Source of the DNA: an uncultured Brachyspira sp.
GTDB lineage: Bacteria > Spirochaetota > Brachyspiria > Brachyspirales > Brachyspiraceae
Direction of reading: 5' to 3'
Assembly (NCBI RefSeq): GCF_944390845.1
Contig: NZ_CALXRM010000011.1
Location: 1-64,000, forward strand
DNA length: 64,000 nucleotides
Shown: one piece after another, positions 1-64,000 of the stretch
Numbering within the stretch: the stretch's first letter is position 1
Layout of the letters: each line of letters opens with the position of its first letter
Position numbers and translations under genes: made by a program
Notes under the pieces: generated by a model
What the model was told of the DNA's origin: nothing
Seen by the model: only the letters and a program-made list of their open reading frames with translations
Database searches by the model: none

Positions 1-46
1 TGTTAAATTAAAATCCATATTATTATTATACAATATATTAAAAAAA

Positions 47-93
47 TTGACAAACTTAAAAATTTTCAGTATATACCGAAAATTTTTAAGTTT
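47..93 (+). repeat. Inverted repeat made of two repeat-element ends, with rightward promoter
   Basis: A perfect 16-bp inverted repeat (arms 52-67 and 78-93, 10-nt loop) contains TTGACA at 47-52 and TATATA at 70-75, separated by 17 bp. The left arm matches the right end of the repeat copy at 52222-52250. The right arm matches the left end of the copy at 61672-61700. The site therefore looks like two element ends abutting around TATATAC. It reads as a strong promoter pointing at mnmA, about 140 bp downstream. That it is a remnant of the mobile repeat is inference. Confidence 0.6.
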
Positions 94-215
94 ATGTTTA
101 TTATTTTTCATATTTTTAATGATTATCATATTAAAATAATATAAATATAAAAGCTAATTTTTTACAAAATTTATAATTTTTAGTATATAATATAAAAAAA
201 TAAAAGGAGTGTAGT

Positions 216-1274
216 ATGCAAAAAATAGCGGTTGGAATGAGTGCAGGAGTGGATTCTACTACTACAGCAAAACTTTTAAAAGAGCAAGGAAATGAAGTAT
301 TTGGTGTTACAATGCTTCTTTGGAATGGAGATAAAAGAGCACCTTTAAGCGGTTCTTGTTATAGTCCTTCCCAAGCAAATATGGTTGAAGAATGTAAAAA
401 ATATGCTCAGACAATAGGCATAGATTATTATGCTTTTGATGTTAGTGAAATATTTCAAAAGAAAGTTATAGATTATGTTACAGAAGCCTATAAACATGGA
501 CTTACACCAAATCCATGTATTATGTGTAATAGTGAAGTAAAATTTGGATCTTTATTTGAGGCTATAGAAAAACAAGGTTTGGAATTTGATAAATTTGCTA
601 CTGGTCATTATGCCGGAATAAGATACGATGAAAAAACTAAAAGATATATTTTAATTAGAGGAAAGAATTTAATAAAAGATCAGTCATATTTTTTATACAG
701 ACTTACACAAAATCAATTATCAAAAATAATGTTTCCTATGCATGAAAATACAAAAGAAGATACAAGAAAAATCGCAAGAGAATATAATTTAGATGTGGCA
801 GAAAAAAGCGAAAGTCAGGATTTTTTTGCCGGAGAGTATCATAGATTATTTGATGAAGATAAAGAAGGCGAAATAATAAATATAGATACCAATGAAGTAT
901 TAGGTCATCATAAAGGAGTATGGCATTATACAGTAGGTCAGAGAAAAGGTTTAGGAATAGCATATAAGGAACCTTTATTTATAATAGCATTAGACAGCAA
1001 AACAAATACTGTTTATGTTGGAAATAAAAATCATACTTTTGTTAATGAAGTTAATATATATAATGTTAATTGGATAGTTGAACCAATACAAAAAGAATTC
1101 GAGGCTTTAGTAAAAACAAGAAGTGCACATAAAGGATCTATGGCAAGAGTTATACCTATAGATGAGAATACAATAAATATAAAATTCCTTGAACCTACAG
1201 GTATAGTTGCTAAAGGTCAATCTTGTGTATGCTATAATGATGATGTAACTATATGCGGCGGAATAGTTTATTAA
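216..1274 (+). CDS. mnmA: MnmA-type tRNA 2-thiouridylase, atypical cysteines
   Basis: tRNA U34 2-thiolation enzyme of the PP-loop ATP pyrophosphatase family, cytosolic. It adenylates U34 of Lys/Glu/Gln tRNAs and then inserts sulfur. The PP-loop is visible as GMSAGVDS at residues 7-14 (family usually SGGVDS). The first cysteine region is NPCIMCN, giving a CxxC at Cys101/Cys104. The ATP-binding GHYAG and the KDQSYFLY motif are present. The second catalytic cysteine, normally in a D-I-C-F motif, is replaced: here the sequence is SQDFFAG, with Phe at about residue 204. Length (352 aa) is normal. An AAGGAGTG ribosome site precedes the ATG. It may be a cysteine-variant or iron-sulfur form, or a paralogue with a changed role. 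The family is clear; the exact chemistry is not. Confidence 0.85.
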   Translation: MQKIAVGMSAGVDSTTTAKLLKEQGNEVFGVTMLLWNGDKRAPLSGSCYSPSQANMVEECKKYAQTIGIDYYAFDVSEIFQKKVIDYVTEAYKHGLTPNPCIMCNSEVKFGSLFEAIEKQGLEFDKFATGHYAGIRYDEKTKRYILIRGKNLIKDQSYFLYRLTQNQLSKIMFPMHENTKEDTRKIAREYNLDVAEKSESQDFFAGEYHRLFDEDKEGEIINIDTNEVLGHHKGVWHYTVGQRKGLGIAYKEPLFIIALDSKTNTVYVGNKNHTFVNEVNIYNVNWIVEPIQKEFEALVKTRSAHKGSMARVIPIDENTINIKFLEPTGIVAKGQSCVCYNDDVTICGGIVY

Positions 1275-2080
1275 TATTTTTTATGAGGTATAAAAGATTT
1301 TAATAATATTATAATTACAAAACTTATTATGCTTATTAATACGATGGTTGCTCCTGGTTTTAAGCCTTCATAATAAGAAATAAATATACCTAATATAGTA
1401 AAAAATAAATTAAATAATACTGCATATATAATAGTTTTTTTGTAACTATTAGCTACCTGCATAGAACATGCTACAGGAACAACCATCATTGATGAAACTA
1501 TTAATGCCCCTACTGCTCTTGCTGATATTGATACAGTTACAGCAGTTAATATAGTAAATATAAAATTTATTCTATTTACTGGAACTCCAGAAAGTTTTGC
1601 TAATCTTTCATTGAAAGTGATATAAAATATTTCCTTATACAAAAATATAAAAATTAGTATAGATATTGAACTTATAAATATTACTAATTTTAATTCAAAG
1701 TCACTTATAGCAACAATACTACCAAATAAAAAACTGTTGAAATTAGAATTATTAGCAACAAACCCGGAAAGCAGCCCTGCAATACCAATAGATAAAGACA
1801 TTATTATTGATATAGACATTTCACCGTATTTAGATATTTTTTTTCTTATAAACTCTATTGATAAAGCAGCAAATATACAAAATATAATAGAAGCTAGTAT
1901 TGGATTTATATTGAATACAAGTCCGAAAGTAACACCGGCAAGCGATGTATGTGATATAGCATCACCTATCATAGAAAGTCTTTTTAATACTACAACAACT
2001 CCTATACAAGGTATAATAACAGCAAGCATTATACCAACTATAAAAGCCTTACGCATAAAATCATATTGAAATATTTCCAT
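1271..2080 (-). CDS. znuB: Zn/Mn ABC transporter permease (ZnuB/TroC type)
   Basis: Inner-membrane permease of an ABC-3 family metal importer. About eight hydrophobic segments are visible, along with the family pattern GDAISHTSLAGV near the N-terminus and the SARAVGALIVSSMMVVPVA segment in the C-terminal half. I place the start at the ATG at 2080 (MEIFQYDF); an upstream TTG at 2092 is a weaker alternative. It is the last gene of a minus-strand operon after the binding protein and ATPase. Its 3' end overlaps the end of mnmA by four bases, a convergent arrangement. Zinc versus manganese or iron cannot be decided from sequence alone. Confidence 0.88.
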   Translation of the reverse strand: MEIFQYDFMRKAFIVGIMLAVIIPCIGVVVVLKRLSMIGDAISHTSLAGVTFGLVFNINPILASIIFCIFAALSIEFIRKKISKYGEMSISIIMSLSIGIAGLLSGFVANNSNFNSFLFGSIVAISDFELKLVIFISSISILIFIFLYKEIFYITFNERLAKLSGVPVNRINFIFTILTAVTVSISARAVGALIVSSMMVVPVACSMQVANSYKKTIIYAVLFNLFFTILGIFISYYEGLKPGATIVLISIISFVIIILLKSFIPHKKY

Positions 2081-2169
2081 ATATTTTTCCAAACAATGAT
2101 TTAAATTATATAAACGATCATTATATAGTTAATTTGTATAAAATGAAAGTTATTTATAATGATAAAAAA

Positions 2170-2910
2170 TTAACAAGAACATACATTGTCATCATGCGGG
2201 TGCTTATGTTTATGTGAAAGTTCTATATCCAGCTGATTTTTAGCTAATTCAACTAAAGTACCTTCTTCAAAACAAAATACTCTATTTGATATTTTCGACA
2301 TTCTCTCTACATCATGAGTAACCATGATTATAGATACATTCTTATTTTTATTTAATTCCTGTAATATTTTATATATTAATTCTATAGTTTCTCTGTCAAC
2401 TCCATTAGTAGGTTCATCTAGCACAAGTAAATCCGGATTGGATATTAATGTTCTGGCTAAAAATACTCTTTGTACTTGTCCGCCTGAAAGTTTTGATATC
2501 ATTCTGTCTTTATATTTTTCCATTCCTAAAAGGGTAAGCACTTCCATAACTTTTTCTTTATGTTTTTTGTTTGGAAATTTAAATAAGCCAATATCAGAAA
2601 AATTGTTTGACATAACTATTTCATAAACTGTAGCAGGAAAATGCAAAATTTTAGAATAAGCATTTTGTTCTAAATACCCTATTTTTTTCCAATCTTTAAA
2701 TTTACTTATATCTTCTTCATATAATTTTATACTTCCTTTATACTGATGAAGTTCGCCTAAAATAAGTTTTAATATAGTGCTCTTTCCTGCACCATTAGAA
2801 CCTATTATAGATACAAAATCTCCTCTATTAACATCAAAACTAATGCATTTTAATATGTCATCAGAAGTATAACCAAAATGTACATTTTTAAATTCTATAA
2901 TCTTATTCAT
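2170..2910 (-). CDS. znuC: Zn/Mn ABC transporter ATPase (ZnuC/TroB type)
   Basis: ATP-binding subunit of the metal importer. Walker A is GSNGAGKST (about residue 37), the signature is LSGGQVQR and Walker B is LLVLDEP. The C-terminus ends in a metal-ligand-rich tail with the pattern SHKHKHPHDDNVCSC. This tail suggests metal binding by the ATPase itself and is common in zinc-type transporters (general knowledge). The ATG at 2910 follows the binding-protein gene by about 20 bp, which fits one transcript. Confidence 0.9.
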   Translation of the reverse strand: MNKIIEFKNVHFGYTSDDILKCISFDVNRGDFVSIIGSNGAGKSTILKLILGELHQYKGSIKLYEEDISKFKDWKKIGYLEQNAYSKILHFPATVYEIVMSNNFSDIGLFKFPNKKHKEKVMEVLTLLGMEKYKDRMISKLSGGQVQRVFLARTLISNPDLLVLDEPTNGVDRETIELIYKILQELNKNKNVSIIMVTHDVERMSKISNRVFCFEEGTLVELAKNQLDIELSHKHKHPHDDNVCSC

Positions 2911-2931
2911 ATTTTCTATTATTTATTTTTA

Positions 2932-3804
2932 TTAATTAAGTCCGTTAGTCAATGACATAAGATTTTTTTCCATTATAGAAAAATAATCTTCTCCTGCTTT
3001 AACATCTTCTTCGCTTAAAGATTCTATCGGATTTAATGTATATATTGCAGCTGAAGTTTCCTTAGCTATAGAATCAACTAATTTAGAACTTGAAAATTCT
3101 TCATAAAATATAGCTTTTATATTATTGTTTTTTATAAAAGTAATAATTTCAGACATAGATTTAGGATCAGCTTCATCTCTTGCAATGGCTACTTGATTTA
3201 ATGCATATTCTTTACAGAAATGACCAAAAGCAGGGTGTGTTACTACCAAATTAGTATTTTTTATATTTGATAAATTATCTCTAAAACTTTTATCTAGTTC
3301 ATCTAATTTATCAGCATATATATTATAATTAGAATTATAGTAATCAGCATTATCAGGATCTATTTCCACAATAGCATTTTTTATATTTTCCATTTGTTTT
3401 TTAGCATTGATTGGAGAAAGCCAGAAATGCGGATCCAACCTTTCATTATTAATGCCTAAAGAAGATTCAAGATAATTTAAATCTTTAATGCTGTCTTTTA
3501 CAGTATCAACCCAATGCTCCATACCGCCGCCATTATATACAAAAAGATTTGCTTTGGTTAAATTGGCCATATCTTTAGAAGTGATTTCAAAGTCATGAGG
3601 TTCTGAACCAGCTGATGTCATATTATAAACATCTATTTTATCTCCGCCTATTTTTTTAGTAAAATCATAAACAGGATATATGCTTGCATAAACTTGTAAT
3701 TTATTTTCTGCATTATTATTTGTAATATCATTTTTTTGTGTATTATTTTTTTCACAGCTTATAATTAGGCTTAATATAATAATTATTGTTGTAATTTTTT
3801 TCAT
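2932..3804 (-). CDS. znuA: Zn/Mn-binding lipoprotein (ZnuA/TroA type)
   Basis: Substrate-binding lipoprotein of cluster A-I, anchored outside the inner membrane. The signal peptide ends in a lipobox LIISC with Cys17. Expected metal ligands are visible: His in SEPHDFE, His in DPHFWLSP, His in THPAFGHF, and an acidic residue in the C-terminal lobe near FYEEFSSSK. The His-rich loop typical of many zinc-specific ZnuA proteins is missing, so manganese or iron remains possible. It is first in the operon, with a promoter and palindrome upstream (3853-3881). Length of 290 aa is normal. Confidence 0.88.
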   Translation of the reverse strand: MKKITTIIIILSLIISCEKNNTQKNDITNNNAENKLQVYASIYPVYDFTKKIGGDKIDVYNMTSAGSEPHDFEITSKDMANLTKANLFVYNGGGMEHWVDTVKDSIKDLNYLESSLGINNERLDPHFWLSPINAKKQMENIKNAIVEIDPDNADYYNSNYNIYADKLDELDKSFRDNLSNIKNTNLVVTHPAFGHFCKEYALNQVAIARDEADPKSMSEIITFIKNNNIKAIFYEEFSSSKLVDSIAKETSAAIYTLNPIESLSEEDVKAGEDYFSIMEKNLMSLTNGLN

Positions 3805-3852
3805 AAAGTCATATTCCCTTTATTTAAAATAATTGATAAATATAATTTTTAC

Positions 3853-3881
3853 ATTATAATATTATAATTAGCAAATTTCAA
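3853..3881 (-). promoter_or_regulatory. Promoter of the znuACB operon with Fur-like palindrome
   Basis: On the minus strand, TTGAAA (3881-3876) and TATAAT (3858-3853) are 17 bp apart. The -10 box lies inside a 16-bp perfect palindrome ATTATAATATTATAAT at 3853-3868. It resembles a Fur/Zur/PerR-type box (TTATAAT and ATTATAA) but without the central base. Metal repression is inferred. The region is AT-rich, so chance palindromes are common. Confidence 0.45.
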
Positions 3882-3986
3882 TATGTTTTATAGTGCTAAC
3901 ATTTTATAATATATAAAAATACATATTTAAAATTAAGAAGTTTTTACCGAAAATTATAACGATATTATAAATTAATTAGGATAATT

Positions 3987-4388
3987 ATGAAATATATTGT
4001 ACATTTGTTGGTTATATCATTAATATTATTATCTTGTTCAACTACTCAAGTTGCTCAAAAAGAAGAAGTTAATGATGGACTTACCGGCAGGAAGTTTAAA
4101 TTAGTAAGCATATATCCTGAGATGAATATTACTATAGAATTCTCATCAGATACTATTTCTGGTTTTTCTGCTGTTAATAATTATTCATCATCATATATGC
4201 TTGACGGAGATATATTTAATGTATTATCTATATCGCTTACTAAAAAAGCCGGAACAAGAGAAGAAATGGCTGCTGAGATTGATTATTTAAATATGCTTAA
4301 GAATGCTACTTCTTATAAAATTACAGGAAGACAGCTTACAATATATACTTTATTATCTAGCCATAATTTAGTTTTTGAAGAGATTTAG
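3987..4388 (+). CDS. META-domain lipoprotein 1
   Basis: Small secreted lipoprotein of 133 aa. The signal peptide ends with a lipobox LLSC (Cys at about residue 17). The mature part matches the META/HslJ fold (DUF306): LTGRKFKLVSI, then a strand-rich core with ISGFSAVNNYSS, and a C-terminal LTIYT strand. The family is loosely linked to motility and stress resistance, and the molecular function is unknown. A close paralogue follows after 21 bp and the two lead into an ABC permease/ATPase pair, so they may form one operon. Confidence 0.75.
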   Translation: MKYIVHLLVISLILLSCSTTQVAQKEEVNDGLTGRKFKLVSIYPEMNITIEFSSDTISGFSAVNNYSSSYMLDGDIFNVLSISLTKKAGTREEMAAEIDYLNMLKNATSYKITGRQLTIYTLLSSHNLVFEEI

Positions 4389-4409
4389 TTTTTTTATTAG
4401 GATATTTTA

Positions 4410-4820
4410 ATGATAAGAAATTTTGCTATAATATTTTGTTTTATTACTACATTTTTTATAAGCTCCTGTGCTTCTCAAAATAAATCAATAGCAATATCTA
4501 CAAGTACGCTTAATGGAAAAACTTTTCAGCTTACAAATATGTTTGAAGGCAGAGGAATAACAATATCTTTTTATAATGAAGAATTTTACGGCTACAGCGG
4601 TTTTAACACTTATTTAGGTAAATATGAAATGAGAAGAGGAAATATGATCATATTTAAAGATATGGTTGTTACAAAAATGGGCGGAGAATCTGAGGCAGTA
4701 GAAACAGAAAAAAAATATATAGAATTATTAAACAAAGCTTCTTCCATAGAACTTACAAGTACTTCACTTACTATAATAACTTTAGATGAGGAAAGACTTA
4801 TCTTTAAAAGAATAAAATAA
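4410..4820 (+). CDS. META-domain lipoprotein 2
   Basis: Second META/HslJ-like lipoprotein (136 aa), a paralogue of the preceding gene. It has an N-terminal hydrophobic signal and lipobox ISSC, then LNGKTFQLTNMF and EFYGYSGFNTYLG, which align with the first copy. This looks like a local tandem duplication. Its stop codon is one base from the ATG of the permease gene, so translation is probably coupled. Function is unknown beyond an outer-facing lipoprotein role. Confidence 0.75.
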   Translation: MIRNFAIIFCFITTFFISSCASQNKSIAISTSTLNGKTFQLTNMFEGRGITISFYNEEFYGYSGFNTYLGKYEMRRGNMIIFKDMVVTKMGGESEAVETEKKYIELLNKASSIELTSTSLTIITLDEERLIFKRIK

Positions 4821-4821
4821 A

Positions 4822-5544
4822 ATGAAGAATAAAAATATTATTTATTTTATTTTAGGTATAATTATATTCATTTTATTATGGTTTTTTATATCTTTAAAAA
4901 TTAATTCTGAAATAGTATTTCCAAATATATTAACTATCATTAAAAAGTTAATTGAAATTATATTAGAAAAATCATTTTATAAAGATTTATTTTTAAGTCT
5001 AATAAGAGTATTTATCACATTTATATTATCATTTTTACTAGCTATTATATTTGGTATATTATCAGGTATATTCTCATCTATAAGATATATGTTAATGCCT
5101 ATTATTAATTTTATACGCACTATACCAACAATACCATTGATATTAGTTGCTATAATATGGTTCGATAATAATACGGTACCAATATTTGTTTCTATGCTCG
5201 TGATATTTCCAATAATGTATGATGCTGTGGTTAATGGGATTATTAATGTTGATAAAAATTTGATAGAGATGTCATTATCATATAATGTTTCATTAAAGAA
5301 TCAAATAATAAGTCTTTATATACCATCTATAAAACCATATATATTAACTGCTGTTTCTCAATCTATGGGTATAACTTGGAAAAGTATATTAGCTGCAGAG
5401 ATATTAGCATTGCCTAGTTTGGGTATAGGAAGCAAACTTTATGAATCGCATTTATATTTAGATACTGTTAGTTTATTTGCTTATTGTTTAATTGCTGTTA
5501 TTTTTAATGGTATTTTTGAAATTATTATAAGGCTTAAATCATGA
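4822..5544 (+). CDS. ABC transporter permease (SsuC/TauC-like)
   Basis: Inner-membrane permease of the nitrate/sulfonate/taurine/thiamine-precursor importer type. About six membrane segments are visible. The EAA-like cytoplasmic loop (around EMSLSYNVSLKNQI) that contacts the ATPase is present. It overlaps the ATPase gene by four bases. No periplasmic binding protein is encoded nearby, so the substrate cannot be guessed and the partner may lie elsewhere. The ATG directly follows the second META lipoprotein. Confidence 0.82.
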   Translation: MKNKNIIYFILGIIIFILLWFFISLKINSEIVFPNILTIIKKLIEIILEKSFYKDLFLSLIRVFITFILSFLLAIIFGILSGIFSSIRYMLMPIINFIRTIPTIPLILVAIIWFDNNTVPIFVSMLVIFPIMYDAVVNGIINVDKNLIEMSLSYNVSLKNQIISLYIPSIKPYILTAVSQSMGITWKSILAAEILALPSLGIGSKLYESHLYLDTVSLFAYCLIAVIFNGIFEIIIRLKS

Positions 5545-6212
5545 CTGAAAATATATTTAAATTAGAAAATATTAATTTATCATATAAAAATCTGATAATA
5601 TTTAAAAATTTTAATATAGAATTTCATTTAAACAAAATTAATGTAATATTAGGTTCATCTGGATGCGGTAAAACATCTCTTTTAAATATAATATCTTCAA
5701 ATATAGATAAAAATGACAAAGCATTTGTATATCAGGAACCAAGACTTTTAAATTTTTTTAACAGCTATAAAAATATAGAGTATGTATTGAAAGATAAAAT
5801 AAAAAATAAAAATGAAATAGACAAAAAAATAAAATCATCATTAGAAATGGTAGGATTAAAAGATAACATATATTCAAAACCAAATGAATTAAGCGGCGGA
5901 ATGAAACAGAGATTATCATTAGCAAGAGCATTAGCTTATGATTCAAACTTTATACTTATGGACGAACCGTTACAAGGTCAGGACATAAAAAAGAAAAAAG
6001 AATTAATTGATATAATAAAAAAAATACAATTAAGCACAAATAAAACTTTTTTCTATGTTACTCATGATGTATCTGAAGCTATTATGCTTGGAGATTATTT
6101 ATATATACTTTCAAATAAAAATGAATATACTAAACTTATATATGAAAGAGAAATTAATGATTTAAATAGTAATTTACAATCAGAATTAATAGAAATCCTA
6201 ATAAACAACTGA
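5541..6212 (+). CDS. ABC transporter ATPase (SsuB/TauB-like)
   Basis: ATP-binding subunit paired with the preceding permease. Walker A is GSSGCGKTS, the Q-loop is VYQEPRL, the signature is LSGGMKQR, Walker B is FILMDEP and the H-loop is YVTHDVSEA. At 223 aa it is slightly shorter than many SsuB proteins. The ATG overlaps the permease stop. It ends in a convergent intergenic region facing recG. Confidence 0.85.
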   Translation: MTENIFKLENINLSYKNLIIFKNFNIEFHLNKINVILGSSGCGKTSLLNIISSNIDKNDKAFVYQEPRLLNFFNSYKNIEYVLKDKIKNKNEIDKKIKSSLEMVGLKDNIYSKPNELSGGMKQRLSLARALAYDSNFILMDEPLQGQDIKKKKELIDIIKKIQLSTNKTFFYVTHDVSEAIMLGDYLYILSNKNEYTKLIYEREINDLNSNLQSELIEILINN

Positions 6213-6437
6213 TATATTTTCCCGCACGCAGAGTAAAATTAAAAATATAATTTGATTATAATTTTAGTTGTTATCATATATAAAATTTAGTTCACCGTGC
6301 GTTAAATGAATTTTAAAGTTAACAAAAAATTGGGTGGGGGCTTAAATTTCTAATTACACAATAAATATAATAAAAACTACAATTTTATAAATAAAACTAA
6401 AAAAATAAAGGGCGGGTGTTTAAATGAAATTCTATAA
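6213..6437. other. Convergent intergenic stretch with GC-rich patches
   Basis: This lies between two convergent genes. It carries unusual GC-rich patches (CCCGCACGCAGAG near 6222, CACCGTGCG near 6294, GGGTGGGGG near 6331, GGGCGGG near 6411) in otherwise AT-only DNA. The piece GCACGCAGAG also occurs in the repeat copy at 54854-55245. It may be a decayed copy of that or another dispersed repeat. No coding potential is seen. Confidence 0.35.
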
Positions 6438-8528
6438 CTATTCATCTTTAACTATTCTTTCTTTCAAATAATTAGCCTTTAATATAAAAGCTTCATTTTC
6501 TTTATAAAAATTTTTTTTAGATTCTTCATCTTTTAGAAGCGAACGCATTTCATCTTTAGCTTTACGCATTATTTCTTTATCTCTTATAATGTTTCCAAGT
6601 TTAAAATCAGGTATTCCGCTTTGCTTATCACCTAAAAATTCACCGGACCCTCTTAATTCCAAATCCTTTTCTGATATTTTAAATCCGTCAGTAGTTTCAC
6701 ATATTATATTAATTCTTTCTTTTATAATGTCATTTAACTCACTATGTAGTATTAAATAGCAGTAACCTAATTTATCTCCTCTGCCTACCCTACCTCTAAG
6801 CTGATGAAGCTGTGATAAACCAAAACGCTCTGCCCCTTCTATTAATATAGTTGTGGCATTAGGATTATCAATACCAACCTCTATTACTGTTGTAGAAAAT
6901 AATACTTTTATTTCACCATTTGCAAATCTATTCATTATATATTCTTTTTCTTCATCTTTCATTTTACCATGTATTATTTCTATTTGAATGTCTGAAAAAT
7001 AAGTTTCTTTGGCTCTTTTGAATTCGCTTGAAAGAGTGATGAAGCTTGAATCATTATTTTCTATTAATGGAAAAACAATATAACCTTGCTCTCCTTTTGC
7101 TATTCTGCTTTTTAAAAACTTGTAGCAATGATCTCTTTCATAAAGTTCTTTATATTTTGTAAGTACACCCTTTCTGCTGCTTGGCATACTCTTTATAATA
7201 GATAAATCTAATTCACCAAATAATGTTAATGCTAAAGATTGAGGAATAGGAGTTGCTGTCATAAGTAAATAATCAACATTATTTCCCTTTGACAATAATT
7301 TATTTCTTTGTGCCACACCGAATCTTTGCTGTTCATCTACTATTGCATAAGAAAGATTTTTAAATACTACTTCATCATAAATAATAGAATGTGTACCAAC
7401 CAATATATTACTCTTACCCTCTCTAAGTCTTTTTAATAAATAACCTCTTTCACTTTGACTTACTGATGCAGTTAATATATCTACTTTTATAGTATCTTCC
7501 AAACCAGCTAATTTAATAATCTTTTTAAAATTATTATAATGCTGTAAAGCTAATATTTCAGTTGGAGCTAAAAATGCTGTCTGAAATCCAGCTTCTGCAG
7601 GTATTAAGGCAGTCAAAAAAGCTACTATTGTTTTACCAGCACCTACATCTCCTTGAAGAAGTCTAAACATTTGCTTCTCTGAAAATAAATCTTTTTTTAT
7701 TTCTTCTATAGCACTTAATTGATCAGGAGTAAGCTCAAAAGTTAAACTGGATTTTACTTTTTCTAATAAATTTGATGAATCATATCTTTTTTCTTTTATA
7801 AGAATATTAGGTCTTCTCTCAATTAAATGTATATATTGAAAAGTTAAAAATTCTTCAAATATTAAACTTTCTTTAGCTTCAGATAATGCCTCAAAAGAAG
7901 TAGGAAAATGCATCTCCATTACAGAAGCAACAAAACTTTTAAGTCTGTATTTTTTCTTTATGATACTTGGTATATCATATTTCATATTTTTTTCAAAACT
8001 TACAAGTTCATCTACAATTAATGTTCTTAATTTCTTTTGAGAAAGTCCCTCTGTTAATGGATATATAGGTACAATTTTACCGTAAGATAATGCATTTGAT
8101 GAAGGCTTTTCAAATTCAGTCATTCGGCATTGAAGTTTACCTCTGCTTCCTCTGACAAATTTACCAGTTAAATAAAGCTTAGCACCTTTCGTCACTCCTG
8201 CAGGAAGCCTTCCTCCATAAATAGGAACTTCACATACTGCAATACCATCTGTAACTATAACTAAAGGTTTATTTCTATATTGAAAAGTAAAGCTAGATAT
8301 ATCTATAACTTCAACATATACAACACAAGTTTTATCATTATTTTCTAATGCCTCATGTAGTTTTAAAGTTTTTCTTCTATCTTCATAAGTTCTTGGAAAA
8401 AAAAATATCAAATCATATAAGGTTACTATACCTTTTTTAGATAATATTTCAGCGTATTTTGGTCCTACACCTTTTGAATACTTGATACTTTTAGTGAAAA
8501 TATCTTTACTATAATCATTAGTTGTCAA
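6438..8528 (-). CDS. recG: ATP-dependent DNA helicase RecG
   Basis: Branch-migration helicase that remodels stalled forks and Holliday junctions. An N-terminal wedge/OB region (about residues 1-230) is followed by a superfamily 2 motor. Motif I is GDVGAGKT, motif II is VDEQQRFG (usually DEQHRFG), motif III is TATPIPQSLA, and motif VI is QLRGRVGRG. Length (696 aa) is typical. The start at 8528 is supported by position and N-terminal similarity to the family. The gene following on the same strand is only the 3' intergenic region, so it appears to end its transcript. Confidence 0.95.
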   Translation of the reverse strand: MTTNDYSKDIFTKSIKYSKGVGPKYAEILSKKGIVTLYDLIFFFPRTYEDRRKTLKLHEALENNDKTCVVYVEVIDISSFTFQYRNKPLVIVTDGIAVCEVPIYGGRLPAGVTKGAKLYLTGKFVRGSRGKLQCRMTEFEKPSSNALSYGKIVPIYPLTEGLSQKKLRTLIVDELVSFEKNMKYDIPSIIKKKYRLKSFVASVMEMHFPTSFEALSEAKESLIFEEFLTFQYIHLIERRPNILIKEKRYDSSNLLEKVKSSLTFELTPDQLSAIEEIKKDLFSEKQMFRLLQGDVGAGKTIVAFLTALIPAEAGFQTAFLAPTEILALQHYNNFKKIIKLAGLEDTIKVDILTASVSQSERGYLLKRLREGKSNILVGTHSIIYDEVVFKNLSYAIVDEQQRFGVAQRNKLLSKGNNVDYLLMTATPIPQSLALTLFGELDLSIIKSMPSSRKGVLTKYKELYERDHCYKFLKSRIAKGEQGYIVFPLIENNDSSFITLSSEFKRAKETYFSDIQIEIIHGKMKDEEKEYIMNRFANGEIKVLFSTTVIEVGIDNPNATTILIEGAERFGLSQLHQLRGRVGRGDKLGYCYLILHSELNDIIKERINIICETTDGFKISEKDLELRGSGEFLGDKQSGIPDFKLGNIIRDKEIMRKAKDEMRSLLKDEESKKNFYKENEAFILKANYLKERIVKDE

Positions 8529-8545
8529 AATATATAATATTCCTC

Positions 8546-9037
8546 TTAATTATCTTTATCATCATCTGCTATTTTATATTCAACTTCATCAATTTCTTCT
8601 TCATCAATATCATTATCAGATTTTTTTATATCAGCTTCATCGCTGCTATCATCTTCTTCTCCATATTTCCAAATTTTATATTTATGCAAATCTTCAGAGA
8701 AATATTTTACACATAGCCCTATAATAAAAGCATCATCTAATAATCCTGCGAGAGGTATAACATCAGGTATTGCATCTATAGGAATTATTATATATATCAA
8801 AGCTCCTGCAACAGAAGCAATTGTTTTCCATGGTATATCTTTATAATTACCATGAATATAATCGCCTATCATATTAATCATAAGCTGTATTTGTTCTAAA
8901 AATTTTGAAAGATGTGATGATGATGATAAATTTAATATTTCTTTAGATTTCTCAAAAATTGATTTAAGCTTATCTAATGTAATATCTAATGAAAATTTAT
9001 CCCATAATTCTTTTGCTTTATCCTTTATATCAGCCAT
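8546..9037 (-). CDS. DUF1232 (YkvA-type) membrane protein
   Basis: 163-aa protein with the DUF1232 core, recognised by the pattern YIIIPIDAIPDVIPLAGLLD followed by DDA. It has one or two short hydrophobic segments, so membrane association is likely. An amphipathic helical N-terminus and a very acidic C-terminal tail (SSDEADIKKSDND onward) flank the domain. It lies 17 bp upstream of recG on the same strand, and the two may be cotranscribed. The function of the family is not established. Confidence 0.75.
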   Translation of the reverse strand: MADIKDKAKELWDKFSLDITLDKLKSIFEKSKEILNLSSSSHLSKFLEQIQLMINMIGDYIHGNYKDIPWKTIASVAGALIYIIIPIDAIPDVIPLAGLLDDAFIIGLCVKYFSEDLHKYKIWKYGEEDDSSDEADIKKSDNDIDEEEIDEVEYKIADDDKDN

Positions 9038-9129
9038 AATAATTACCTATATCTTTATATTTTACATATTATAACATAAAATATAAAAATTATAAATATA
9101 ATTAGTACTATATTTTTTCATCGAAAATA

Positions 9130-9157
9130 TTGCATAAATAATAAATTATGTTATACT
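9130..9157 (+). promoter_or_regulatory. Promoter of the PilZ gene
   Basis: TTGCAT at 9130-9135 and TATACT at 9152-9157 are separated by 16 bp. They lie about 30 bp upstream of the ATG and its CAGGAG ribosome site. Motif match only. Confidence 0.5.
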
Positions 9158-9187
9158 TAATCAGTAAGTATTTCCAGGAGTTTAATA

Positions 9188-9943
9188 ATGGATAAAGAAC
9201 AAATAAAAGCTGTAATAATAGAAAATGATCCTTCTATATTAAGTAAATATAAAACCGCTTTTAGTAACTTATTTAGTATAAGCAGTTTCGCAGATACAAA
9301 TTCATCTTTAGCATATATAATAGAAAATAATTTAAGTATATATTTCTATATTATAAGATATAATGAAAGTGAAAAAGACAGTATTAAGTTTTTTACAGAT
9401 AAAATAAGTAAAATAAATCCTCAAATAAAATTGGTATTAACTAATATTTCTGAAGACTTCGATACTAGTTTATATCCTAATGCTTTAATATTTCCTAAAA
9501 ATACAGATGTTTCAGCTATAGTTCAATCTATTTCTAATGAAATATCTAAATTTGAAGAAAACAGCAAAAGAAGAAGACAATATTCAAGAGTAAATTGGCC
9601 TTTGAATGTAATTATAGCATATAAAGATAAAATTAGAGGAACAATCGACAGAAATATCTTATCCATTAGCGGTAACGGAGCTTACATATCTTCAGATACT
9701 AATATCCCTGATAAAGGCGATATGCTTGGACTTACTATATCCTTTAAGGATTTTAAACTCTTTACTGAAGCTAAAGTAGTTTGGATCAATAATGAAAATC
9801 AAAAACCTGATTTGCCAAAAGGTTTTGCTGTACAATTTATTGATATTGGTATGGCTTCTCAAAAAATTATTGACCAAATCATTAGAGACAAATTATTACA
9901 AGAAATATTAGTAGAATTTAAAGATGAGAACTTCTCTTCATAA
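9188..9943 (+). CDS. PilZ-domain protein with receiver-like N-terminus
   Basis: Probable cyclic-di-GMP effector. The N-terminal 120 residues resemble a response-regulator receiver fold (AVIIENDPSILSKY, then alternating helices and strands), but the phospho-acceptor site is not convincing, so it is probably degenerate. From about residue 135, RRRQYSRVNWPL gives the RxxxR motif of PilZ. NILSISGNGAYI corresponds to the D/N-x-S-x-x-G motif, with the first acidic position altered. In spirochaetes PilZ proteins often tune motility. It overlaps the start of the folate gene by 20 bp. Confidence 0.75.
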   Translation: MDKEQIKAVIIENDPSILSKYKTAFSNLFSISSFADTNSSLAYIIENNLSIYFYIIRYNESEKDSIKFFTDKISKINPQIKLVLTNISEDFDTSLYPNALIFPKNTDVSAIVQSISNEISKFEENSKRRRQYSRVNWPLNVIIAYKDKIRGTIDRNILSISGNGAYISSDTNIPDKGDMLGLTISFKDFKLFTEAKVVWINNENQKPDLPKGFAVQFIDIGMASQKIIDQIIRDKLLQEILVEFKDENFSS

Positions 9944-10529
9944 TGATTCAGATATAAAAGAAGCAAAACAATTAATAAGAGCCTCATTTAAGCTTATTAG
10001 AAATAATTTAGAGGATTCTTTTATACAGAATAAAAGCAATATTATATATAAAAAATTTAAAAATATAGTTAATATTGCTAAATTTAACTCTATATGTGTA
10101 TATATTGACTTCAACAATGAAGTAGAAACCAAAAACATAATCAAATATGCTATGGATAATAATATAAAAGTATCCGTACCATTTCTAGTAGATGATCATA
10201 ATATGAAATTAAAATATATTAATGATTATGAAAAAGATATTAATAGAAATACTAGATTTGGTAATGGAGAACCTTTTGAACGCTGTAAAGACTGCAGTAT
10301 TGAAGACGTTTCAATGTTTATTATACCAGCAATAGCATTCGATGAAAAATGTAACAGATTAGGCTTTGGAAAAGGCTATTACGATAATATATTAAGATTA
10401 AATAAAAATGCCTTGAGAATAGGATTAGCCTACGATTATCAAATATTACCATCTATACCAAAAGATGATAATGATGAAATATTAGACATCATTATTAGCG
10501 AAAGCAAAGTTGTTACTGCTATTTTTTAA
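9924..10529 (+). CDS. 5-formyltetrahydrofolate cyclo-ligase
   Basis: Converts 5-formyl-THF to 5,10-methenyl-THF using ATP (folate one-carbon pool). The N-terminus has the helical IKEAKQLIRASFKLIRN. The C-terminal half has the family signature IPAIAFDEKCNRLGFGKGYYD. Length (201 aa) is normal. The ATG at 9924 lies inside the PilZ gene, which implies translational coupling. It ends shortly before the convergent cheW gene. Confidence 0.88.
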   Translation: MRTSLHNDSDIKEAKQLIRASFKLIRNNLEDSFIQNKSNIIYKKFKNIVNIAKFNSICVYIDFNNEVETKNIIKYAMDNNIKVSVPFLVDDHNMKLKYINDYEKDINRNTRFGNGEPFERCKDCSIEDVSMFIIPAIAFDEKCNRLGFGKGYYDNILRLNKNALRIGLAYDYQILPSIPKDDNDEILDIIISESKVVTAIF

Positions 10530-10571
10530 TTATTCAATTTAATATTAACTAATCAGAGTTATTTATTAAGA

Positions 10572-11084
10572 TTAATTTTCAGATTTATCTTCTTCTTCCT
10601 CTTCTTCAGTAGTGAATAATTTTTCCAAATCAAGAACAACTAATAATTTGTCCTCTAATTTACCCACACCTTTAATATATTTTTGACCAATACCTGATAA
10701 CATAGGAGGAGGAGGCTGAATATCTGAATTTGAAATAGATACTACTTTGGATATAGAGTCAATAATAATACCCATATCAACATCTTCTATTTTTACTATG
10801 ATGATACCTGTATTTTTATCGCCTTCTGTTTCTTCTAAATGGAATCTCTTTTTTAAGTCTATGATAGGTATAATATTACCACGTAAATTTATTACACCTT
10901 CTACAAAATCTGGGGCATTAGGAATAAGAGTAATCTTTTCCATTTTAATTATCTCTTTTGCCTGCATGATATCTATAGCATATTCACCGCTGCCTAGTCT
11001 AAAAGTAACTAGATTTGTACTATCCTCAACATCAACCCTACTTTCTGTACTTTCTACTGGTTGTTGCTCTAGCTGCTCTGCCAT
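10572..11084 (-). CDS. cheW: CheW chemotaxis coupling protein
   Basis: Scaffold that links chemoreceptors to the CheA kinase in the polar array. The CheW fold is visible: TFRLGSGEYAIDIMQAKEII, VEGVINLRGNIIPIIDLKKRF, then a C-terminal strand GVGKLEDKLLVVLDLEKLF. The C-terminus is strongly acidic (a run of eight to nine Glu/Asp). A short N-terminal extension precedes the domain. It stands alone here; cheA is at the other end of the window. Confidence 0.93.
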   Translation of the reverse strand: MAEQLEQQPVESTESRVDVEDSTNLVTFRLGSGEYAIDIMQAKEIIKMEKITLIPNAPDFVEGVINLRGNIIPIIDLKKRFHLEETEGDKNTGIIIVKIEDVDMGIIIDSISKVVSISNSDIQPPPPMLSGIGQKYIKGVGKLEDKLLVVLDLEKLFTTEEEEEEDKSEN

Positions 11085-11290
11085 TTATAATGCCTCCATA
11101 AATAATTAAAAAGTAAATTCATTATCGGAAATAACTTCTTATATTTTATAATATATAGAAATATTTGCAATCAAAAAATTAAAATGAATCTAACACTTAT
11201 ACTATTCTAATCTATTTTTAGTTAAAAGTCAATCTATACATAAATTTATTAAATATAATTTCATATAACAGTATAATTTTGTTGTAAATA

Positions 11291-11352
11291 TTGACATTAC
11301 AATAAAAATATGTTATATATTGTTGTAATGTCAACTATTACAATAATTGTTT
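11291..11352 (+). promoter_or_regulatory. Operator-flanked promoter of the NhaC-type antiporter
   Basis: TTGACA (11291-11296) and TATATA (11314-11319) are 17 bp apart, with an extended -10 TG at 11311. A perfect 12-bp inverted repeat, TTGACATTACAA (11291-11302) and TTGTAATGTCAA (11323-11334), brackets the promoter. A further Fur/PerR-like box TTACAATAATTGTTT lies at 11338-11352. This arrangement is typical of repression by a dimeric regulator. The regulator is unknown. Confidence 0.7.
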
Positions 11353-11372
11353 TAATTAAAATGGAGTAAATT

Positions 11373-12800
11373 ATGGAAATAAAAAAAATTAATACATTTT
11401 GGAAATTATTCCCATTAATTTTCATACTCATTACTGTATTAATATTTACTGTTAATTATGGTGTACCAATAGAATTTTTACTTACAATAGGAACATTAAT
11501 ATCCTGTGTCATAGCATATTTTGCAGGATATAAATGGAAAGATATGGAAAATGCCTTCATAAAAAAGATTGTTGATACTTGGATTGGAGTATTGATATTT
11601 ATATTAATAGGTATTGTTGTAGGTTCTTGGGTATATTCAGGAACTGTGCCAATGCTCATATATTATGGAATAAAATTAATTCACCCTTCTTTTATACCAT
11701 TAATGGCATTTATTGTTACATCATTCTTGTCAATATTTACAGGTACTTCTTGGGGTTCTGCCTCAACTGCAGGAGTAGCATTCATAGGAATAGCACAGGC
11801 AACAAATACACCTCTTCCTTTAGTGGCTGGTGCTGTTATAAGCGGAGCATACCTTGGAGATAAAAATTCTCCTATATCTGATACTACAGTTTTGGCTGCT
11901 ATGGGTGCTGGTACTACACTTCAAAATCATATAAAAACCATGTTAGTTAATACTATACCTTCTGCTATATTAGCTGCTATAGTATTTACAATATTAGGAT
12001 TTAATTCCTCCCCTGCTAATAGTGATATATTAAATTTAAAAGAAGCCAAAGAAATATTAACATCATTAGATTTGATATTCAATTTCAATATACTATTATT
12101 GCTTCCTCCTATATTTGTACTTATTGCAAGCGTAAAGGGAGTTAATCCAGTAATTACTATGTTTATAGGAAGTTTAATAGCCATTATATTAGGAGCTTTG
12201 TTTCAAAACTTTGGAATAATAAATGCTATGAAATCATTCGTAACAGGATTCAATATATCAATGTCGCCTACAGTAAATCCTAATGATATACCATCAAATT
12301 TACATTCATTATTAAACAGAGGCGGTATGATGAGCATGATGCCAAGTGTGCTATTTTTAATACTGGCATTAACTTATGGAGCTATGCTTGAATTAATAGG
12401 AACTTTCAATACGCTCATAGAATTATTGATAAAAATAACTAGAGGTGTAAGAAGTTTAATATTCATAACTTGGTTCACAACTTTTACTATAAATTCAGCA
12501 TTAAGCAGCTTACAATTTACATTCCTAACATTAGGTTCAGTACTAAAAAGCGTATACGAAAAATATAATATTAATAAAGGAGTGTTATCAAGAACAATGG
12601 AAGAAGGAGGAACTTTAACAGAAGTACTTTTGCCTTGGACTGTAACTGGTGTTTATATGACTTCCATACTTGGAGTGAATACTTTAGAGTACATGCCTTA
12701 TTCATTTTTTAATTTAATTAGTATAGGTCTTTCATTTATTTATATGCTTACTCTGCCGAAATTTGCTGTACCAATCAATAAGGGCAATTTAAAAAATTAA
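11373..12800 (+). CDS. nhaC: NhaC-family Na+/H+ antiporter
   Basis: Inner-membrane cation/proton antiporter of the NhaC family (members also include malate-lactate antiporters such as MleN). About 11-12 hydrophobic segments are visible. Conserved polar stretches include FTGTSWGSASTAGVAF and GAYLGDKNSPISDTTVLA, characteristic of the family. Length of 475 aa is normal. A monocistronic unit is suggested by its own promoter and a convergent downstream repeat. The exact substrate is not resolvable. Confidence 0.87.
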   Translation: MEIKKINTFWKLFPLIFILITVLIFTVNYGVPIEFLLTIGTLISCVIAYFAGYKWKDMENAFIKKIVDTWIGVLIFILIGIVVGSWVYSGTVPMLIYYGIKLIHPSFIPLMAFIVTSFLSIFTGTSWGSASTAGVAFIGIAQATNTPLPLVAGAVISGAYLGDKNSPISDTTVLAAMGAGTTLQNHIKTMLVNTIPSAILAAIVFTILGFNSSPANSDILNLKEAKEILTSLDLIFNFNILLLLPPIFVLIASVKGVNPVITMFIGSLIAIILGALFQNFGIINAMKSFVTGFNISMSPTVNPNDIPSNLHSLLNRGGMMSMMPSVLFLILALTYGAMLELIGTFNTLIELLIKITRGVRSLIFITWFTTFTINSALSSLQFTFLTLGSVLKSVYEKYNINKGVLSRTMEEGGTLTEVLLPWTVTGVYMTSILGVNTLEYMPYSFFNLISIGLSFIYMLTLPKFAVPINKGNLKN

Positions 12801-12843
12801 AATATATTAAACTATACATAAACAATTACTTTTTAACAACTTC

Positions 12844-13172
12844 TGTATATTATATAGATATTATCAACTTTTTTGCCGCACAAAAAAGTTTTTATCCTTC
12901 AGGATACGCTACGCGAAAAACGCACATACTACAGCTTAATATTTTAAGAATATACATCAAATAGTATATAAGACCCTAGTTTTAGGTTAAAAATGCAGTC
13001 TTTCATGAGAAGAGTATCCGAATTTATCAAGGATATAAACTTCTTTTGGGAACGCCAAAGGCACTCATTTCAGTCGCAAAATAAGCGGGGTACGAAGCAC
13101 ACAGGACGGTTTGGATAGTCCCCCACAAATAATAAAATAATTTTTTACAAAATATAGTTGTTTAGGTATATA
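12844..13172 (+). repeat. Dispersed promoter-carrying repeat, copy A
   Basis: The most diverged copy of the five-member repeat. It shares the hairpin core ATCAACTTTTTTGCCGCA, the AAAAATGCAGTCTTTC block and the right end ATATAGTTGTTTAGGTAT with copies B, C and D. The right end gives TTTACA-17-TATATA pointing right. It lies between the convergent nhaC and module A genes, so the end promoter would read antisense into 13194-13799. The left boundary is approximate. Confidence 0.75.
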
Positions 13173-13193
13173 CTAAAATAAATTGTAATTGAA

Positions 13194-13799
13194 CTATAAA
13201 AAAGATATATTCAATCCGTATTCTTCTGAATGGTCTTTTATACTATAAGTTTTATTATGTTCAAGAAGTTTTATTTTTAATTTTTCTTGACTAAATATAG
13301 ATGAAATATTATCTAATTCTAAAACTTCATTACTATTATTAATTGATAATTTTTTATTTGAAATTGCCTGTTTGTAATAAATAGGATTTGTACTTATATC
13401 TTTTCTTACAAAAAATAAATATACTTTATTAAGTGTAATATTCTTAAAATAAGAAAGTACTGCTAAAGATCTCAAACAAGCTCCATCAAACTGCTGTATT
13501 AATTCATCATCTTTTTTTCTCCCCTTACTAAATTCAAAAATATACAAATTGTAAACTTTTTCACTTTCTTTTTGGATAATCACTTTATCAGCACATTTTT
13601 TATTTTGTAAATATGGAAATGATTTATCTCCTTCTAATCCTATTATGGATAAAGAATTTTCAAAAACTTCTATAGTTACAGATATATCATGATCAGTTAA
13701 TATATATTCTTTCTCATTATAATCATCAAAGAAATTATTAAGAAATATTTTTTTTAAAACTTCCCTAAAAACTTCAGGATAATTTTCATACCATTTCAT
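13194..13799 (-). CDS. Module A nuclease-like partner (PD-(D/E)XK candidate)
   Basis: 201-aa protein not recognised as a named family. It sits 2 bp after the ATPase gene on the same strand. A possible PD-(D/E)XK core is seen as CADKVII (Asp71), then YIFEFSK (Glu89, Lys92), between predicted strands. The spacing is E-x-x-K rather than the usual E-x-K. A similar layout occurs in the partner of module B, with little identity otherwise. No signal peptide or membrane segment is seen. An effector nuclease working with the ATPase is inferred; the active-site assignment is tentative. Confidence 0.55.
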   Translation of the reverse strand: MKWYENYPEVFREVLKKIFLNNFFDDYNEKEYILTDHDISVTIEVFENSLSIIGLEGDKSFPYLQNKKCADKVIIQKESEKVYNLYIFEFSKGRKKDDELIQQFDGACLRSLAVLSYFKNITLNKVYLFFVRKDISTNPIYYKQAISNKKLSINNSNEVLELDNISSIFSQEKLKIKLLEHNKTYSIKDHSEEYGLNISFL

Positions 13800-13801
13800 T
13801 A

Positions 13802-15154
13802 TTATAATTCTTCCTGAAAATCATATATTTCATCTGATATTTTTTTTAGTACTTTATTGAAAGTAGGAACTTCAAAACCGTACTCTGAACTTTCTAATTT
13901 TGTAACTTTTGTAAATCCGTCTTCTTCAATGTCAAACTGATACATTCTAACCTTATCTTCTGAAATCAAATCATCTTCATCATAACCGTATTTATTCATC
14001 AAATATTTTTTTCTTTCTTCATCATTTGAATTTAATTTAATCATATTATTTATATGCTGAACAATAGTATCGCTGTGAGTTGTTATTAAAATATGAGTAT
14101 TAATATTCACTAATTTAATAAAAACTCTTGTCAATTGCTGCTGAAGATAAGGATGTAAAGAAATTTCAGGCTCTTCCATCATTATATCTTCATTATGTTT
14201 ACTATATTTTAAAAATAGTATTAAAGCAGCAATTTCAGTAATTACTGCAGAACTTACATGCATTTTTAAATCGATATCTAAATTATTACTTTTATAATGA
14301 ACTTTTGGAGAAGGCATATTATCTAAATATATCTTACCATTTATAATTTTATTTTCTAGTAAATCCACAATATTTTTTTTATTAATATTCTCATTGAAAT
14401 TTAAATACGATAATTTAAAGAAAAAATCTCTTATAGGTAATGTTAATTCTAATTTATCATTAACATTAGAATAATAACTATTACTAAAATAACTGTTTAA
14501 CGATTTATCTATTATTAAATCTTTAAACAATAAAAAACCTGTTCTTGATATAGGCAAAAAAAGAGTATTATTATATTCTCTTGACATAATACCCTCCAAT
14601 ATTCTAATACATAATAATGTAATAATGCTATCAATACTGTTACTAGCATTTCCTGGAAAATATTTATTATTATGATAAAAATAAATAATATTATCATTAG
14701 ATTTATTAGATGAAATACTCTTATGATATTTCATATTAATATTTATATCATAATTTTGATACGATATATATATTTCTTCAGCAATAATATTTTTATAAGT
14801 AAATATACTTTCAAAAATAGCAACCTTATTATAAGATATAATATCATTTGCTACATTTATACATTCATCTATAACTTCATTAGATATCTTTATTTCTGTA
14901 ACTTCAGTTTTATTGTTAGAAAATATTTCATTTGACAAATTATATAAATAATGATAATTTTTAAAATTCAAAGATTGTTTATAGTCCCAAAAAAACATTA
15001 CACTAGAAATATACCAAACTAAACTAGCTAAATAACTTTTACCGCTGTTGTTGTCGCCGACAAAAAGTGTGAATGGAGCCAATTCTATTTCTGCCTCTTT
15101 GATTTTAGCAAAATTTTTAACATATAGTTTAGGGTATTTATTTTTTTCTGACAT
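13802..15154 (-). CDS. Module A OLD-like AAA ATPase
   Basis: 450-aa ATPase of the OLD/AAA_15/AAA_21 group. Walker A is GDNNSGKS near residue 33, preceded by the typical N-terminal VKNFAKIKEAEIEL. A long divergent middle (about 60-310) would carry a helical insert. The C-terminal half has MMEEPEISLHP (Walker B, with Glu in place of the usual Asp) and LITTHSDTIVQ. No Toprim domain follows, unlike the full OLD nuclease or GajA. It is paired with a downstream 201-aa protein. Such ATPase-plus-effector pairs are common in defence systems (general knowledge). Defence function is inferred. Confidence 0.75.
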   Translation of the reverse strand: MSEKNKYPKLYVKNFAKIKEAEIELAPFTLFVGDNNSGKSYLASLVWYISSVMFFWDYKQSLNFKNYHYLYNLSNEIFSNNKTEVTEIKISNEVIDECINVANDIISYNKVAIFESIFTYKNIIAEEIYISYQNYDININMKYHKSISSNKSNDNIIYFYHNNKYFPGNASNSIDSIITLLCIRILEGIMSREYNNTLFLPISRTGFLLFKDLIIDKSLNSYFSNSYYSNVNDKLELTLPIRDFFFKLSYLNFNENINKKNIVDLLENKIINGKIYLDNMPSPKVHYKSNNLDIDLKMHVSSAVITEIAALILFLKYSKHNEDIMMEEPEISLHPYLQQQLTRVFIKLVNINTHILITTHSDTIVQHINNMIKLNSNDEERKKYLMNKYGYDEDDLISEDKVRMYQFDIEEDGFTKVTKLESSEYGFEVPTFNKVLKKISDEIYDFQEEL

Positions 15155-15215
15155 AATAATTCTTTACACATTAATTTTTTTAAATTATATAATAGATTAA
15201 AAACTATATCAATAT

Positions 15216-15250
15216 AAAAGGCATGCTGATATAATAATCAACATGCCTCT
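15216..15250 (-). terminator. Terminator after fabV
   Basis: Hairpin with arms GGCATG (15220-15225) and CATGCC (15242-15247), extended by a TGAT/ATCA pair. On the minus strand it is followed by CTTTTATATT. It separates fabV from the module A ATPase on the same strand. Confidence 0.7.
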
Positions 15251-15282
15251 TTATTATAAACAATAATAAAATTATTTAATTA

Positions 15283-16461
15283 TCATATTTGTACATCTTC
15301 ATCATAGTTGATGCCTTCCAAGCCAAAACCATGAAGATGTAAATATTCATCTCTAAATTGTGCTAAATCAGCATTAGCTTTTAATGAATCATTATCTTTT
15401 ATTTTATTCCAAGAATCAGACACTTCTTTTTGTACATCTTCTCTTAATTCCCAGTCATCTAATCTTAATCTATGTTCATTGTCAAGTTCAACACCTTTAG
15501 AAGAATATATTTTATCAGCAAATTGTCTGTACATTTGTTCTATGCAGCCCTCATGTATACCTTTCTCTTTCATAACTTTAAATAATATGCTTATATATAA
15601 TGGCATAGCTGGTATAACTGCAGAAGCTCTTGTAACAACAGCTTTAGCAACACTTACATAAGCATGACCATTTAATTTATCTTGCATTAATTTATCTATT
15701 TCTAAAGCTGTAGCTTCCAAATCATCTTTAGCCTTACCAATAGTACCGTCTCTATATATATCTTTAGTCATCTCTGGTCCTATATATGAATAAGCTAATG
15801 TTAAAGCATTTTCTGATAACATATCTTCTTTTATTAAAGCTTCAATCCATAATCTCCAATCATCACCGCCCATAACTTTTACTGTAGCTTTTATTTCTTC
15901 TTCGCTTGCAGCAGGCATTTTTACTTCGATGAGTTCTTCTGTCATAAAATCAACGCCCATACCAGCATAATCTTTTCCTACTGGTTTTAAAGCTGAACGA
16001 TATGTTATGCCTTCTTTTTCATCTTTTCTTATACCTGTAGCTAAACTGTATATAACACAGTCAATTTTTCCGCCGAAAAATTCTTTAGCTTCTTTAATAA
16101 TATTTTCTTTAGATGATTGTAAGAAAGCATCTCCTATTATAGTTTTTTCTTTTAAACCGTCTCTTTTAGCATATTCGCTGAATGCTTTATTATTATACCA
16201 GCCTGGAGTTCCAGTTTTTTCTTCTGTAGCTGCTCTTTCAAAAGATACGCCCAAAGTTGCTGCTCCCATTCCATAAGCTAATACTATTCTGCTTGCAAGT
16301 CCGTAACCGCCTGAAGCTCCTAATATTAAAGCGTTTTTTATGTTAGAATTTATTTTTGGTTTAGATTTAACATAATTAATTTGATTTTCTACTTCTTTAG
16401 CACAGCCTGTAGGGTGAGAAGTTCTGCACACATTATTTGCTATTTGTGGTTTTACTACCAT
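15283..16461 (-). CDS. fabV: Trans-2-enoyl-ACP/CoA reductase FabV
   Basis: NADH-dependent enoyl reductase. It completes fatty-acid elongation, or acts on crotonyl-CoA in anaerobes. The Rossmann loop GASGGYGLASR is near residue 50. The FabV-type active site Y-x8-K is present as YSYIGPEMTK. The N-terminal KPQIANNVCRTSHPTGC is a strong family signature. I choose the ATG at 16461 (MVVKPQ) because GGAGG lies nine bases upstream; an upstream TTG at 16470 is unlikely. Length of about 392 aa is typical. FabV is insensitive to triclosan in other bacteria (general knowledge). Confidence 0.94.
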   Translation of the reverse strand: MVVKPQIANNVCRTSHPTGCAKEVENQINYVKSKPKINSNIKNALILGASGGYGLASRIVLAYGMGAATLGVSFERAATEEKTGTPGWYNNKAFSEYAKRDGLKEKTIIGDAFLQSSKENIIKEAKEFFGGKIDCVIYSLATGIRKDEKEGITYRSALKPVGKDYAGMGVDFMTEELIEVKMPAASEEEIKATVKVMGGDDWRLWIEALIKEDMLSENALTLAYSYIGPEMTKDIYRDGTIGKAKDDLEATALEIDKLMQDKLNGHAYVSVAKAVVTRASAVIPAMPLYISILFKVMKEKGIHEGCIEQMYRQFADKIYSSKGVELDNEHRLRLDDWELREDVQKEVSDSWNKIKDNDSLKANADLAQFRDEYLHLHGFGLEGINYDEDVQI

Positions 16462-16890
16462 AATTAACAACCTCCACTAATTTTTATTTTATAAATTACA
16501 TTAATAATATATCAATAATATTTTTTTTCAATATAAAAAAGCATTTTATTGTTACGGTAATGATTTTTTTTGATAAATATTTGTTTATTATATTACTATA
16601 TATAATTATCAGTTTTATAATACAAAAATACTATATATCAATTTTTAAGTACATAATTAAAATAATATAAAAATTATAAAAGATATAAATTATTTGTATA
16701 TATTTTGAACTGATATATTAGAAACTGTTTAAAAATGAAATATATTTACAAAGAATGGTAAAATATAATACTAATTTTTAATGAAATACCTGGTTTTCGA
16801 TTATTGAAAATTAAATAATAAAAAACGGCCTTTAATAAAAATATTAAAAGTCATTTTTAATAATAGAATATAAAATTTCAAAAAAATAAA
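16462..16890. other. Intergenic region, mostly featureless
   Basis: Very AT-rich DNA between fabV and the rhodanese-CstR gene. I see the terminator near 16821-16851 and the fabV ribosome site at its right and left edges. I see no open reading frame, riboswitch or clear repeat. Confidence 0.5.
16821..16851 (-). terminator. Terminator after the rhodanese-CstR gene
   Basis: On the minus strand the arms CTTTTAATA (16851-16843) and TATTAAAGG (16838-16830) form a hairpin with one G-U pair, followed by CCG and a T run (16826-16821). Confidence 0.6.
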
Positions 16891-17496
16891 TTATTTTATA
16901 AGCTTTCTCATATATCTAAAGAAATCATCTTTTTCCTTAGGAGAAATCATACAAGTATTCAAAAAGACTTCCATAATTTCTTGATTAACACTGCCCATAG
17001 CTGCCTTAACAGCGAGAGACTGATTGAGTATATCTCCGCAATACTCGCCCTTAGCTAACATTTTCTTCATACCTTTAATTTGACCTTCAATTCTGTTTAA
17101 TCTGATAATAAGTCTCTTACGTCTTTCCAAAGCCTCCTCTCTATCAAATTTAGACACCTTGTTGCTATCACCAAAATGTTTATTCCAAGCTTTTAATCCC
17201 CCCTCTAGTACATAAAGATTGTTAAATCCTTCATCTTTCATATACTCTGCCGCTTTTACACTTAACTTGCCAACGGAACAATACAACATATAAGGAAGTT
17301 CTTTATCAAGCTTGGATATCTCCCTTTTAAACACTCTTGGCTTAAGGAAATCCATAGAAATGGAATCTTCAATCATACCCTCATAGTTATGCTCCATCTC
17401 TGTTCTTACATCGAGTATAACTATATTTTCGATATTTTTAATAATTTCGCCAGCCTCCGAAGGAGACACTATATTTAATCCATTTTCTATAACCAT
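16891..17496 (-). CDS. Rhodanese-CstR fusion, predicted persulfide-sensing repressor
   Basis: Two domains are fused in 201 aa. Residues 1-110 are a rhodanese: LDVRTEMEHNYEGMI, then the active-site loop CSVGKLS with Cys73. Residues 120-201 are a CsoR/CstR (DUF156) helical repressor: RLNRIEGQIKGMKKM, then Cys153 in YCGDIL and Cys182 in FLNTC. The His that copper-sensing CsoR places four residues before the last Cys is Phe178 here. Two cysteines without the His is the pattern of CstR, which senses per- and polysulfides. The rhodanese may hand sulfane sulfur to the sensor. It lies downstream of a CoA-disulfide/persulfide reductase, its probable target. The domains are seen; the sensing role is inferred. 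Confidence 0.85.
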   Translation of the reverse strand: MVIENGLNIVSPSEAGEIIKNIENIVILDVRTEMEHNYEGMIEDSISMDFLKPRVFKREISKLDKELPYMLYCSVGKLSVKAAEYMKDEGFNNLYVLEGGLKAWNKHFGDSNKVSKFDREEALERRKRLIIRLNRIEGQIKGMKKMLAKGEYCGDILNQSLAVKAAMGSVNQEIMEVFLNTCMISPKEKDDFFRYMRKLIK

Positions 17497-17602
17497 AATT
17501 TAAATCCTTAAAAAAATCTATTATATTAACTATTATATAAAAAAAATAGATTTTTACAAAATATTTTTTCAAAATAAAATACAAAAATAGTTTGTATTAC
17601 AT

Positions 17603-17640
17603 AAAAAAGGCTATTTTTCTAATAAATAAAAAATAACCTT
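17603..17640 (-). terminator. Terminator after the CoA-disulfide reductase gene
   Basis: On the minus strand AAGGTTATTTTT pairs with AAAAATAGCCTT (12 bp with one G-U pair) and is followed by a T run. It lies 26 bp beyond the stop codon of the reductase. Confidence 0.75.
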
Positions 17641-17665
17641 ATATCTAAATCAATTTATAATAAAA

Positions 17666-19354
17666 TTATTTGAAATATGATGTTAATATTGGTTTTCTTC
17701 CTGTAGTTTTATCATTATAGTATTCATATTGTGATAAACCTATAAATCCTCCTGAAACATTAACTACATTATCAAATCCCATATTTTGAAGTATTTTACA
17801 AGCAGTATAGCTGGTTAATCCTGTTTTACAAGTAATATATACTGTTCTGTCTCTAGGTATTTCATTATATCTGCTTCTTAAAGCTCCTAAAGGTATATTA
17901 ACAGCTTTTTCTAAGTGTCCTGCCGCAAAATCTTCAGGCATTCTTACATCTAAGAAATAAGAATCTTTTTCAACTAACTCTCTAACCTGACTATAATGTA
18001 CTTGCTTAAAATCTCCATTTCTTAAATTAGATGCTACATAACCAGCAAAATTAACTACATCTTTAGCAGTTCCGAATGAAGGAGCATAACATAATTCCAA
18101 ATCTTTCAAATCATCTATAGTTCCACCGAATTTTATAACTGTAGCTATAACATCTATTCTCTTATCAACATTTCCTCTGCCTATTGCCTGAGCACCTAAA
18201 ATTTTTCCTGTTGGTACTTCATATATAAGCTTGAAATGCATTAATTTTGTAGTAGGCATAATTGATACACCGTCAAAAGGAATTATATCAACTGTATCAT
18301 AGTCTATATTCAAATTCATAGCCTTAATAAAGCCTTCTGAAAGGCCTGTAGAAGCTCCATTATATCCAAATACTTTTATAACAGATGAACCTATAAATCC
18401 TCTGTTATCTACTGTTCTTCCATTAATATGATCTGCAACTGCTCTAGCTTGTTTTTGAGCAGGTCCAGCTAATGCCAATTTGAAATAATCATTAAATAAT
18501 GCTCCATAAACTTCTATAGCATCGCCTACTGCATAAATATCTTTATCATTAGTTCTGTAATTAGAATCAACTTTAATAGCCTTAGTTTTTCCAAGTTCTA
18601 TTCCTGCTTTAACTGCTATATCAGTTTCTGGTGCTACACCTATAGCGAGTATAACAGCATCAGCCTCTACTTTCTTTCCTGAAGCTAAAACTACTGTATT
18701 AGTATCAAAACTATCAACTTTATCATTAACAATTAATTCAACACCATTATCAATTAATTCTCTATGCAGAATTTGAACCATATCATAATCGAAAGGCTTC
18801 ATTATTTGAGGCAATGCTTCTACTATTGTAACATTATATCCGGCATGCTTTAAATTTTCAGCCATTTCAATACCTATAAATCCGCCGCCTATAACAGCTA
18901 CTTTAGCTTTAGGCTTGCCGTTAAGGAAATGATGTATTTTGCTTATATCAACAACATTTCTTACTGTAAATACATTAACTTTTTCTATTCCTTTAATAGG
19001 AGGAACTATAGGTTTAGCACCCATAGAAAGTATAAGTTTATCATAACTTTCTTTATATTCTTTACCCTCGCATACAACAGTAACTTCTTTTTTCTCTCTA
19101 TCTATAGCTATAACTTCACTATTAACTCTGGCATCAACATTAAATTGCTTTAAAAATTTCTCAGGCGACATAAGAAGTAAAGTTTCTTCATTAGGAATTA
19201 ATCCGCCTATATGATAAGGAAGCGAACAATTAGAAAATGATACATGAGGCCCTTTTTCAAACATTATTATTTTATCTTGTTCATTTAATCTTCTAAGCCT
19301 TGCAGCAGCTGAAGCTCCTCCTGCAACACCGCCTACTATTAATATTTTTTTCAT
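17666..19354 (-). CDS. CoA-disulfide/persulfide reductase with rhodanese domain
   Basis: FAD/NAD(P)H pyridine nucleotide-disulfide oxidoreductase fused to a C-terminal rhodanese (about 562 aa, typical of CoADR-Rhd/NPSR enzymes). The FAD motif is GGVAGGASAAARLRR. Cys43 in SFSNCSLPY is the single redox cysteine of CoADR. The NAD motif is VIGGGFIGIEMAENL. The terminal rhodanese has the loop CKTGLTS. It reduces CoA persulfide, polysulfide or CoA disulfide. I choose the ATG at 19354 because GGAG precedes it; a longer reading frame upstream overlaps the promoter. The adjacent rhodanese-CstR fusion suggests sulfide/persulfide control. Confidence 0.9.
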   Translation of the reverse strand: MKKILIVGGVAGGASAAARLRRLNEQDKIIMFEKGPHVSFSNCSLPYHIGGLIPNEETLLLMSPEKFLKQFNVDARVNSEVIAIDREKKEVTVVCEGKEYKESYDKLILSMGAKPIVPPIKGIEKVNVFTVRNVVDISKIHHFLNGKPKAKVAVIGGGFIGIEMAENLKHAGYNVTIVEALPQIMKPFDYDMVQILHRELIDNGVELIVNDKVDSFDTNTVVLASGKKVEADAVILAIGVAPETDIAVKAGIELGKTKAIKVDSNYRTNDKDIYAVGDAIEVYGALFNDYFKLALAGPAQKQARAVADHINGRTVDNRGFIGSSVIKVFGYNGASTGLSEGFIKAMNLNIDYDTVDIIPFDGVSIMPTTKLMHFKLIYEVPTGKILGAQAIGRGNVDKRIDVIATVIKFGGTIDDLKDLELCYAPSFGTAKDVVNFAGYVASNLRNGDFKQVHYSQVRELVEKDSYFLDVRMPEDFAAGHLEKAVNIPLGALRSRYNEIPRDRTVYITCKTGLTSYTACKILQNMGFDNVVNVSGGFIGLSQYEYYNDKTTGRKPILTSYFK

Positions 19355-19387
19355 TTTTTTCACTCCATAAATATATATTTCTTTATA

Positions 19388-19423
19388 TATACCTAGTATA
19401 TGTATAATACATAAATAAGTCAA
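19388..19423 (-). promoter_or_regulatory. Promoter with palindrome upstream of the persulfide reductase
   Basis: On the minus strand TTGACT (19423-19418) and TATACT (19400-19395) are 17 bp apart. The -10 box is part of the perfect inverted repeat TATAC-TAG-GTATA at 19388-19400. CsoR/CstR-type operators are often ATACC...GGTAT palindromes (general knowledge), so this may be the site for the rhodanese-CstR protein. Binding is inferred. Confidence 0.6.
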
Positions 19424-19548
19424 TATATTTTAATAATAAAAAATATAAAAAGTAAAATATTTTATTTGTAATATTTGTATAAAATTTAATAAATATTATA
19501 TACATTCCGATATTAAATGTATATAAATAAAGTCTTTGGAGGTTATAA

Positions 19549-19746
19549 ATGGGAGTTTATTCTATTTATTCATCTGAAATGTTTCCATTGACTAGACATA
19601 TGACTTCTGCTGGATTAAATGTTTACAATTCTTCAGCTTATGGTTCTGCTCAATCTGCTGAGAAAGTTGCAAGCATAGTAACTCCTCAGGGATCATCTAT
19701 GCCAATCAATAATAATATTGGAAAGAATTTAGATGTGTATGCTTAA
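19549..19746 (+). CDS. YjfB-like small protein 1
   Basis: 65-aa protein without signal peptide or cysteines. It shares with the next gene the central pattern ...AEKVASIV.PQ and the C-terminal IGKNLDVYA. The second gene matches the putative motility family YjfB more clearly, so this is probably a diverged paralogue. It has its own ribosome site (TTTGGAGG) and a strong terminator, which fits high, independent expression. Role unknown. Confidence 0.6.
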   Translation: MGVYSIYSSEMFPLTRHMTSAGLNVYNSSAYGSAQSAEKVASIVTPQGSSMPINNNIGKNLDVYA

Positions 19747-19757
19747 TTATTGTTCCT

Positions 19758-19811
19758 GACCAATTGTGTTTTTTGAAATAATAAAAATGCAATTGGTCTT
19801 TAATTTTATTA
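19758..19811 (+). terminator. Terminator of YjfB-like gene 1
   Basis: Perfect 9-bp arms GACCAATTG (19758-19766) and CAATTGGTC (19790-19798), followed by TTTAATTTTATT. Confidence 0.75.
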
Positions 19812-19956
19812 AATTATGTAAACATTAAATTATCATAATATATTCCATAGTGTTTATTTTCTAATATTTTTATATAAATTAACTTGATAAAATATACGAT
19901 TGCTTTACAATTATAGAAGTAAATTGTTTTATTTATGTAAAGTAAGGAGGATAAAC

Positions 19957-20145
19957 ATGGATATTTCAGCTTATAATACTTATTCCACAGCAATGCTTAA
20001 ACAAGATGTATCTTTAAGTATGATAAGAAAAACTTCTGATATGCAAGCTCAAGCAGTAGATAAAATAATGAGCAGCGTTCAGCCTCAAGCTGTTTCTGCT
20101 CCTGTTAGACCTGGAATCGGTCAAAATTTAAATGTTTATGCATAA
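19957..20145 (+). CDS. YjfB-like small protein 2
   Basis: 62-aa protein of the putative motility family YjfB (MDISAYNTYSTAMLKQ, then VSLSMIRKTSDMQAQAV, ending PGIGQNLNVYA). An in-frame earlier start exists, but AAGGAGG lies six bases before this ATG, so the shorter form is chosen. It is a paralogue of the gene just upstream. It has its own terminator. The family occurs in flagellated bacteria; the biochemical role is unknown. Confidence 0.72.
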   Translation: MDISAYNTYSTAMLKQDVSLSMIRKTSDMQAQAVDKIMSSVQPQAVSAPVRPGIGQNLNVYA

Positions 20146-20164
20146 GAAACAATAAATACCTATG

Positions 20165-20202
20165 GGCTGCTAATAATAATTCATTATTGGCAGCCTTTTT
20201 TT
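20165..20202 (+). terminator. Terminator of YjfB-like gene 2
   Basis: Arms GGCTGC (20165-20170) and GCAGCC (20190-20195), extended by AATAAT/ATTATT, followed by a run of seven T. Confidence 0.8.
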
Positions 20203-20351
20203 ATATAAATATGTTATACCAATACAATACCGCTCATAAGTAGACAAAAATTACTTTTTTCTCAAATAGTCAAATTATAAATTGTTTTTTTAAATAAAAT
20301 TTTTATATATCATAAATAATATAAGGTTAAAGCATTAAACTGGAGTTTTTT

Positions 20352-20732
20352 ATGATGGACACAGAAGTAGTATTAAAAAATTTAGGTCAAAATATAAGAG
20401 AATTAAGAAAAAGCAAAAAAATGACTATAGATCAGCTCGCAGAAAAATCCTCGTTATCTGGAAAATACTTACAAGGTGTTGAAGTAGGAAACAGAAATAT
20501 ATCAATAAAAAATCTAAATAAAATATGCAAAGCTTTAGAAACCTCCCCTGATATACTATTAAATATGAAACCATATAATCTAAAAAACTCTGAAGAAAAA
20601 ATATTTGCTATATCAGAAAAATTGAAAAAATTTGAAGAAAATAAATTGGATTTTATAGGAAATATGCTGGATCATCTTAATAATATAATGAGAGAACAAT
20701 CTCAAAATAACAATTCAAAAGATGATAAATAA
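20352..20732 (+). CDS. XRE-family transcriptional regulator
   Basis: 126-aa DNA-binding protein. The N-terminal 70 residues form an HTH_3/XRE domain: LGQNIRELRKSKKMTIDQLA, then GKYLQGVEVGNRNISI and ALETSPDILL. The C-terminal part is a charged helix of about 50 residues, possibly for dimerisation. No partner toxin or phage gene is nearby, so it is not clearly part of a toxin-antitoxin or prophage unit. Target genes are unknown. Confidence 0.82.
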   Translation: MMDTEVVLKNLGQNIRELRKSKKMTIDQLAEKSSLSGKYLQGVEVGNRNISIKNLNKICKALETSPDILLNMKPYNLKNSEEKIFAISEKLKKFEENKLDFIGNMLDHLNNIMREQSQNNNSKDDK

Positions 20733-20738
20733 TAAAAT

Positions 20739-21281
20739 TTAATCTCTTATACTAAATTCACAGCCACAATAATTTTGTCTGTAAAGACCAGCTTCATTTG
20801 CTATTATATTAGTCTTTTTAAATCCGTCTTTCTTTTTAAAATCGAAATGCAAATACTCTATTCCATCATATTCTTTAGATAAAGACTCCCCTATCATTTG
20901 AATAACTTTACTATTTTTATGAGGACTTACTGTCATAACTGTAGCAACATATTTAGCATTTATACTTTTAGCATATTCAAATGCCTTTCTTATTCTATGC
21001 TTAAAACAAATACTGCATCTTGCACCTTTTTCCGGTTCATTCTCAAAACCTTTTATATCATCATACCAATTTTGCACCGCATCATTTTCTTCATGAACAT
21101 GAATATTTATACCCAAAGAATTAGCATAATTTATAAACTCATCACGCCTTCTTTCATATTCTGAAATAGGATATATATTAGGATTATAAAAATAAAATAC
21201 ACTGTCATAATCTTCAAGTATAGTACGCGGATAAGACATACAAACAGCACAGCATGTATGAACAACTAATTTTTCTTTCAT
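20739..21281 (-). CDS. queH: Epoxyqueuosine reductase QueH
   Basis: Last step of queuosine tRNA modification, reducing epoxyqueuosine to queuosine; the oxygen-tolerant-type QueG is not seen here. QueH (DUF208) is recognised by HTCCAVC at the N-terminus (Cys10, Cys11), the ARCSICF pair (Cys89, Cys92) and YCGCEFS at the C-terminus (Cys172, Cys174), which bind an iron-sulfur cluster and a second metal. The rest, including YNPNIYPISEYERRRDE, matches the family. Length of 180 aa is normal. It is convergent with the XRE gene. Confidence 0.92.
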   Translation of the reverse strand: MKEKLVVHTCCAVCMSYPRTILEDYDSVFYFYNPNIYPISEYERRRDEFINYANSLGINIHVHEENDAVQNWYDDIKGFENEPEKGARCSICFKHRIRKAFEYAKSINAKYVATVMTVSPHKNSKVIQMIGESLSKEYDGIEYLHFDFKKKDGFKKTNIIANEAGLYRQNYCGCEFSIRD

Positions 21282-21312
21282 AAAATAACCTTAAATAAAA
21301 TAACACTAAAAA

Positions 21313-22545
21313 TTATCTTTTATTGGCTTTTAATGTAATAGTTTTATCATCAAAGCTGCTTATTATTATTTGATACCCCATATTTTTAGCTTTTGAATTG
21401 ATATCTACCGCTAAATCTCTGCTGCTTCCTATATAAGTAACTACATATTTAGAAGAATCGCCTGAAACACCTCTATTATAAACACTTTTCAATCCGCCTA
21501 CATTCTTTTTTAATGCTTCTTCAAAACCTATAGAATCATTAAAATCAAGTCCTTTAACATATATAGTATACTCTGTACCATTTTGAACTTCGCTTTGCCA
21601 TTTGCTAACTATTTGATTAACAAAATCTTCTGATACAGAATCTGCAGATTTAACTAATGCAATAGAATGAGCATCTTTATCGCTTCCGCCAACTCCTCCA
21701 GCCTGATGGGTAACTCTTGCTATAGTACTGTAATCGGATATATTAACTGCAGTAATTGCAATATCGCTTCTATAGCTTTTCATTGCTGTACCTTTTATAG
21801 TAGTAAAGAATGAAGCATTAGCCTTTCCTAATATAGCTATTTGAGCACCTGTAGCCTCTGCTATCTTTTTTATAGAATCCGAAGAACGTGAAGTATCTTC
21901 ATAAGTAATATTTTCTTTTCTCATAGCATTTTTTAATGATGAAGCACTTACAAATTTAAATCCCTTCTCGCTCATATTTCTTTCTAATTCAACATTAAAT
22001 GATTCACTTAAATTTCCTGTTTCATCTGTAACAAGCGTAACTATAAGAGGCATATTTTTTCTATCCATAAGTATTCCCATAGCCTGCAAATTATCCTGAA
22101 GCATATCAACACCTACAGTAGCCTCTATTTTTGAATACCATACTGAACCTGATTTTGCAATATTTAACACTTTATATGCAGATATATAGCCTGTTGTATT
22201 ATCATATATTTTTGAACTTATAAGTTTATTATTTTCTACCAAAGTAGTTCCCTGCACCATAGAACCAACTGCCTGCTCTACAGCATTACGCTTAGCACTT
22301 TCTATTGATCTTTCTATGGCATCAGCCTCCCCTCTGCCGTCAGCAGAAGCAAAACCTTCAGCAACTATTTTTGTAGTTTTGCCGCCTTTAAAGTCTGGGT
22401 TTTTCCAGTTATTAACTATTCCGATTTCTCCTGTATCTTCTCCTACATACACACCGCTTGATGTGCTTTTAGATGTTGTAGCACAAGATATAGCAAATAA
22501 AGATAAAAAAACAAATAGATATAATTTATTAAACTTCATTTTCAT
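21313..22545 (-). CDS. FlgT-like lipoprotein
   Basis: 410-aa lipoprotein with lipobox LFAISC. Residues about 60-150 match the FlgT N-terminal/LPP20-like fold: EGFASADGRGEADAIERS, then RNAVEQAVGSMVQG and the DNTTGYISAYKVL strand. The middle section has a CsgG/FlgT-like pattern of alternating strands and helices. The C-terminus ends with repeats of small domains. FlgT proteins help assemble the outer part of the flagellar motor in other bacteria; in a spirochaete, a cell-envelope or flagellar role is plausible but unproved. The start could be the second Met (two codons later). Confidence 0.65.
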   Translation of the reverse strand: MKMKFNKLYLFVFLSLFAISCATTSKSTSSGVYVGEDTGEIGIVNNWKNPDFKGGKTTKIVAEGFASADGRGEADAIERSIESAKRNAVEQAVGSMVQGTTLVENNKLISSKIYDNTTGYISAYKVLNIAKSGSVWYSKIEATVGVDMLQDNLQAMGILMDRKNMPLIVTLVTDETGNLSESFNVELERNMSEKGFKFVSASSLKNAMRKENITYEDTSRSSDSIKKIAEATGAQIAILGKANASFFTTIKGTAMKSYRSDIAITAVNISDYSTIARVTHQAGGVGGSDKDAHSIALVKSADSVSEDFVNQIVSKWQSEVQNGTEYTIYVKGLDFNDSIGFEEALKKNVGGLKSVYNRGVSGDSSKYVVTYIGSSRDLAVDINSKAKNMGYQIIISSFDDKTITLKANKR

Positions 22546-22698
22546 ATTAACATAAACCTCTAATCATTAGTTAGTAAAATAACTTTAAATAGTTTATCGA
22601 ATAAAAATATAATTACTGCAATTATATTTTAACCCTATAATATAGTTATAAGCATATATATTATAATAAAGTTATATTTTTTCAAGAATTAATTATAA

Positions 22699-23337
22699 TT
22701 AAAAATTGTTAAATTCTTCCTGCAAATCATTAAAAAACACAGATGCATGATAACCATCGCATACACTATGGTGAATTTGTAAAGCTAATGGAAGAACAAT
22801 ATTATTTTTATCATCTGTATAATACTTTCCCATTGTAAATATTGGTGCTAAATAATCGAAGCCATTTTGTAAATTTAGATTAAAACCTGTAAATGTAGAT
22901 AATGGAAGAGATGAAATATTAAATATATTCTTTATATTACAAGGCTTAGCTAAAAATGATTTATTATTTCCGTAAGTTTCTATATCTGAAATATAATTTT
23001 TATAAAATACATCAAAATTTTCATTGTATTCCGTATAAATAGATGAAAAAGTCTTAGTATCATCATGAAATATTGTATAACTTGGATAAACTATATCATA
23101 ATAACCAAGCTCTTTATTATCATTTAAAGACATTTTAAACTCTTCATAACGATTAACAACTTTTGATATTAAATATATAACTGAAGCATAGAATTTAATA
23201 TTTTTACTCTTAACTGATTTATAAAAATTAGTGATATTCAATTGAACTGTTATACTATATGTGCAAGGTACATTATACATATAAGCTTCGTAATGTTCCT
23301 TTCTGTTATAATTATTTAAATCTATTTTGTTAAACAT
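22699..23337 (-). CDS. cat: Chloramphenicol acetyltransferase (type A CAT)
   Basis: O-acetyltransferase that inactivates chloramphenicol with acetyl-CoA. The whole length (212 aa) follows the CAT trimer fold: FNKIDLNNYNRKEHYEAY, then PCTYSITVQL and the conserved FNISSLPLSTFTGFNLN. The catalytic motif HHxxxDG is QIHHSVCDG near residues 189-195. It is the last gene of an apparent operon, 17 bp after the GT9 gene. No mobile-element genes are near it. It may be an intrinsic CAT; its substrate range is not shown by sequence. Confidence 0.93.
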   Translation of the reverse strand: MFNKIDLNNYNRKEHYEAYMYNVPCTYSITVQLNITNFYKSVKSKNIKFYASVIYLISKVVNRYEEFKMSLNDNKELGYYDIVYPSYTIFHDDTKTFSSIYTEYNENFDVFYKNYISDIETYGNNKSFLAKPCNIKNIFNISSLPLSTFTGFNLNLQNGFDYLAPIFTMGKYYTDDKNNIVLPLALQIHHSVCDGYHASVFFNDLQEEFNNF

Positions 23338-23354
23338 ACAATAGCCTTTAAAAT

Positions 23355-24344
23355 TTATACATTTTTATAAACATTTAAAAGATGAGGCAATACTTCTTCA
23401 TAGGATAATTTTTTCAAACAATCTATAGTTTTACATCCTCTTTTCATATACTCACAATGAAAACTTTTCAAAGCATTGCAGTATTTTTTTCTAGCTTCTA
23501 TATTTATAGCTTTTTCTCCTCTGGCACCATAGATCAAAGGCAAAGTATCGCCAAATATGCCTATAGAAAATATTCCGCATGCATTAGCTATATGAAGCGG
23601 AGCACTGTCGCCTCCAATTAAAGCATAAGAATTTTTTATAACGGATATCAATTCTCTGATGCTTAATTTATTAGTAAAATCATCTGCTATTATATTTCCT
23701 AATCTATTTTTCATCTCATCAGAAAAATCAATATCATCTTTTGCCCCTATTAATATTATAGGAACTTTTTTTTCTTTATAAAACATTTCTATAAGTTTTG
23801 AAAAATTATCTATTCCATATCTTTTACTTATTCTGGTAGCTCCTCCATGCACAAGCAAAGCATTTTTATAGTATTTCATTTTAGCAATACCAAAATTATT
23901 TTCTTCTTCAGATAAAAATATTTCTGTATTAATTCCGTCTTCTTTTATATTCATAGGTTTTAATATAGAAAGAATAGTATCTACTATATGTCTGCTATGC
24001 TTTTTCCAAGAAGTTTTTTTAGTTAATAAGAATCCTCTGCATTCACTATTAACACCTACTCTTTCTGGTATCTTAGCTTTATACAAAAGTGATGCCCCAT
24101 AAAATGCAGTTGTAGCTGTAATGCCTATATCATATTTTTGTGATTTTATATAGTCCATTACTTTATCATCTCTAACTATAATATTATTTATATATGGATT
24201 TTCCTTTAATATATCAATTCCTCTTGCACCATTTACAACATCAATAATAGAATCATTATAATGTTTTTTTAAAGCTCTTATTAAAGGAGTTATAAATATT
24301 GTATCTCCAATATAATTCATTCCTATAATTAATATTTTTGTCAT
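23355..24344 (-). CDS. Glycosyltransferase family 9 (heptosyltransferase-like)
   Basis: 329-aa GT-B transferase of family 9 (ADP-heptose:LPS heptosyltransferase group). The N-terminal loop IIGMNYIGDTIFITPLIRAL and the C-terminal SYALIGGDSAPLHIANACG are characteristic. It probably adds a sugar during lipo-oligosaccharide or other envelope glycan assembly; donor and acceptor are unknown. It is the middle gene of an operon with a permease-like protein upstream and CAT downstream. Confidence 0.85.
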   Translation of the reverse strand: MTKILIIGMNYIGDTIFITPLIRALKKHYNDSIIDVVNGARGIDILKENPYINNIIVRDDKVMDYIKSQKYDIGITATTAFYGASLLYKAKIPERVGVNSECRGFLLTKKTSWKKHSRHIVDTILSILKPMNIKEDGINTEIFLSEEENNFGIAKMKYYKNALLVHGGATRISKRYGIDNFSKLIEMFYKEKKVPIILIGAKDDIDFSDEMKNRLGNIIADDFTNKLSIRELISVIKNSYALIGGDSAPLHIANACGIFSIGIFGDTLPLIYGARGEKAINIEARKKYCNALKSFHCEYMKRGCKTIDCLKKLSYEEVLPHLLNVYKNV

Positions 24345-24359
24345 AAAATAAAACTCTTA

Positions 24360-25478
24360 TTAAAATTGTCTTCTTCTTTTTGCCATTTTCTCTTTTTTAG
24401 CTTCTAATAATCTTTCTTCATTATATATTTTCATAATCTCGAAGAATAATATAACTGTTAAAGGTCCAAGCAATATTCCTGAAAGTCCGAAGAACAAAAC
24501 ACCTCCAAGTATAGAAAAGAATATAAATAATGGGTGAAGTTCTATTCTATTCCCAAGAAGCAATGGACGTACAAAATTATCCGGTATAGTTATAAACAGC
24601 CAAGCACAAACAACAAATATTATTGCTTTTATAAGATGACCATTAATTACAAATAATACACCAAGAGGAATCCATATTATTGTAGTACCTATTATAGGCA
24701 TGAAAGATGCTATTATTGTAAGAAATGCAAAAGTAAATGAATTAGCAACTCCAAATATTGTATATACTATAAAAGCACATACACCCTGAAATATACCAGT
24801 GAATAAATTTCCAAAAACAATACCTTTAATACCTTCAGATACCTGTTTTATTAATCTGTCTAAATATTTTCCATCTATAGGAACTAATGTTCTAACTTGA
24901 GATATTAAATATTCTCCGTCTATAAAGAAAAAGAAAAGCGAAAACATCATAAATATAAATGAACTTACAAATCCGCCTGTACTCTTTACTAAGCTAGCAA
25001 CATTTTGAGTTAAATAAGAACTAAAAAATGTCAAATTCGAAAGCGAAGAATCTTGAATTCTTTTTAATATAGTTTCCATTGATACATCTATTGGAAGCGT
25101 TTTTAAAAAATTATTAATATTTGAATTACTTAAAACTTCATTAACATCAAGATTCATGAAATATTTTATCCCTATATTAGAAATATCTATAAGCTGAACT
25201 ATAATAGTATATGCTAAAATACTTGTAGGAACTAAAAATATAATCAAAGATGTTAAAGAAAATAATAAAGCTAAAGTATTTCTTTTAATCATAGAGAATT
25301 TATCTTTCTTCTTATAGCTTTTTCCCATAGCCTTTATAAATAATGGATTTAGTACAACATAAAAAACAACAGCAAAAAATATAATCATACCGAATGGTCT
25401 TAAAAGTTTGTACATTATATAAATAGATAAAAAGATAAAAGCTATAAAAAAGATGTATCCTATATTGTTTTTATTCAT
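24360..25478 (-). CDS. AI-2E family (PerM-type) membrane transporter
   Basis: Polytopic membrane protein (about 372 aa) of the AI-2E/PerM (DUF20) family with seven to eight hydrophobic segments. Family landmarks are the FVVLFYVVLNPLF-like N-terminal segment and FSILGGVLFFGLSGILLGP near the C-terminus. I use the ATG at 25478 (MNKNNIG) because GGAG precedes it; the longer frame runs into the divergent promoter region. Substrate is unknown; members include exporters of quorum signals and sodium/proton antiporters. Confidence 0.83.
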   Translation of the reverse strand: MNKNNIGYIFFIAFIFLSIYIMYKLLRPFGMIIFFAVVFYVVLNPLFIKAMGKSYKKKDKFSMIKRNTLALLFSLTSLIIFLVPTSILAYTIIVQLIDISNIGIKYFMNLDVNEVLSNSNINNFLKTLPIDVSMETILKRIQDSSLSNLTFFSSYLTQNVASLVKSTGGFVSSFIFMMFSLFFFFIDGEYLISQVRTLVPIDGKYLDRLIKQVSEGIKGIVFGNLFTGIFQGVCAFIVYTIFGVANSFTFAFLTIIASFMPIIGTTIIWIPLGVLFVINGHLIKAIIFVVCAWLFITIPDNFVRPLLLGNRIELHPLFIFFSILGGVLFFGLSGILLGPLTVILFFEIMKIYNEERLLEAKKEKMAKRRRQF

Positions 25479-25584
25479 AAATTCTCCATAAATCAATAAA
25501 ATTAGAAAGTTTATAATAATATATATACCATATTTTTCAAGCATTTTAATTTGAATTATTATGTATTTGTGTTATCATATTTAT

Positions 25585-28500
25585 ATGAGTTTTAATTTAA
25601 ATAAACAACAACAAGATATAATAAATTGCTTCTTTGATAATGGTATATGCTTCGTTAATGCATCAGCTGGTACTGGAAAAACAAGTACTATAATAGAGTT
25701 ATATTTAAAATTATTAGAGAAAGGTGAAAAAGTATCAAATATAGTAGTTATCACTTTTACAAAAGCTGCTGCTAATGAAATGCTTCTTAGAATAAGATTA
25801 AAAGTAAGATCAAAAATCAAAGAAATAGATAATAAATCAATAAAAGAAAAACAATATTGGCAAAATATTTATAGAGATATTCTTACAAACGCCAAAATAT
25901 CCACAATAAATGCATTTGCAAATTCTATAGCAATGGAAAATGCTATGCTTCTTTCTATACCTCCTAATGCTAAAATATTGGAAGATAATTCTGATATTTA
26001 TGAAACATTAAAAGAAGAAGTATTAAATACATTAAAAGAAGTTGATTACACAGAAAAACTTCGTTCAATATACAGAATATATACTGAAGAATCAAAAAAC
26101 AACTTCGCTGGTGCAATATTAAATTTCTTATTAAAGATAAAGCCTAGATTGACAAATATAGAGAATTTTGAAAAAAAAGCATTAGAAATACTAAACATAA
26201 AAGAAGAATACAGCAAAATATATAATAATATTTGTTTATTAAATAACTTTATTATAAATGATGACGGTCCGGAAAATAATACTATCAAAACTTTTAAAGT
26301 ATTAGTAGAAAACACAACAAACTATATAGCTAAATTATCAAATTTAGAATCTATAAAAAATATAGAAGAAAATGAATTTGACAAAATAAAATATATAATT
26401 AGTGAAGTAGAAAATCAGCCTAATAGATGCGGAAATAAAAATGAGTCTTTTAAAAATGCTATTACAGAATTAAAAACATTATATTCTACATTATTCGTAT
26501 ATATTGATATTGAAAGGAATAGAGAAAATTATATTGCTGTTGTGAATTTTATAAAAGATGCTTACAATCATTTTGAAGAAGTAAAAAAATCATTAGGCGT
26601 TTATACACATGAAGATATAATGTACAAGGCAATAGAAGCTTTGGAAGATAAAAATATATCAAAATCGATAAGAGATAATATATCCACTTTGATACTAGAT
26701 GAAGCACAGGATACAAGCTCATTACAATTTTCGTTTATAAATTTAATAGTATTTGGAAAATCAAATATAGACAGCAGCATTAAAACTGATAAAAAATTAA
26801 TGGTAGTTGGAGATAGAAAACAGTCAATATATAGATTTAGAAATGCAAATTTTAGAGATTTTATCAATTCCCAGCATCAATTTAATGATTATGTTAAGTA
26901 TTTGAAGGATAATTACAGAAGTAATTCTATGCTTATAGAGTTTTTCAATGATTTATTCCAAAATACAGTATTTACTGATGATGAGATAGAATACACAGAT
27001 AAAGACAATTTAACTCCTAACAAGAAAACTAAAGATAAAGCAATATCAATATTAGTGCTTAATAAAAATTGCCAAAATACTGAACCGAATTTTAATATAG
27101 AATACAGAACATTATTAGAATCATTTGCAATAGCAAAATACATAAAAAACAATTATGATAATAATTATAAAAATGTTGTTATACTGCTTCAAAACTTTAA
27201 AAGACTGAATGTATATTTAAAAGCATTATCATATTTACAAATACCGTATTATATTGATGGAGGAAATGGTTTTTACGAAAGACAAGAAATCATACTCATA
27301 AAAACATTTTTAGAATATTTAGTTTTAAGAGATCATGCTAAATTACCTACACTTCTTAGAAGCGAATTCTTTGATATAGATATAGGAAATTTATCTGATT
27401 TTCTATTTACTTTATCAAAATTAGGATATGATATAAATGATTATTTCCCTAAGGCAATATACGATGAAGATAAATATAATAAAATATTAGAAATAGCAAA
27501 ATCTAAGCCATATTATAATCAATTAAAAGAAGCAAAAGAGCTTTTAAACTCAATAGAAAGTAAAATATCAATGTTAAATGCTTCTGAAATAATTGAAACT
27601 ATATGTAATGATACCAATTTTTATAATTATTTAATGACTATGGAAGATGCAGAGCTTTCATACTCAAATATAGAGAAATTAAAGACTTTAGCTAGTGAAT
27701 TTGAAAATCAAACAGGAAACAATGCTTATGATTTTGTTTTGAATATTCAAAATGCAAATACTAAAGAACCTTATTCATCAATACCAAAACTATCTGTAGA
27801 AGCTGTAAAAATAATGACAATACATAAATCTAAAGGATTGGAATTTGATAATGTATTTGTTGCAGGAATGGGAGATTATAATAGTCCTAAACTTAATAAT
27901 TTCGATTTTATAGAAGATTCACCATTTATAAAACTTCCTGTATATTATAGAAATGATTATCATCCTATAAATTGCTCAATATCAGATGAAGAATATAATA
28001 AAACAAGTGAAAAATCTGAAAAAAGAAGACTTATGTATGTAGCTTTAACCCGTGCCTCAAATAATTTAGTATTATCAGGAGAGCATTCAAGGGGAACTAG
28101 CTATAGGGAATATATAAATCAATACTTCAATGATGTATTTAAAGATTATATGCCTAATACCATAAGCGAAGAAAATGATGATTTAATAAATGATGAAAAT
28201 ATTAAAAATAACTTTATTAATACATATACTTATGGTACAGCAATAGAGCCTAAAGAAAATATAGATGCCAACATAGTAGATATAAATAAAATAAAAGAAA
28301 AAATAGAAGATATAAAAGAAAATAAAAAAGAAATTACAGTAAAGGCTATTAAAAACCGTATGCCTTCAAAAAATGTAAATAATGATAAATATGCTCAGAA
28401 ACATATAATTGAAATATCTGAACTTTTAGACAATAAAATATCTGAACTTGAAAGTGAAATAAATGAAAACGATAGTGAAGATTATAATGAAAATATATCA

Positions 28501-28971
28501 TTCATATCATATACTGATTTAGGTACAATAATACATAAAATGTTGGAATATTTTGATTATGAGAAATATAATGATGAAAAAGATTTATATTTAGAAAAAG
28601 TTAAAAAAAGTGTGTTAAAAAATAATTCACATTACAATAAAAAACAATTAATGAAAAGCTTAACTTTAGCATTTGAAAGATTATTTGAAAATGAACATAT
28701 AAAAAATATATTAGAAAATAATGAGCAAATAGTTTCAAGAGAGCATACTTTCCAAAATTTCGATGGTGAAATATTAGAAACAGGAAAGATCGATATAATC
28801 ACAAAAAATAAAAAAGGTGAATATTTTATCTTAGACTATAAGGTATCAAAATACAGTAAAGAAAAATTAGATCTCTATCAATCACAATTAAATAAATATA
28901 AAAATATGTTCCAAAAAACATTTAAAATAGATGAAAATGATATAAAAACAGATATTATATTTTTGAAATAA
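25585..28971 (+). CDS. AddA-like UvrD helicase-nuclease
   Basis: 1128-aa superfamily 1 helicase fused to a C-terminal PD-(D/E)XK nuclease, as in AddA. Motif I is SAGTGKTST. Motif II is TLILDEAQDTSSL. KLMVVGDRKQSIYRFRNAN is motif III and the Q/R region. TIHKSKGLEFDNVFVAG is motif V and RRLMYVALTRASNNL is motif VI. The nuclease end has ETGKIDIITKN and YFILDYKVSKY, matching D-x(n)-D-x-K. An AddB partner is not in this window. Start MSFNLN at 25585 is chosen; an ATG at 25561 is in frame but upstream of the family N-terminus. Confidence 0.85.
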   Translation: MSFNLNKQQQDIINCFFDNGICFVNASAGTGKTSTIIELYLKLLEKGEKVSNIVVITFTKAAANEMLLRIRLKVRSKIKEIDNKSIKEKQYWQNIYRDILTNAKISTINAFANSIAMENAMLLSIPPNAKILEDNSDIYETLKEEVLNTLKEVDYTEKLRSIYRIYTEESKNNFAGAILNFLLKIKPRLTNIENFEKKALEILNIKEEYSKIYNNICLLNNFIINDDGPENNTIKTFKVLVENTTNYIAKLSNLESIKNIEENEFDKIKYIISEVENQPNRCGNKNESFKNAITELKTLYSTLFVYIDIERNRENYIAVVNFIKDAYNHFEEVKKSLGVYTHEDIMYKAIEALEDKNISKSIRDNISTLILDEAQDTSSLQFSFINLIVFGKSNIDSSIKTDKKLMVVGDRKQSIYRFRNANFRDFINSQHQFNDYVKYLKDNYRSNSMLIEFFNDLFQNTVFTDDEIEYTDKDNLTPNKKTKDKAISILVLNKNCQNTEPNFNIEYRTLLESFAIAKYIKNNYDNNYKNVVILLQNFKRLNVYLKALSYLQIPYYIDGGNGFYERQEIILIKTFLEYLVLRDHAKLPTLLRSEFFDIDIGNLSDFLFTLSKLGYDINDYFPKAIYDEDKYNKILEIAKSKPYYNQLKEAKELLNSIESKISMLNASEIIETICNDTNFYNYLMTMEDAELSYSNIEKLKTLASEFENQTGNNAYDFVLNIQNANTKEPYSSIPKLSVEAVKIMTIHKSKGLEFDNVFVAGMGDYNSPKLNNFDFIEDSPFIKLPVYYRNDYHPINCSISDEEYNKTSEKSEKRRLMYVALTRASNNLVLSGEHSRGTSYREYINQYFNDVFKDYMPNTISEENDDLINDENIKNNFINTYTYGTAIEPKENIDANIVDINKIKEKIEDIKENKKEITVKAIKNRMPSKNVNNDKYAQKHIIEISELLDNKISELESEINENDSEDYNENISFISYTDLGTIIHKMLEYFDYEKYNDEKDLYLEKVKKSVLKNNSHYNKKQLMKSLTLAFERLFENEHIKNILENNEQIVSREHTFQNFDGEILETGKIDIITKNKKGEYFILDYKVSKYSKEKLDLYQSQLNKYKNMFQKTFKIDENDIKTDIIFLK

Positions 28972-29217
28972 TAAACTTTTAATAAAATATGCAGTTAATA
29001 ATTAAAATATCAAAATTTAATATTATACAATTATGAAACCTATAAAAAACTACAAATAAAATCAAAACTGTACAATTAACATCATTTAGTATATAGATAC
29101 ACTATATTTATAAATTATAATGATATATTTTTATCATTTATATATTATTATATTAATAATCTCCTTTACTTTTTTCTATTATAATGTATATATTATATAT
29201 AATAGAAGGAAAAATTA

Positions 29218-29931
29218 ATGAAAAGTATTATTAAATATTTATTACTAATAATCTGTTTAGTATCTATTGTATCTTGCGACAAACAAGTATTTACTAATAG
29301 ATTTAAATTAAATAAAGCATATTCTTTATACGAAAAAGGAAAAAATGCAGATGATGATAAAGCCCTTTTGGATATCACATCTACATATAATGATATTATC
29401 AATCAAAAGATATATGCTCAGGACAGATTGGCAGCAGTATACAGAACATTAGCAGAAAGAAGTTTAGTAAAAGAGCAATATGGTTATTCAGCAAAATACT
29501 TCTCTGAAGCATTAAAAATACTTCCTAACAGCCCATATTTAAGATACGGACTGGGAATATCTTATGCAAATTTAGCTGAAAGTGCTGATACAGCTGATAA
29601 AAAGACAAATTTCTTGCAAAGAGCGGAAAGCAATATCACTTTTGCAATTAATAAAGACCCTAATAATGCCAATTATTATGCAGCTTTAGCATCATTAAAA
29701 GGCATACAGCAGCAGGACTATGAAGCTGGATTTGAAAATATAAAAAAAGCGGTAGAAATGAACCCTAATAATGTAGACTATTTATTTATATTAGCTAGAA
29801 TACAATACGGCAGGGGAAATTATGATGAAGCTATAGCGGCTTATAGAAAAATATCTACTATAGCTACTGAAAATAATATAAAACAAACAGCATTAAATAA
29901 TATAAATCAAATTATAGGACAGAGAAATTGA
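29218..29931 (+). CDS. TPR-repeat lipoprotein
   Basis: 237-aa lipoprotein with lipobox SIVSC. The mature part is a set of tetratricopeptide-like helices (YGYSAKYFSEALKILPNS, then ADTADKKTNFLQRAES, NPNNVDYLFILARIQYG). It is followed immediately by dprA, whose TTG start overlaps the stop codon. Likely a scaffold in the cell envelope; partners are unknown. Its own promoter region lies in the 250-bp gap upstream. Confidence 0.8.
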   Translation: MKSIIKYLLLIICLVSIVSCDKQVFTNRFKLNKAYSLYEKGKNADDDKALLDITSTYNDIINQKIYAQDRLAAVYRTLAERSLVKEQYGYSAKYFSEALKILPNSPYLRYGLGISYANLAESADTADKKTNFLQRAESNITFAINKDPNNANYYAALASLKGIQQQDYEAGFENIKKAVEMNPNNVDYLFILARIQYGRGNYDEAIAAYRKISTIATENNIKQTALNNINQIIGQRN

Positions 29932-31184
29932 GCAGTAATAATGATATTAAAACCTATTTGATTGCCTTAAATCAAATTGATAAAGTAGGAGATAAAAGAA
30001 TATCCGAACTTATTAATCATTATGAATCTGTTGAAAATATTTTTGAAGATAAAGAAGAAAATATAAAAGAACTTCTAGAAAAGAAATTCAAATCTCAAAT
30101 ATCCAATTTTGATAAAAATGAAATATTAGATAAAGCAAATACAATAGTAGAGAAATCAAAAGATTACGGAATAGGAATATTAAGCTTATTTGATGAAGAT
30201 TATCCATTCAATTTAAAACAAATAGATAATCCGCCATATATTTTATATTATAAAGGCAATTTGAAAAAATTAAGAAGAAATGCTATAGCTATAGTTGGAA
30301 CCAGAGAACCTACAAATGAAAGCCGTAAATATTCATTTGAACTTGCAAGCAAATTATCATCTTTAAATATATCAGTTGTATCTGGAATGGCAAAGGGAGT
30401 TGATAGAGAAGCACATCTTGGAGCTATATCATCGCTTGTTAATACAGTTGCCGTTTTAGGAAATGGAATTGATACAGTTTATCCTTCAGAAAATTTACAA
30501 ATATATAATAAATTAGTAGAAAAAGGTGTCATAGTAAGTGAATTTGAAATAGGAAGAAAACCTGACAGAATGAATTTCCCTAGAAGAAACAGAATAATAT
30601 CAGGACTTTCTTATGCTGTTGTTATGGTTGAAGCGGCAAGCAAATCTGGAGCATTAATTACAGTTGATTATGCTCTTAATCAAGGCAGAGATGTTTATAT
30701 TGCACCTTATGATGAAAAAAATAATGCTTATTTCGGAAATCATAAATTATATAAAGACGGTGCTAAAATAGCATACAGCTTTATAGATATATTAGAAGAT
30801 TTTGATTCTATATTCTCAAATGATGATGATTACACAAAAATGAAATTGAAATATTTTGAAGGCGGAGATATAAAATCAAAAAATATAAAAAAAGAAAAAA
30901 TTATAAAAGAAGAAATTGTAATAAATAAAAATGAAAGAGAAATAAAAAAAGAAGAAAAGAATCAACAAAAAATTGAAAAGCAAAATAATGAAGTTATTAA
31001 TAATTTAGAGGAAGAAGAAACTATACTTTATAATATAATCAAAAATGCAGAGAAAATTCATATAGATGATATTATTGAAAAAAGCAATATGCAAATACAG
31101 ACTGTAACTTCCATGTTAATGCAATTAGAGATTAAAGGTATTATAAAGCAGCTATCAGGAAAATATTACACTATAGAAAAATAA
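29928..31184 (+). CDS. dprA: DNA-processing protein DprA (Smf)
   Basis: Single-strand DNA binding protein that loads RecA during natural transformation and recombination. The Rossmann-like core is clear: AIVGTREPTNESRKYS, then VVSGMAKGVDREAHLGA, AVLGNGIDTVYPSEN and FPRRNRIISGLSYAVVMVEA. A charged coiled linker follows, then a winged-helix domain (IDDIIEKSNMQIQTVTSML). The start is TTG, overlapping the upstream stop codon, with no better ATG in reach. It precedes topA, a frequent arrangement in bacteria. Confidence 0.93.
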   Translation: MSSNNDIKTYLIALNQIDKVGDKRISELINHYESVENIFEDKEENIKELLEKKFKSQISNFDKNEILDKANTIVEKSKDYGIGILSLFDEDYPFNLKQIDNPPYILYYKGNLKKLRRNAIAIVGTREPTNESRKYSFELASKLSSLNISVVSGMAKGVDREAHLGAISSLVNTVAVLGNGIDTVYPSENLQIYNKLVEKGVIVSEFEIGRKPDRMNFPRRNRIISGLSYAVVMVEAASKSGALITVDYALNQGRDVYIAPYDEKNNAYFGNHKLYKDGAKIAYSFIDILEDFDSIFSNDDDYTKMKLKYFEGGDIKSKNIKKEKIIKEEIVINKNEREIKKEEKNQQKIEKQNNEVINNLEEEETILYNIIKNAEKIHIDDIIEKSNMQIQTVTSMLMQLEIKGIIKQLSGKYYTIEK

Positions 31185-31231
31185 AAAAATTAATTATAAC
31201 TTTTTTAGGATATTAAGAAGGAGATTTAACT

Positions 31232-33391
31232 ATGCCTAATGAAACAGAAGAAAAAATAAAAAAAACAACAAGTAGGAAAACAAAAGAGAAAAAAGAGTCT
31301 AAAGAATCAAAGAAGAAAAAACTTGTTATAGTAGAGTCTCCGGCAAAAGCGAAAACCATTAATAGATATTTAGGCTCCGATTATCTTGTAATGTCATCAA
31401 TGGGGCATTTAATAGATTTACCTAGAAGCAGACTGGCTATAGATGTTGATCATGGATTTGAGCCTGAATACATTACAATAAGAGGAAGGGCTAAAATATT
31501 AAATGAATTAAAGAAAGAAGCTAAAAAAGCCCAAGAAGTATTACTAGCAGCCGATGATGATAGAGAGGGAGAAAGTATAGCTTGGCATATAGGAAATAAA
31601 ATCAGAGGAGTAAATTCTGCTGTACCTATAAAAAGAATAGTATTCCATGAGATAACAAAAGATGCTTTAAAAGAGGCTATTGATCAGCCTAGAGATATAG
31701 ATATTGCAAAAGTTAATGCCCAAAAAGCAAGGAGAGTATTAGACAGACTTATCGGTTATAATTTAAGCCCTTTACTTTGGGATAAGATAAAAAGAGGACT
31801 TTCCGCAGGAAGAGTACAGAATGTAGCTTTACTTATTATTTGTAATAGAGAAGATGAAATTGAAACATTTGTACCTGTTGAATATTGGACTTTCGGAGTA
31901 TTTTTAAAGCATAAAAATAAAGAGTTTTTAGCTGAACTTCAAAAATATAAAGGCGAAAAACCTGATTTAAAAACTAAACAAGATGTTGAAGATATAATGG
32001 AACATCTTAAAGACAAAACTTATACTGTTTCAAGCATAGAGGTAAAAGACAGATTAAGAAATCCTACTGCCCCATATACTACAAGTAAGCTTCAGCAGGC
32101 AGCAAGCAGTGCATTAGGATACAGTGCTTCAAAAACTATGCAGGTAGCACAATCACTTTATGAAGGTGTTGACATTGCAGGAGAAGCTACAGGTTTAATA
32201 ACTTATATGCGTACCGACAGTGTAAGAATATCTCCAGTAGCACAAGAACAAGCTAAAGAGTTTATAGAAAAAGAATATGGAAGCAATTATTTACCTTCAG
32301 AACCTCCTGTTTATTCTGTAAAAAAGAATGCTCAAGATGCTCACGAAGCTATAAGACCTACTAATGTATTTTTAACTCCGGACAGCATTAAAGAATATTT
32401 AAAAACAGATCAATATAAATTATATAAACTTATATGGGAAAGATTTGTTTCTTCTCAAATGCTTCCTGCAAAAATGAAAAATACAAGAGCTATAATAGTG
32501 GCAGGTGATTGTGAGTTTTCTCTTTCTTCTTCAAAAATAGAATTTGACGGATTTATGAAAGTTCTTACTATAGATAAAGAAGATAAAGAAAAAGCTTCTA
32601 AAATGCCTAATTTATCAAAAGATGATGTATGTGATTTTGTTGAAAATAATCCTCAGCAGCATTTCACAACACCACCTCCAAGATATACAGATGCTTCGCT
32701 AGTTAAAATATTAGAAGAATCAGGAATAGGAAGACCTTCTACTTATGCTCCAACTATTAAGACAATTATATCAAGGCATTATGTACAGAGAAAAGGAAAA
32801 CAATTAGTACCTACAGAATTAGGAAAACTTGTTAATGAACTTATAAGCGAGAACTTCCCAGAGCTTGTTAATATCAATTTCACAGCTGATATGGAAAGTA
32901 AACTTGATAAAATAGAAGACGATAATATAGAATGGAATAATATATTAAAAGAATTCTATCCTCATTTTTTGGATACATTGAAAACAGCTACTGAAAATAT
33001 TAATAATATGAAAGACTTTTTCAATGAAGAAACTGATTTTGTATGTGAAAAATGCGGTAAGAAAATGATTAAGCGTTTAGGAAGATATGGATATTTCATA
33101 GCTTGTTCAGGATTCCCAGAATGTAAAAACACTAAAGGAATATCTTTCGGAGTTTGTCCTAAATGCGGCGGCGATATAACATTAAAACGCTCAAAAAGAG
33201 GAAGAGAATTCTATGGCTGTTCCAATTATCCTAAATGCGATTTCGTAAGTTGGGATAAACCGCTTCAAGAACCTTGTCCAAAATGCGGAGGACTTATGGT
33301 TGAGAGGAACATAAAAAACAAAGGATTGTTTAAAGTTTGTATCAAGGAAGATTGTGGTTATTCAGAGGAAATAAAAGAGAACGAAGAATAA
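31232..33391 (+). CDS. topA: DNA topoisomerase I
   Basis: Type IA topoisomerase that relaxes negative supercoils. A Lys-rich N-terminal extension (about 30 residues) precedes the Toprim domain: VIVESPAKAKTINRYLG and LAADDDREGESIAWHI. The catalytic tyrosine lies in GLITYMRTDSVRISP. The C-terminus carries three zinc-finger-like modules, for example CEKCGKKMIKRLG, CPKCGGDITLKR and CPKCGGLMVERN. A GGAG ribosome site precedes the ATG. It is followed by an amidase gene that starts inside its 3' end. Confidence 0.96.
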   Translation: MPNETEEKIKKTTSRKTKEKKESKESKKKKLVIVESPAKAKTINRYLGSDYLVMSSMGHLIDLPRSRLAIDVDHGFEPEYITIRGRAKILNELKKEAKKAQEVLLAADDDREGESIAWHIGNKIRGVNSAVPIKRIVFHEITKDALKEAIDQPRDIDIAKVNAQKARRVLDRLIGYNLSPLLWDKIKRGLSAGRVQNVALLIICNREDEIETFVPVEYWTFGVFLKHKNKEFLAELQKYKGEKPDLKTKQDVEDIMEHLKDKTYTVSSIEVKDRLRNPTAPYTTSKLQQAASSALGYSASKTMQVAQSLYEGVDIAGEATGLITYMRTDSVRISPVAQEQAKEFIEKEYGSNYLPSEPPVYSVKKNAQDAHEAIRPTNVFLTPDSIKEYLKTDQYKLYKLIWERFVSSQMLPAKMKNTRAIIVAGDCEFSLSSSKIEFDGFMKVLTIDKEDKEKASKMPNLSKDDVCDFVENNPQQHFTTPPPRYTDASLVKILEESGIGRPSTYAPTIKTIISRHYVQRKGKQLVPTELGKLVNELISENFPELVNINFTADMESKLDKIEDDNIEWNNILKEFYPHFLDTLKTATENINNMKDFFNEETDFVCEKCGKKMIKRLGRYGYFIACSGFPECKNTKGISFGVCPKCGGDITLKRSKRGREFYGCSNYPKCDFVSWDKPLQEPCPKCGGLMVERNIKNKGLFKVCIKEDCGYSEEIKENEE

Positions 33392-34281
33392 CATTATTCT
33401 TTATTATTGTATTAACTCTATTTAATACTTACTTTTTATACCCGCAGAATAATGATAAAATAAAATTAGATAATCTAAACATAAAAGTAGAAGATCTAAA
33501 AAAAGCATTTAATCCTGCGGTTAATAAATTCAATGAAAAAACAATATCTACTATAATCATAGACCCCGGACATGGCGGAAAAGATCCGGGGGCTATTGGT
33601 ATAAATAAATTATTTGAAAAAGACGTAGTTTTATCATTCTCTTTGGAATTAGAAGAAGAATTAAAAAAAATTATGCCTAATGTAAAAATAGTTTTAACAA
33701 GAAAAGGCGACACCTACCCTACTCTTGAAGAACGCTTCAAAATTGCCAATGATGCCGCAAAAATAAATACAGACAAATCTAAAAATGCATTATTTGTAAG
33801 TGTGCATGCTAATGCTTCATTCAGTCCAAGTGCTAAAGGTTTTGAAGCTTATTTTGTAAGTGCTCAGGAATCAAGTGAATATGCTAGAGCTGTATCAATG
33901 TTTGAAAATGAGGCTTTGGTAAAATTCGATAATATAGACACTTCAAAATACGAAAAAGATTCTTCTCAAATCACTCATAACTATATGCTTGTAGAACAGT
34001 ATCAAAAAGAAAGCAGATTATTAGCAGAATCTATTACAGAACAAGTTCTTAAAGTATCCGGAGTTGCCAGAAGAACAAAACCTGTACAGAATGCCTTATT
34101 CTATGTATTAAAAGGAGCTATAATGCCTTCTACTTTAATAGAATTAGGTTTTATTACCAATCCAGATGATGCCAAATTCATGAAAACAAAAGAAACAAGA
34201 TTAAAAATGGTAAAAGCTACAGCAGAAGGTATAAAGCAATACATAGAGCTTTTTGAAAAGACTAAAGGTTTTACAAAATAA
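33337..34281 (+). CDS. N-acetylmuramoyl-L-alanine amidase (Amidase_3)
   Basis: Peptidoglycan hydrolase that cleaves the MurNAc-L-Ala bond. After an N-terminal hydrophobic signal segment (about residues 18-34, LFFIIVLTLFN), the catalytic domain shows the zinc ligands: IIDPGHGGKDPG (His), FVSVHANAS (His) and STLIELGFITN (Glu). The reading frame starts with TTG at 33337, overlapping topA by 55 bp, so start choice is uncertain. A role in cell separation or wall remodelling is likely. The topA overlap suggests coupled expression. Confidence 0.87.
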   Translation: MYQGRLWLFRGNKRERRITLFFIIVLTLFNTYFLYPQNNDKIKLDNLNIKVEDLKKAFNPAVNKFNEKTISTIIIDPGHGGKDPGAIGINKLFEKDVVLSFSLELEEELKKIMPNVKIVLTRKGDTYPTLEERFKIANDAAKINTDKSKNALFVSVHANASFSPSAKGFEAYFVSAQESSEYARAVSMFENEALVKFDNIDTSKYEKDSSQITHNYMLVEQYQKESRLLAESITEQVLKVSGVARRTKPVQNALFYVLKGAIMPSTLIELGFITNPDDAKFMKTKETRLKMVKATAEGIKQYIELFEKTKGFTK

Positions 34282-34334
34282 TTTTTGAATATATAATAAT
34301 ATTCTAAATCATTTAATAATAACTTGGAATCAAT

Positions 34335-35672
34335 ATGGAACTTCAATTAAGAAATATCGGAATGATAAAAGAGGCTGATATCATATTAGACGGGCTTACT
34401 TTAATAGCTGGTGAAAATGATACAGGTAAAAGTACAGTCGGAAAGGCTTTATATTCTGTTGTTGCTGGTTTGAATAATGCTGAAAAAAACTACAAAGAAT
34501 ATATTGAAGAAATAAAAATATATCCAATAACAAGAAATATAGCAAGAAAATTAGAAAATGAATTTTTAAAAAAATGGAACGATAAAAATTCTTTAGTTAG
34601 AATAAGAGATTTAGACTTTGTAGGATTTCAGGAATATATAGGTGCCATATTACAATATTTTATTTTTGATGTAAATAATTTGAATAACAATTTTTTTCAA
34701 GAAGATAAAAAAAATCTTCAGGAATATGATTTATATAATTGTATAGAAAATGATATAAAAGAATATTTTAATATATTAAGTAATAAAACAAACATTAATG
34801 AAATAAAATATTATAGTATCAAACAGCATATATTAAATGAATTAAAAAATAATGTGCAATCTTTTAATTGTGAAAAATCAAATATATCTATATTAGAAGA
34901 TAATAATAAAATCATAAATATAGATATTATAAATAATCAATTTAATGATGACGAATTAATAGGAAATGTATATGCATCTAATATAACATATATAGAAACT
35001 CCGTTTATATTTAATATAATAGAAAATTATATAACTCCTTATAAATTAAAAAAATATACAGTTGATAATCATTTAATAGATTTAAGTAAAAAAATAATTG
35101 AAAATAGAAATAAATCTATTATGGATACTGATTATTCTCTTTTTGAAGAATTTAATAAAATAAAAAAAATATCAGATAAAATACAAAAAAATATAAATGG
35201 GTCTATAGAATATGATAATATAAAAGATACGATGTTCTTCAAAAAAAATAATAATTATATAGAGCTTTCAAATACTGCTGTAGGAATAAAATCTTTTGCT
35301 ATAATAGATTTACTTTTGAAAGCTGGTGTTTTTAATGATAAACATATTTTAATACTTGATGAACCTGAAGTGCATTTACATCCTAAATGGCAAATTGAAT
35401 ATGCTAAACTTATGGTTAAAATGGCTGAAGAATTGGATATACAAATTTTAATTAATTCTCATAGTCCGTACTTTATAGAAGCTATACAAAAATATTCTGA
35501 AAAGTCAGAAAAAATTGCTGATAAAACTAACTTCTATTTAAGTGAAAAACAAGAAGATGGTTATGCTGTAATAAAAAATGTTAATGATGATATAGAAAGC
35601 ATATACAAAACTTTAGCCGATGCCTACAGAAAATTAGATGAAGATACATTATGGAATGAGTCAGAAAAATGA
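34335..35672 (+). CDS. Module B OLD-like AAA ATPase
   Basis: 445-aa ATPase of the OLD/AAA group, analogous to the module A protein. The N-terminal LRNIGMIKEADIIL leads to Walker A GENDTGKST at about residue 28. A long divergent middle follows. The C-terminal half has LLLKAGVFN, then ILILDEPEVHLHP (Walker B) and INSHSPYFIEA. No Toprim domain. It overlaps the partner by four bases (ATGA), which suggests coupled translation. It lies 53 bp after the amidase gene, so it could ride on the upstream operon. Defence function is inferred. Confidence 0.78.
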   Translation: MELQLRNIGMIKEADIILDGLTLIAGENDTGKSTVGKALYSVVAGLNNAEKNYKEYIEEIKIYPITRNIARKLENEFLKKWNDKNSLVRIRDLDFVGFQEYIGAILQYFIFDVNNLNNNFFQEDKKNLQEYDLYNCIENDIKEYFNILSNKTNINEIKYYSIKQHILNELKNNVQSFNCEKSNISILEDNNKIINIDIINNQFNDDELIGNVYASNITYIETPFIFNIIENYITPYKLKKYTVDNHLIDLSKKIIENRNKSIMDTDYSLFEEFNKIKKISDKIQKNINGSIEYDNIKDTMFFKKNNNYIELSNTAVGIKSFAIIDLLLKAGVFNDKHILILDEPEVHLHPKWQIEYAKLMVKMAEELDIQILINSHSPYFIEAIQKYSEKSEKIADKTNFYLSEKQEDGYAVIKNVNDDIESIYKTLADAYRKLDEDTLWNESEK

Positions 35673-36258
35673 CACCAAAACAAATAAGCGATATTACAAA
35701 CCAATTAAAAAATATATTAAATACAGATTTTAATAATTGTAAAGATAAAATATCAGAAGTATGCAAAGATATTGATAAAAATATAAGTAAAATAACTTTA
35801 GACACAGAAGTTTTTGATTTTGATAAAATAACTTTTAATATAAAAAAGAATAACAGACCAAAATCAGCCGATATGATACATATACAGAATAATATAATAT
35901 ATTTGATAGAATTTAAAAATACATCTTTATTAATAAATTCAGAAAGCAGTAAAGATTTTAAGCAAAAATTAAAAAATGAAATAAAATTAAAAGGCATAGA
36001 AAGTTTAATAACAATACATAAAATAATTAATAAAATGATAGATGAAAATATTTTTTGGATTTAAATATATATTATTACCTAATAGCAAATGAAAATGCAG
36101 AAAATAATACTTCAGAAAATAAAGAAAATAGAAATAGAGTTAGAATTAATGAAGATTGTGCAAGATTGACAACAGAGTATAAAAACCGTTATTTCAAAGA
36201 TATAAAAATTTCTACATTTGAAAGTTTTGAAAAATATTTTATTAATAAATATTTCTAA
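35669..36258 (+). pseudogene. Module B nuclease-like partner, split by a frameshift at a T tract
   Basis: The first part (131 aa, 35669-36064) carries SADMIHI (Asp68) and YLIEFKN (Glu81, Lys83). This gives D-x12-E-x-K, a good PD-(D/E)XK core. The frame is lost at TTTTTT (36051-36056). One extra T would join it to the frame continuing to 36258 (DLNIYYYLIANE...), giving about 196 aa, close to the 201 aa of the module A partner. It could be a disabled gene, a slippage switch or a sequence error. Its start overlaps the ATPase stop by four bases. Confidence 0.6.
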
Positions 36259-36307
36259 CTAATAAAATTTTTATTCATTATTTCATAAAAAAATTTTATA
36301 AAATATA

Positions 36308-36335
36308 TTGACAAATATACAATTAGTTATATATT
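36308..36335 (+). promoter_or_regulatory. Promoter of the MATE gene
   Basis: TTGACA (36308-36313) and TATATT (36330-36335) with a 16-bp spacer, about 65 bp before the MATE start codon. Motif match only. Confidence 0.5.
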
Positions 36336-36399
36336 ACTTTACGTTTTTTATTGAATAGACTGAATTTATACTTTTTAATCTTAAAAAAGAGAAAATATT

Positions 36400-37800
36400 A
36401 TGAATACCAATTCAATTCAACTTAATAATAACAAAAAAAAGTTATTCGGAAATTTTGATTTTTACAAATTATGTATATCTATTGCTGTTCCTGTAATGCT
36501 TCAGCAGCTTATAATGGGTATGGTATCATTAATAGATAACTTTATGGTGGCTGAATTAGGTGATATAAAAATGGCTGCTGTAAATGTATCGAATCAATTA
36601 AATTTTATATATTTGGTGCTTCTTAACACCTGTTACGGTGCCGGCGGAATATATATGGCACAAAACAGCGGTGCTGATAATAAAGAAGGTATGCAGCAGG
36701 CTTTCAGATTTAAAGTAATACTTCCGCTTATTATTTCTATTTCATATATGATATTAATGCTTGTCAATCCTGAAATATTTATGCGTCTTATGACAAAAGG
36801 AAATACTTCTCAGGAAGCTATACTTGTATCAAGCACTAAATATATGAGTATAATAGCATTTACATTTATACCTATATCCATTTCCGGTGCTATAGGTACT
36901 TCTTATAGAGAAATAGGAAAACCACATATACCTCTTATAATATCTGTTATAGCAACATTATGCAACGCTCTTGGAAATTACATACTTATATATGGTAATT
37001 TTGGTGCTCCTAGACTTGAAGAAACCGGTGCTGCTATTGCTACACTTATAGCAAGAATTATAGAAATGATTTTATTTATAGTATATATAAAATTACATAA
37101 AGAAAAATTCTATGTAAGAACAAGAGAGATATTAAAAGTAAAATTAAACGTATTTTATTCAATGCTTAAGAAATCCAGTTTAATATTTTTAAGTGAAATA
37201 AGCTGGGGATTAAGTGAAATGTTTATGACAGCATTATACAATAGCAGAGGCGGAGCTGAAACAGTTGCTGGTATGGCATCAGGATTCACAATAGCAAATA
37301 TATTTTATTTAGTATTTCAGGGAGTATTTGTATCAACAATGGTAGTTGTAGGCGGAACATTGGGCCGAGGAGAACTTGAAGATGCCAAAAATAAAGCTAG
37401 ATGGATAATGAATGGTGCTGTTATAGCTGGTTTGGTTGTCGGATTGGTGCAAATGTCCTCAGCATTACTAATACCAGTAATATTCTCAAAACTGACCCCA
37501 GATGCACAAGCAATTACAAGGAATTTGGTAATATTAATAGCATGTTATATGCCTATATGGACTTATATTAATGCACAATTTGCCGTTTCAAGGGCTGGAG
37601 GCGATACTGTATTTGGTTTTGCAGTAGATGTACCTGTATCCTTATTAATATTTGCTCCTTTAGCTTTAATTTTAGCTAAATTTACTACTGTAGGCCCTGT
37701 TGCTATGTTTGGTATAGCTAAATTAAGCGATTTTGCTAAAATAGCAGTTGGTGTTATAATGTTAAAAAAAGAAAGATGGGTAAGAAAACTTACAGAATAA
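36400..37800 (+). CDS. MATE-family efflux transporter
   Basis: Sodium- or proton-driven multidrug/metabolite exporter of 466 aa with twelve hydrophobic segments. The first helix region (VPVMLQQLIMGMVSLIDNF) and the symmetric second-half segment (LIFLSEISWGLSEMFMTALY) are typical. It is intact, unlike the MATE pseudogene near 57 kb. Drug or substrate specificity cannot be inferred. It appears monocistronic. Confidence 0.92.
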   Translation: MNTNSIQLNNNKKKLFGNFDFYKLCISIAVPVMLQQLIMGMVSLIDNFMVAELGDIKMAAVNVSNQLNFIYLVLLNTCYGAGGIYMAQNSGADNKEGMQQAFRFKVILPLIISISYMILMLVNPEIFMRLMTKGNTSQEAILVSSTKYMSIIAFTFIPISISGAIGTSYREIGKPHIPLIISVIATLCNALGNYILIYGNFGAPRLEETGAAIATLIARIIEMILFIVYIKLHKEKFYVRTREILKVKLNVFYSMLKKSSLIFLSEISWGLSEMFMTALYNSRGGAETVAGMASGFTIANIFYLVFQGVFVSTMVVVGGTLGRGELEDAKNKARWIMNGAVIAGLVVGLVQMSSALLIPVIFSKLTPDAQAITRNLVILIACYMPIWTYINAQFAVSRAGGDTVFGFAVDVPVSLLIFAPLALILAKFTTVGPVAMFGIAKLSDFAKIAVGVIMLKKERWVRKLTE

Positions 37801-37953
37801 AATGTATACAATTAGTAAATACTTAATAAACTAATTCCGATTATATTAACGGTATTTTATTTTTTAGTTAATTTTATTTTTCTGCTTTTAATATATTAAA
37901 ATTAACTTATAATATTATAAAACTTGATTTAATTATTTACTAATAGAGGATTT

Positions 37954-39888
37954 ATGAGTTACGATTTTTCTCTTATGACATTAGAATTGGGAATTCCCGT
38001 TATGGCTACTATTATATCTATTGTTGGTATAATATTATATGCCTATATATATTTTCAGTTATATGAAGAAACTCAAGCGATAATATTAGTTTTAGGTTTT
38101 TTATGCTTTGCATTTTCAGGATTAGAAGCATTAAATATAATAATATCATTATACTCACCAAATAATGAAGTATCGCTAAATTTATATAAATTTGAACAAA
38201 TAGCGTTATCATTAACTATTATTCCTTGGCTTACATATATACGAACTCATCTAACATTAAATGAAAGTTTTCATCGTGCTTTAGATAAACTATATATATT
38301 TGCTGTATTTGTATTGATATTATTGTCAGCTGTGGCTTTATTATATCCTCAAGTATTTATATCTACAAAAGTACCTATAACTACACTTAACGAAACTATG
38401 AAAAACAGTATAAAAGCTAGAGGTGCTTTAGGCCCTATATATGTATTTAGAGACTTTATATTTACAGTATACTGTTTTATAATAATTTGTGCATTTATTT
38501 ATGAAATGACAATAAATAAAAATGTCAAAAAGAATATACCTTGGTTAATATTAATATCTTTAATATCTATAGCATTCTTTGATGATTTTAACGGCATATC
38601 AATATATACAGATTATTCAAGTAATTTCTTATTCTTTAAGAATTTAACATTTTCAAGAATAACATTAACTTATGCTATATTTAATATAATAATGATATAT
38701 TTCTCTGTAAGCAGATTTATAACTGCAATACATAAAAAGACAACACAATCTTATGATTTAGAAAGTATAAGAGCACAAGACGCTATAATTATAAATACTG
38801 CTGTGACAACTTCTGAAAAATTATCAAAACTTAAAGATAATTTTGAAGATGCAGTTAAAAGTTTAGTACATAAAGTAGAAAATACTTATTCTACAATAAA
38901 TAATTTGAAAGTTGATATTAACAAAGTAATAGAATATACAAATGAATTTATAACTATAGAAAATTTCCAAATAAATGATGGTAAAATAAATATAGAAAAG
39001 ATTAATGAATTAATAGAAACCTACCCTAATTTACAAGTTTCAGTAGAAATGCAAAAAAAAGCATTGGAAGAATCTAATTTAAAATTACAGGAATCAGTTG
39101 AGAAGATATATACATTACAATCAAACAGTAGAGAAATAGTTTCTGTATTTGAAGATTTCCAAACAAAATTGGAAGAAGAAAAAAATAATTTTATTAAGGA
39201 ATTTACTAAATCAGAATCTTTCAATCAATTAAGCTTCCAAATTAACAGAATTATATCATTTATGGCAAATATGGCAGATAAAACTAAAACATTAGCAATA
39301 AATTCAAGCATACAAGCATCAAAAGCTGGCGAATGGTATAATAACTTTTCTGTTGTATCAAGAGAGGTTAACGAATTAGTAAATGAAACATCTCAGGCTA
39401 CAAACAGAATGCAGACTTTGTTATTCCAAATAGAAGAAATATTTAAGAAATTTAATTATTCAAGTAATAATATTATTAATAATGTATCATTGTTAATAGA
39501 AGAAATGCATGGTCATTATGAAAGACTTACCAAATTCAATAAAGGAATGGAAAAACAAAATGACTATAATATGAATATTATTAAGAATACTGATAAAATG
39601 TATACTTCAATATCAAATATGACTAATATTATTGTTAATGAAGAAAATGATTTTATTAATATTAAAGATAAGATAGAAGAAATTAATGCTTATATAGTAG
39701 ATATCTCTGAAAAAGCTTATGCAGAAAATAATGAAGTAAAAAATCTTATGAGAGATATGAATAAATTATTAGCTACATCTGATGATTTAGAAGCTATTAC
39801 AAATACATTAAATGAAGAAATGGAAAAATTCTTGAAGTATATTAATGACTTAGAAGATAAAGTAGATGAATATTCTAAAGTTATGTAA
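37954..39888 (+). CDS. 7TM protein with MCP-like signalling tip, copy 1
   Basis: 644 aa. Seven hydrophobic segments fill residues about 10-270 (from LGIPVMATIISIVGIILYAY to TLTYAIFNIIMIYFSV). The remaining 370 residues are a long helical hairpin. Its tip matches the chemoreceptor signalling domain: KTKTLAINSSIQASKAGEWYN, then FSVVSREVNELV; canonical MCPs read TNLLALNAAIEAARAGE...FAVVAxEVRxLA. No HAMP domain or periplasmic ligand domain is visible. It probably binds CheA/CheW or an analogous scaffold. A homologue follows after 11 bp. The 7TM input plus MCP output is inferred from the sequence. Confidence 0.75.
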   Translation: MSYDFSLMTLELGIPVMATIISIVGIILYAYIYFQLYEETQAIILVLGFLCFAFSGLEALNIIISLYSPNNEVSLNLYKFEQIALSLTIIPWLTYIRTHLTLNESFHRALDKLYIFAVFVLILLSAVALLYPQVFISTKVPITTLNETMKNSIKARGALGPIYVFRDFIFTVYCFIIICAFIYEMTINKNVKKNIPWLILISLISIAFFDDFNGISIYTDYSSNFLFFKNLTFSRITLTYAIFNIIMIYFSVSRFITAIHKKTTQSYDLESIRAQDAIIINTAVTTSEKLSKLKDNFEDAVKSLVHKVENTYSTINNLKVDINKVIEYTNEFITIENFQINDGKINIEKINELIETYPNLQVSVEMQKKALEESNLKLQESVEKIYTLQSNSREIVSVFEDFQTKLEEEKNNFIKEFTKSESFNQLSFQINRIISFMANMADKTKTLAINSSIQASKAGEWYNNFSVVSREVNELVNETSQATNRMQTLLFQIEEIFKKFNYSSNNIINNVSLLIEEMHGHYERLTKFNKGMEKQNDYNMNIIKNTDKMYTSISNMTNIIVNEENDFINIKDKIEEINAYIVDISEKAYAENNEVKNLMRDMNKLLATSDDLEAITNTLNEEMEKFLKYINDLEDKVDEYSKVM

Positions 39889-39899
39889 GAGGAATAGAT

Positions 39900-41852
39900 A
39901 TGAATATATTTGCAAATTTAATAACTGGATATAATATAACAGTAGTAAAACTATTAATTCCAATTATTGGTATTTCTTTAATGTCAGTTTTTATTATGTT
40001 ATATCTTTTATTATCTATAAAAACTAGAAAAGTTATATACATTACGATTTCTGTTATACTTACATTAATTTTAATTTATAATATTATATCACTTATAATA
40101 ATATTCTTTGAAATATATGGAATAAATAAAGATACAGCATTGAATATGTATGTGTTTAATAATATACTGATGCTAGTTGCCATTATGTTAATGCCTATTA
40201 ATTCAAAAAGTTTTATAGGCTCTACAAAAACATTAATGAATTTAAACAATGCCACATTTATAGTAACAATAGTATTATCTGTTGTATTAATAGTTTTCAG
40301 TATAATATATTCTTCACAATTCTTAACAGTTAGAATAAGCTATTATGATGCTTCTAATACATCATATTTTTTAACACCTATAGGATTATTCTTTACATTA
40401 AAAGCTTTTATTACATTATTTGTATTCTTTATAATATTTATTTCAACAGTTTCAGATATGATATTGAATTATAATTATAAGGGAAATATACCTATGATTA
40501 TAGCTAACTCTTTATCATTAATATTAATAATAAGATATATATATGTAAATACAACAGCAGATGGACCGGACTTTGATAGAATAGGACTTGCTGTTATAAT
40601 ATCTTCTTCTTTCAGATCAATATCTATATTCTCAACATTTGCTAAAAATGCACTTGATTCTATAAAGAAAGAAAATATGTTGAACAATAGATTACATTTA
40701 AATTTAAAAACATTAAATAATATAGACAGAATATCAGAAGAATTAAACAACATAGATAAAAATTTAATGGACACATCTATGTTCGTATTTGAAATAGATA
40801 AAGAAAATAAAGATGCCTATAATATTATCAGTTCTAAAATAGATTCTATCTTAGAAGCTAATGATAAATTAATAGAGGCTAAAGATAGTAAGAAAAATCT
40901 AATAAAAGACGGATTAAAATATACAAATACTATATTTACTTTCTTTGATAAATATAAATCACAAATGCAGGAGCACTTCAGAGTATTAAGTCAAACAATT
41001 TCTAATTTGAAAGAATCTGATTTCTCAAATGAACAAATAATGACTTTAAAGAATGACCTAAGACTTATAAAAGAAAGTTTAACTGAAACATCAAATAAAT
41101 TTTTAAGTATTATAATTGAATCTGCTAATCAATTTAAAGATGTAAATGTAATAACAGAATCTATATATGAAACAATATCATATATAAAATCTATAACAAG
41201 CAAAACAAATCTTTTATCTATAAATGCTGGTATACAGGCATCTAAAGCTGGTTTTTACGGAAAAAGTTTTTCTGTTGTAGCAAAAGAAATAGGTGCTTTA
41301 TCTTTTGAAATATCTAAAGGTACAGAATATATAGAAAAAATGCTTACAGATATATTCAGCGGATTAGTTGTTATAGAAAATTCATCATTCTATATACAAG
41401 ACCATTGTAAAATAATATCTGAAGAAGTTAATAAAATTACAACAACTATTGATAATCTTATGGATGAAATAGACAATGATGTTAATAGTGATTCTAAGAA
41501 ATTAAGCAACTTTAAATCATTAGAGCAATATAATGAAATTATGTCTAATATTCTAGTAAATCAAAATTTAATAGTATTATCTATTAAAGAAAATATAGCA
41601 GCTATGTTGGAAGTTCAAAACAATTTAAACTCTAAAATAGAATATCAGAACCAAGATGTTTATAAAATATTTAACAGCTTCAATAATATAATAAAAGCAA
41701 AAGATGAGCTTAATGATATAACTAAAAAAATAGGAAGTTATTCTTCATTCTCTCATACTGACATAGAAGCATTGTCAAATATTATCAATACTCATAGAAA
41801 GAAAAGTAGCTTTACATTTGCTCCTATAATAGCTTTATTAAAGAAATCATAA
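39900..41852 (+). CDS. 7TM protein with MCP-like signalling tip, copy 2
   Basis: 650 aa with the same plan as the upstream gene. Seven hydrophobic segments lie in the first 255 residues. A coiled-coil hairpin follows, with tip KTNLLSINAGIQASKAGFYG then FSVVAKEIGALS. The tip is closer to canonical MCPs than that of copy 1. There is no HAMP region. The C-terminus is short and lacks a CheR-binding pentapeptide. Tandem duplication of copy 1 is likely, with strong divergence in the membrane part. It precedes a cvpA-like gene by 2 bp. Confidence 0.75.
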   Translation: MNIFANLITGYNITVVKLLIPIIGISLMSVFIMLYLLLSIKTRKVIYITISVILTLILIYNIISLIIIFFEIYGINKDTALNMYVFNNILMLVAIMLMPINSKSFIGSTKTLMNLNNATFIVTIVLSVVLIVFSIIYSSQFLTVRISYYDASNTSYFLTPIGLFFTLKAFITLFVFFIIFISTVSDMILNYNYKGNIPMIIANSLSLILIIRYIYVNTTADGPDFDRIGLAVIISSSFRSISIFSTFAKNALDSIKKENMLNNRLHLNLKTLNNIDRISEELNNIDKNLMDTSMFVFEIDKENKDAYNIISSKIDSILEANDKLIEAKDSKKNLIKDGLKYTNTIFTFFDKYKSQMQEHFRVLSQTISNLKESDFSNEQIMTLKNDLRLIKESLTETSNKFLSIIIESANQFKDVNVITESIYETISYIKSITSKTNLLSINAGIQASKAGFYGKSFSVVAKEIGALSFEISKGTEYIEKMLTDIFSGLVVIENSSFYIQDHCKIISEEVNKITTTIDNLMDEIDNDVNSDSKKLSNFKSLEQYNEIMSNILVNQNLIVLSIKENIAAMLEVQNNLNSKIEYQNQDVYKIFNSFNNIIKAKDELNDITKKIGSYSSFSHTDIEALSNIINTHRKKSSFTFAPIIALLKKS

Positions 41853-41854
41853 AA

Positions 41855-42334
41855 ATGATCACTCTTGATACATTATTAATAGTAATATTTGCTGTACTTC
41901 TTATATATGGTTTATGCCGAGGTTTAATATCTATTATTATACCAATTCTAGCTATAATAGCTACATTTTTGATAGCACCGTTAATATATAATCATATGTC
42001 GAAATTTTTTTCACATTCAGCTATATTGAAAATAATATCATTGATAGCAAGCTATTCTATTATAAGGATAATACTTTCAAAAGTGGAAAAAAGTATTAAA
42101 GACATATTGAAAGTAATATATTTATCTTGGGTTGATAGATTACTTGGTGCCGGTACAATAATTATGATTTCTGTAATTATCACCTACTTTGCAGTTAATT
42201 TGATTATATATATATTTCCAGAATATTCTGATGCTGTAAATCAATCTAAAATAATAAATTATATATTTGTATTATTCCAAAATGATAACTATATATCAAA
42301 TTTTATAAACAATTTTAATAATAAAAGTATTTAA
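41855..42334 (+). CDS. CvpA-family membrane protein
   Basis: 159-aa protein with four hydrophobic segments, matching CvpA: an N-terminal TLLIVIFAVLLIYGLCRGL helix and a central IKDILKVIYLSWVDRLLGAG. CvpA proteins affect envelope stress and colicin V production in other bacteria; the molecular function is unclear. It follows the second 7TM protein by 2 bp, so the three are probably cotranscribed. Confidence 0.78.
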   Translation: MITLDTLLIVIFAVLLIYGLCRGLISIIIPILAIIATFLIAPLIYNHMSKFFSHSAILKIISLIASYSIIRIILSKVEKSIKDILKVIYLSWVDRLLGAGTIIMISVIITYFAVNLIIYIFPEYSDAVNQSKIINYIFVLFQNDNYISNFINNFNNKSI

Positions 42335-42345
42335 AGTTTATATAA

Positions 42346-42374
42346 TTGACAATAAAGCTATTTTAATATATTAT
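42346..42374 (+). promoter_or_regulatory. Promoter of the yedF cluster
   Basis: TTGACA (42346-42351) and TATTAT (42369-42374) with a 17-bp spacer, about 35 bp before the yedF ATG. Confidence 0.6.
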
Positions 42375-42407
42375 ATTAGTACAAATTTATTTAAGGAAGT
42401 AATACTT

Positions 42408-42977
42408 ATGAAAACAGTAGATGCTAGAGGCATACCTTGCCCAAAACCATTAATTCTTACTAAAACTGCAATCACTAATGCAGCATTAAATGAAGAAATA
42501 GAAGTACTAATAGATGATGATGTTGCTTTCCACAATATCACAGACTTTTTGAAAAACAATGGTATAACTTATACTAATGAAGGTAAAAATTTCAAAATTG
42601 TGAAAAATAAAGAATTATCTTTAAATAACAATAAAGAAAAATCATCTGGTCCAGTAATAGCTGTTGTTGATAAAAAAGTAATGGGACAAGGAAATGATGA
42701 TCTTGGAGAATTATTATTAAAATCATTCTTAGGTGCATTAAAAGATGCTAACCCAAAACCAGAAGCTTTATATTGCTATAACGGCGGAGTTTATTTAGGC
42801 GTTGAAGAACCTTATAAAACTTTATTACAAGAATTAAGAGATGCTGGAATAAAAATATTTTTCTGCGGTACTTGTGTTAAATTCTATGAATTAGAAGGCA
42901 TAAAAGTAGAAGAACAAACTAATATGCTTGGAATAATAGAAGCTATGGCTAATGCTTCAGCTGTTATAAGAGCATAA
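42408..42977 (+). CDS. yedF: YedF-type selenium/sulfur carrier protein
   Basis: 189-aa protein of the YedF family that occurs with selenium-handling genes. The N-terminal TusA-like domain has the CPxP motif in GIPCPKPLI (Cys11), a likely persulfide or perselenide carrier. A linker leads to a C-terminal DsrE-like domain (ALYCYNGGVYLGVEEPY, then FFCGTCVKFYELEG). The first gene of a three-gene cluster with a cysteine desulfurase-like enzyme and a DUF3343 protein. Selenium rather than sulfur use is inferred from the known cluster pattern. Confidence 0.88.
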   Translation: MKTVDARGIPCPKPLILTKTAITNAALNEEIEVLIDDDVAFHNITDFLKNNGITYTNEGKNFKIVKNKELSLNNNKEKSSGPVIAVVDKKVMGQGNDDLGELLLKSFLGALKDANPKPEALYCYNGGVYLGVEEPYKTLLQELRDAGIKIFFCGTCVKFYELEGIKVEEQTNMLGIIEAMANASAVIRA

Positions 42978-42996
42978 TTAATATTTATTTATAATC

Positions 42997-44115
42997 ATGA
43001 AAAATTACTATTTTGATAACTCTACAACAAGTTTTCCTAAACCTAAAGAAGTTGCAGAAGAAATGTACAATTTTCTTATGAATGTAGGAGGAACTTACGG
43101 CAGAGTAAATACACAAAGAGGAAAAGAAACTACTCAAAAAATAGAAGAATGCAGGGAAATATTGGCTAATAAATTTTTAGGTACAAAAAATGACGCTAAT
43201 ATAATATTCACACCCGGAGCTACTAGGTCTGTAAATGATATACTTATAGGGCTTAATCTTCATAATTGTAAAGTCTTAATATCAACATTAGAACATAATG
43301 CTGTATTAAGACCAATACACAAATTAAGTAAAAATAATAATGTAGAATATGATATACTGCCCTCTTTAGACGGAGGAATAGTAGATATAAATGCTCTTTC
43401 TGAAATTGTGAAAAAAGAAAAAATAGCATTAGTTGCAATCAATATGGAAAGCAATATAAGCGGAGTAATACAGCCTATAAAAAAAATAAAGGAAGCTATA
43501 GGCGAAATACCTCTACTTGTAGATGCTACTCAAGCTGTTGGGGTACATGAAATAAAAGCAGATGAATGGAATGCTGATTTTATAGCTTTTACGGGACATA
43601 AAGGACTTTTAGGCCCAACTGGTACCGGCGGTTTCTATGTAAAAAATCCGGAAAAATTAAAAGCGGCATATTTTGGAGGCGGTTTCGGTGACGGATATGA
43701 AACTCCTTACAGCGTACCTGAACTATATGAAGCCGGCACTCCTAATACTGTAGGAATTATAGGGCTTTTGGCAGCATTAAAAAATAGACCTAATTGGAAT
43801 ATAAATATAGAAGACTTAGTATATACTATAAAAGAAATAGAATCTATGAATAAATATAAAGTAATATGGTCTAAAAATATCGAACATCAGGGCTTCGTAT
43901 TTTCTATAACTACTGATTCTATAAGTATGTCTGATTTAGCTCATAAGCTTTATGAGGATTATGGTATAGAATGCAGATATGGATTTCATTGTGCATTCTT
44001 AGCTCATAATTTTTATAAAAATGATAATGGTGCTATAAGATTTTCTTTTTCACCATATACAACAAAAAAAGATTTAGAATACTTAATAAACACATTAGGA
44101 AACAAATTATGGTAA
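42997..44115 (+). CDS. Cysteine desulfurase-like PLP enzyme (class V)
   Basis: 372-aa fold-type I PLP enzyme related to SufS/selenocysteine lyases. The N-terminal YYFDNSTTSFPKPKEV is typical. The Schiff-base lysine lies in FTGHKGLLGPTGTGG and the catalytic cysteine probably in ECRYGFHCAFLAH. It likely provides S or Se as a persulfide or perselenide to YedF or the small DUF3343 protein next door. The final codons overlap the next gene by seven bases. Confidence 0.85.
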   Translation: MKNYYFDNSTTSFPKPKEVAEEMYNFLMNVGGTYGRVNTQRGKETTQKIEECREILANKFLGTKNDANIIFTPGATRSVNDILIGLNLHNCKVLISTLEHNAVLRPIHKLSKNNNVEYDILPSLDGGIVDINALSEIVKKEKIALVAINMESNISGVIQPIKKIKEAIGEIPLLVDATQAVGVHEIKADEWNADFIAFTGHKGLLGPTGTGGFYVKNPEKLKAAYFGGGFGDGYETPYSVPELYEAGTPNTVGIIGLLAALKNRPNWNINIEDLVYTIKEIESMNKYKVIWSKNIEHQGFVFSITTDSISMSDLAHKLYEDYGIECRYGFHCAFLAHNFYKNDNGAIRFSFSPYTTKKDLEYLINTLGNKLW

Positions 44116-44330
44116 AAACTTTTTGTTATTTACAAACACCTAGAGATTTAATCAAAGCAGAAAAAATTTTATTAGATGCCGGCATAGAAGTTGTTGTAAG
44201 ACCTGCACCTGAACCTGTATTTGGAGTATGCAATATGGCAATAGATATAGAAGACAATGATAAAGTATATATTGTATCTTTGCTTGAAGCTGCAGGTTTA
44301 GTTGTAAAAATTAAAGATATGGAAAAATAA
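44109..44330 (+). CDS. DUF3343 putative Se/S carrier
   Basis: 73-aa protein of the DUF3343 family: FCYLQTPRDLIKAEKILLDA, then VVVRPAPEPVFGVCNMAIDI. Cys6 and Cys54 are candidates for sulfur or selenium carriage. It overlaps the desulfurase gene (shared ATGGTAA) and ends before a strong bidirectional terminator. The family occurs with YedF and SelD in many genomes (general knowledge). Confidence 0.82.
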   Translation: MVKTFCYLQTPRDLIKAEKILLDAGIEVVVRPAPEPVFGVCNMAIDIEDNDKVYIVSLLEAAGLVVKIKDMEK

Positions 44331-44362
44331 CAATAAAAAACTTGATTGATTTAAAAATAATA

Positions 44363-44394
44363 AAGGCTTATTTCTTAAGTAAGAAATAAGCCCT
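44363..44394. terminator. Bidirectional terminator
   Basis: A 13-bp perfect stem GGCTTATTTCTTA (44365-44377) and TAAGAAATAAGCC with a two-base loop. It has A/T-rich flanks on both sides. It sits between the convergent DUF3343 and mutarotase genes and serves both. Confidence 0.85.
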
Positions 44395-44429
44395 TATTTA
44401 TGGAAAACTTTTAGTTGGATATGTCTTTA

Positions 44430-45593
44430 TTATTTGGCCATAATAGTACCAACGTACATTTTATCTGTTCTAATACCAGGTTTAATTTCCCCATTGATAG
44501 AATATATTTTATTTCCTATTAATATTAAACCTTCACCGCAAGGAGCATCAAAAGGAACCTCCCCTATTGTTTTCCAAGTATTAGATTCACAGTTATAAAT
44601 TAATATGTTGCTGTTCCAATTAAATTCATAAGGATCAGCACCAAAATATTTAGCTCTGAAATCAGCTAATGCTGCATCTTTAAGATTTCCTAAATTATAA
44701 ACAGCATCGTCATAAATAGTTTTATTGAAACCGCCTATAACAAGCATTTCTGTTTCATTAAGTTTAACAGATACAGCACCAAGTAAAGATATTCCTTCAC
44801 CATTCAAAGCTACATCAGCAACTTTTTCCCAAGTATTATTAGCAAAATCATATTTGTAGCCGTCAGTATAAGCAATAGCATCACCGCCGCTGAATACATA
44901 TATATTACCATTTAATAATTGAGCAACAGCCTGAGTTCTGCTTGCTTCTCCAGGTACAGGAGCTAATTCTTTAGCTTCTTTAGTTGCTAAATCATACTCA
45001 TAAACTTTATTGCTTCCTTTACCTGCTTGTTTACCAGTGATAACATATAATTTATTATCTTTATAAACAGCTACGCCATTTTGTAATGTGAAAGGTAAAT
45101 CACCTATTTTTTCAACATTCAATTTATTATCTTTTAATGTAATGAATAATATATCATCATCAGCTTCAGGATTAGAAGATCCGCCGATATAATATATTCC
45201 ATTTTCAGTAGTTATAGAAGCACCATATCCTAATTCATTTTCCCAATTGATATGTTCTACAACTTCTAATACACCATTCTTATCTTCTAACATATAAATG
45301 TCAGAATAAGTTTTTTTAGCTCCGCCATTAAGTACGGATTCTTCAGGGAAGTTGGCACCGCCGCCTACAACTATATATTTACCGCCTAAAGAACCGTATA
45401 ATACTCCGGCAGTACCTATATTTTTTTCCATTCCAGTTTGAGCAGGCAAATGTCCTCCCATTTCCCAAACTATTTTTTTATCAACTTTAGAATCTAATAC
45501 ATTAGCATTGTTAGAAGATGTGCCAGCAGTATTACCACCTGAACAGCTAACAGCAGCAAATATAATAGATAATATTAAACATAATTTTTTCAT
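44430..45593 (-). CDS. Kelch-type sialic acid mutarotase lipoprotein (NanM-like)
   Basis: 387-aa lipoprotein (lipobox AAVSC) made of kelch-like repeats: GGKYIVVGGGANFPEES, GIYYIGGSSNPEADDD, NGNIYVFSGGDA and LVIGGFNKT. This matches the cyclically permuted mutarotase family related to N-acetylneuraminate epimerase NanM. It interconverts sialic-acid anomers outside the inner membrane. It follows a sodium:solute symporter on the same strand, so the pair looks like a sialic-acid uptake unit. The substrate is inferred from the family. Confidence 0.8.
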   Translation of the reverse strand: MKKLCLILSIIFAAVSCSGGNTAGTSSNNANVLDSKVDKKIVWEMGGHLPAQTGMEKNIGTAGVLYGSLGGKYIVVGGGANFPEESVLNGGAKKTYSDIYMLEDKNGVLEVVEHINWENELGYGASITTENGIYYIGGSSNPEADDDILFITLKDNKLNVEKIGDLPFTLQNGVAVYKDNKLYVITGKQAGKGSNKVYEYDLATKEAKELAPVPGEASRTQAVAQLLNGNIYVFSGGDAIAYTDGYKYDFANNTWEKVADVALNGEGISLLGAVSVKLNETEMLVIGGFNKTIYDDAVYNLGNLKDAALADFRAKYFGADPYEFNWNSNILIYNCESNTWKTIGEVPFDAPCGEGLILIGNKIYSINGEIKPGIRTDKMYVGTIMAK

Positions 45594-45619
45594 TTATATT
45601 TCCTTCTAGTAATCTACTA

Positions 45620-47152
45620 TTATTTTTGATTTTTTATAGTAGTAGAATAAGTTAAGCCTTTTATTTTTTCTGCAGATGGTTTTCCAAAAGCAAAAGAAGC
45701 TAATAAAGAACCAACTACACCAACACCTATGATTATGAATGAAATCATAAACTCAAAGATTTTTGGTTTAGCATAACCAGGTATAAATTTAGTAAGCATA
45801 CCAGCAGGATCGCTAACATAGAATGCTACTATAACAGAAAGAGCAAATCCAACCCATACAGCTTTACTTTCAACTTTATCAAAGAATATACCTACCAAGA
45901 ATACAGCAGCTATAGGACCGCCTAAAAGACCTGTTATAGCTTGGAAGTATAAGAACATATCTCCCTGACCATTATATATAAAGTAAATAGCAAGTAATGT
46001 ACTGAATATACCTACTATCCAGCTTGATAATCTAGCAAATTTTAATTTACTAGCATCTTCCATTCCAGGTTTAAGATATTCTAATATATCAGCTGTCATA
46101 CAAGTAGAAACAGAGTTTAAGCTAGATGATACAGTAGATTGAGCAGCAGCAAATATAGCAGCTATTACAAGTCCAGATATACCAACTGGTAAAGCGTTTA
46201 CAACAAAGTAAGGAAGTATAGCATTACCATTAACATTTTCTGGTAATGTAGCTTTGAAATGGAAATAAATGTATAAAGCAGAACCCATACCTATGAATAT
46301 TATTACACTTGTACAAAGTAAAGGAACATTCATAAATAAACTTTTTTTAGCTTCATTTTCATCTTTGTTTGTAGCATATCTTTGAACTATATCTTGGCTG
46401 CCTACATAAGAATATATAGAGTTAACAAAACCGCCAACTATCATAACCCAGATACTTGATTTAGCTAAATCTAATGAGAAGAAATCAGGGCTTATGATTT
46501 TTCCATCATCAGCTAAAAGCTTGAATCCTTGACCTATTCCTTCAGGAGCAGATGAGAAACCTACTATAATTACTAAGAAAGCACCTAAAAGAAGTACAAC
46601 TGTTTGTACGGCATCAGACCATAATACTGCTTCTATACCGCCCATAGATGTATAAGCAACACAGAATATTGATACTATAACTGTTATTAAAACAGGATTA
46701 AGAGTAGGAAGTACCTGCTGTATTGCCAATGTAGGAAGATAAATAACTATTGCCATTCTTACAACGTGGAAAAGTATGAATGTTAAACTGCCAACAAGTC
46801 TGAAAGAATTATCAAATCTTCTTCCTAAATATTCATAAGCAGTAGTAACATTAACTCTTCTGAAGAATGGTACAAAAGTATAAGCAGCCCATAATACCAT
46901 TAAAATAATTCCTAGAGGAGCCATACCAAGAAGCCAGCTGTTATTATAAACAGAAGCAGGTATAGCAATAAATGAAATAGATGATAATGCTGTAGCGTAA
47001 ATACTCATAGCAGTTACCAAAGCAGGTACTCTACCGCCAGCTTTGAAATAATCATCTGTAGATTTTGTTCTTTTAGCAAAGAATATACCAATTAAAAACA
47101 TTACAACGAAGTATAGTCCGATGACTACCCAGTCAAACCAATGCCAAGCCAT
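45620..47152 (-). CDS. Sodium:solute symporter (probable sialic acid)
   Basis: SSS-family transporter with about thirteen membrane segments. The family pattern GGRVPALVTAMSIYATALSS follows the first helix; RYATNKDENEAKKS lies in a cytosolic loop. I place the start at ATG 47152 (MAWHWFDW), preceded by GGAG; the longer frame crosses the promoter and operator. About 510 aa. With the NanM-like protein downstream, sialic-acid import is likely, though glucose-type sugars cannot be excluded. Confidence 0.88.
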   Translation of the reverse strand: MAWHWFDWVVIGLYFVVMFLIGIFFAKRTKSTDDYFKAGGRVPALVTAMSIYATALSSISFIAIPASVYNNSWLLGMAPLGIILMVLWAAYTFVPFFRRVNVTTAYEYLGRRFDNSFRLVGSLTFILFHVVRMAIVIYLPTLAIQQVLPTLNPVLITVIVSIFCVAYTSMGGIEAVLWSDAVQTVVLLLGAFLVIIVGFSSAPEGIGQGFKLLADDGKIISPDFFSLDLAKSSIWVMIVGGFVNSIYSYVGSQDIVQRYATNKDENEAKKSLFMNVPLLCTSVIIFIGMGSALYIYFHFKATLPENVNGNAILPYFVVNALPVGISGLVIAAIFAAAQSTVSSSLNSVSTCMTADILEYLKPGMEDASKLKFARLSSWIVGIFSTLLAIYFIYNGQGDMFLYFQAITGLLGGPIAAVFLVGIFFDKVESKAVWVGFALSVIVAFYVSDPAGMLTKFIPGYAKPKIFEFMISFIIIGVGVVGSLLASFAFGKPSAEKIKGLTYSTTIKNQK

Positions 47153-47177
47153 ATTAGGTTCTCCTATAAATAAGTTT

Positions 47178-47226
47178 TTGTTCACGTGAACAATTATATT
47201 ATAGTCAAATAACACTACAAAGTCAA
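47178..47226 (-). promoter_or_regulatory. Promoter and perfect palindromic operator of the symporter operon
   Basis: On the minus strand TTGACT (47226-47221) and TATAAT (47203-47198) are 17 bp apart. Just downstream, over the expected +1, sits the perfect 16-bp palindrome TTGTTCACGTGAACAA (47178-47193). It is typical of GntR- or LacI-family repressors (general knowledge). No such regulator is encoded within this window. Confidence 0.8.
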
Positions 47227-47605
47227 TCATAAAATAGAAAATATTACAATTTATTACAATTTATTATAAAAAAAATGAAAAACATCACTAAAAATATAAA
47301 GTTAAATACTTTAAGTAATAACATTCAATTATATAAAATATATTAGATAGAATTTTTTTATCAAAAAGTAATAGATATATGAATTATTACATAATAGAAA
47401 ACATTTAATACATATTAAATAAATATACATATATTATTCCAATTAGAAATTATAATTAATATAACTTCTATGGCTTTACAATTTTTAAGTTCATTTTTAT
47501 TAAATTTTAATTATAGTTTTTTATTTTTTATAATTATTTTACATAAAATCAATATTTGTAAATTTTCTACACTATTAAGCTTACATAATAAATTTAATTT
47601 TACTA
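47227..47605. other. Intergenic region with short direct repeats
   Basis: Divergent intergenic DNA of about 380 bp. Two ATTACAATTT repeats followed by ATTATAAA lie at about 47242-47268, behind the symporter promoter, and the rest looks featureless. No reading frame or structured RNA was seen. Confidence 0.4.
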
Positions 47606-47634
47606 TTGACAAAAATAAAATTTACAAATAATAT
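47606..47634 (+). promoter_or_regulatory. Promoter of the small lipoprotein gene
   Basis: TTGACA (47606-47611) and TAATAT (47629-47634) with a 17-bp spacer. It overlaps the first codons of a longer frame, which supports the later start at 47663. Confidence 0.65.
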
Positions 47635-47662
47635 AAATTTATCAATGCAAATGGAGATAAAT

Positions 47663-48109
47663 ATGTTAAGAAAATTATTAGTCACATCTTTATTATTTAT
47701 AGCTTTATTTACTGTAAGCTGTGAAAAAGTAAAAGAAGCAGCTGGAGAAATTACAGGAACAATTACAGGAATAGACAAAGCTTATGCAGGAACTTGGAAT
47801 GCAGAAACAACTGATAAAAAAAGTGTATTTTATTCATCTACAATGGATATTAAAGAAGACGGAAGTATGATTTATCATGATATGTATACAAGATTAGATT
47901 TTCCTTTTGAGGCTATTGAAATATTCAAACTAGGAAATAAATATTCTGCAACTTCTACAGAAAAAGATAGTGCTGGAAATGTTACTGTTTCATATACTAT
48001 TGATATAACATTTGAATCAGAAAGCAAAGCTAATATCACTTATACCAAAAAAGAAGGTGAGAAAGAAGAAAAATATTCAAATGGTATCTTCAATAAACAA
48101 GCACAATAA
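47663..48109 (+). CDS. Small lipoprotein of unknown function
   Basis: 148 aa. N-terminal signal and lipobox LFTVSC (Cys17). The mature part is strand-rich (GTWNAETTDKKSVFYSSTMD, then GSMIYHDMYTRLDFP, TVSYTIDITFESESK) and resembles small lipocalin- or DUF-type sheets, but I do not recognise a family. The start is the ATG after GGAG. A terminator follows at 48131-48160. It is isolated and strongly promoted. Confidence 0.7.
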   Translation: MLRKLLVTSLLFIALFTVSCEKVKEAAGEITGTITGIDKAYAGTWNAETTDKKSVFYSSTMDIKEDGSMIYHDMYTRLDFPFEAIEIFKLGNKYSATSTEKDSAGNVTVSYTIDITFESESKANITYTKKEGEKEEKYSNGIFNKQAQ

Positions 48110-48130
48110 ATTTTTAATATAAAAATTATT

Positions 48131-48160
48131 AAGGGGGCTTTAAAAGGCTCCCTTTTTATT
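48131..48160 (+). terminator. Terminator of the small lipoprotein gene
   Basis: AAGGGGGCTTTAAAAGGCTC forms a hairpin with CCCTT, followed by TTTTATTTTT. Confidence 0.7.
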
Positions 48161-48236
48161 TTTAAAAATTAAATTTAATTGATGAAATGATATTTATAAT
48201 ATAAAATCAAAATAATAAAAATATTTAGGTTTCATA

Positions 48237-50462
48237 ATGGCTTCAAGTAAAAATAGTAAAGCAAAACAATTCAATATAAAAAATAATGACAGAAGATACA
48301 TAATTGAAAAATACAGTTCAGATATATATTCAAAATATACTCCATACAACAGTAATAAAAATAGAGATTATGATGATTATTATATTCTTCACTCACTCAA
48401 AAATATAGTAAATAAAATCAATACTTTAAAAAATAATGATATAAAAGTATTATTAGTATCAATGAATTCAGGAAAGCCCGCACAATTAGATAAAGGAAAA
48501 TATAAATATATAGAAATAGAGTTTGATAAAAGATTAAACTATAAAGAAGTGGAGTCTGATTATACAGATGACATTTATTTCTTTTTAGATGAAAATAAAA
48601 TTTGTTTTTTTGAAATAGGTGTCTTTTTAGAATTATATAATAATTTGAAATCTTATGAGCAATTCAGTTACACTTATATATATAAAATAATTAATAAAAT
48701 AATAAGTCCTTATAAATTAATATATGATAATTACCGCTTTTTAAATAATAAAGAAAGAAATTATAAAGATATTATAGAAGATATAAAAAATAACAATTTT
48801 GAACTTATAATCAAAGAGAGAGAAATTGATAGATTAAAAAAAGTCATGCAGGAATATTTTGATAATAATAAAAACACTGTTTCAATTCTTCCTTCATATA
48901 GATTGTATAAAGAAGATAAGAAAAAAGATACTAGATATTATACATTAGAAAGTTTAATAGTTTTAGATGAAATATTAAGAATATACAAAGATATAAAAAG
49001 TACAGAATTTGTATTTATTAGAAATATAAGCTATTTATATGATGCTGAAGATATAGCAAAAGAAATATTTAATTTTGACAAGATACTAAAATCAAATATA
49101 TATACTATTGAAAGTGAAAAATATATAAAAGAAATTCTTTTTAATATAAGCGATGATAAAAAACGACAAAAAGAAATAAAGAAAATTGATATAAAAAATA
49201 TACTTAATAATTTTGAAACTATAAAAATAAAAGACTTAGAGAATAGCATATTTTATTTGTATGATACAATACTTAATTTAATAAGAGATAATAATAACTA
49301 TAATATAAAAGAAGATGAACAGTTACAAAATGGCATTTTATACTATGACAATGTTTTTCATTACTTACAATATTTTATAGGGTATTTATTTACTGATAAA
49401 AAAATTATAAATGAAGAAGAATATAAAAAAATAATAGCTCTTTACATTTATAAATATAATACACTTAGAAATCATAATACTTATAGATTCTACAAATTTT
49501 ATTTAAATAATGAAACAGCAAAAAAACATAATATAAAAGATTACGGTATCATTGACTATAATATTTATATTTATTATGATGAAGAAAAAATAATTAAAAA
49601 ATATTCAATATATGATTATAAAGAAATATACATTTATTATTATAAGTTTATATTGATGAGTATCGCATATGAAATTATAAAATATAATTTAGATGTAAAA
49701 AATTATTTAAAAGCTAAAAGAAAATATGAAATAGAACATAAGGAAGAAAAAAAAGAGGAAATTATTGAATATAATATTACCCCTTCATACGAATATGATT
49801 TTAATAAGATAAAAAAACATATTAATACATTTAATAATATTATTAATAATTTATATTTTATTAATATTATAAACTATGAAAAGTATAAAAAATATGACTG
49901 CTGTAAACTAGAAAAATTAATAAATGATGCTATTAATCTAATTAAAGATGAAAAAACATTTATAGATAGTGATATAGAGGAAGAAATAAAAGTATTTGAA
50001 GAATATAAATTAATAGAAAAAGAAGCAGAAAAAATAAAAAACACTATTAATAAAATTAAAAAAATTTTTGAATATATGTGCAAAAATAATATGATTGATA
50101 AAAATATTAATAAAAGATGGACTAAATGGGTTCAATTTTACACATTGAGCGAAACAGAATTATTAATATTTATTACAAATAAAATTAAAAATAAATTTTC
50201 TGATATAGAAGAAAATATAAAGGAATTTGAAGGATTCAAATTAATAAAAAAAGAGATAGAATTAAATAATAACAAAATAGGTTTAATTAATAACAAACCA
50301 GAATATATTAATAATTCAGAAGATATTTTAAATAAATTCTTCTACTCATTTTTAGAAGAAGAATATAAATTAAGCTATGATAATACAGAAGATATAATCA
50401 AAAAAATCAATAACTTCTATAATATATACAAATCAATAGAAATTCCTATAAAAAATATCTAA
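48237..50462 (+). CDS. Large uncharacterised helical protein
   Basis: 741 aa of unknown family. It is rich in Lys, Asn, Ile, Tyr and Glu, with no signal peptide, no membrane helix and few cysteines. The first 200 residues have some structure (KVLLVSMNSGKPAQLDKGKY, then a strand-like YIEIEFDK). From about 200 to 741 it is dominated by charged helices typical of coiled coils. No convincing ribosome site lies before the ATG. It could be a lineage-specific structural or scaffold protein. I assign no function. Confidence 0.55.
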   Translation: MASSKNSKAKQFNIKNNDRRYIIEKYSSDIYSKYTPYNSNKNRDYDDYYILHSLKNIVNKINTLKNNDIKVLLVSMNSGKPAQLDKGKYKYIEIEFDKRLNYKEVESDYTDDIYFFLDENKICFFEIGVFLELYNNLKSYEQFSYTYIYKIINKIISPYKLIYDNYRFLNNKERNYKDIIEDIKNNNFELIIKEREIDRLKKVMQEYFDNNKNTVSILPSYRLYKEDKKKDTRYYTLESLIVLDEILRIYKDIKSTEFVFIRNISYLYDAEDIAKEIFNFDKILKSNIYTIESEKYIKEILFNISDDKKRQKEIKKIDIKNILNNFETIKIKDLENSIFYLYDTILNLIRDNNNYNIKEDEQLQNGILYYDNVFHYLQYFIGYLFTDKKIINEEEYKKIIALYIYKYNTLRNHNTYRFYKFYLNNETAKKHNIKDYGIIDYNIYIYYDEEKIIKKYSIYDYKEIYIYYYKFILMSIAYEIIKYNLDVKNYLKAKRKYEIEHKEEKKEEIIEYNITPSYEYDFNKIKKHINTFNNIINNLYFINIINYEKYKKYDCCKLEKLINDAINLIKDEKTFIDSDIEEEIKVFEEYKLIEKEAEKIKNTINKIKKIFEYMCKNNMIDKNINKRWTKWVQFYTLSETELLIFITNKIKNKFSDIEENIKEFEGFKLIKKEIELNNNKIGLINNKPEYINNSEDILNKFFYSFLEEEYKLSYDNTEDIIKKINNFYNIYKSIEIPIKNI

Positions 50463-50606
50463 AAAAAATCAAAAAAAAAATTCTCGATTGACCTCCATAC
50501 GAATATGTCAAATGATAAATTAGTATAAAAGTCCTAATATATAACTATGGTTAGATAAAAAAATATGTATCTAACTAAATATAATTTTCATATAAGGAGG
50601 CTCAAT

Positions 50607-50735
50607 ATGAGTAAAAAATCAAATCATAATGCTGACATTTCAAATGCCAACAAAGGTACATCTGGAACAAATATTACCTATGACAAGAATCAAGGTAATA
50701 GAGGCAAACAGATGAACCCTAATCAAAAGAAATAA
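50607..50735 (+). CDS. Small 42-aa hydrophilic protein
   Basis: Short gene starting MSKKSNHNADISNANKG and ending GNRGKQMNPNQKK. It has a strong AAGGAGG ribosome site, five bases before the ATG, and a hairpin downstream. The Asn/Gly/Lys-rich composition with NPNQ and GNRGKQ patterns resembles tiny conserved proteins I have seen in other anaerobes, but I cannot name it. No homologue search was run. Confidence 0.5.
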   Translation: MSKKSNHNADISNANKGTSGTNITYDKNQGNRGKQMNPNQKK

Positions 50736-50756
50736 TAAATAAAATTATTTCTTCTG

Positions 50757-50789
50757 GCCGCTTCAAATTATTTATTGGTTTGGGGCGGC
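50757..50789 (+). terminator. Hairpin after the 42-aa gene
   Basis: GCCGCTTCAAA (50757-50767) pairs with TTTGGGGCGGC ending at 50789, using G-U pairs. Only a weak T run follows. Confidence 0.4.
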
Positions 50790-50888
50790 TTAAACAATTA
50801 AAGTTAATGAAAGGTATTATAAAAAGTTTGTATCTAATGATAACGAGGTATTAAAAAATTTAATAATAATATTTAAGGAGATTGTATA

Positions 50889-51170
50889 ATGAACATTTAC
50901 TTATCTATTGACTTACATAGAAAAAGAGCAAAAGAAGTGAGAGAGTATTTCACAAATTTATTAAAGATACTATACACATTAAAAATAGTATTCGGAGATA
51001 GTTTAAGCATTAATATGGAGGTGGTATTTGGCAGAGGGGTTCATAGTAAAAATAAAATACCTGTTTTGAAATATGTTGTTTTAAAACAAGCTAAAAAATA
51101 CCAAGATTTAGGATACAAGTACAAATTAAATAAAAAAACAGCTAACGGATCTATGATTATAACTTTTTAA
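50889..51170 (+). CDS. Uncharacterised 93-aa protein
   Basis: Basic protein of unknown family (MNIYLSIDLHRKRAKEVREY, then VVFGRGVHSKNKIPV, with an Ile/Lys-rich C-terminus). AAGGAG precedes the ATG. It lies 19 bp before a MerR-like regulator and may form an operon with it. No membrane or metal motif is visible. I assign no function. Confidence 0.5.
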   Translation: MNIYLSIDLHRKRAKEVREYFTNLLKILYTLKIVFGDSLSINMEVVFGRGVHSKNKIPVLKYVVLKQAKKYQDLGYKYKLNKKTANGSMIITF

Positions 51171-51189
51171 TAAATAAGGTAAATGCAAA

Positions 51190-51936
51190 ATGGCTAAAAG
51201 AGATGAAAACAACAATATAGATATAAATGCTAAGAGGGACATAAACAATTTTGATTTATATTATTTTATAAAGAATAAAAAATATTACTTGCCAAAATAT
51301 TTATTTATTTTGAAAAGCAAAAAAAGATTAATGTCCATAGGAGAATTTTTAAATCTTTTGGAAAAAAATAATATAAATAATATGAGCATTAATTTATTAA
51401 GAGAATGGGATAATAAAGAGCTTCTTCCGGCATACAGAGTTGAAAGAGGAATGATCAGAACAGAAAGCAGGTACTACATAATGGAGCATCTTGATATTGT
51501 AAAAGAGATAGTAAAGTTAAAATCCTACGGGCTTGAGATAAGAGAGATAGAAAAAATAATTTTTGAAAATAAATCTTTTGAAATACTTTTCTTATCAAAA
51601 ATAATAAAAAATAAGGAGTTATTTATGAAGATGAAAGAGATTATAAAAAACATAAAAAATATAGAAGATGATCTTGTAAGTTCTATATGCTTAGAAGTAA
51701 AAAATATATTTAATATAAATGATGATGATTTTAAAGAAACTTTCAATGATAAGTATTTAAACACTATATTAAATGATTATAAAAAGAGCAATTTAAATCC
51801 TGATGAATCAAGCATATTATTATTATCTTTAATACTTTTAAGTTTATACAATTCTTATGACAATGATTCTTTTGACAGGAAAAAATTCTCTAAACAGTTT
51901 TACAGCATCATAAGCGAAAACAAAAATCATACCTAA
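51190..51936 (+). CDS. MerR-like transcriptional regulator
   Basis: 248 aa. A winged-helix segment at about residues 45-125 follows the MerR pattern: LMSIGEFLNLLEK, then INLLREWDNKELLPAYR and YYIMEHLDIVKEIVKLKSYG. The N-terminal 45 residues and a 120-residue helical C-terminus are not typical MerR sensory domains. No metal-binding Cys cluster is seen. It follows an uncharacterised 93-aa gene. The regulated genes are unknown. Confidence 0.6.
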   Translation: MAKRDENNNIDINAKRDINNFDLYYFIKNKKYYLPKYLFILKSKKRLMSIGEFLNLLEKNNINNMSINLLREWDNKELLPAYRVERGMIRTESRYYIMEHLDIVKEIVKLKSYGLEIREIEKIIFENKSFEILFLSKIIKNKELFMKMKEIIKNIKNIEDDLVSSICLEVKNIFNINDDDFKETFNDKYLNTILNDYKKSNLNPDESSILLLSLILLSLYNSYDNDSFDRKKFSKQFYSIISENKNHT

Positions 51937-51987
51937 CCATACTTAGGTTCATACTTTATTGATTAACAACATTGAATAAAGAGCAAA

Positions 51988-52250
51988 TATATACCTAAAC
52001 AACTATACTTTGTCAAAAGTAAAGTTATATTTTTGTTTTTATATCTGGGGCTTTGCCCCATACCCCACTTCTTTTGTTGCCACAAAGAAGCAAAAAGGCT
52101 ACATTTGGGCTTTAATTTAATAAATTATCTTACATGTAAGACAATTTTAGTATGATTTAGTACTAATTCTATCCTTGCACTTTTTGCAACTTTTTGCGGC
52201 GGGAAAAAGTTGACTAAAAAATTGACAAACTTAAAAATTTTCAGTATATT
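51988..52250 (-). repeat. Dispersed promoter-carrying repeat, copy E (reverse)
   Basis: This copy is in the opposite orientation. Its left end is the complement of ATATAGTTGTTTAGGTAT-like sequence and gives TTGACA-17-TATATA pointing left (-35 at 52016-52011, -10 at 51993-51988). Its right end gives TTGACA (52222-52227)-17-TATATT (52245-52250) pointing right, about 100 bp before a lipoprotein gene. Internal TGGGGCTTTGCCCCA and TTTTTGCGGCGGGAAAAAG hairpins are shared with other copies. It lies between tandem plus-strand genes. Confidence 0.75.
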
Positions 52251-52347
52251 TAATATAGATAAACGCTTTTAAAAACTTGATAACTTATTAAAGATAATAA
52301 AAAATCTTTAATTGTTATAAATAAAAAATATTTAAGGAGCAACCAAA

Positions 52348-53685
52348 ATGAAAAAAACACTTGCATTGATTACGATTGTAATGATGATTTTTATTGCAAG
52401 CTGTAAAAAAACACCTACAACACCAGATACAATACAGCCTGGTAAGGTATCTCTTCAAAATTTTACAGAGTGGCTTGGTGCTATTAAAGTAACTGATTTC
52501 ACAGCACAAACAGCAAATAATTCTTTAACTTTAACATCTGAAAAAGAAATAACAGCAGAAACAGCATTAACATCAATAAAAACTGCATTAAAAGCATTAT
52601 CTAAAGAAAATATAGTAATAAACAATATAGATTCATTAACTTGGCAGCAGGAAGTAACAGCTGATAAAGATGGAATCATAAAAGTAAGCGTATCTCCTGC
52701 AGAAGGTATGCAATTTGCTGATGATTTAACTGCTTCTTTAGCTAATAATGAATTTACTATAACAGTAAAAATAAACTCTACTCCTCCAGTTACAGAAGAA
52801 GATATATCAATAGACGGAGCAGGTAAGTCTGCCGATATGCCTTTAGATATTTCTCTTTATACAGGAACTGATTTTACTAAAGAAGCCCCATTTACAATAA
52901 AAAAAGAGGCAGGAATAACTATTTCCAGCATAAAACCTTCTCAATTAAAACAGGCAGAAGGTATACAAGATAATTGGAATGTATCAAGTTTAAAAATATT
53001 TATGGATCTTATTTCTACCTTAAGTCCAAAGCTAATGATAAATTGGGTAGAAACTCTAAAGATATTAGAGGATTTTAATATTAAAGTAAAAACTTCTCAA
53101 ATATATAAAATGACATTAACAATATCATATAGAAAAGACAGTAATACTTTGACTAAAGATATAGATTTGTATGTAAATTTAAAAAAAGATCATCAAATAG
53201 TAAATGATAAAGCTATAATAAAAGCATTTATTGAGGGAATATCAGGACAAACTTATACAGGTTCTGAAGAGACTATTAATATAATGGTAAATGACAATGT
53301 AACATTTAATATGGTTGACTTTTCACCTAGTTTTTCAGCATCATCTAGCGTAAACGAATTAAGATTTGCTGATAATACTACTGAGTTTGGAAAAAATGGA
53401 AGCATAAGTTATATAAATAGTACTGCTACTGGTCTCAATAAAACAGATGTAATACAAAGATTAAAAATTAAACTTTCAGAAATAGGAATTAATTGGTCTG
53501 GAAGCAGTTTCAATTTTTCTAAAGATACGTCAGGCGGCATAACATCTGACATAAAAGCAGTATCAAAAATTGATTCTATGACTGCATCAGACAGCTCTTT
53601 TGTATTTAGAACATCATTTAGTACTATTGATATTACAAAAGGTATAGATATTACTCTTATGACTTCTAAAGGCTGGGTTGAGTGA
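52348..53685 (+). CDS. Uncharacterised lipoprotein
   Basis: 445 aa. Signal peptide with lipobox FIASC, then a Thr/Pro-rich linker (KKTPTTPDTIQ). The mature chain is strand-rich, with repeated TWQQEVTADKDGIIKVSVSP-like segments, and resembles surface-exposed spirochaete lipoproteins. I do not recognise a family. AAGGAG precedes the ATG. Its promoter appears to be supplied by the right end of repeat copy E. A terminator lies at 53731-53764. Confidence 0.6.
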   Translation: MKKTLALITIVMMIFIASCKKTPTTPDTIQPGKVSLQNFTEWLGAIKVTDFTAQTANNSLTLTSEKEITAETALTSIKTALKALSKENIVINNIDSLTWQQEVTADKDGIIKVSVSPAEGMQFADDLTASLANNEFTITVKINSTPPVTEEDISIDGAGKSADMPLDISLYTGTDFTKEAPFTIKKEAGITISSIKPSQLKQAEGIQDNWNVSSLKIFMDLISTLSPKLMINWVETLKILEDFNIKVKTSQIYKMTLTISYRKDSNTLTKDIDLYVNLKKDHQIVNDKAIIKAFIEGISGQTYTGSEETINIMVNDNVTFNMVDFSPSFSASSSVNELRFADNTTEFGKNGSISYINSTATGLNKTDVIQRLKIKLSEIGINWSGSSFNFSKDTSGGITSDIKAVSKIDSMTASDSSFVFRTSFSTIDITKGIDITLMTSKGWVE

Positions 53686-53730
53686 TAATAGAAAATATTA
53701 TTTTATAAATTAAATCAATCAATAATAAAA

Positions 53731-53764
53731 TCCTGTCTTAATACTTTATTAGGGCAGGTTTTTT
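53731..53764 (+). terminator. Terminator after the lipoprotein gene
   Basis: CCTGTCTTAATA pairs with TTAGGGCAGG around a short loop and is followed by TTTTTT. Confidence 0.75.
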
Positions 53765-53786
53765 AATACTAAATAAAGGTTCAATT

Positions 53787-54830
53787 ATGAAAAAAATTTT
53801 ATTATTATTTTTTATTATTGCATTATATCTTTACCCTAATACTTCTATAGATAAATATTTACTTATTACTTTTAAAGGAAGTATAGATAAATACCCTATA
53901 AGTATGTATATAAAAATAATAAACCCCGATTCCATAATGTCAGGAAAAACAGCTTCTATAATAGGACATTATAAATATGACAAAATAAATACTCCAATAA
54001 AACTAGAAGGAACTATTAATAAAAAATCAATGACAATAAAAGCAAATGATAATGAAATATTTGCTTTTACATTTAATGAAGATCAATTATATAATATCAT
54101 CAATTCAAAAACTGAAAATTATATTAATTTGAATGGCAAATGGAGAAACAATAATAAATATTTAGACTGTAATATAAGAACTTCAAAATTTATACATTCA
54201 ATTTATGAAATATATATAGAAAAAGAATATCAAGGAAATGAAGGCTCTATTGGCGGAATATACATAGAAGACGAAGGAATAGCAATAGAAAATTTAGAGT
54301 CAAAAAGTACTACATTAAATCAATTCATATATGATTTAAATAACAGTCTTGATGAAACACTTAGCAATGATGATTACATGGCTAATTTAAGTTATACTGA
54401 ATCTTCAAGACTTCATAGTTATTTTGATGATAAAATATTTTCTATAATATATTATTCCAATGGGTATTATGGAGGAGTTGGAATGGTTCATGATACTGTG
54501 GTAAGTATATTCTCAATAAATACATTCAATAGAGTAAATAACAAATTAAATGATTTAGTGTATGATACTATAGGTTTCAGAAATTTTATAAAATCAAAAA
54601 TAAAAGAACAAGTTTCTAATTACGACTATGATAATTTTGGAGAATATTTTGATGAAAGAGTTACAAGTTTAGATTATGCAGAAATATATTTTAATAATGA
54701 TGCTTCTGTAACAATTAATTTTTATTTTCCTGCTGACAAAATAGAATACTCTTCTATTGATGTAAATATGTACGAGTTGCTGCCTTATATAAAAAATGAC
54801 AGCTTTTATAAATATTTATTTATAAAATAA
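53787..54830 (+). CDS. Secreted DUF3298/RsiV-like protein
   Basis: 347 aa with an N-terminal signal (LLLFFIIALYLYPN) and no lipobox. The second half, from about residue 190, resembles RsiV/DUF3298: SYTESSRLHSYFDDKIFSII, then YYSNGYYGGVGMVHDTVVSI and NDASVTINFYFPADKIEYSS. A role in envelope sensing or lysozyme binding is known for RsiV, but here no membrane sigma partner is seen. The first half matches nothing I recognise. Confidence 0.55.
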   Translation: MKKILLLFFIIALYLYPNTSIDKYLLITFKGSIDKYPISMYIKIINPDSIMSGKTASIIGHYKYDKINTPIKLEGTINKKSMTIKANDNEIFAFTFNEDQLYNIINSKTENYINLNGKWRNNNKYLDCNIRTSKFIHSIYEIYIEKEYQGNEGSIGGIYIEDEGIAIENLESKSTTLNQFIYDLNNSLDETLSNDDYMANLSYTESSRLHSYFDDKIFSIIYYSNGYYGGVGMVHDTVVSIFSINTFNRVNNKLNDLVYDTIGFRNFIKSKIKEQVSNYDYDNFGEYFDERVTSLDYAEIYFNNDASVTINFYFPADKIEYSSIDVNMYELLPYIKNDSFYKYLFIK

Positions 54831-54853
54831 TTGTTTTACTTTATTAAAATCTC

Positions 54854-55245
54854 TGTATATACTGAAACGATTTCATTTTGCCGACTACTGCACATTATGT
54901 AATATTATCAACTTTTTTGCCGCACAAAAAAGTTGCTGCCTACGGCACGCAGAGCGAAAAACGCAATTGCTAGAACTTTATATTAAAAAATATATGTATT
55001 AAATGTATGGTATAACCTAGATTTAAACTAAAAATGCAGTCTTTCGCGAAGCGTATCCGAGCCTGTCGAGGATATAGGTTCTTTGTGCCAATACCATACC
55101 TAAAGGTACTCCTTTCAGTCACGGCACTCCCTGCGGTCGCAAAAGAATTGGGGGTGTTACGAAGTACGTAGAGCGGTGGGGCAAAGCCACCACAAACAAT
55201 AAAATTGAAAAAACAAAAATTGACAAAATATAGTTGTTTAGGTAT
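54854..55245 (+). repeat. Dispersed promoter-carrying repeat, copy B (longest)
   Basis: 392-bp copy starting TGTATATACTGAAACG and ending TTGTTTAGGTAT. A perfect 11-bp hairpin CAACTTTTTTG...CAAAAAAGTTG is near its start. A second hairpin GGTGGGGCAAAGCCACC is near the end. The right end reads TTGACA-17-TATACA, pointing into the 3' end of the Rpn gene. It fills the gap between convergent genes. It has no coding capacity. Confidence 0.85.
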
Positions 55246-55252
55246 ACACTAT

Positions 55253-56128
55253 TTAAAGTTTATTAATTTCTTCAATGCTAAGACCTGTTAATTCACTTAT
55301 AAGCTGTATATCCATATTTTTATTTTTCATATTTTTTGCTATTAATATTTGATTTTCTTTTATACCTTCTTCTTTACCTACTTTTATACCTTCCTCTTTA
55401 CCTAATCTTCTTTCCTCAGCAAGCATTATTTGATTGCCGTATAAATAAGCTTCTTTTTTCTCATATTCAGTCATCATTAATTTACTTTTTACAAAATTAT
55501 TATATTTTTTCTGTACTTGTTCCATTATAGGTTTTTCTTTTACTATTTCAGACATAGAAGCCTCCACATTTTTTGATGTAAAAAATTTAAGCCAGCAATT
55601 TAAATCTTTTGCTAATAAATTTTTCTTAAATTTTTTTAATTCAATTATATGTATTTGTAAATGATCAGTTAATAACCTTTTATTATTCATTTCATAAAGC
55701 ATATAACAGGAATGAATATTGTTCTTTTTATCTAAATTAAAATTAAGAAGATTAATACTAATTACAGGAGTAAGCTCATCATATTTTTCGCCATGTTTCA
55801 ATAATTTACTATAATTAACAGCCCAATAATAAAGTATTCTCTCTGGAAATCTTGAATTACCTTGTAATTGAATCTCTATAATAACAACTGCTCCATTTTG
55901 TGTTATACATTTAACATCTACTATAGTTTCTTTATTACTTTTATTGCTTTTATAATTAAAAGGAGTAAGTATTTCTACTGAACGGAAAGTTTTCATACCT
56001 GCATTAAGCATTATAGAATTAATAAAGTCTAATAAAATAACTTCGCTTCCTTTATCAGCAAAAAGATATCTGACAAAATAATCATTCAAAGTATTAAAAT
56101 ATTTTTTTTTATTAATATTAGTTGCCAT
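55253..56128 (-). CDS. Rpn-family PD-(D/E)XK nuclease/transposase
   Basis: About 291 aa, matching the Rpn/PDDEXK transposase family (recombination-promoting nucleases): NTLNDYFVRYLFADKGSE at the N-terminus, then the catalytic core VDVKCITQNG (Asp71) and IIEIQLQGN (Glu85, Gln87 in place of Lys). The C-terminus ends with repeated RRLGKEEGIKVGKEEGIKE-type charged heptads. Members promote RecA-independent recombination and often lie near mobile regions. I use the ATG at 56128; a consensus promoter ends seven bases before it, so an upstream start is excluded. Confidence 0.85.
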   Translation of the reverse strand: MATNINKKKYFNTLNDYFVRYLFADKGSEVILLDFINSIMLNAGMKTFRSVEILTPFNYKSNKSNKETIVDVKCITQNGAVVIIEIQLQGNSRFPERILYYWAVNYSKLLKHGEKYDELTPVISINLLNFNLDKKNNIHSCYMLYEMNNKRLLTDHLQIHIIELKKFKKNLLAKDLNCWLKFFTSKNVEASMSEIVKEKPIMEQVQKKYNNFVKSKLMMTEYEKKEAYLYGNQIMLAEERRLGKEEGIKVGKEEGIKENQILIAKNMKNKNMDIQLISELTGLSIEEINKL

Positions 56129-56135
56129 ATAAGCT

Positions 56136-56164
56136 ATTATACTAAAAATATAATAGTTTGTCAA
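56136..56164 (-). promoter_or_regulatory. Consensus promoter giving a leaderless Rpn transcript
   Basis: On the minus strand TTGACA (56164-56159) and TATAAT (56141-56136) have a perfect 17-bp spacer. The Rpn ATG begins only seven bases later, at 56128. Transcription should start at or very near the A of the ATG, with no room for a ribosome site. Confidence 0.75.
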
Positions 56165-56218
56165 AATATTAAAAATTATATTATAAAATTAAAAGTTAAT
56201 TATAAATATTATATTTCT

Positions 56219-57792
56219 TTATTCCTTAGTTTTTTTTATCATACAGAAATAAATTATATATATTATTACAGTTGATACCAACATAGCTATTCCAAATCTT
56301 AATGTTATATTTAATAAAGTAATTTCATACACACCCTTTAAATATAAAATAAAGTATGGAATGTTAAAGAATGTATTAACTATAAATGACTGAAGTAATA
56401 TATATTTTATCTGTCCTATTGCATATAGTAAATTTGATATGATATTATAGTAAGCATAAAATACATAAAATGGAAGAAGTATCATAATCAGATTCATAAT
56501 TACATCAAGATTTTGAACATTCATTATATACTTCAAAAAATATTTATATGTAGGTATTAAAGCTATCCATATAATCACAAATATAGTCGTTAAAACACAT
56601 AAGGCTTTAAACTTCTATTATGCTTTTTAGATAAATCTGTTTTTATCAAAGTACCTATTTGATTTATTGGTATCAAAAGCCAAGACCAGAAAAAAGAATT
56701 AGCTATCCAATAGTTACCCTGCTCTCCTACAATATTTATCATTCTTACAAGCACAATACTATAAATCAAATTTCTATAAAAAGACTCAAAACCTGATATA
56801 ACATTTAATGAAGTAATATTTTTATTCCAAAGGAAATTTAATTTTATCTTAGCAAAAATATTATATCCGCTTTTATCTAATAATATTAAGGCAATGATCA
56901 CAGATATTAAATTTGATATTATATTATTATAGGCAATTCCATTAACACCTAGATTTAATGATATAGGATACTGAGAAACAAAAAGTATATCAAGTATAAT
57001 AGTGAGAACCATTTTTATTGTTGTAATTGCAAATATAGATTTATAATTTTCTAATGAAGTATGTGCTACAATAATTAAATGAAATAGCACTATAGCAATA
57101 TTGGCAAATGATTCTAATTTTATATAAGTTGTTGTTTGTGCATAAAGTTCTGTTTGCTGTTTCATTACATTTACTAAATTGCCGGCAAATATATTTATTA
57201 TTAAAGCCATTATTATATATATAAAAGTTATTATGATAAGAGAACTTCTTACTTTATTAATGAATATTTCTTTATGATTATTTATGTCATCATCTTTGAT
57301 ATTACCAAAAAAGAAAAATAAAGGAGCTATTATCGCTTCTTCAAATACTTCATATATTATCCCAAGCCACATTTGCTGAGAAGCTATATTTATTCCGCTT
57401 GAATCAGGATAACTGTCTAATAAATATATTCTAAAAATTGAATAAATAGAAGGTATTAAAGCTTGTATATACTGAAACGATTTCATTTTGCCGACTACTG
57501 CACATTATGTAATATTATCAACTTTTTTGCCGCACAAAAAAGTTGCAAAAAACGCAATTGCTAGAACTTTATATTAAAAATATATGTATTAAATGTATGG
57601 TATAACCTAGATTTAGACTAAAAATGCAGTTTTTTTGGTTCTTTTATACCAATAAAAGAACTGGGGTATGGGGCAAAGCCCCAGATATAAAAACAAAAAT
57701 ATAAATTTATTTTTGACAAAATATAGTTGTTTAGGTATAATCAAAACTATAAATAATCTAAAATTAATTTTCTTAAACAAATCAGTAATCAT
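56219..57792 (-). pseudogene. MATE efflux transporter pseudogene
   Basis: MATE-family gene broken twice. The N-terminus (MITDLFKKINFRLFIVLI) starts at 57792. A 276-bp repeat (57463-57738) then interrupts the frame and introduces a stop. Removing it joins FIVLI to ALIPSIYSIFRIYL in the same reading frame. A second defect, loss of one base near 56606 in an A/T run, splits the last part (56219-56578) from the middle (56590-57486). Repaired, the protein would be about 433 aa, a normal MATE length. It is probably non-functional. An intact MATE pump lies at 36400. Confidence 0.9.
57463..57738 (+). repeat. Dispersed promoter-carrying repeat, copy C, inserted in the MATE gene
   Basis: 276-bp copy inserted inside a MATE gene. 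The ends are clear because the host gene is readable on both sides: left end TTGTATATACTGAAACG, right end TTGTTTAGGTAT. It shares the CAACTTTTTTG hairpin and the GGGGCAAAGCCCC hairpin with copy B but lacks about 115 bp of its middle. Its right end reads TTGACA-17-TATAAT, a near-perfect promoter pointing toward the EF-G-like gene. A clear target duplication is not visible. Confidence 0.88.
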
Positions 57793-57920
57793 AAAATAGC
57801 CCAACTATAATTTTTCATATATTATAGTTTAATTATATTTTTATCAATATTTCAAAAATGTATATTTCTGTATTTTATTAATTTATTATTACTTATAATA
57901 ATAAAAAATGTATATAGAAG

Positions 57921-57949
57921 TTGATTTTTCATATTTTTTTTACTATACT
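57921..57949 (+). promoter_or_regulatory. Promoter of the EF-G-like gene
   Basis: TTGATT (57921-57926) and TATACT (57944-57949) have a 17-bp spacer. They predict a leader of about 125 bp with small AGCTT/AAGCT hairpins before the GAGGAGG ribosome site. The rest of the gap from 57739 is plain AT-rich DNA. Confidence 0.55.
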
Positions 57950-58079
57950 TGAATTATCATGCATTGCTTAGTTTTCTATGAATCAGCTTATTCTTTAAGC
58001 TTCTTTAGAAACCAATCCAATAGTATAATAAATAATCTATTATATCAAAATATTACCAGTTATAAGAGGAGGAATGTTT

Positions 58080-60170
58080 ATGGGCAAAATTTATAACCCA
58101 GAAAGTATTCGTAATGTTGTACTTTTAGGCCATGTAGGAAGTGGTAAAACTACTTTAAACGAAGCTTTACTTCTCAGAGCAAATGCCATAGAGAAGAAAG
58201 GTGAAATCGAAAGAGGTACTACAGTCAGTGATTATACTGATGAAGAAATTAAACAAAAAATGTCTATACGTACTTCTTTAAGTTTTATTGAATGGAAAGA
58301 TCATAAAATTAATCTGGTTGACATTCCGGGGTCTGGAGATTTCAGCGGTGAAATTAACCCTGCTTTAAGAGTTGCAGAATCTTGTATAGTTGTAATTGAT
58401 GCGGAATTTGGTATTCAAATAGAAACTGAAAAACATTGGCAAATGGCTAATAATTTTAAAAGACCAAGAATTGTCTTTATTAATAAAATAGACAAAGAAA
58501 TGGTTGATCATAAAACATTATTAGAAAAAATAGAACATAACTTTAAAGAGCCTCCTGTAGTGCCTATACAAATACCTATGGGTAATGGTAAAGATTTCAA
58601 AGGTATAATAGATGTTATTTATCATAAGGCTTATTTTAGAGATGAACATGGAAAAATCATAGAAGCAGAAATACCTGAAGAATATTATGATGAATACAGA
58701 GCTACACGCGACAGATTAAAAGAATTAGTATGCGAAGTAGATGACAGCCTTACAGAGAGATTTTTAGAGGGCGGTAAATTTACAGATGAAGAATATATTG
58801 ATGCTTTAACAAAATCTATACTTCAATATAAAGTAGTACCTATTCTTTTCGGAACTTCTATAAGAGATATAGGTATGGGTGCTGTACTTGATACTATTAT
58901 CAGATATATGCCTTCACCTTCTTATGTTCCTGTTACAGATGGTACAGATCTTTTAACTAATGAACCAGCAACAAGATCTATATTAGGAGAAAATAATCCT
59001 TTTGCTGCATTTGTATTTAAAACTACAATAGACCAATATGCAGGAAGAATATCATTCTTTAAAGTTCGTTCCGGAAGCATAAAAAGCGGCGATGAAATAT
59101 ATAATTCAAGAACCGGCAAAAAAGAAAAAGTTGCTCATATATATATGGCAAGAGGTAAAAAACAAATAGAAAGCGATACTATTACAGCAGGAGATATCGG
59201 AGTATTGGCAAAACTTTCTGACTGCAGAACTGGTGATACAATAAGTGTTCCATCTTCACCATTCCAATTCTTACCTCTTAAAGTTCCTCAGCCAATATAC
59301 TTTACAGCAATTAAGATATTGAAAAATGATGTTAAAGCATTGGAAGTATTAGATACTATTGCTCAGGAAGATTTAACATTTAATGTAGAGTTTGATAGTG
59401 AAACTAAAGAAACTATTATAAAAGCTATGGGAGCATTACAAGTAAAATTAGCATTGGAAAGAGTTATTTCTCTTACTAAAGCAGAAATAGAACAAAGCGT
59501 TCCAAGAGTAGCTTATAGAGAAACTATCAGAAAACAAGCTCAAGCTCAATACAGACATAAAAAACAATCAGGCGGAAGCGGTCAGTTTGGAGAAGTTCAT
59601 TTAGAAGTTTCACCTCTACCACGTGACGGCGGTTTTGAATTTGTAAACGATATATTTGGAGGAGCTATACCAAAACAATATATACCTGGTGTAGAAAAAG
59701 GTATACAAGATGCATTAGCACAAGGACCATTAGGAAGATATCCTATGGTTGATATAAAAGTAAGACTCTATGACGGTAAATATCATGATGTAGATTCTAA
59801 TGAATTATCATTTAGAATAGCAGGCTCAATGGCAGCTAAAGAAGCATTCAAAAATGCAAGCCCTGTATTATTAGAGCCAGTTATGAAAGTTACTGTTTAT
59901 GTACCTGAGGAGTTTACAGGTTCTATAATGAACGAACTCACAGGTAAAAGAGGCAAAATCTTAGGTATGGAGGCAGCATCTAATACAGTACAAATGATTA
60001 AAGCAGAAGTACCGCTTTCAGAAATACTTACTTATTCAATAGAAATGAAAGCATCTACTTCCGGCAGAGGTACTTTTGAAATGGAGCATTCTCATTATCA
60101 AGAGCTTACAGGTCCTTTAGCTGACAAAGTTATAGAGGAAAGAAAAGCATTGCTTGGTATTGCAGAATAA
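58080..60170 (+). CDS. Elongation factor G-like GTPase
   Basis: EF-G homologue of about 696 aa, in the EF-G-like (EFG2-type) subgroup rather than the main EF-G. G1 is GHVGSGKTT, the switch region is RGTTVSDYTDEE, G3 is DIPGSGDF (usually DTPGHxDF, so the switch-II His is changed) and G4 is NKIDKE. Domains II-V follow, with the family motif GSGQFGEVHLE and AGSMAAKEAF. Start is the ATG at 58080, seven bases after GGAGG; an ATG at 58074 is too close to the ribosome site. A role in translocation or ribosome recycling is likely, but paralogues can have lost translocase activity. Confidence 0.9.
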   Translation: MGKIYNPESIRNVVLLGHVGSGKTTLNEALLLRANAIEKKGEIERGTTVSDYTDEEIKQKMSIRTSLSFIEWKDHKINLVDIPGSGDFSGEINPALRVAESCIVVIDAEFGIQIETEKHWQMANNFKRPRIVFINKIDKEMVDHKTLLEKIEHNFKEPPVVPIQIPMGNGKDFKGIIDVIYHKAYFRDEHGKIIEAEIPEEYYDEYRATRDRLKELVCEVDDSLTERFLEGGKFTDEEYIDALTKSILQYKVVPILFGTSIRDIGMGAVLDTIIRYMPSPSYVPVTDGTDLLTNEPATRSILGENNPFAAFVFKTTIDQYAGRISFFKVRSGSIKSGDEIYNSRTGKKEKVAHIYMARGKKQIESDTITAGDIGVLAKLSDCRTGDTISVPSSPFQFLPLKVPQPIYFTAIKILKNDVKALEVLDTIAQEDLTFNVEFDSETKETIIKAMGALQVKLALERVISLTKAEIEQSVPRVAYRETIRKQAQAQYRHKKQSGGSGQFGEVHLEVSPLPRDGGFEFVNDIFGGAIPKQYIPGVEKGIQDALAQGPLGRYPMVDIKVRLYDGKYHDVDSNELSFRIAGSMAAKEAFKNASPVLLEPVMKVTVYVPEEFTGSIMNELTGKRGKILGMEAASNTVQMIKAEVPLSEILTYSIEMKASTSGRGTFEMEHSHYQELTGPLADKVIEERKALLGIAE

Positions 60171-60197
60171 AGTTGGGCTTAGTATATAAAAATAAAG

Positions 60198-60226
60198 TTG
60201 ATATTTTTTATATACTATAATATAAT
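60198..60226 (+). promoter_or_regulatory. Promoter of the EIIA-zinc ribbon gene
   Basis: TTGATA (60198-60203) and TATAAT (60221-60226) with a 17-bp spacer. They overlap a 13-bp AT-rich stem (60180-60192 with 60205-60217) that may end the upstream transcript. Confidence 0.6.
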
Positions 60227-60256
60227 AATTATATATGTATAAAATTAGGAGATTGT

Positions 60257-61075
60257 ATGCTCAAAATAATTGACAAAATCACAAAAGAACATGTATTTGA
60301 AGGTTTGGAATCAAAAGACAAAGAATCACTTTTTAGAGCTTTAAGTGAAAAAATTGCACCTGTTGCTTCTGCTTCAGCAGACGCTATATTCGATGCATTC
60401 AAAAAACGTGAAGATGAATACACAACTAATATTGGTAATGGTGTTGCTGTTCCACATGGAAGAATTCAAGGTTACGGAAGAACAGACATATTCGTAGGTT
60501 TTTTGAAAGATGAAATTAACTATGATTCAGATTCAGATGAAAAAAGCCCTGTTAAACTTGTATTTGCTATACTTTCTGATCTTGATAACCCTCAAGATTA
60601 CCTTTTAAATCTTTCTCAAATATTCTTCTTGGTTAACCAAAAAGAAATACTTGACAAAGTTATGGCTACTAAAGGTTATGATGAACTTGCTAGCGTTTTA
60701 GAATCTTTCAAAAAATTAGATGAAAAATTTGAAGCTGAAAAACAAATTAAATTCTTAATAGAACTTGAAAGAGCTGAAATACAAATCAAAGCTTATGAAC
60801 TTTATAGCTCTACTCACTCTCAGCAAAAATCTGATGTAGTTTTAGAAGAATACAAAAAATATAAAGACACTATTCTTAGCAAAATAGATATAGCTGTATT
60901 AGAAAATTATAAGAGAATTAAAGAAAATAAAGGTGAAGCTCTTGCTAAAATCGAAAATTATAAATGCAGTGCTTGTAATGTAGCTATACCTAAAATGACT
61001 GTTAATGAAGTTAGAAGACAAAATCAAATTATAATGTGTTTCCATTGCGGAAGAATATTATTTACTACTGATTAA
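60257..61075 (+). CDS. PTS EIIA-like protein fused to a C4 zinc ribbon
   Basis: 272 aa. Residues 1-150 form a fructose/PtsN-type EIIA domain with the phosphorylation site NGVAVPHGRI (His67). A helical coiled linker follows (about 160-230). The C-terminus is a zinc ribbon of the DUF164/zf-RING_7 type, with CSAC (Cys237, Cys240) and CFHC (Cys261, Cys264). This suggests phosphorylation-controlled binding of nucleic acid or protein. No EI, HPr or EIIB/C genes are seen nearby, so a regulatory rather than sugar-transport role is more likely. Confidence 0.8.
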   Translation: MLKIIDKITKEHVFEGLESKDKESLFRALSEKIAPVASASADAIFDAFKKREDEYTTNIGNGVAVPHGRIQGYGRTDIFVGFLKDEINYDSDSDEKSPVKLVFAILSDLDNPQDYLLNLSQIFFLVNQKEILDKVMATKGYDELASVLESFKKLDEKFEAEKQIKFLIELERAEIQIKAYELYSSTHSQQKSDVVLEEYKKYKDTILSKIDIAVLENYKRIKENKGEALAKIENYKCSACNVAIPKMTVNEVRRQNQIIMCFHCGRILFTTD

Positions 61076-61090
61076 TTTTAAGTTATTTTA

Positions 61091-61492
61091 ATGTTAAATA
61101 ATTTATTGAGAATAAGGAAAGCTAAATTAATATTAATTATTTTGGCTTTCCTTTATATTTCCTGTTCACCAAATAAACCTAGCTCTGCCATTTTAGAGTT
61201 TTACAACTACCCTAACCCATTTACTCCGTCTGAAGAACATACTACTTATAAAGTTTCTATTAAAAGCGGAGAAATAATTAGTGCCAAACTTGAAATATAT
61301 TCACAAAGCGGCGATTTAGTTGATTCAAAAGACTTGGTTATTGAAAGCAGCAAACAAAGTGCTACATGTATATGGTCTGGTATAGATAAAAATGGAAAAT
61401 ATCTTCCATCTGGAGTCTATGATGCTAAAGCTATAGTAAAAGATAATCAAGATACAACATTCCTATCAGAATTTAAAACTTCTATAAGATAA
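61091..61492 (+). CDS. Lipoprotein with FlgD/Ig-like domain
   Basis: 133 aa with lipobox FLYISC. The mature part resembles the FlgD Ig-like or T9SS C-terminal fold: LEFYNYPNPFTPSEEHT, then LEIYSQSGDLVDSK and DKNGKYLPSGVYDAKA. It is 15 bp after the EIIA-zinc ribbon gene and likely cotranscribed. It may be a surface or envelope accessory protein; function unknown. Confidence 0.68.
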   Translation: MLNNLLRIRKAKLILIILAFLYISCSPNKPSSAILEFYNYPNPFTPSEEHTTYKVSIKSGEIISAKLEIYSQSGDLVDSKDLVIESSKQSATCIWSGIDKNGKYLPSGVYDAKAIVKDNQDTTFLSEFKTSIR

Positions 61493-61671
61493 TTTTTTAT
61501 AAAAAGTTTATATAGTTTTAGTGTATAGCTAAATATTATTTATTGAATTAATTTAAAAAACTTATAATAAAAATTAGAGCATCATATAAATAATTATATA
61601 TATTAATTTCATTAAAATATTTATTTAATAAAAAAATTAAGTCTATTATTATTTTATAAGTATTTATAGAA

Positions 61672-62020
61672 TATATACTGAAAATTTTTAAGTTTGTCAA
61701 CTGATGCACTTTATATAGATATTATCTACTTTTTTGCCGCGACTTCGTCAAAGTTGCTGCTTACGGCAAACGCAATTGCTAGAACTTTATATTAAAAACA
61801 TGCCTATTAAATATAGGGTATAACCTATAAAAATGCAGTCCTTCGCGAAGTGTATCCGAGCCTGTCGATGATATAGCTTCTTTGCGACACCACCGAGTAG
61901 GTGCCTAATTGGCAAAAGAAGTATGGTCTTGCGTAAGCACGCAGAGCGGTGGGCAAAGCCACAGATATAAAAATAAAAATATAAATTTATTTTGACAAAA
62001 TATAGTTGTTTAGGTATATA
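61672..62020 (+). repeat. Dispersed promoter-carrying repeat, copy D
   Basis: About 349 bp with two outward promoters. The left end is TATATA (61672-61677) with TGTCAA (61695-61700), a 17-bp promoter pointing left. The right end is TTGACA (61992-61997)-17-TATATA (62015-62020), pointing right into the 3' end of cheA. Internal blocks (TTTTTTGCCGC, AACGCAATTGCTAGAACTTT, GTATCCGAGCCTGTCGA) match copies B and C. It lies in the gap between convergent genes; the remaining flanks of this 700-bp gap hold nothing else I can see. Confidence 0.85.
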
Positions 62021-62191
62021 CTAAATTCCTTAGATTAATAACATATTTTCTATATAAGTTGATAGAATATGATTTTAAAATAAATTTATACTTTGCGAAT
62101 ATAAAAAACTAAGAATATAACTCTTTGAATTAAGTACCCAAAATATTTGAAAAATAAAAACTCTTATAAGCAATACTAAAATTAAATATAA

Positions 62192-64000
62192 TTATTCTTT
62201 AGCAGAATTAGCTTCTGGAATACCATTATTTTTTAATTTTTCAATAAAGCTTCTTAAATCATTTTTATTATTTTTAGAGTTATTGCCTTTTCCTCTCTCT
62301 ATAAGTCTCTTAGTACCAAGACTTACTATTGTTTGAATATCCAAAATGAAGCTTACAGTACCATCACCCAAAACAGTAGCACCAGCTAAACCTTCACTTT
62401 TTGTGATATTGTCTTTAAGAGTTTTTATTACTATATCCTGCTCACCTATTAAGTTATTAACAAGCAATGCTACTTTTTTACCTTCAGATGAAAGAATAAC
62501 AGCATAATAAGATTTAATATTATTGTATCTTGAAGGAAGTCTGAATAACTCCTTAATACTTAATACGTTAATAACATCTTCTCTAACTTTAATAACTTCT
62601 ATACCTTCTAATTCCTGAATATCTTTAACATCTATTTTGATAGTTTCCAATATACTGTTAATTGGAACTGCATAATATTCTTTTTCAGCATCAACAATAA
62701 GAGCCTGAATAATAGCAACAGTAAGAGGAATTCTCAAGAAAAATGTAGAACCCTTCCCCCACTCTGTTTCTATACCAACAGTACCATTTATTTTCTCTAA
62801 ACTTTTCTTAACAACGTCCATACCAACACCTCTACCGGATACATTGGTAATTTTTGCTGCAGTAGAAAAACCAGGAGCAAATATATATTCTAACATTTGT
62901 TTTTCTGATAATTTAGCATCAGCTGATACTAAGCCTTTTTTAACTGCACTTTCAAATATCTTTTGAGGTATCATTCCTTTACCGTCATCGGATATTTTTA
63001 TGATGATCAAGTTACCTTCATGCGAAGCACCTAAAACAACAGTACCAGTTCTAGGTTTTCCGGCTTTTTCCCTTTCATCAGGAGGCTCTATACCATGGTC
63101 CATAGCATTTCTTATAATGTGAACCAATGGGTCTACTAATACCTCAATAACGGATTTATCTAATTCTGTTTCCTCTCCGTACATTTCTAATTTTACTTCT
63201 TTACCTAAATCTCTTGATAAATCTCTTATTAAACGAGGGAATCTATTGAATGTTTGTGCTATAGGCAACATCCTTATTTTCATTACAGTTTCTTGTAATT
63301 CATTTGTTACCCTAGTAAGAAGCTGATAAGAGTTTCTAAACTTATCTAAAGTATTTTTAAACTCTTCTTCCATTTTTACAAATTCAGTTAATTTATTATT
63401 AAATCCGTCTATATATGTATTTCTAATTTCTTTAGCTTCTTTTTTCTGCAAATGCTCTTCAAATTTTCTAAGTATCTGAACAATACTATCTCTATAATAT
63501 CTTTTTACTTCATTTATACTAGTACCTATAATCTTTTGATATGAAGTAAGATCATCATCATACTGTATATATGAACTTTTATTTGTTACAAGCTCTCCCA
63601 CCTGGTTCATCATAGCATCTATTCTGTCACTTTCTACTCTTAAGAAAGAACTTTGTCTGTCAACTTTATGATCTTTTCCAGATTTAGCAGCATCAGGTTT
63701 TTTAGCTGCATTGTTAGATGCCGCTGCAGCTTCTTTTGCTTTTTGAGCTTCCTCTTTTTGTTTTTTATCTTGAAGGAATTTTTCATATTCTTCTAATATT
63801 ATTTCTTCAAGCGATATTTCTTTTGTAACATCTGGTAATGTAATAGCATCTATTATGGTTTGATCTTCTTTAATAGTAGCAAGTATATAAGTTACATGCT
63901 CATAGAACTCATCACCTTCCAAAGCTTCAAGAGGAGGTATGCTTCCCATTATTTCGCCTACATCTTTAAGAGCAACGAATACTTGAACCCCTCCTACTGT
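62192..64000 (-). CDS. cheA: CheA chemotaxis histidine kinase, C-terminal part
   Basis: Partial gene; the 5' end lies beyond position 64000, so the P1 phosphorylation and P2 domains are not seen. The visible part has an Ala/Lys-rich linker, the dimerisation helix (RVESDRIDAMMNQVGELV), the HATPase domain (IIRNAMDHGIEPPDEREKAG, then ISDDGKGM and GRGVGMDVVKKSLEKI) and the CheW-like domain at the end (TVAIIQALIVDAEKEYYAVP). A short C-terminal basic tail follows. It works with the CheW at 10572 and the MCP-like proteins. Confidence 0.95.
   Translation of the reverse strand, partial: TVGGVQVFVALKDVGEIMGSIPPLEALEGDEFYEHVTYILATIKEDQTIIDAITLPDVTKEISLEEIILEEYEKFLQDKKQKEEAQKAKEAAAASNNAAKKPDAAKSGKDHKVDRQSSFLRVESDRIDAMMNQVGELVTNKSSYIQYDDDLTSYQKIIGTSINEVKRYYRDSIVQILRKFEEHLQKKEAKEIRNTYIDGFNNKLTEFVKMEEEFKNTLDKFRNSYQLLTRVTNELQETVMKIRMLPIAQTFNRFPRLIRDLSRDLGKEVKLEMYGEETELDKSVIEVLVDPLVHIIRNAMDHGIEPPDEREKAGKPRTGTVVLGASHEGNLIIIKISDDGKGMIPQKIFESAVKKGLVSADAKLSEKQMLEYIFAPGFSTAAKITNVSGRGVGMDVVKKSLEKINGTVGIETEWGKGSTFFLRIPLTVAIIQALIVDAEKEYYAVPINSILETIKIDVKDIQELEGIEVIKVREDVINVLSIKELFRLPSRYNNIKSYYAVILSSEGKKVALLVNNLIGEQDIVIKTLKDNITKSEGLAGATVLGDGTVSFILDIQTIVSLGTKRLIERGKGNNSKNNKNDLRSFIEKLKNNGIPEANSAKE

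Follow-up and report, generated by a model that had tools for sequence, protein, structure and literature searches.

A conserved rhodanese-CsoR family fusion as a candidate CstR-type repressor of coaP in Brachyspira and Fusobacteriota

Domain architecture of the fusion

The window, that is, the whole stretch of 64,000 nucleotides from an uncultured Brachyspira sp. analyzed here, carries an open reading frame of 201 amino acids (16891..17496, minus strand, coding sequence including the stop codon) for a putative rhodanese-CstR fusion repressor that is kept in Brachyspira and Fusobacteriota. The frame opens with an ATG preceded by AAGGAT, which resembles a ribosome-binding site, and a consensus scan placed a putative promoter of its own, TTGTAA-16-TATAAT, at 17532..17559 (minus strand), the −10 region of which is conserved in Brachyspira. 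Pfam assigned residues 15 to 106 to Rhodanese (PF00581; E value, 1e-13, far over the curated cutoff) and residues 126 to 190 to Trns_repr_metal (CsoR/RcnR, DUF156, PF02583; E value, 6e-20), the latter with 71.9 bits against a curated cutoff of 22.8 bits. The sequence-only reading had claimed that a rhodanese, with Cys73, and a CsoR-family repressor are joined in one protein, and these two domains, in a frame spanning exactly these positions, confirmed it.

An AlphaFold2 monomer model built from 14 sequences (mean pLDDT, 80.5) showed a rhodanese fold, a low-confidence linker, and a three-helix CsoR-type domain. The N-terminal rhodanese domain covers residues 1 to 107 (17176..17496, minus strand), as judged from PF00581 and from the fold found by AlphaFold2 and Foldseek; it is followed by a linker of residues 108 to 118 (17143..17175, minus strand) that is predicted to be flexible, with a pLDDT below 50 at residues 111 to 115. 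The C-terminal CsoR/CstR repressor domain, residues 119 to 201 (16894..17142, minus strand), is defined by PF02583, by helices modeled at residues 119 to 149, 153 to 181, and 186 to 200, and by the DNA-contact motif RLNR, which corresponds to the RLXR motif (PMC3902906). Foldseek matched the model to many rhodaneses, and no rhodanese-CsoR fusion was among the PDB matches listed.

The protein contains cysteines at positions 73, 153, and 182 and no others, a count that applies to Brachyspira, and residue 178 is a phenylalanine. Cys73 (codon 17278..17280, minus strand), the predicted sulfur-carrying catalytic cysteine, lies in the loop C-S-V-G-K-L-S and is retained in a stand-alone rhodanese homologue as well as in the aligned fusions, so that the fold and the loop cysteine expected of a rhodanese are both present. 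Cys153 (17038..17040, minus strand), which aligns with the first cysteine of CsoR/CstR, and Cys182 (16951..16953, minus strand) are the predicted first and second sensor thiols, and Phe178 (16963..16965, minus strand) stands in place of the copper-ligand histidine of CsoR. The two-cysteine CstR pattern that had been claimed for Cys153 and Cys182 was recovered, in a register shared with 4m1p and 7mq1. All four residues, Cys73, Cys153, Phe178, and Cys182, are invariant in every aligned fusion, across two phyla and at identities down to about 46%.

Distribution and conservation

A search for the fusion across genomes, which the sequence-only reading had proposed as a check, showed an intact copy in 22 of the 26 Brachyspira genomes, a frameshifted copy in one more, and none in the other three; 12 of 98 Fusobacteriota genomes also have the fusion. 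None was found among the other Spirochaetota searched (393 Spirochaetota genomes in all), and none in searches of plasmids; phyla beyond Spirochaetota and Fusobacteriota were covered by a short-peptide scan of genome contigs, the reach of which is fairly close relatives. No second CsoR-family protein was found in the window's genome, where the fusion is the sole member. In the Brachyspira pairs compared, dN was far below dS in both domains, indicating that both are under purifying selection, with the repressor domain showing the smaller dN of the two. For the window and B. hampsonii, dN/dS values were 0.090/1.17 (rhodanese) and 0.023/1.10 (repressor domain).

A rhodanese-only homologue is present in Ilyobacter-like genomes, in the same neighborhood as the divergent fusion of one fusobacterial genome, G448 (L130:6239-6862, L131:6830-7195); the repressor half was therefore lost or gained there. 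In B. pilosicoli T010 (L047:405-1005; also G013:C290), the two halves of the fusion are put out of frame by a 1-base deletion (A7 to A6) at about codon 127. The split falls at the domain boundary and leaves the second domain intact in a different frame; it may stem from misassembly, be a genuine break, or mark a slippage site.

Gene context

Directly upstream of the fusion, on the same strand, lies a coaP-like gene (17666..19354, minus strand) encoding a predicted CoA-disulfide/CoA-persulfide reductase of 562 amino acids with a C-terminal rhodanese. Almost all of the protein can be aligned with Enterococcus faecalis CoAPR (8a56) and Bacillus anthracis CoADR-RHD (3icr), and it has a cysteine at both catalytic positions. 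In E. faecalis, coaP is repressed by CstR (PMC9405070). In the window, scanning of the region that separates coaP from the fusion gave no terminator; stem-loops followed by T-runs are visible between the two genes in relatives. No RNA elements were found in the window with Rfam.

A coaP homologue stands beside the fusion in 10 of the 12 fusobacterial cases, most of them with YeeE-type sulfur transporters. As for the remaining two, the G448 fusion adjoins two rhodanese-domain (rhodanese-repeat) proteins and that of G395 ends at a contig end. In the B. pilosicoli group, the fusion and coaP are not linked. The fusobacterial YeeE/YedE-type transporters occur in one or two copies, between coaP and the fusion or beside coaP (L043:3266-4522, L045:1151-3764), and are probably coregulated with them. 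The idea that the fused rhodanese is a copy of the rhodanese of CoAPR itself was rejected on the basis of the domain tree.

Candidate operator

The coaP promoter, TTGACT-17-TATACT (19395..19423, minus strand), was located by consensus scan and is conserved in relatives. When the coaP promoters were compared, a stretch covering the −10 box proved almost invariant, and the conservation of TAC-N9-GTA defines a candidate operator, TAC-ATATACTAG-GTA (19390..19404, minus strand), which overlaps this box. TAC-N9-GTA was present in all 25 coaP promoters compared across both phyla, these loci being not all independent since several are close relatives, versus 12 of the 204 regions that lie upstream of other open reading frames in the same sequences. 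The same arrangement, TAC-X9-GTA, is the inverted repeat required by Streptomyces CsoR (PMC3902906). The main Brachyspira clade has the operator as TACATATACTAGGTA and the B. pilosicoli group has it as TACCTATACTATGTA; among the fusobacterial forms is TACTGGGTATGGGTA. The G-tracts of classic CsoR sites are absent from the Brachyspira operator and present in the fusobacterial ones.

Genome-wide, the pattern ATACNTATACTANGTANAT was found at the coaP promoter of all 23 fusion-bearing Brachyspira genomes; it was absent from the three Brachyspira genomes that have neither the fusion nor coaP, and a reversed control pattern gave 0 matches. One additional copy, ATACATATACTAGGTAGAT, precedes a rubrerythrin-like gene in the window's genome only (G000:C22:21165-21183; L163), where it is possibly a second target or a chance match. 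With the stricter pattern TTGNTATACTN7GGTA, each of nine fusobacterial fusion genomes gave one match, at the coaP promoter, while fusobacterial genomes without the fusion gave about as many matches as with the reversed control pattern. TAC-N9-GTA stays with coaP where coaP is unlinked to the fusion, as in the B. pilosicoli group. G012, which its fusion locus (L042) identifies as B. pilosicoli PC5538III-hc, retains only about the first 14 codons of coaP (L150:1484-1610); the promoter and TAC-N9-GTA persist before the stump, and the fusion regulator of this genome is intact.

No TAC-N9-GTA was found in the promoter of the fusion itself in the window, and the window's fusion is therefore probably not autoregulated; the divergent G448 fusion has a G-tract TAC-N9-GTA, TACCCTAGGGGGGTA, just before its own start. 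Two other candidates were set aside. An 8-bp-arm palindrome upstream of the fusion, AATACAAA-N5-TTTGTATT, was rejected as an operator, as it is not conserved within the genus, and a 15-bp palindrome, ATATACTAGGTATAT, found once per genome in 18 genomes, was superseded when its conserved part proved, on comparison with Fusobacteriota and the B. pilosicoli group, to be the TAC-N9-GTA core. A putative role of the fusion as the repressor of coaP, acting through TAC-N9-GTA, is well supported by these sequence comparisons.

Class of the repressor

Around position 178, the fusion reads IMEVFLNTC, GtCsoR (4m1p) reads LLERHANHC, and SpCstR (7mq1), with an asparagine there, reads ITENLTEC. Two CsoRs of Fusobacteriota linked to copper-type ATPases (L133 and L135) keep the histidine (ILENHLRKC and ILEGHLKHC). 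The replacement of the CsoR histidine by Phe178, as first read from the sequence, thus stands in comparison with GtCsoR and with both of these proteins. A Fusobacterium-type genome, G393, has two members of the family. One is the Phe-containing fusion, with a YeeE-type sulfur transporter and a coaP homologue as neighbors; the other is a His-containing CsoR of a single domain, which adjoins a heavy-metal (copper-type) P-type ATPase. By gene content, this genome is a natural control for copper versus sulfur sensing.

The fusion shares with CstR the PF02583 domain, two cysteines at the x and z positions, and the lack of a histidine at the copper-ligand position, to which a DNA-contact motif, RLNR, and a candidate CsoR-type operator at a sulfur-gene promoter can be added, both read from sequence only. 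It departs from the usual single-domain size of CstR, perhaps not a defining trait, having 201 amino acids and an N-terminal rhodanese, and we therefore describe it as a fused CstR-like variant rather than as CstR proper. In a domain tree, based on short domain fragments with long branches, the CsoR domains of the fusions did not group with SpCstR. Overall, the following give good support to the putative assignment as CstR type: the Cys-Phe-Cys arrangement, the linkage to a CoA-persulfide reductase, the CsoR-type operator, and the fact that operator and regulator are found in exactly the same Brachyspira genomes.

Proposed mechanism

We consider it probable that the fusion represses coaP as a persulfide-responsive regulator of the CstR type and that its sensor thiols are loaded by the attached rhodanese. 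At rest, the C-terminal domain would sit on TAC-N9-GTA over the −10 box of coaP and block transcription of the CoA-persulfide reductase gene. Repressor domains of the CsoR/CstR family are tetramers. Upon a rise in sulfane sulfur, Cys73 of the rhodanese would accept sulfur from a CoASSH-like low-molecular-weight persulfide, polysulfide, or thiosulfate and pass it to Cys153/Cys182, where a di-, tri-, or tetrasulfide link would form, as in CstR. The linked repressor would then leave the DNA, CoAPR would be made, and CoASSH would be reduced to CoA and H2S. DNA binding, the tetrameric state, and the polysulfide chemistry of the fusion are those that we infer by analogy with its relatives.

The internal hand-off from Cys73 to Cys153/Cys182 is plausible, and we infer it purely from the existence of the fusion, from the three conserved thiols, and from the open acceptor of the separate rhodaneses of CstR operons. 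Thiosulfate rhodaneses commonly have arginines in the loop; the CSVGKLS loop of the fusion has none, suggesting that thiosulfate may not be the donor and pointing to persulfides instead. Known CstRs sense persulfides without an attached rhodanese, so sensing in itself does not require the domain. The fusion may, as a more tentative suggestion, constitute a one-protein relay, in which the rhodanese would take sulfur from one particular donor and place it on the sensor thiols of the same tetramer, such that the donor choice of the rhodanese, and not the general reactivity of the sensor, would set the response.

Alternative explanations

The fusion could have been two genes merged by a frame or annotation error, as the different frames of the two halves in one B. 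pilosicoli assembly might suggest, but that copy differs at the split from its relatives by one A in the A7 run, and a single open frame is found in 22 Brachyspira and 12 Fusobacteriota genomes. Since the one-frame fusion is conserved over two phyla, we rejected a sequencing or ORF-calling artifact, the chance of which appears negligible. A role as a CsoR/RcnR-type sensor of copper or another metal would be in keeping with the family membership, with the names RicR, FrmR, and RcnR among the weak matches, and with the two retained cysteines, but it is very improbable: the histidine ligand has become phenylalanine in all aligned fusions, copper-ATPase-linked CsoRs of the same phylum retain it, and the neighbors of the fusion are sulfur genes. 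Instead of the Cys-His-Cys Cu(I) site of CsoR, the fusion has Cys-Phe-Cys, and it lacks the linkage to, or operator at, copA/copZ that characterizes CsoR. In the window's genome, copA, the copper ATPase gene, lies on a separate contig (C12), and no TAC-N9-GTA was found upstream of it. A copper response had been named at the outset as the result that would speak against persulfide sensing; with no histidine and with copA elsewhere and free of TAC-N9-GTA, the genomic evidence is to the contrary and makes copper sensing by the fusion unlikely.

The role of the rhodanese leaves more room for doubt. In a CstR-type coaP repressor, it could be a tethered pathway enzyme, a sulfur buffer, or a reset device that strips or disposes of the sensor's sulfur, and not a feeder. 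The CstR operon of E. faecalis contains separate rhodaneses, RhdA and RhdB (PMC9405070), so that the fusion may simply unite two members of one pathway, and both the faster evolution of the rhodanese domain and the rhodanese-only homologue of Ilyobacter-like genomes agree with such a role. A repressor acting at one operator per genome would nonetheless make a poor bulk enzyme, and the promoter of the fusion mostly lacks the operator, implying that the fusion would not be induced in the manner of an effector enzyme; we regard this role as unlikely, though deserving attention. Inactive rhodanese folds are known as ligand-binding or oligomer-shaping sensory domains, and a catalytically inert rhodanese of this kind would explain a CSVGKLS loop without the usual arginines and a dN above that of the repressor domain. 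Inert rhodaneses, however, usually lose the catalytic cysteine, whereas Cys73 is kept in all aligned copies and in the stand-alone homologue, which makes an inert domain quite improbable.

Comparison with known systems

The CstRs of Staphylococcus aureus, E. faecalis, and Streptococcus pneumoniae (7MQ1/7MQ2) resemble the fusion in their CsoR-family domain, their two sensor cysteines, and the absence of a histidine ligand, and, as proposed for the fusion, they control sulfur genes, that of E. faecalis controlling coaP itself. They are, however, single-domain proteins of about 85 to 90 amino acids, while the fusion adds an N-terminal rhodanese and, in Brachyspira, an AT-rich operator; the identity between its repressor domain and SpCstR is low, and the tree leaves their grouping open. 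CoAPR (8A56) and CoADR-RHD (3ICR) have the two-domain layout and the catalytic-position cysteines of the fusion's neighbor, which is the proposed target and not the regulator; the source of the fused rhodanese lies elsewhere.

ScCsoR of Streptomyces coelicolor and YrkD of Bacillus licheniformis are CsoR-type repressors that sense sulfane sulfur, ScCsoR binding the palindrome ATACCn6GGTAT (PMC7533328, PMC9918477). Their cysteine-based sensing and their control of sulfur genes are as proposed for the fusion, but in these systems the rhodanese is a separate protein. CsoR (Geobacillus thermodenitrificans 4M1P; L133 and L135) shares the family and the RLxR DNA-contact motif, and the candidate operator fits the TAC-X9-GTA rule known from Streptomyces CsoR; the copper site is Cys-His-Cys in CsoR versus Cys-Phe-Cys in the fusion. 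Finally, S. aureus CstA and CstB, from a CstR-controlled operon, join a rhodanese to a sulfur-relay or sulfur-oxidizing domain, but these are enzymes or carriers, whereas in the fusion the partner of the rhodanese is the transcriptional sensor itself.

Among the open-access papers searched, we found no description of a rhodanese-CstR architecture, although it may stand, unstudied, in domain-architecture databases. The route by which sulfane sulfur gets to persulfide sensors inside cells is an open question; in E. faecalis, according to PMC9405070, neither the donors nor the acceptors that the CstR-controlled rhodaneses use in the cell are known. The existence of a rhodanese-CstR fusion in nature suggests an answer, namely, enzyme-assisted loading of the sensor. 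As the Brachyspira protein has just three cysteines and apparently a single target gene, three point mutants could put this to the test. If the relay is true, CstR itself would, by analogy, be the missing acceptor of the separate RhdA/RhdB rhodaneses elsewhere. Many anaerobic gut spirochetes and Fusobacteriota inhabit sulfide-rich places, and the fusion provides a defined candidate sulfur-stress regulator for both; together with coaP, it looks like a compact sulfur-stress switch.

Other observations

The window's genome encodes a YeeE-like protein of 361 amino acids on another contig (G000:C34:30943-31944; L139, L140), in which the Sulf_transp profile appears in swapped order, positions 162 to 308 preceding positions 1 to 110, as if the protein were permuted or internally repeated; no TAC-N9-GTA was found upstream of its gene. 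In the window, at 19549-20145 on the plus strand, two small open reading frames of 65 and 81 amino acids have similar ends (PQGSSMPINNNIGKNLDVYA and PQAVSAPVRPGIGQNLNVYA) and resemble tandem copies from a single family of small proteins.

Follow-up and report, generated by a model that had tools for sequence, protein, structure and literature searches.

The DNA analysed here, referred to as the window, is a stretch of 64,000 nucleotides from an uncultured Brachyspira sp. (contig NZ_CALXRM010000011.1, positions 1 to 64,000). Two genes on its forward strand, which we call module B, are flanked by genes for an amidase and a MATE transporter, with DprA and TopA encoded nearby. The first gene (34335–35672) starts with ATG and encodes a 445-aa OLD-type ABC ATPase, the proposed sensor or regulator of the pair. 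The second (35669–36064) also starts with ATG and encodes a protein of 131 aa. As the original prediction had it, the stop of the ATPase gene and the start of its partner overlap by four bases (ATGA, 35669–35672).

The ATPase matched Pfam AAA_15 (4.4e-18) and also AAA_21, and its nearest solved relatives were an OLD-family protein (6p74), PtuA and AriA. Its best PADLOC profile was HEC-02A (1.1e-27, best of 92 families), and PD-T4-4_A was matched at 1.1e-21. The nucleotide-binding motifs are conserved in an alignment of 22 ATPase sequences: Walker A (GENDTGKST, aa 26–34, 34410–34436), a signature-like motif (NTAVGIKS, aa 313–320, 35271–35294), which reads LSAGLKS in most relatives, Walker B (ILILDEPE, aa 338–345, 35346–35369) with invariant D342 and E343, and the H-loop (SHSPYF, aa 375–380, 35457–35474) with invariant H376.

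The partner resembles a PD-(D/E)XK nuclease. Asp68 (35870–35872), a catalytic-type residue, is followed by an E-x-K motif, Glu81-Phe82-Lys83 (35909–35917; Glu81 codon 35909–35911, Lys83 codon 35915–35917), and the three residues stand in the D-x12-E-x-K spacing that had been read from the sequence. D68, E81 and K83 do not vary among 21 Brachyspira partners, and D, E and K are each kept in 81/81 partners from many phyla (83 were aligned and two fragments left out); therefore, the motif is not a chance occurrence.

The partner gene of the window is truncated. Five Brachyspira orthologs at the same locus carry an intact gene of 200–201 aa, and base-by-base alignment with them showed that 13 bases near position 36050, present in all five, are absent from the window. 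This frame-breaking deletion maps to 36048–36057. The C-terminal third of the gene persists out of frame downstream (36055–36258), and this open reading frame alone matches positions 120–190 of the partner-family model (E = 1.3e-6). The protein as encoded thus comprises 131 of about 200 aa; it retains the D, E and K residues and lacks the strand around conserved Tyr140 and everything beyond it. The predicted length of the partner with its frame repaired, about 196 aa, was close to that of the intact orthologs, but the break turned out to be a 13-bp deletion.

Because these 13 bp are missing relative to all five orthologs, we consider the truncation to be real rather than a single-base reading error. 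It could be argued that the break reflects an error in sequencing, or that slippage carries translation across it, and that a full-length nuclease is made: the assembly is a draft of 133 contigs, a short run of six T lies at the break, and the 3' remnant still has a dN/dS of 0.18–0.33. This is very unlikely, as 13 bases differ and not one homopolymer base, six T are a short run for efficient slippage, and a recent deletion would leave dN/dS low. Indeed, the decay of the nuclease looks recent because the dN/dS of the remnant is still low. Since the deletion removes the last third of the nuclease, the module B copy in this genome is probably non-functional, and the pair in this window should not be annotated as a functioning defence system.

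The association of the two genes was examined by scanning public genomes with the alignment of 22 ATPases, which returned 76 loci in Bacteroidota, Bacillota, Campylobacterota, archaea and other groups. Sixty-six of the ATPases were near-complete, and 62 of these had a readable downstream ORF. In all 62 loci, which come from other genomes, the ORF directly downstream belonged to the partner family: 51 hit the model of Brachyspira partners at E < 1e-3, and in the remaining 11 the motif was recognised by eye. Intact genes are under purifying selection (dN/dS mostly 0.1–0.3). The pairing in 62/62 loci, the D/E/K motif and this selection bear out the earlier proposal that module B represents a real functional unit rather than chance neighbours.

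Presence of the module is patchy. The partner family was found in 13/26 Brachyspira genomes and in 2 of about 367 genomes from the rest of the phylum, and the module follows the amidase gene in 8/25 Brachyspira genomes. Named relatives in the genus are B. innocens and B. hampsonii, whose same-locus ortholog has an ATPase 87% identical to that of the window. The gene found after the conserved amidase gene (33337–34278) varies widely among Brachyspira species, and gene turnover may be a general feature of this site.

The window copy stands among housekeeping genes (DprA, TopA, the amidase and the MATE transporter), with no defence island. Its relatives are also carried by viruses: 23 viral contigs of IMG/VR carry the pair, with the partner present in 23/23, and in E. 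coli one relative, annotated as 'AAA family ATPase' plus 'hypothetical protein', occupies the exact position between the replication endonuclease (gpA) and portal (gpQ) genes of a P2-like prophage, a place known as a hotspot of anti-phage systems (Rousset et al., PMC9122126). The neighbouring DprA and TopA, together with the SMC/RecF-like superfamily of the ATPase, might suggest a housekeeping DNA-repair pair of the SbcCD or RecF type with no role in defence. Such a function is highly improbable in view of the patchy distribution, the carriage on prophages, and the swapped and broken copies described below.

AlphaFold modelled an intact ortholog of the module B partner with a pLDDT of 80 and a pTM of 0.80. 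Foldseek searches with this model returned mostly PD-(D/E)XK-fold nucleases, none of them individually significant (best E 0.02); these weak matches (E ≥ 0.02) included HamA, Nt.BspD6I/R.BspD6I, Can2, Cdn1, Hjc, Mus81 and bunyavirus endonucleases. Against viral structures only weak matches were obtained, several of them endonucleases. Pfam gave only a sub-threshold NERD match for the partner, and nothing was found when solved structures were searched with the partner profile.

Four Brachyspira partners that form one sub-branch (L041, L039, L045 and L028, from genomes G007, G025, G006 and G005) carry an insert of FxGxIxG-type repeats, about 90–100 aa long, inside the nuclease domain. The insert weakly matches bactofilin in two of the four (Pfam 0.011 and 0.023), and no such repeat was seen in relatives outside Brachyspira. 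The ATPases paired with three of the four repeat-bearing partners have a hydrophobic insert near aa 95–140 that could span a membrane. The sub-branch is thus a possible membrane- or filament-linked variant.

A 2025 study placed pairs of an OLD-ABC ATPase and a nuclease within a broader, so far uncharacterised family in which ABC-ATPase sensors are paired with nuclease effectors (PMC12137116). The tested example, WonAB, is encoded by the WASA-1 prophage of V. cholerae and combines an OLD-ABC ATPase with a PD-(D/E)XK nuclease; neither gene can be spared for defence, nor can the ATP-binding residues or the lysine of the nuclease, and once phage DNA has replicated, infection is aborted and translation is shut down (PMC12137116). 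Module B resembles WonAB in gene order, in the class of its ABC ATPase, in its small, putatively PD-(D/E)XK partner, in the prophage carriage of its relatives and in a C-terminal ATPase tail that would be tied to the nuclease, a likeness of layout; it differs in that its nuclease is truncated in this genome.

Among catalogued systems, the closest to module B is PADLOC HEC-02 (Hma-embedded candidate 02, HEC-02A + HEC-02B). HEC-02A matched 22/22 Brachyspira ATPases (best 2.9e-28), although the HEC-02A models are shorter (about 340 aa) than the 445-aa ATPase of the window. One HEC-02B model was matched by 3/21 Brachyspira partners (best 8.4e-4), and the window partner was not among them. PD-T4-4 and PDC-M47 share the broad layout; PD-T4-4_A matches the module B ATPase and fits module A (see below) better, and no match to PD-T4-4_B or PDC-M47B was found among 21 module B partners. 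PARIS (AriA + AriB), Septu (PtuA + PtuB), OLD and Gabija GajA have a related OLD-type ABC ATPase and a different effector. In Pfam scans, no partner matched DUF4435 (AriB) or HNH (PtuB), which excluded PARIS and Septu; OLD and GajA were set aside as the ATPase ends at 445 aa with no match to a fused C-terminal TOPRIM domain. Module B thus appears, by analogy, to be a Brachyspira member of the OLD-ABC ATPase plus PD-(D/E)XK nuclease kind represented by HEC-02 and related to the tested WonAB and PD-T4-4 systems, the tie to WonAB being one of layout. Our literature search found no experiment on the module B-type family, and no paper on the function of HEC-02 or on such systems in Brachyspira.

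The PD-(D/E)XK fold, with HamA, Nt.BspD6I and other DNA nucleases making up most of the nearest folds, would suit direct restriction, in which the pair cuts incoming phage or plasmid DNA and the cell is spared. We regard this as unlikely: no methyltransferase or other self-marking gene adjoins the pair in the window, and WonAB neither blocks DNA entry nor degrades genomic DNA (PMC12137116).

The opposite decay to that of the window was observed in two sister genomes, where the nuclease is intact and the ATPase is broken (G002) or split (G004). Together with the window, these breaks mean that 3/8 copies at the module B locus are broken in one gene. Decay was met again in a further B-type pair (L035, in Brachyspira G006), the nuclease gene of which is split into two ORFs. 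Frequent decay of one gene, in a unit of two overlapping genes with a small nuclease effector, might be expected of a plain toxin–antitoxin pair, with the nuclease as toxin and an ATPase that merely neutralises it and senses no phage. However, the state of G002 and G004, an intact nuclease beside a broken ATPase, would be lethal if the ATPase were a neutraliser, and WonB shows toxicity only in the presence of active WonA (PMC12137116); a plain toxin–antitoxin function is therefore unlikely.

A second pair in the window, module A, lies on the reverse strand. Its ATPase (13802–15154, 450 aa) belongs to the PD-T4-4_A/PDC-M47A subfamily of PADLOC profiles (PD-T4-4_A 1.4e-37, PDC-M47A 5.5e-29) and its partner (13194–13799, 201 aa) is PDC-M47B-like (1e-4), so that both genes match PD-T4-4/PDC-M47 profiles. 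The gene order is that of module B, but the genes are separated by a 2-bp gap instead of overlapping. In the module A partner D71 and E89 are conserved, and the lysine position of E-x-K is occupied by Ser. This lysine is replaced (EFS, ELT) in five aligned members of the partner's clade, and the remaining A-type partners keep E-L-K or E-M-K; the clade may have a modified active site or a lysine that has shifted to another position. AlphaFold modelled the module A partner poorly (pLDDT 48), and this model was left out of the fold search; no viral relatives of this partner were found.

The original prediction presented modules A and B as diverged copies of a single layout. Their ATPases are genuinely but remotely related and belong to different subfamilies. 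As BLASTP gave nothing meaningful between the two partners, profiles were compared instead. hhalign returned probabilities of 12% and 11%, and 31% with a deeper module A profile, for which the score was 35 compared with a maximum of 16 in 60 shuffles; D, E and K were in register. The profile alignment therefore did not return two unrelated partners devoid of a nuclease fold: the core aligned above all shuffles, with a probability of 11–31%. Since the partners align only over the nuclease core, their sequences point to a probable common fold rather than a recent duplication, short of proof of homology. The idea of two diverged copies is consequently not borne out in that form: the modules have the same gene order and distantly related ATPases, but they fall into different subfamilies, and no more than the nuclease core is common to their partners.

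Further modules, which it had been suggested to look for, were present in the same genome: B-type pairs on contigs C76 and C22, A-type pairs on C13 and C103, and on C34 an ATPase of the OLD/ABC type whose downstream neighbour, 162 aa long, has a NERD-like D...E-V-K motif (L014). This brings the genome to about seven pairs of an ATPase and a nuclease-like protein.

Orthologs at the module B locus have exchanged blocks. Compared with the window, the ATPase of G015 is only 35% identical over a central variable region (aa 46–308, 34470–35258 in the window), and 94–98% identical over aa 1–45, aa 309–412 and the C-terminal tail (aa 413–445, 35571–35669); the G015 partner shares 88% identity with the intact ortholog of G007. 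Conversely, in G025 and G010 the tail is replaced together with the partner gene: the ATPase core is 96–100% identical, the tail 64 and 54%, and the partner is 36 and 37% identical to the G007 ortholog. In these recombinants, therefore, tail and nuclease move as a unit and the centre is exchanged on its own. Over 72 pairs, a mirror-tree analysis failed to distinguish tail from centre, partner distances tracking the tail no better than the centre (partial correlations 0.33 and 0.34), and the coupling of tail and nuclease thus stays a local result.

We propose that the central region (aa 46–308) is the sensing region and that the tail (aa 413–445) is a docking site for the nuclease; the latter proposal draws on one locus and, by analogy, on the predicted WonA/WonB complex (PMC12137116). 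Tentatively, and with close to even weight, we read the locus as a modular sensor–effector platform, in which the ATP-binding core would be fixed and the centre, on the one hand, and the tail with its nuclease, on the other, would be exchanged independently at one site.

Taken together, the pair is likely to be an anti-phage module of the abortive-infection type, in which an OLD-family ABC ATPase senses infection and holds and activates a small PD-(D/E)XK nuclease, and of which the copy in this genome is broken. The sensing, activation and abortive outcome are modelled on WonAB and related systems. The ATPase would dimerise around ATP, and its variable central region would respond to a trigger made by the phage. 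The nuclease, bound to the C-terminal tail of the ATPase, would receive the resulting change; once active, it would cleave nucleic acid, possibly RNA of host or phage, as has been suggested for WonB, and growth would stop before phage release.

This kind of system is already known; new here are a branch in Brachyspira, pairing that is close to perfect across loci, a broken copy and the exchange of blocks. The pairing statistics indicate that the ATPase plus nuclease layout is almost never found unpaired, and a spirochaete branch is now added to it. The natural recombinants suggest where the sensing part of the ATPase may end and the part that couples to the nuclease may begin. If the modular platform is true, recombination at this locus would combine new trigger specificities with new effectors.
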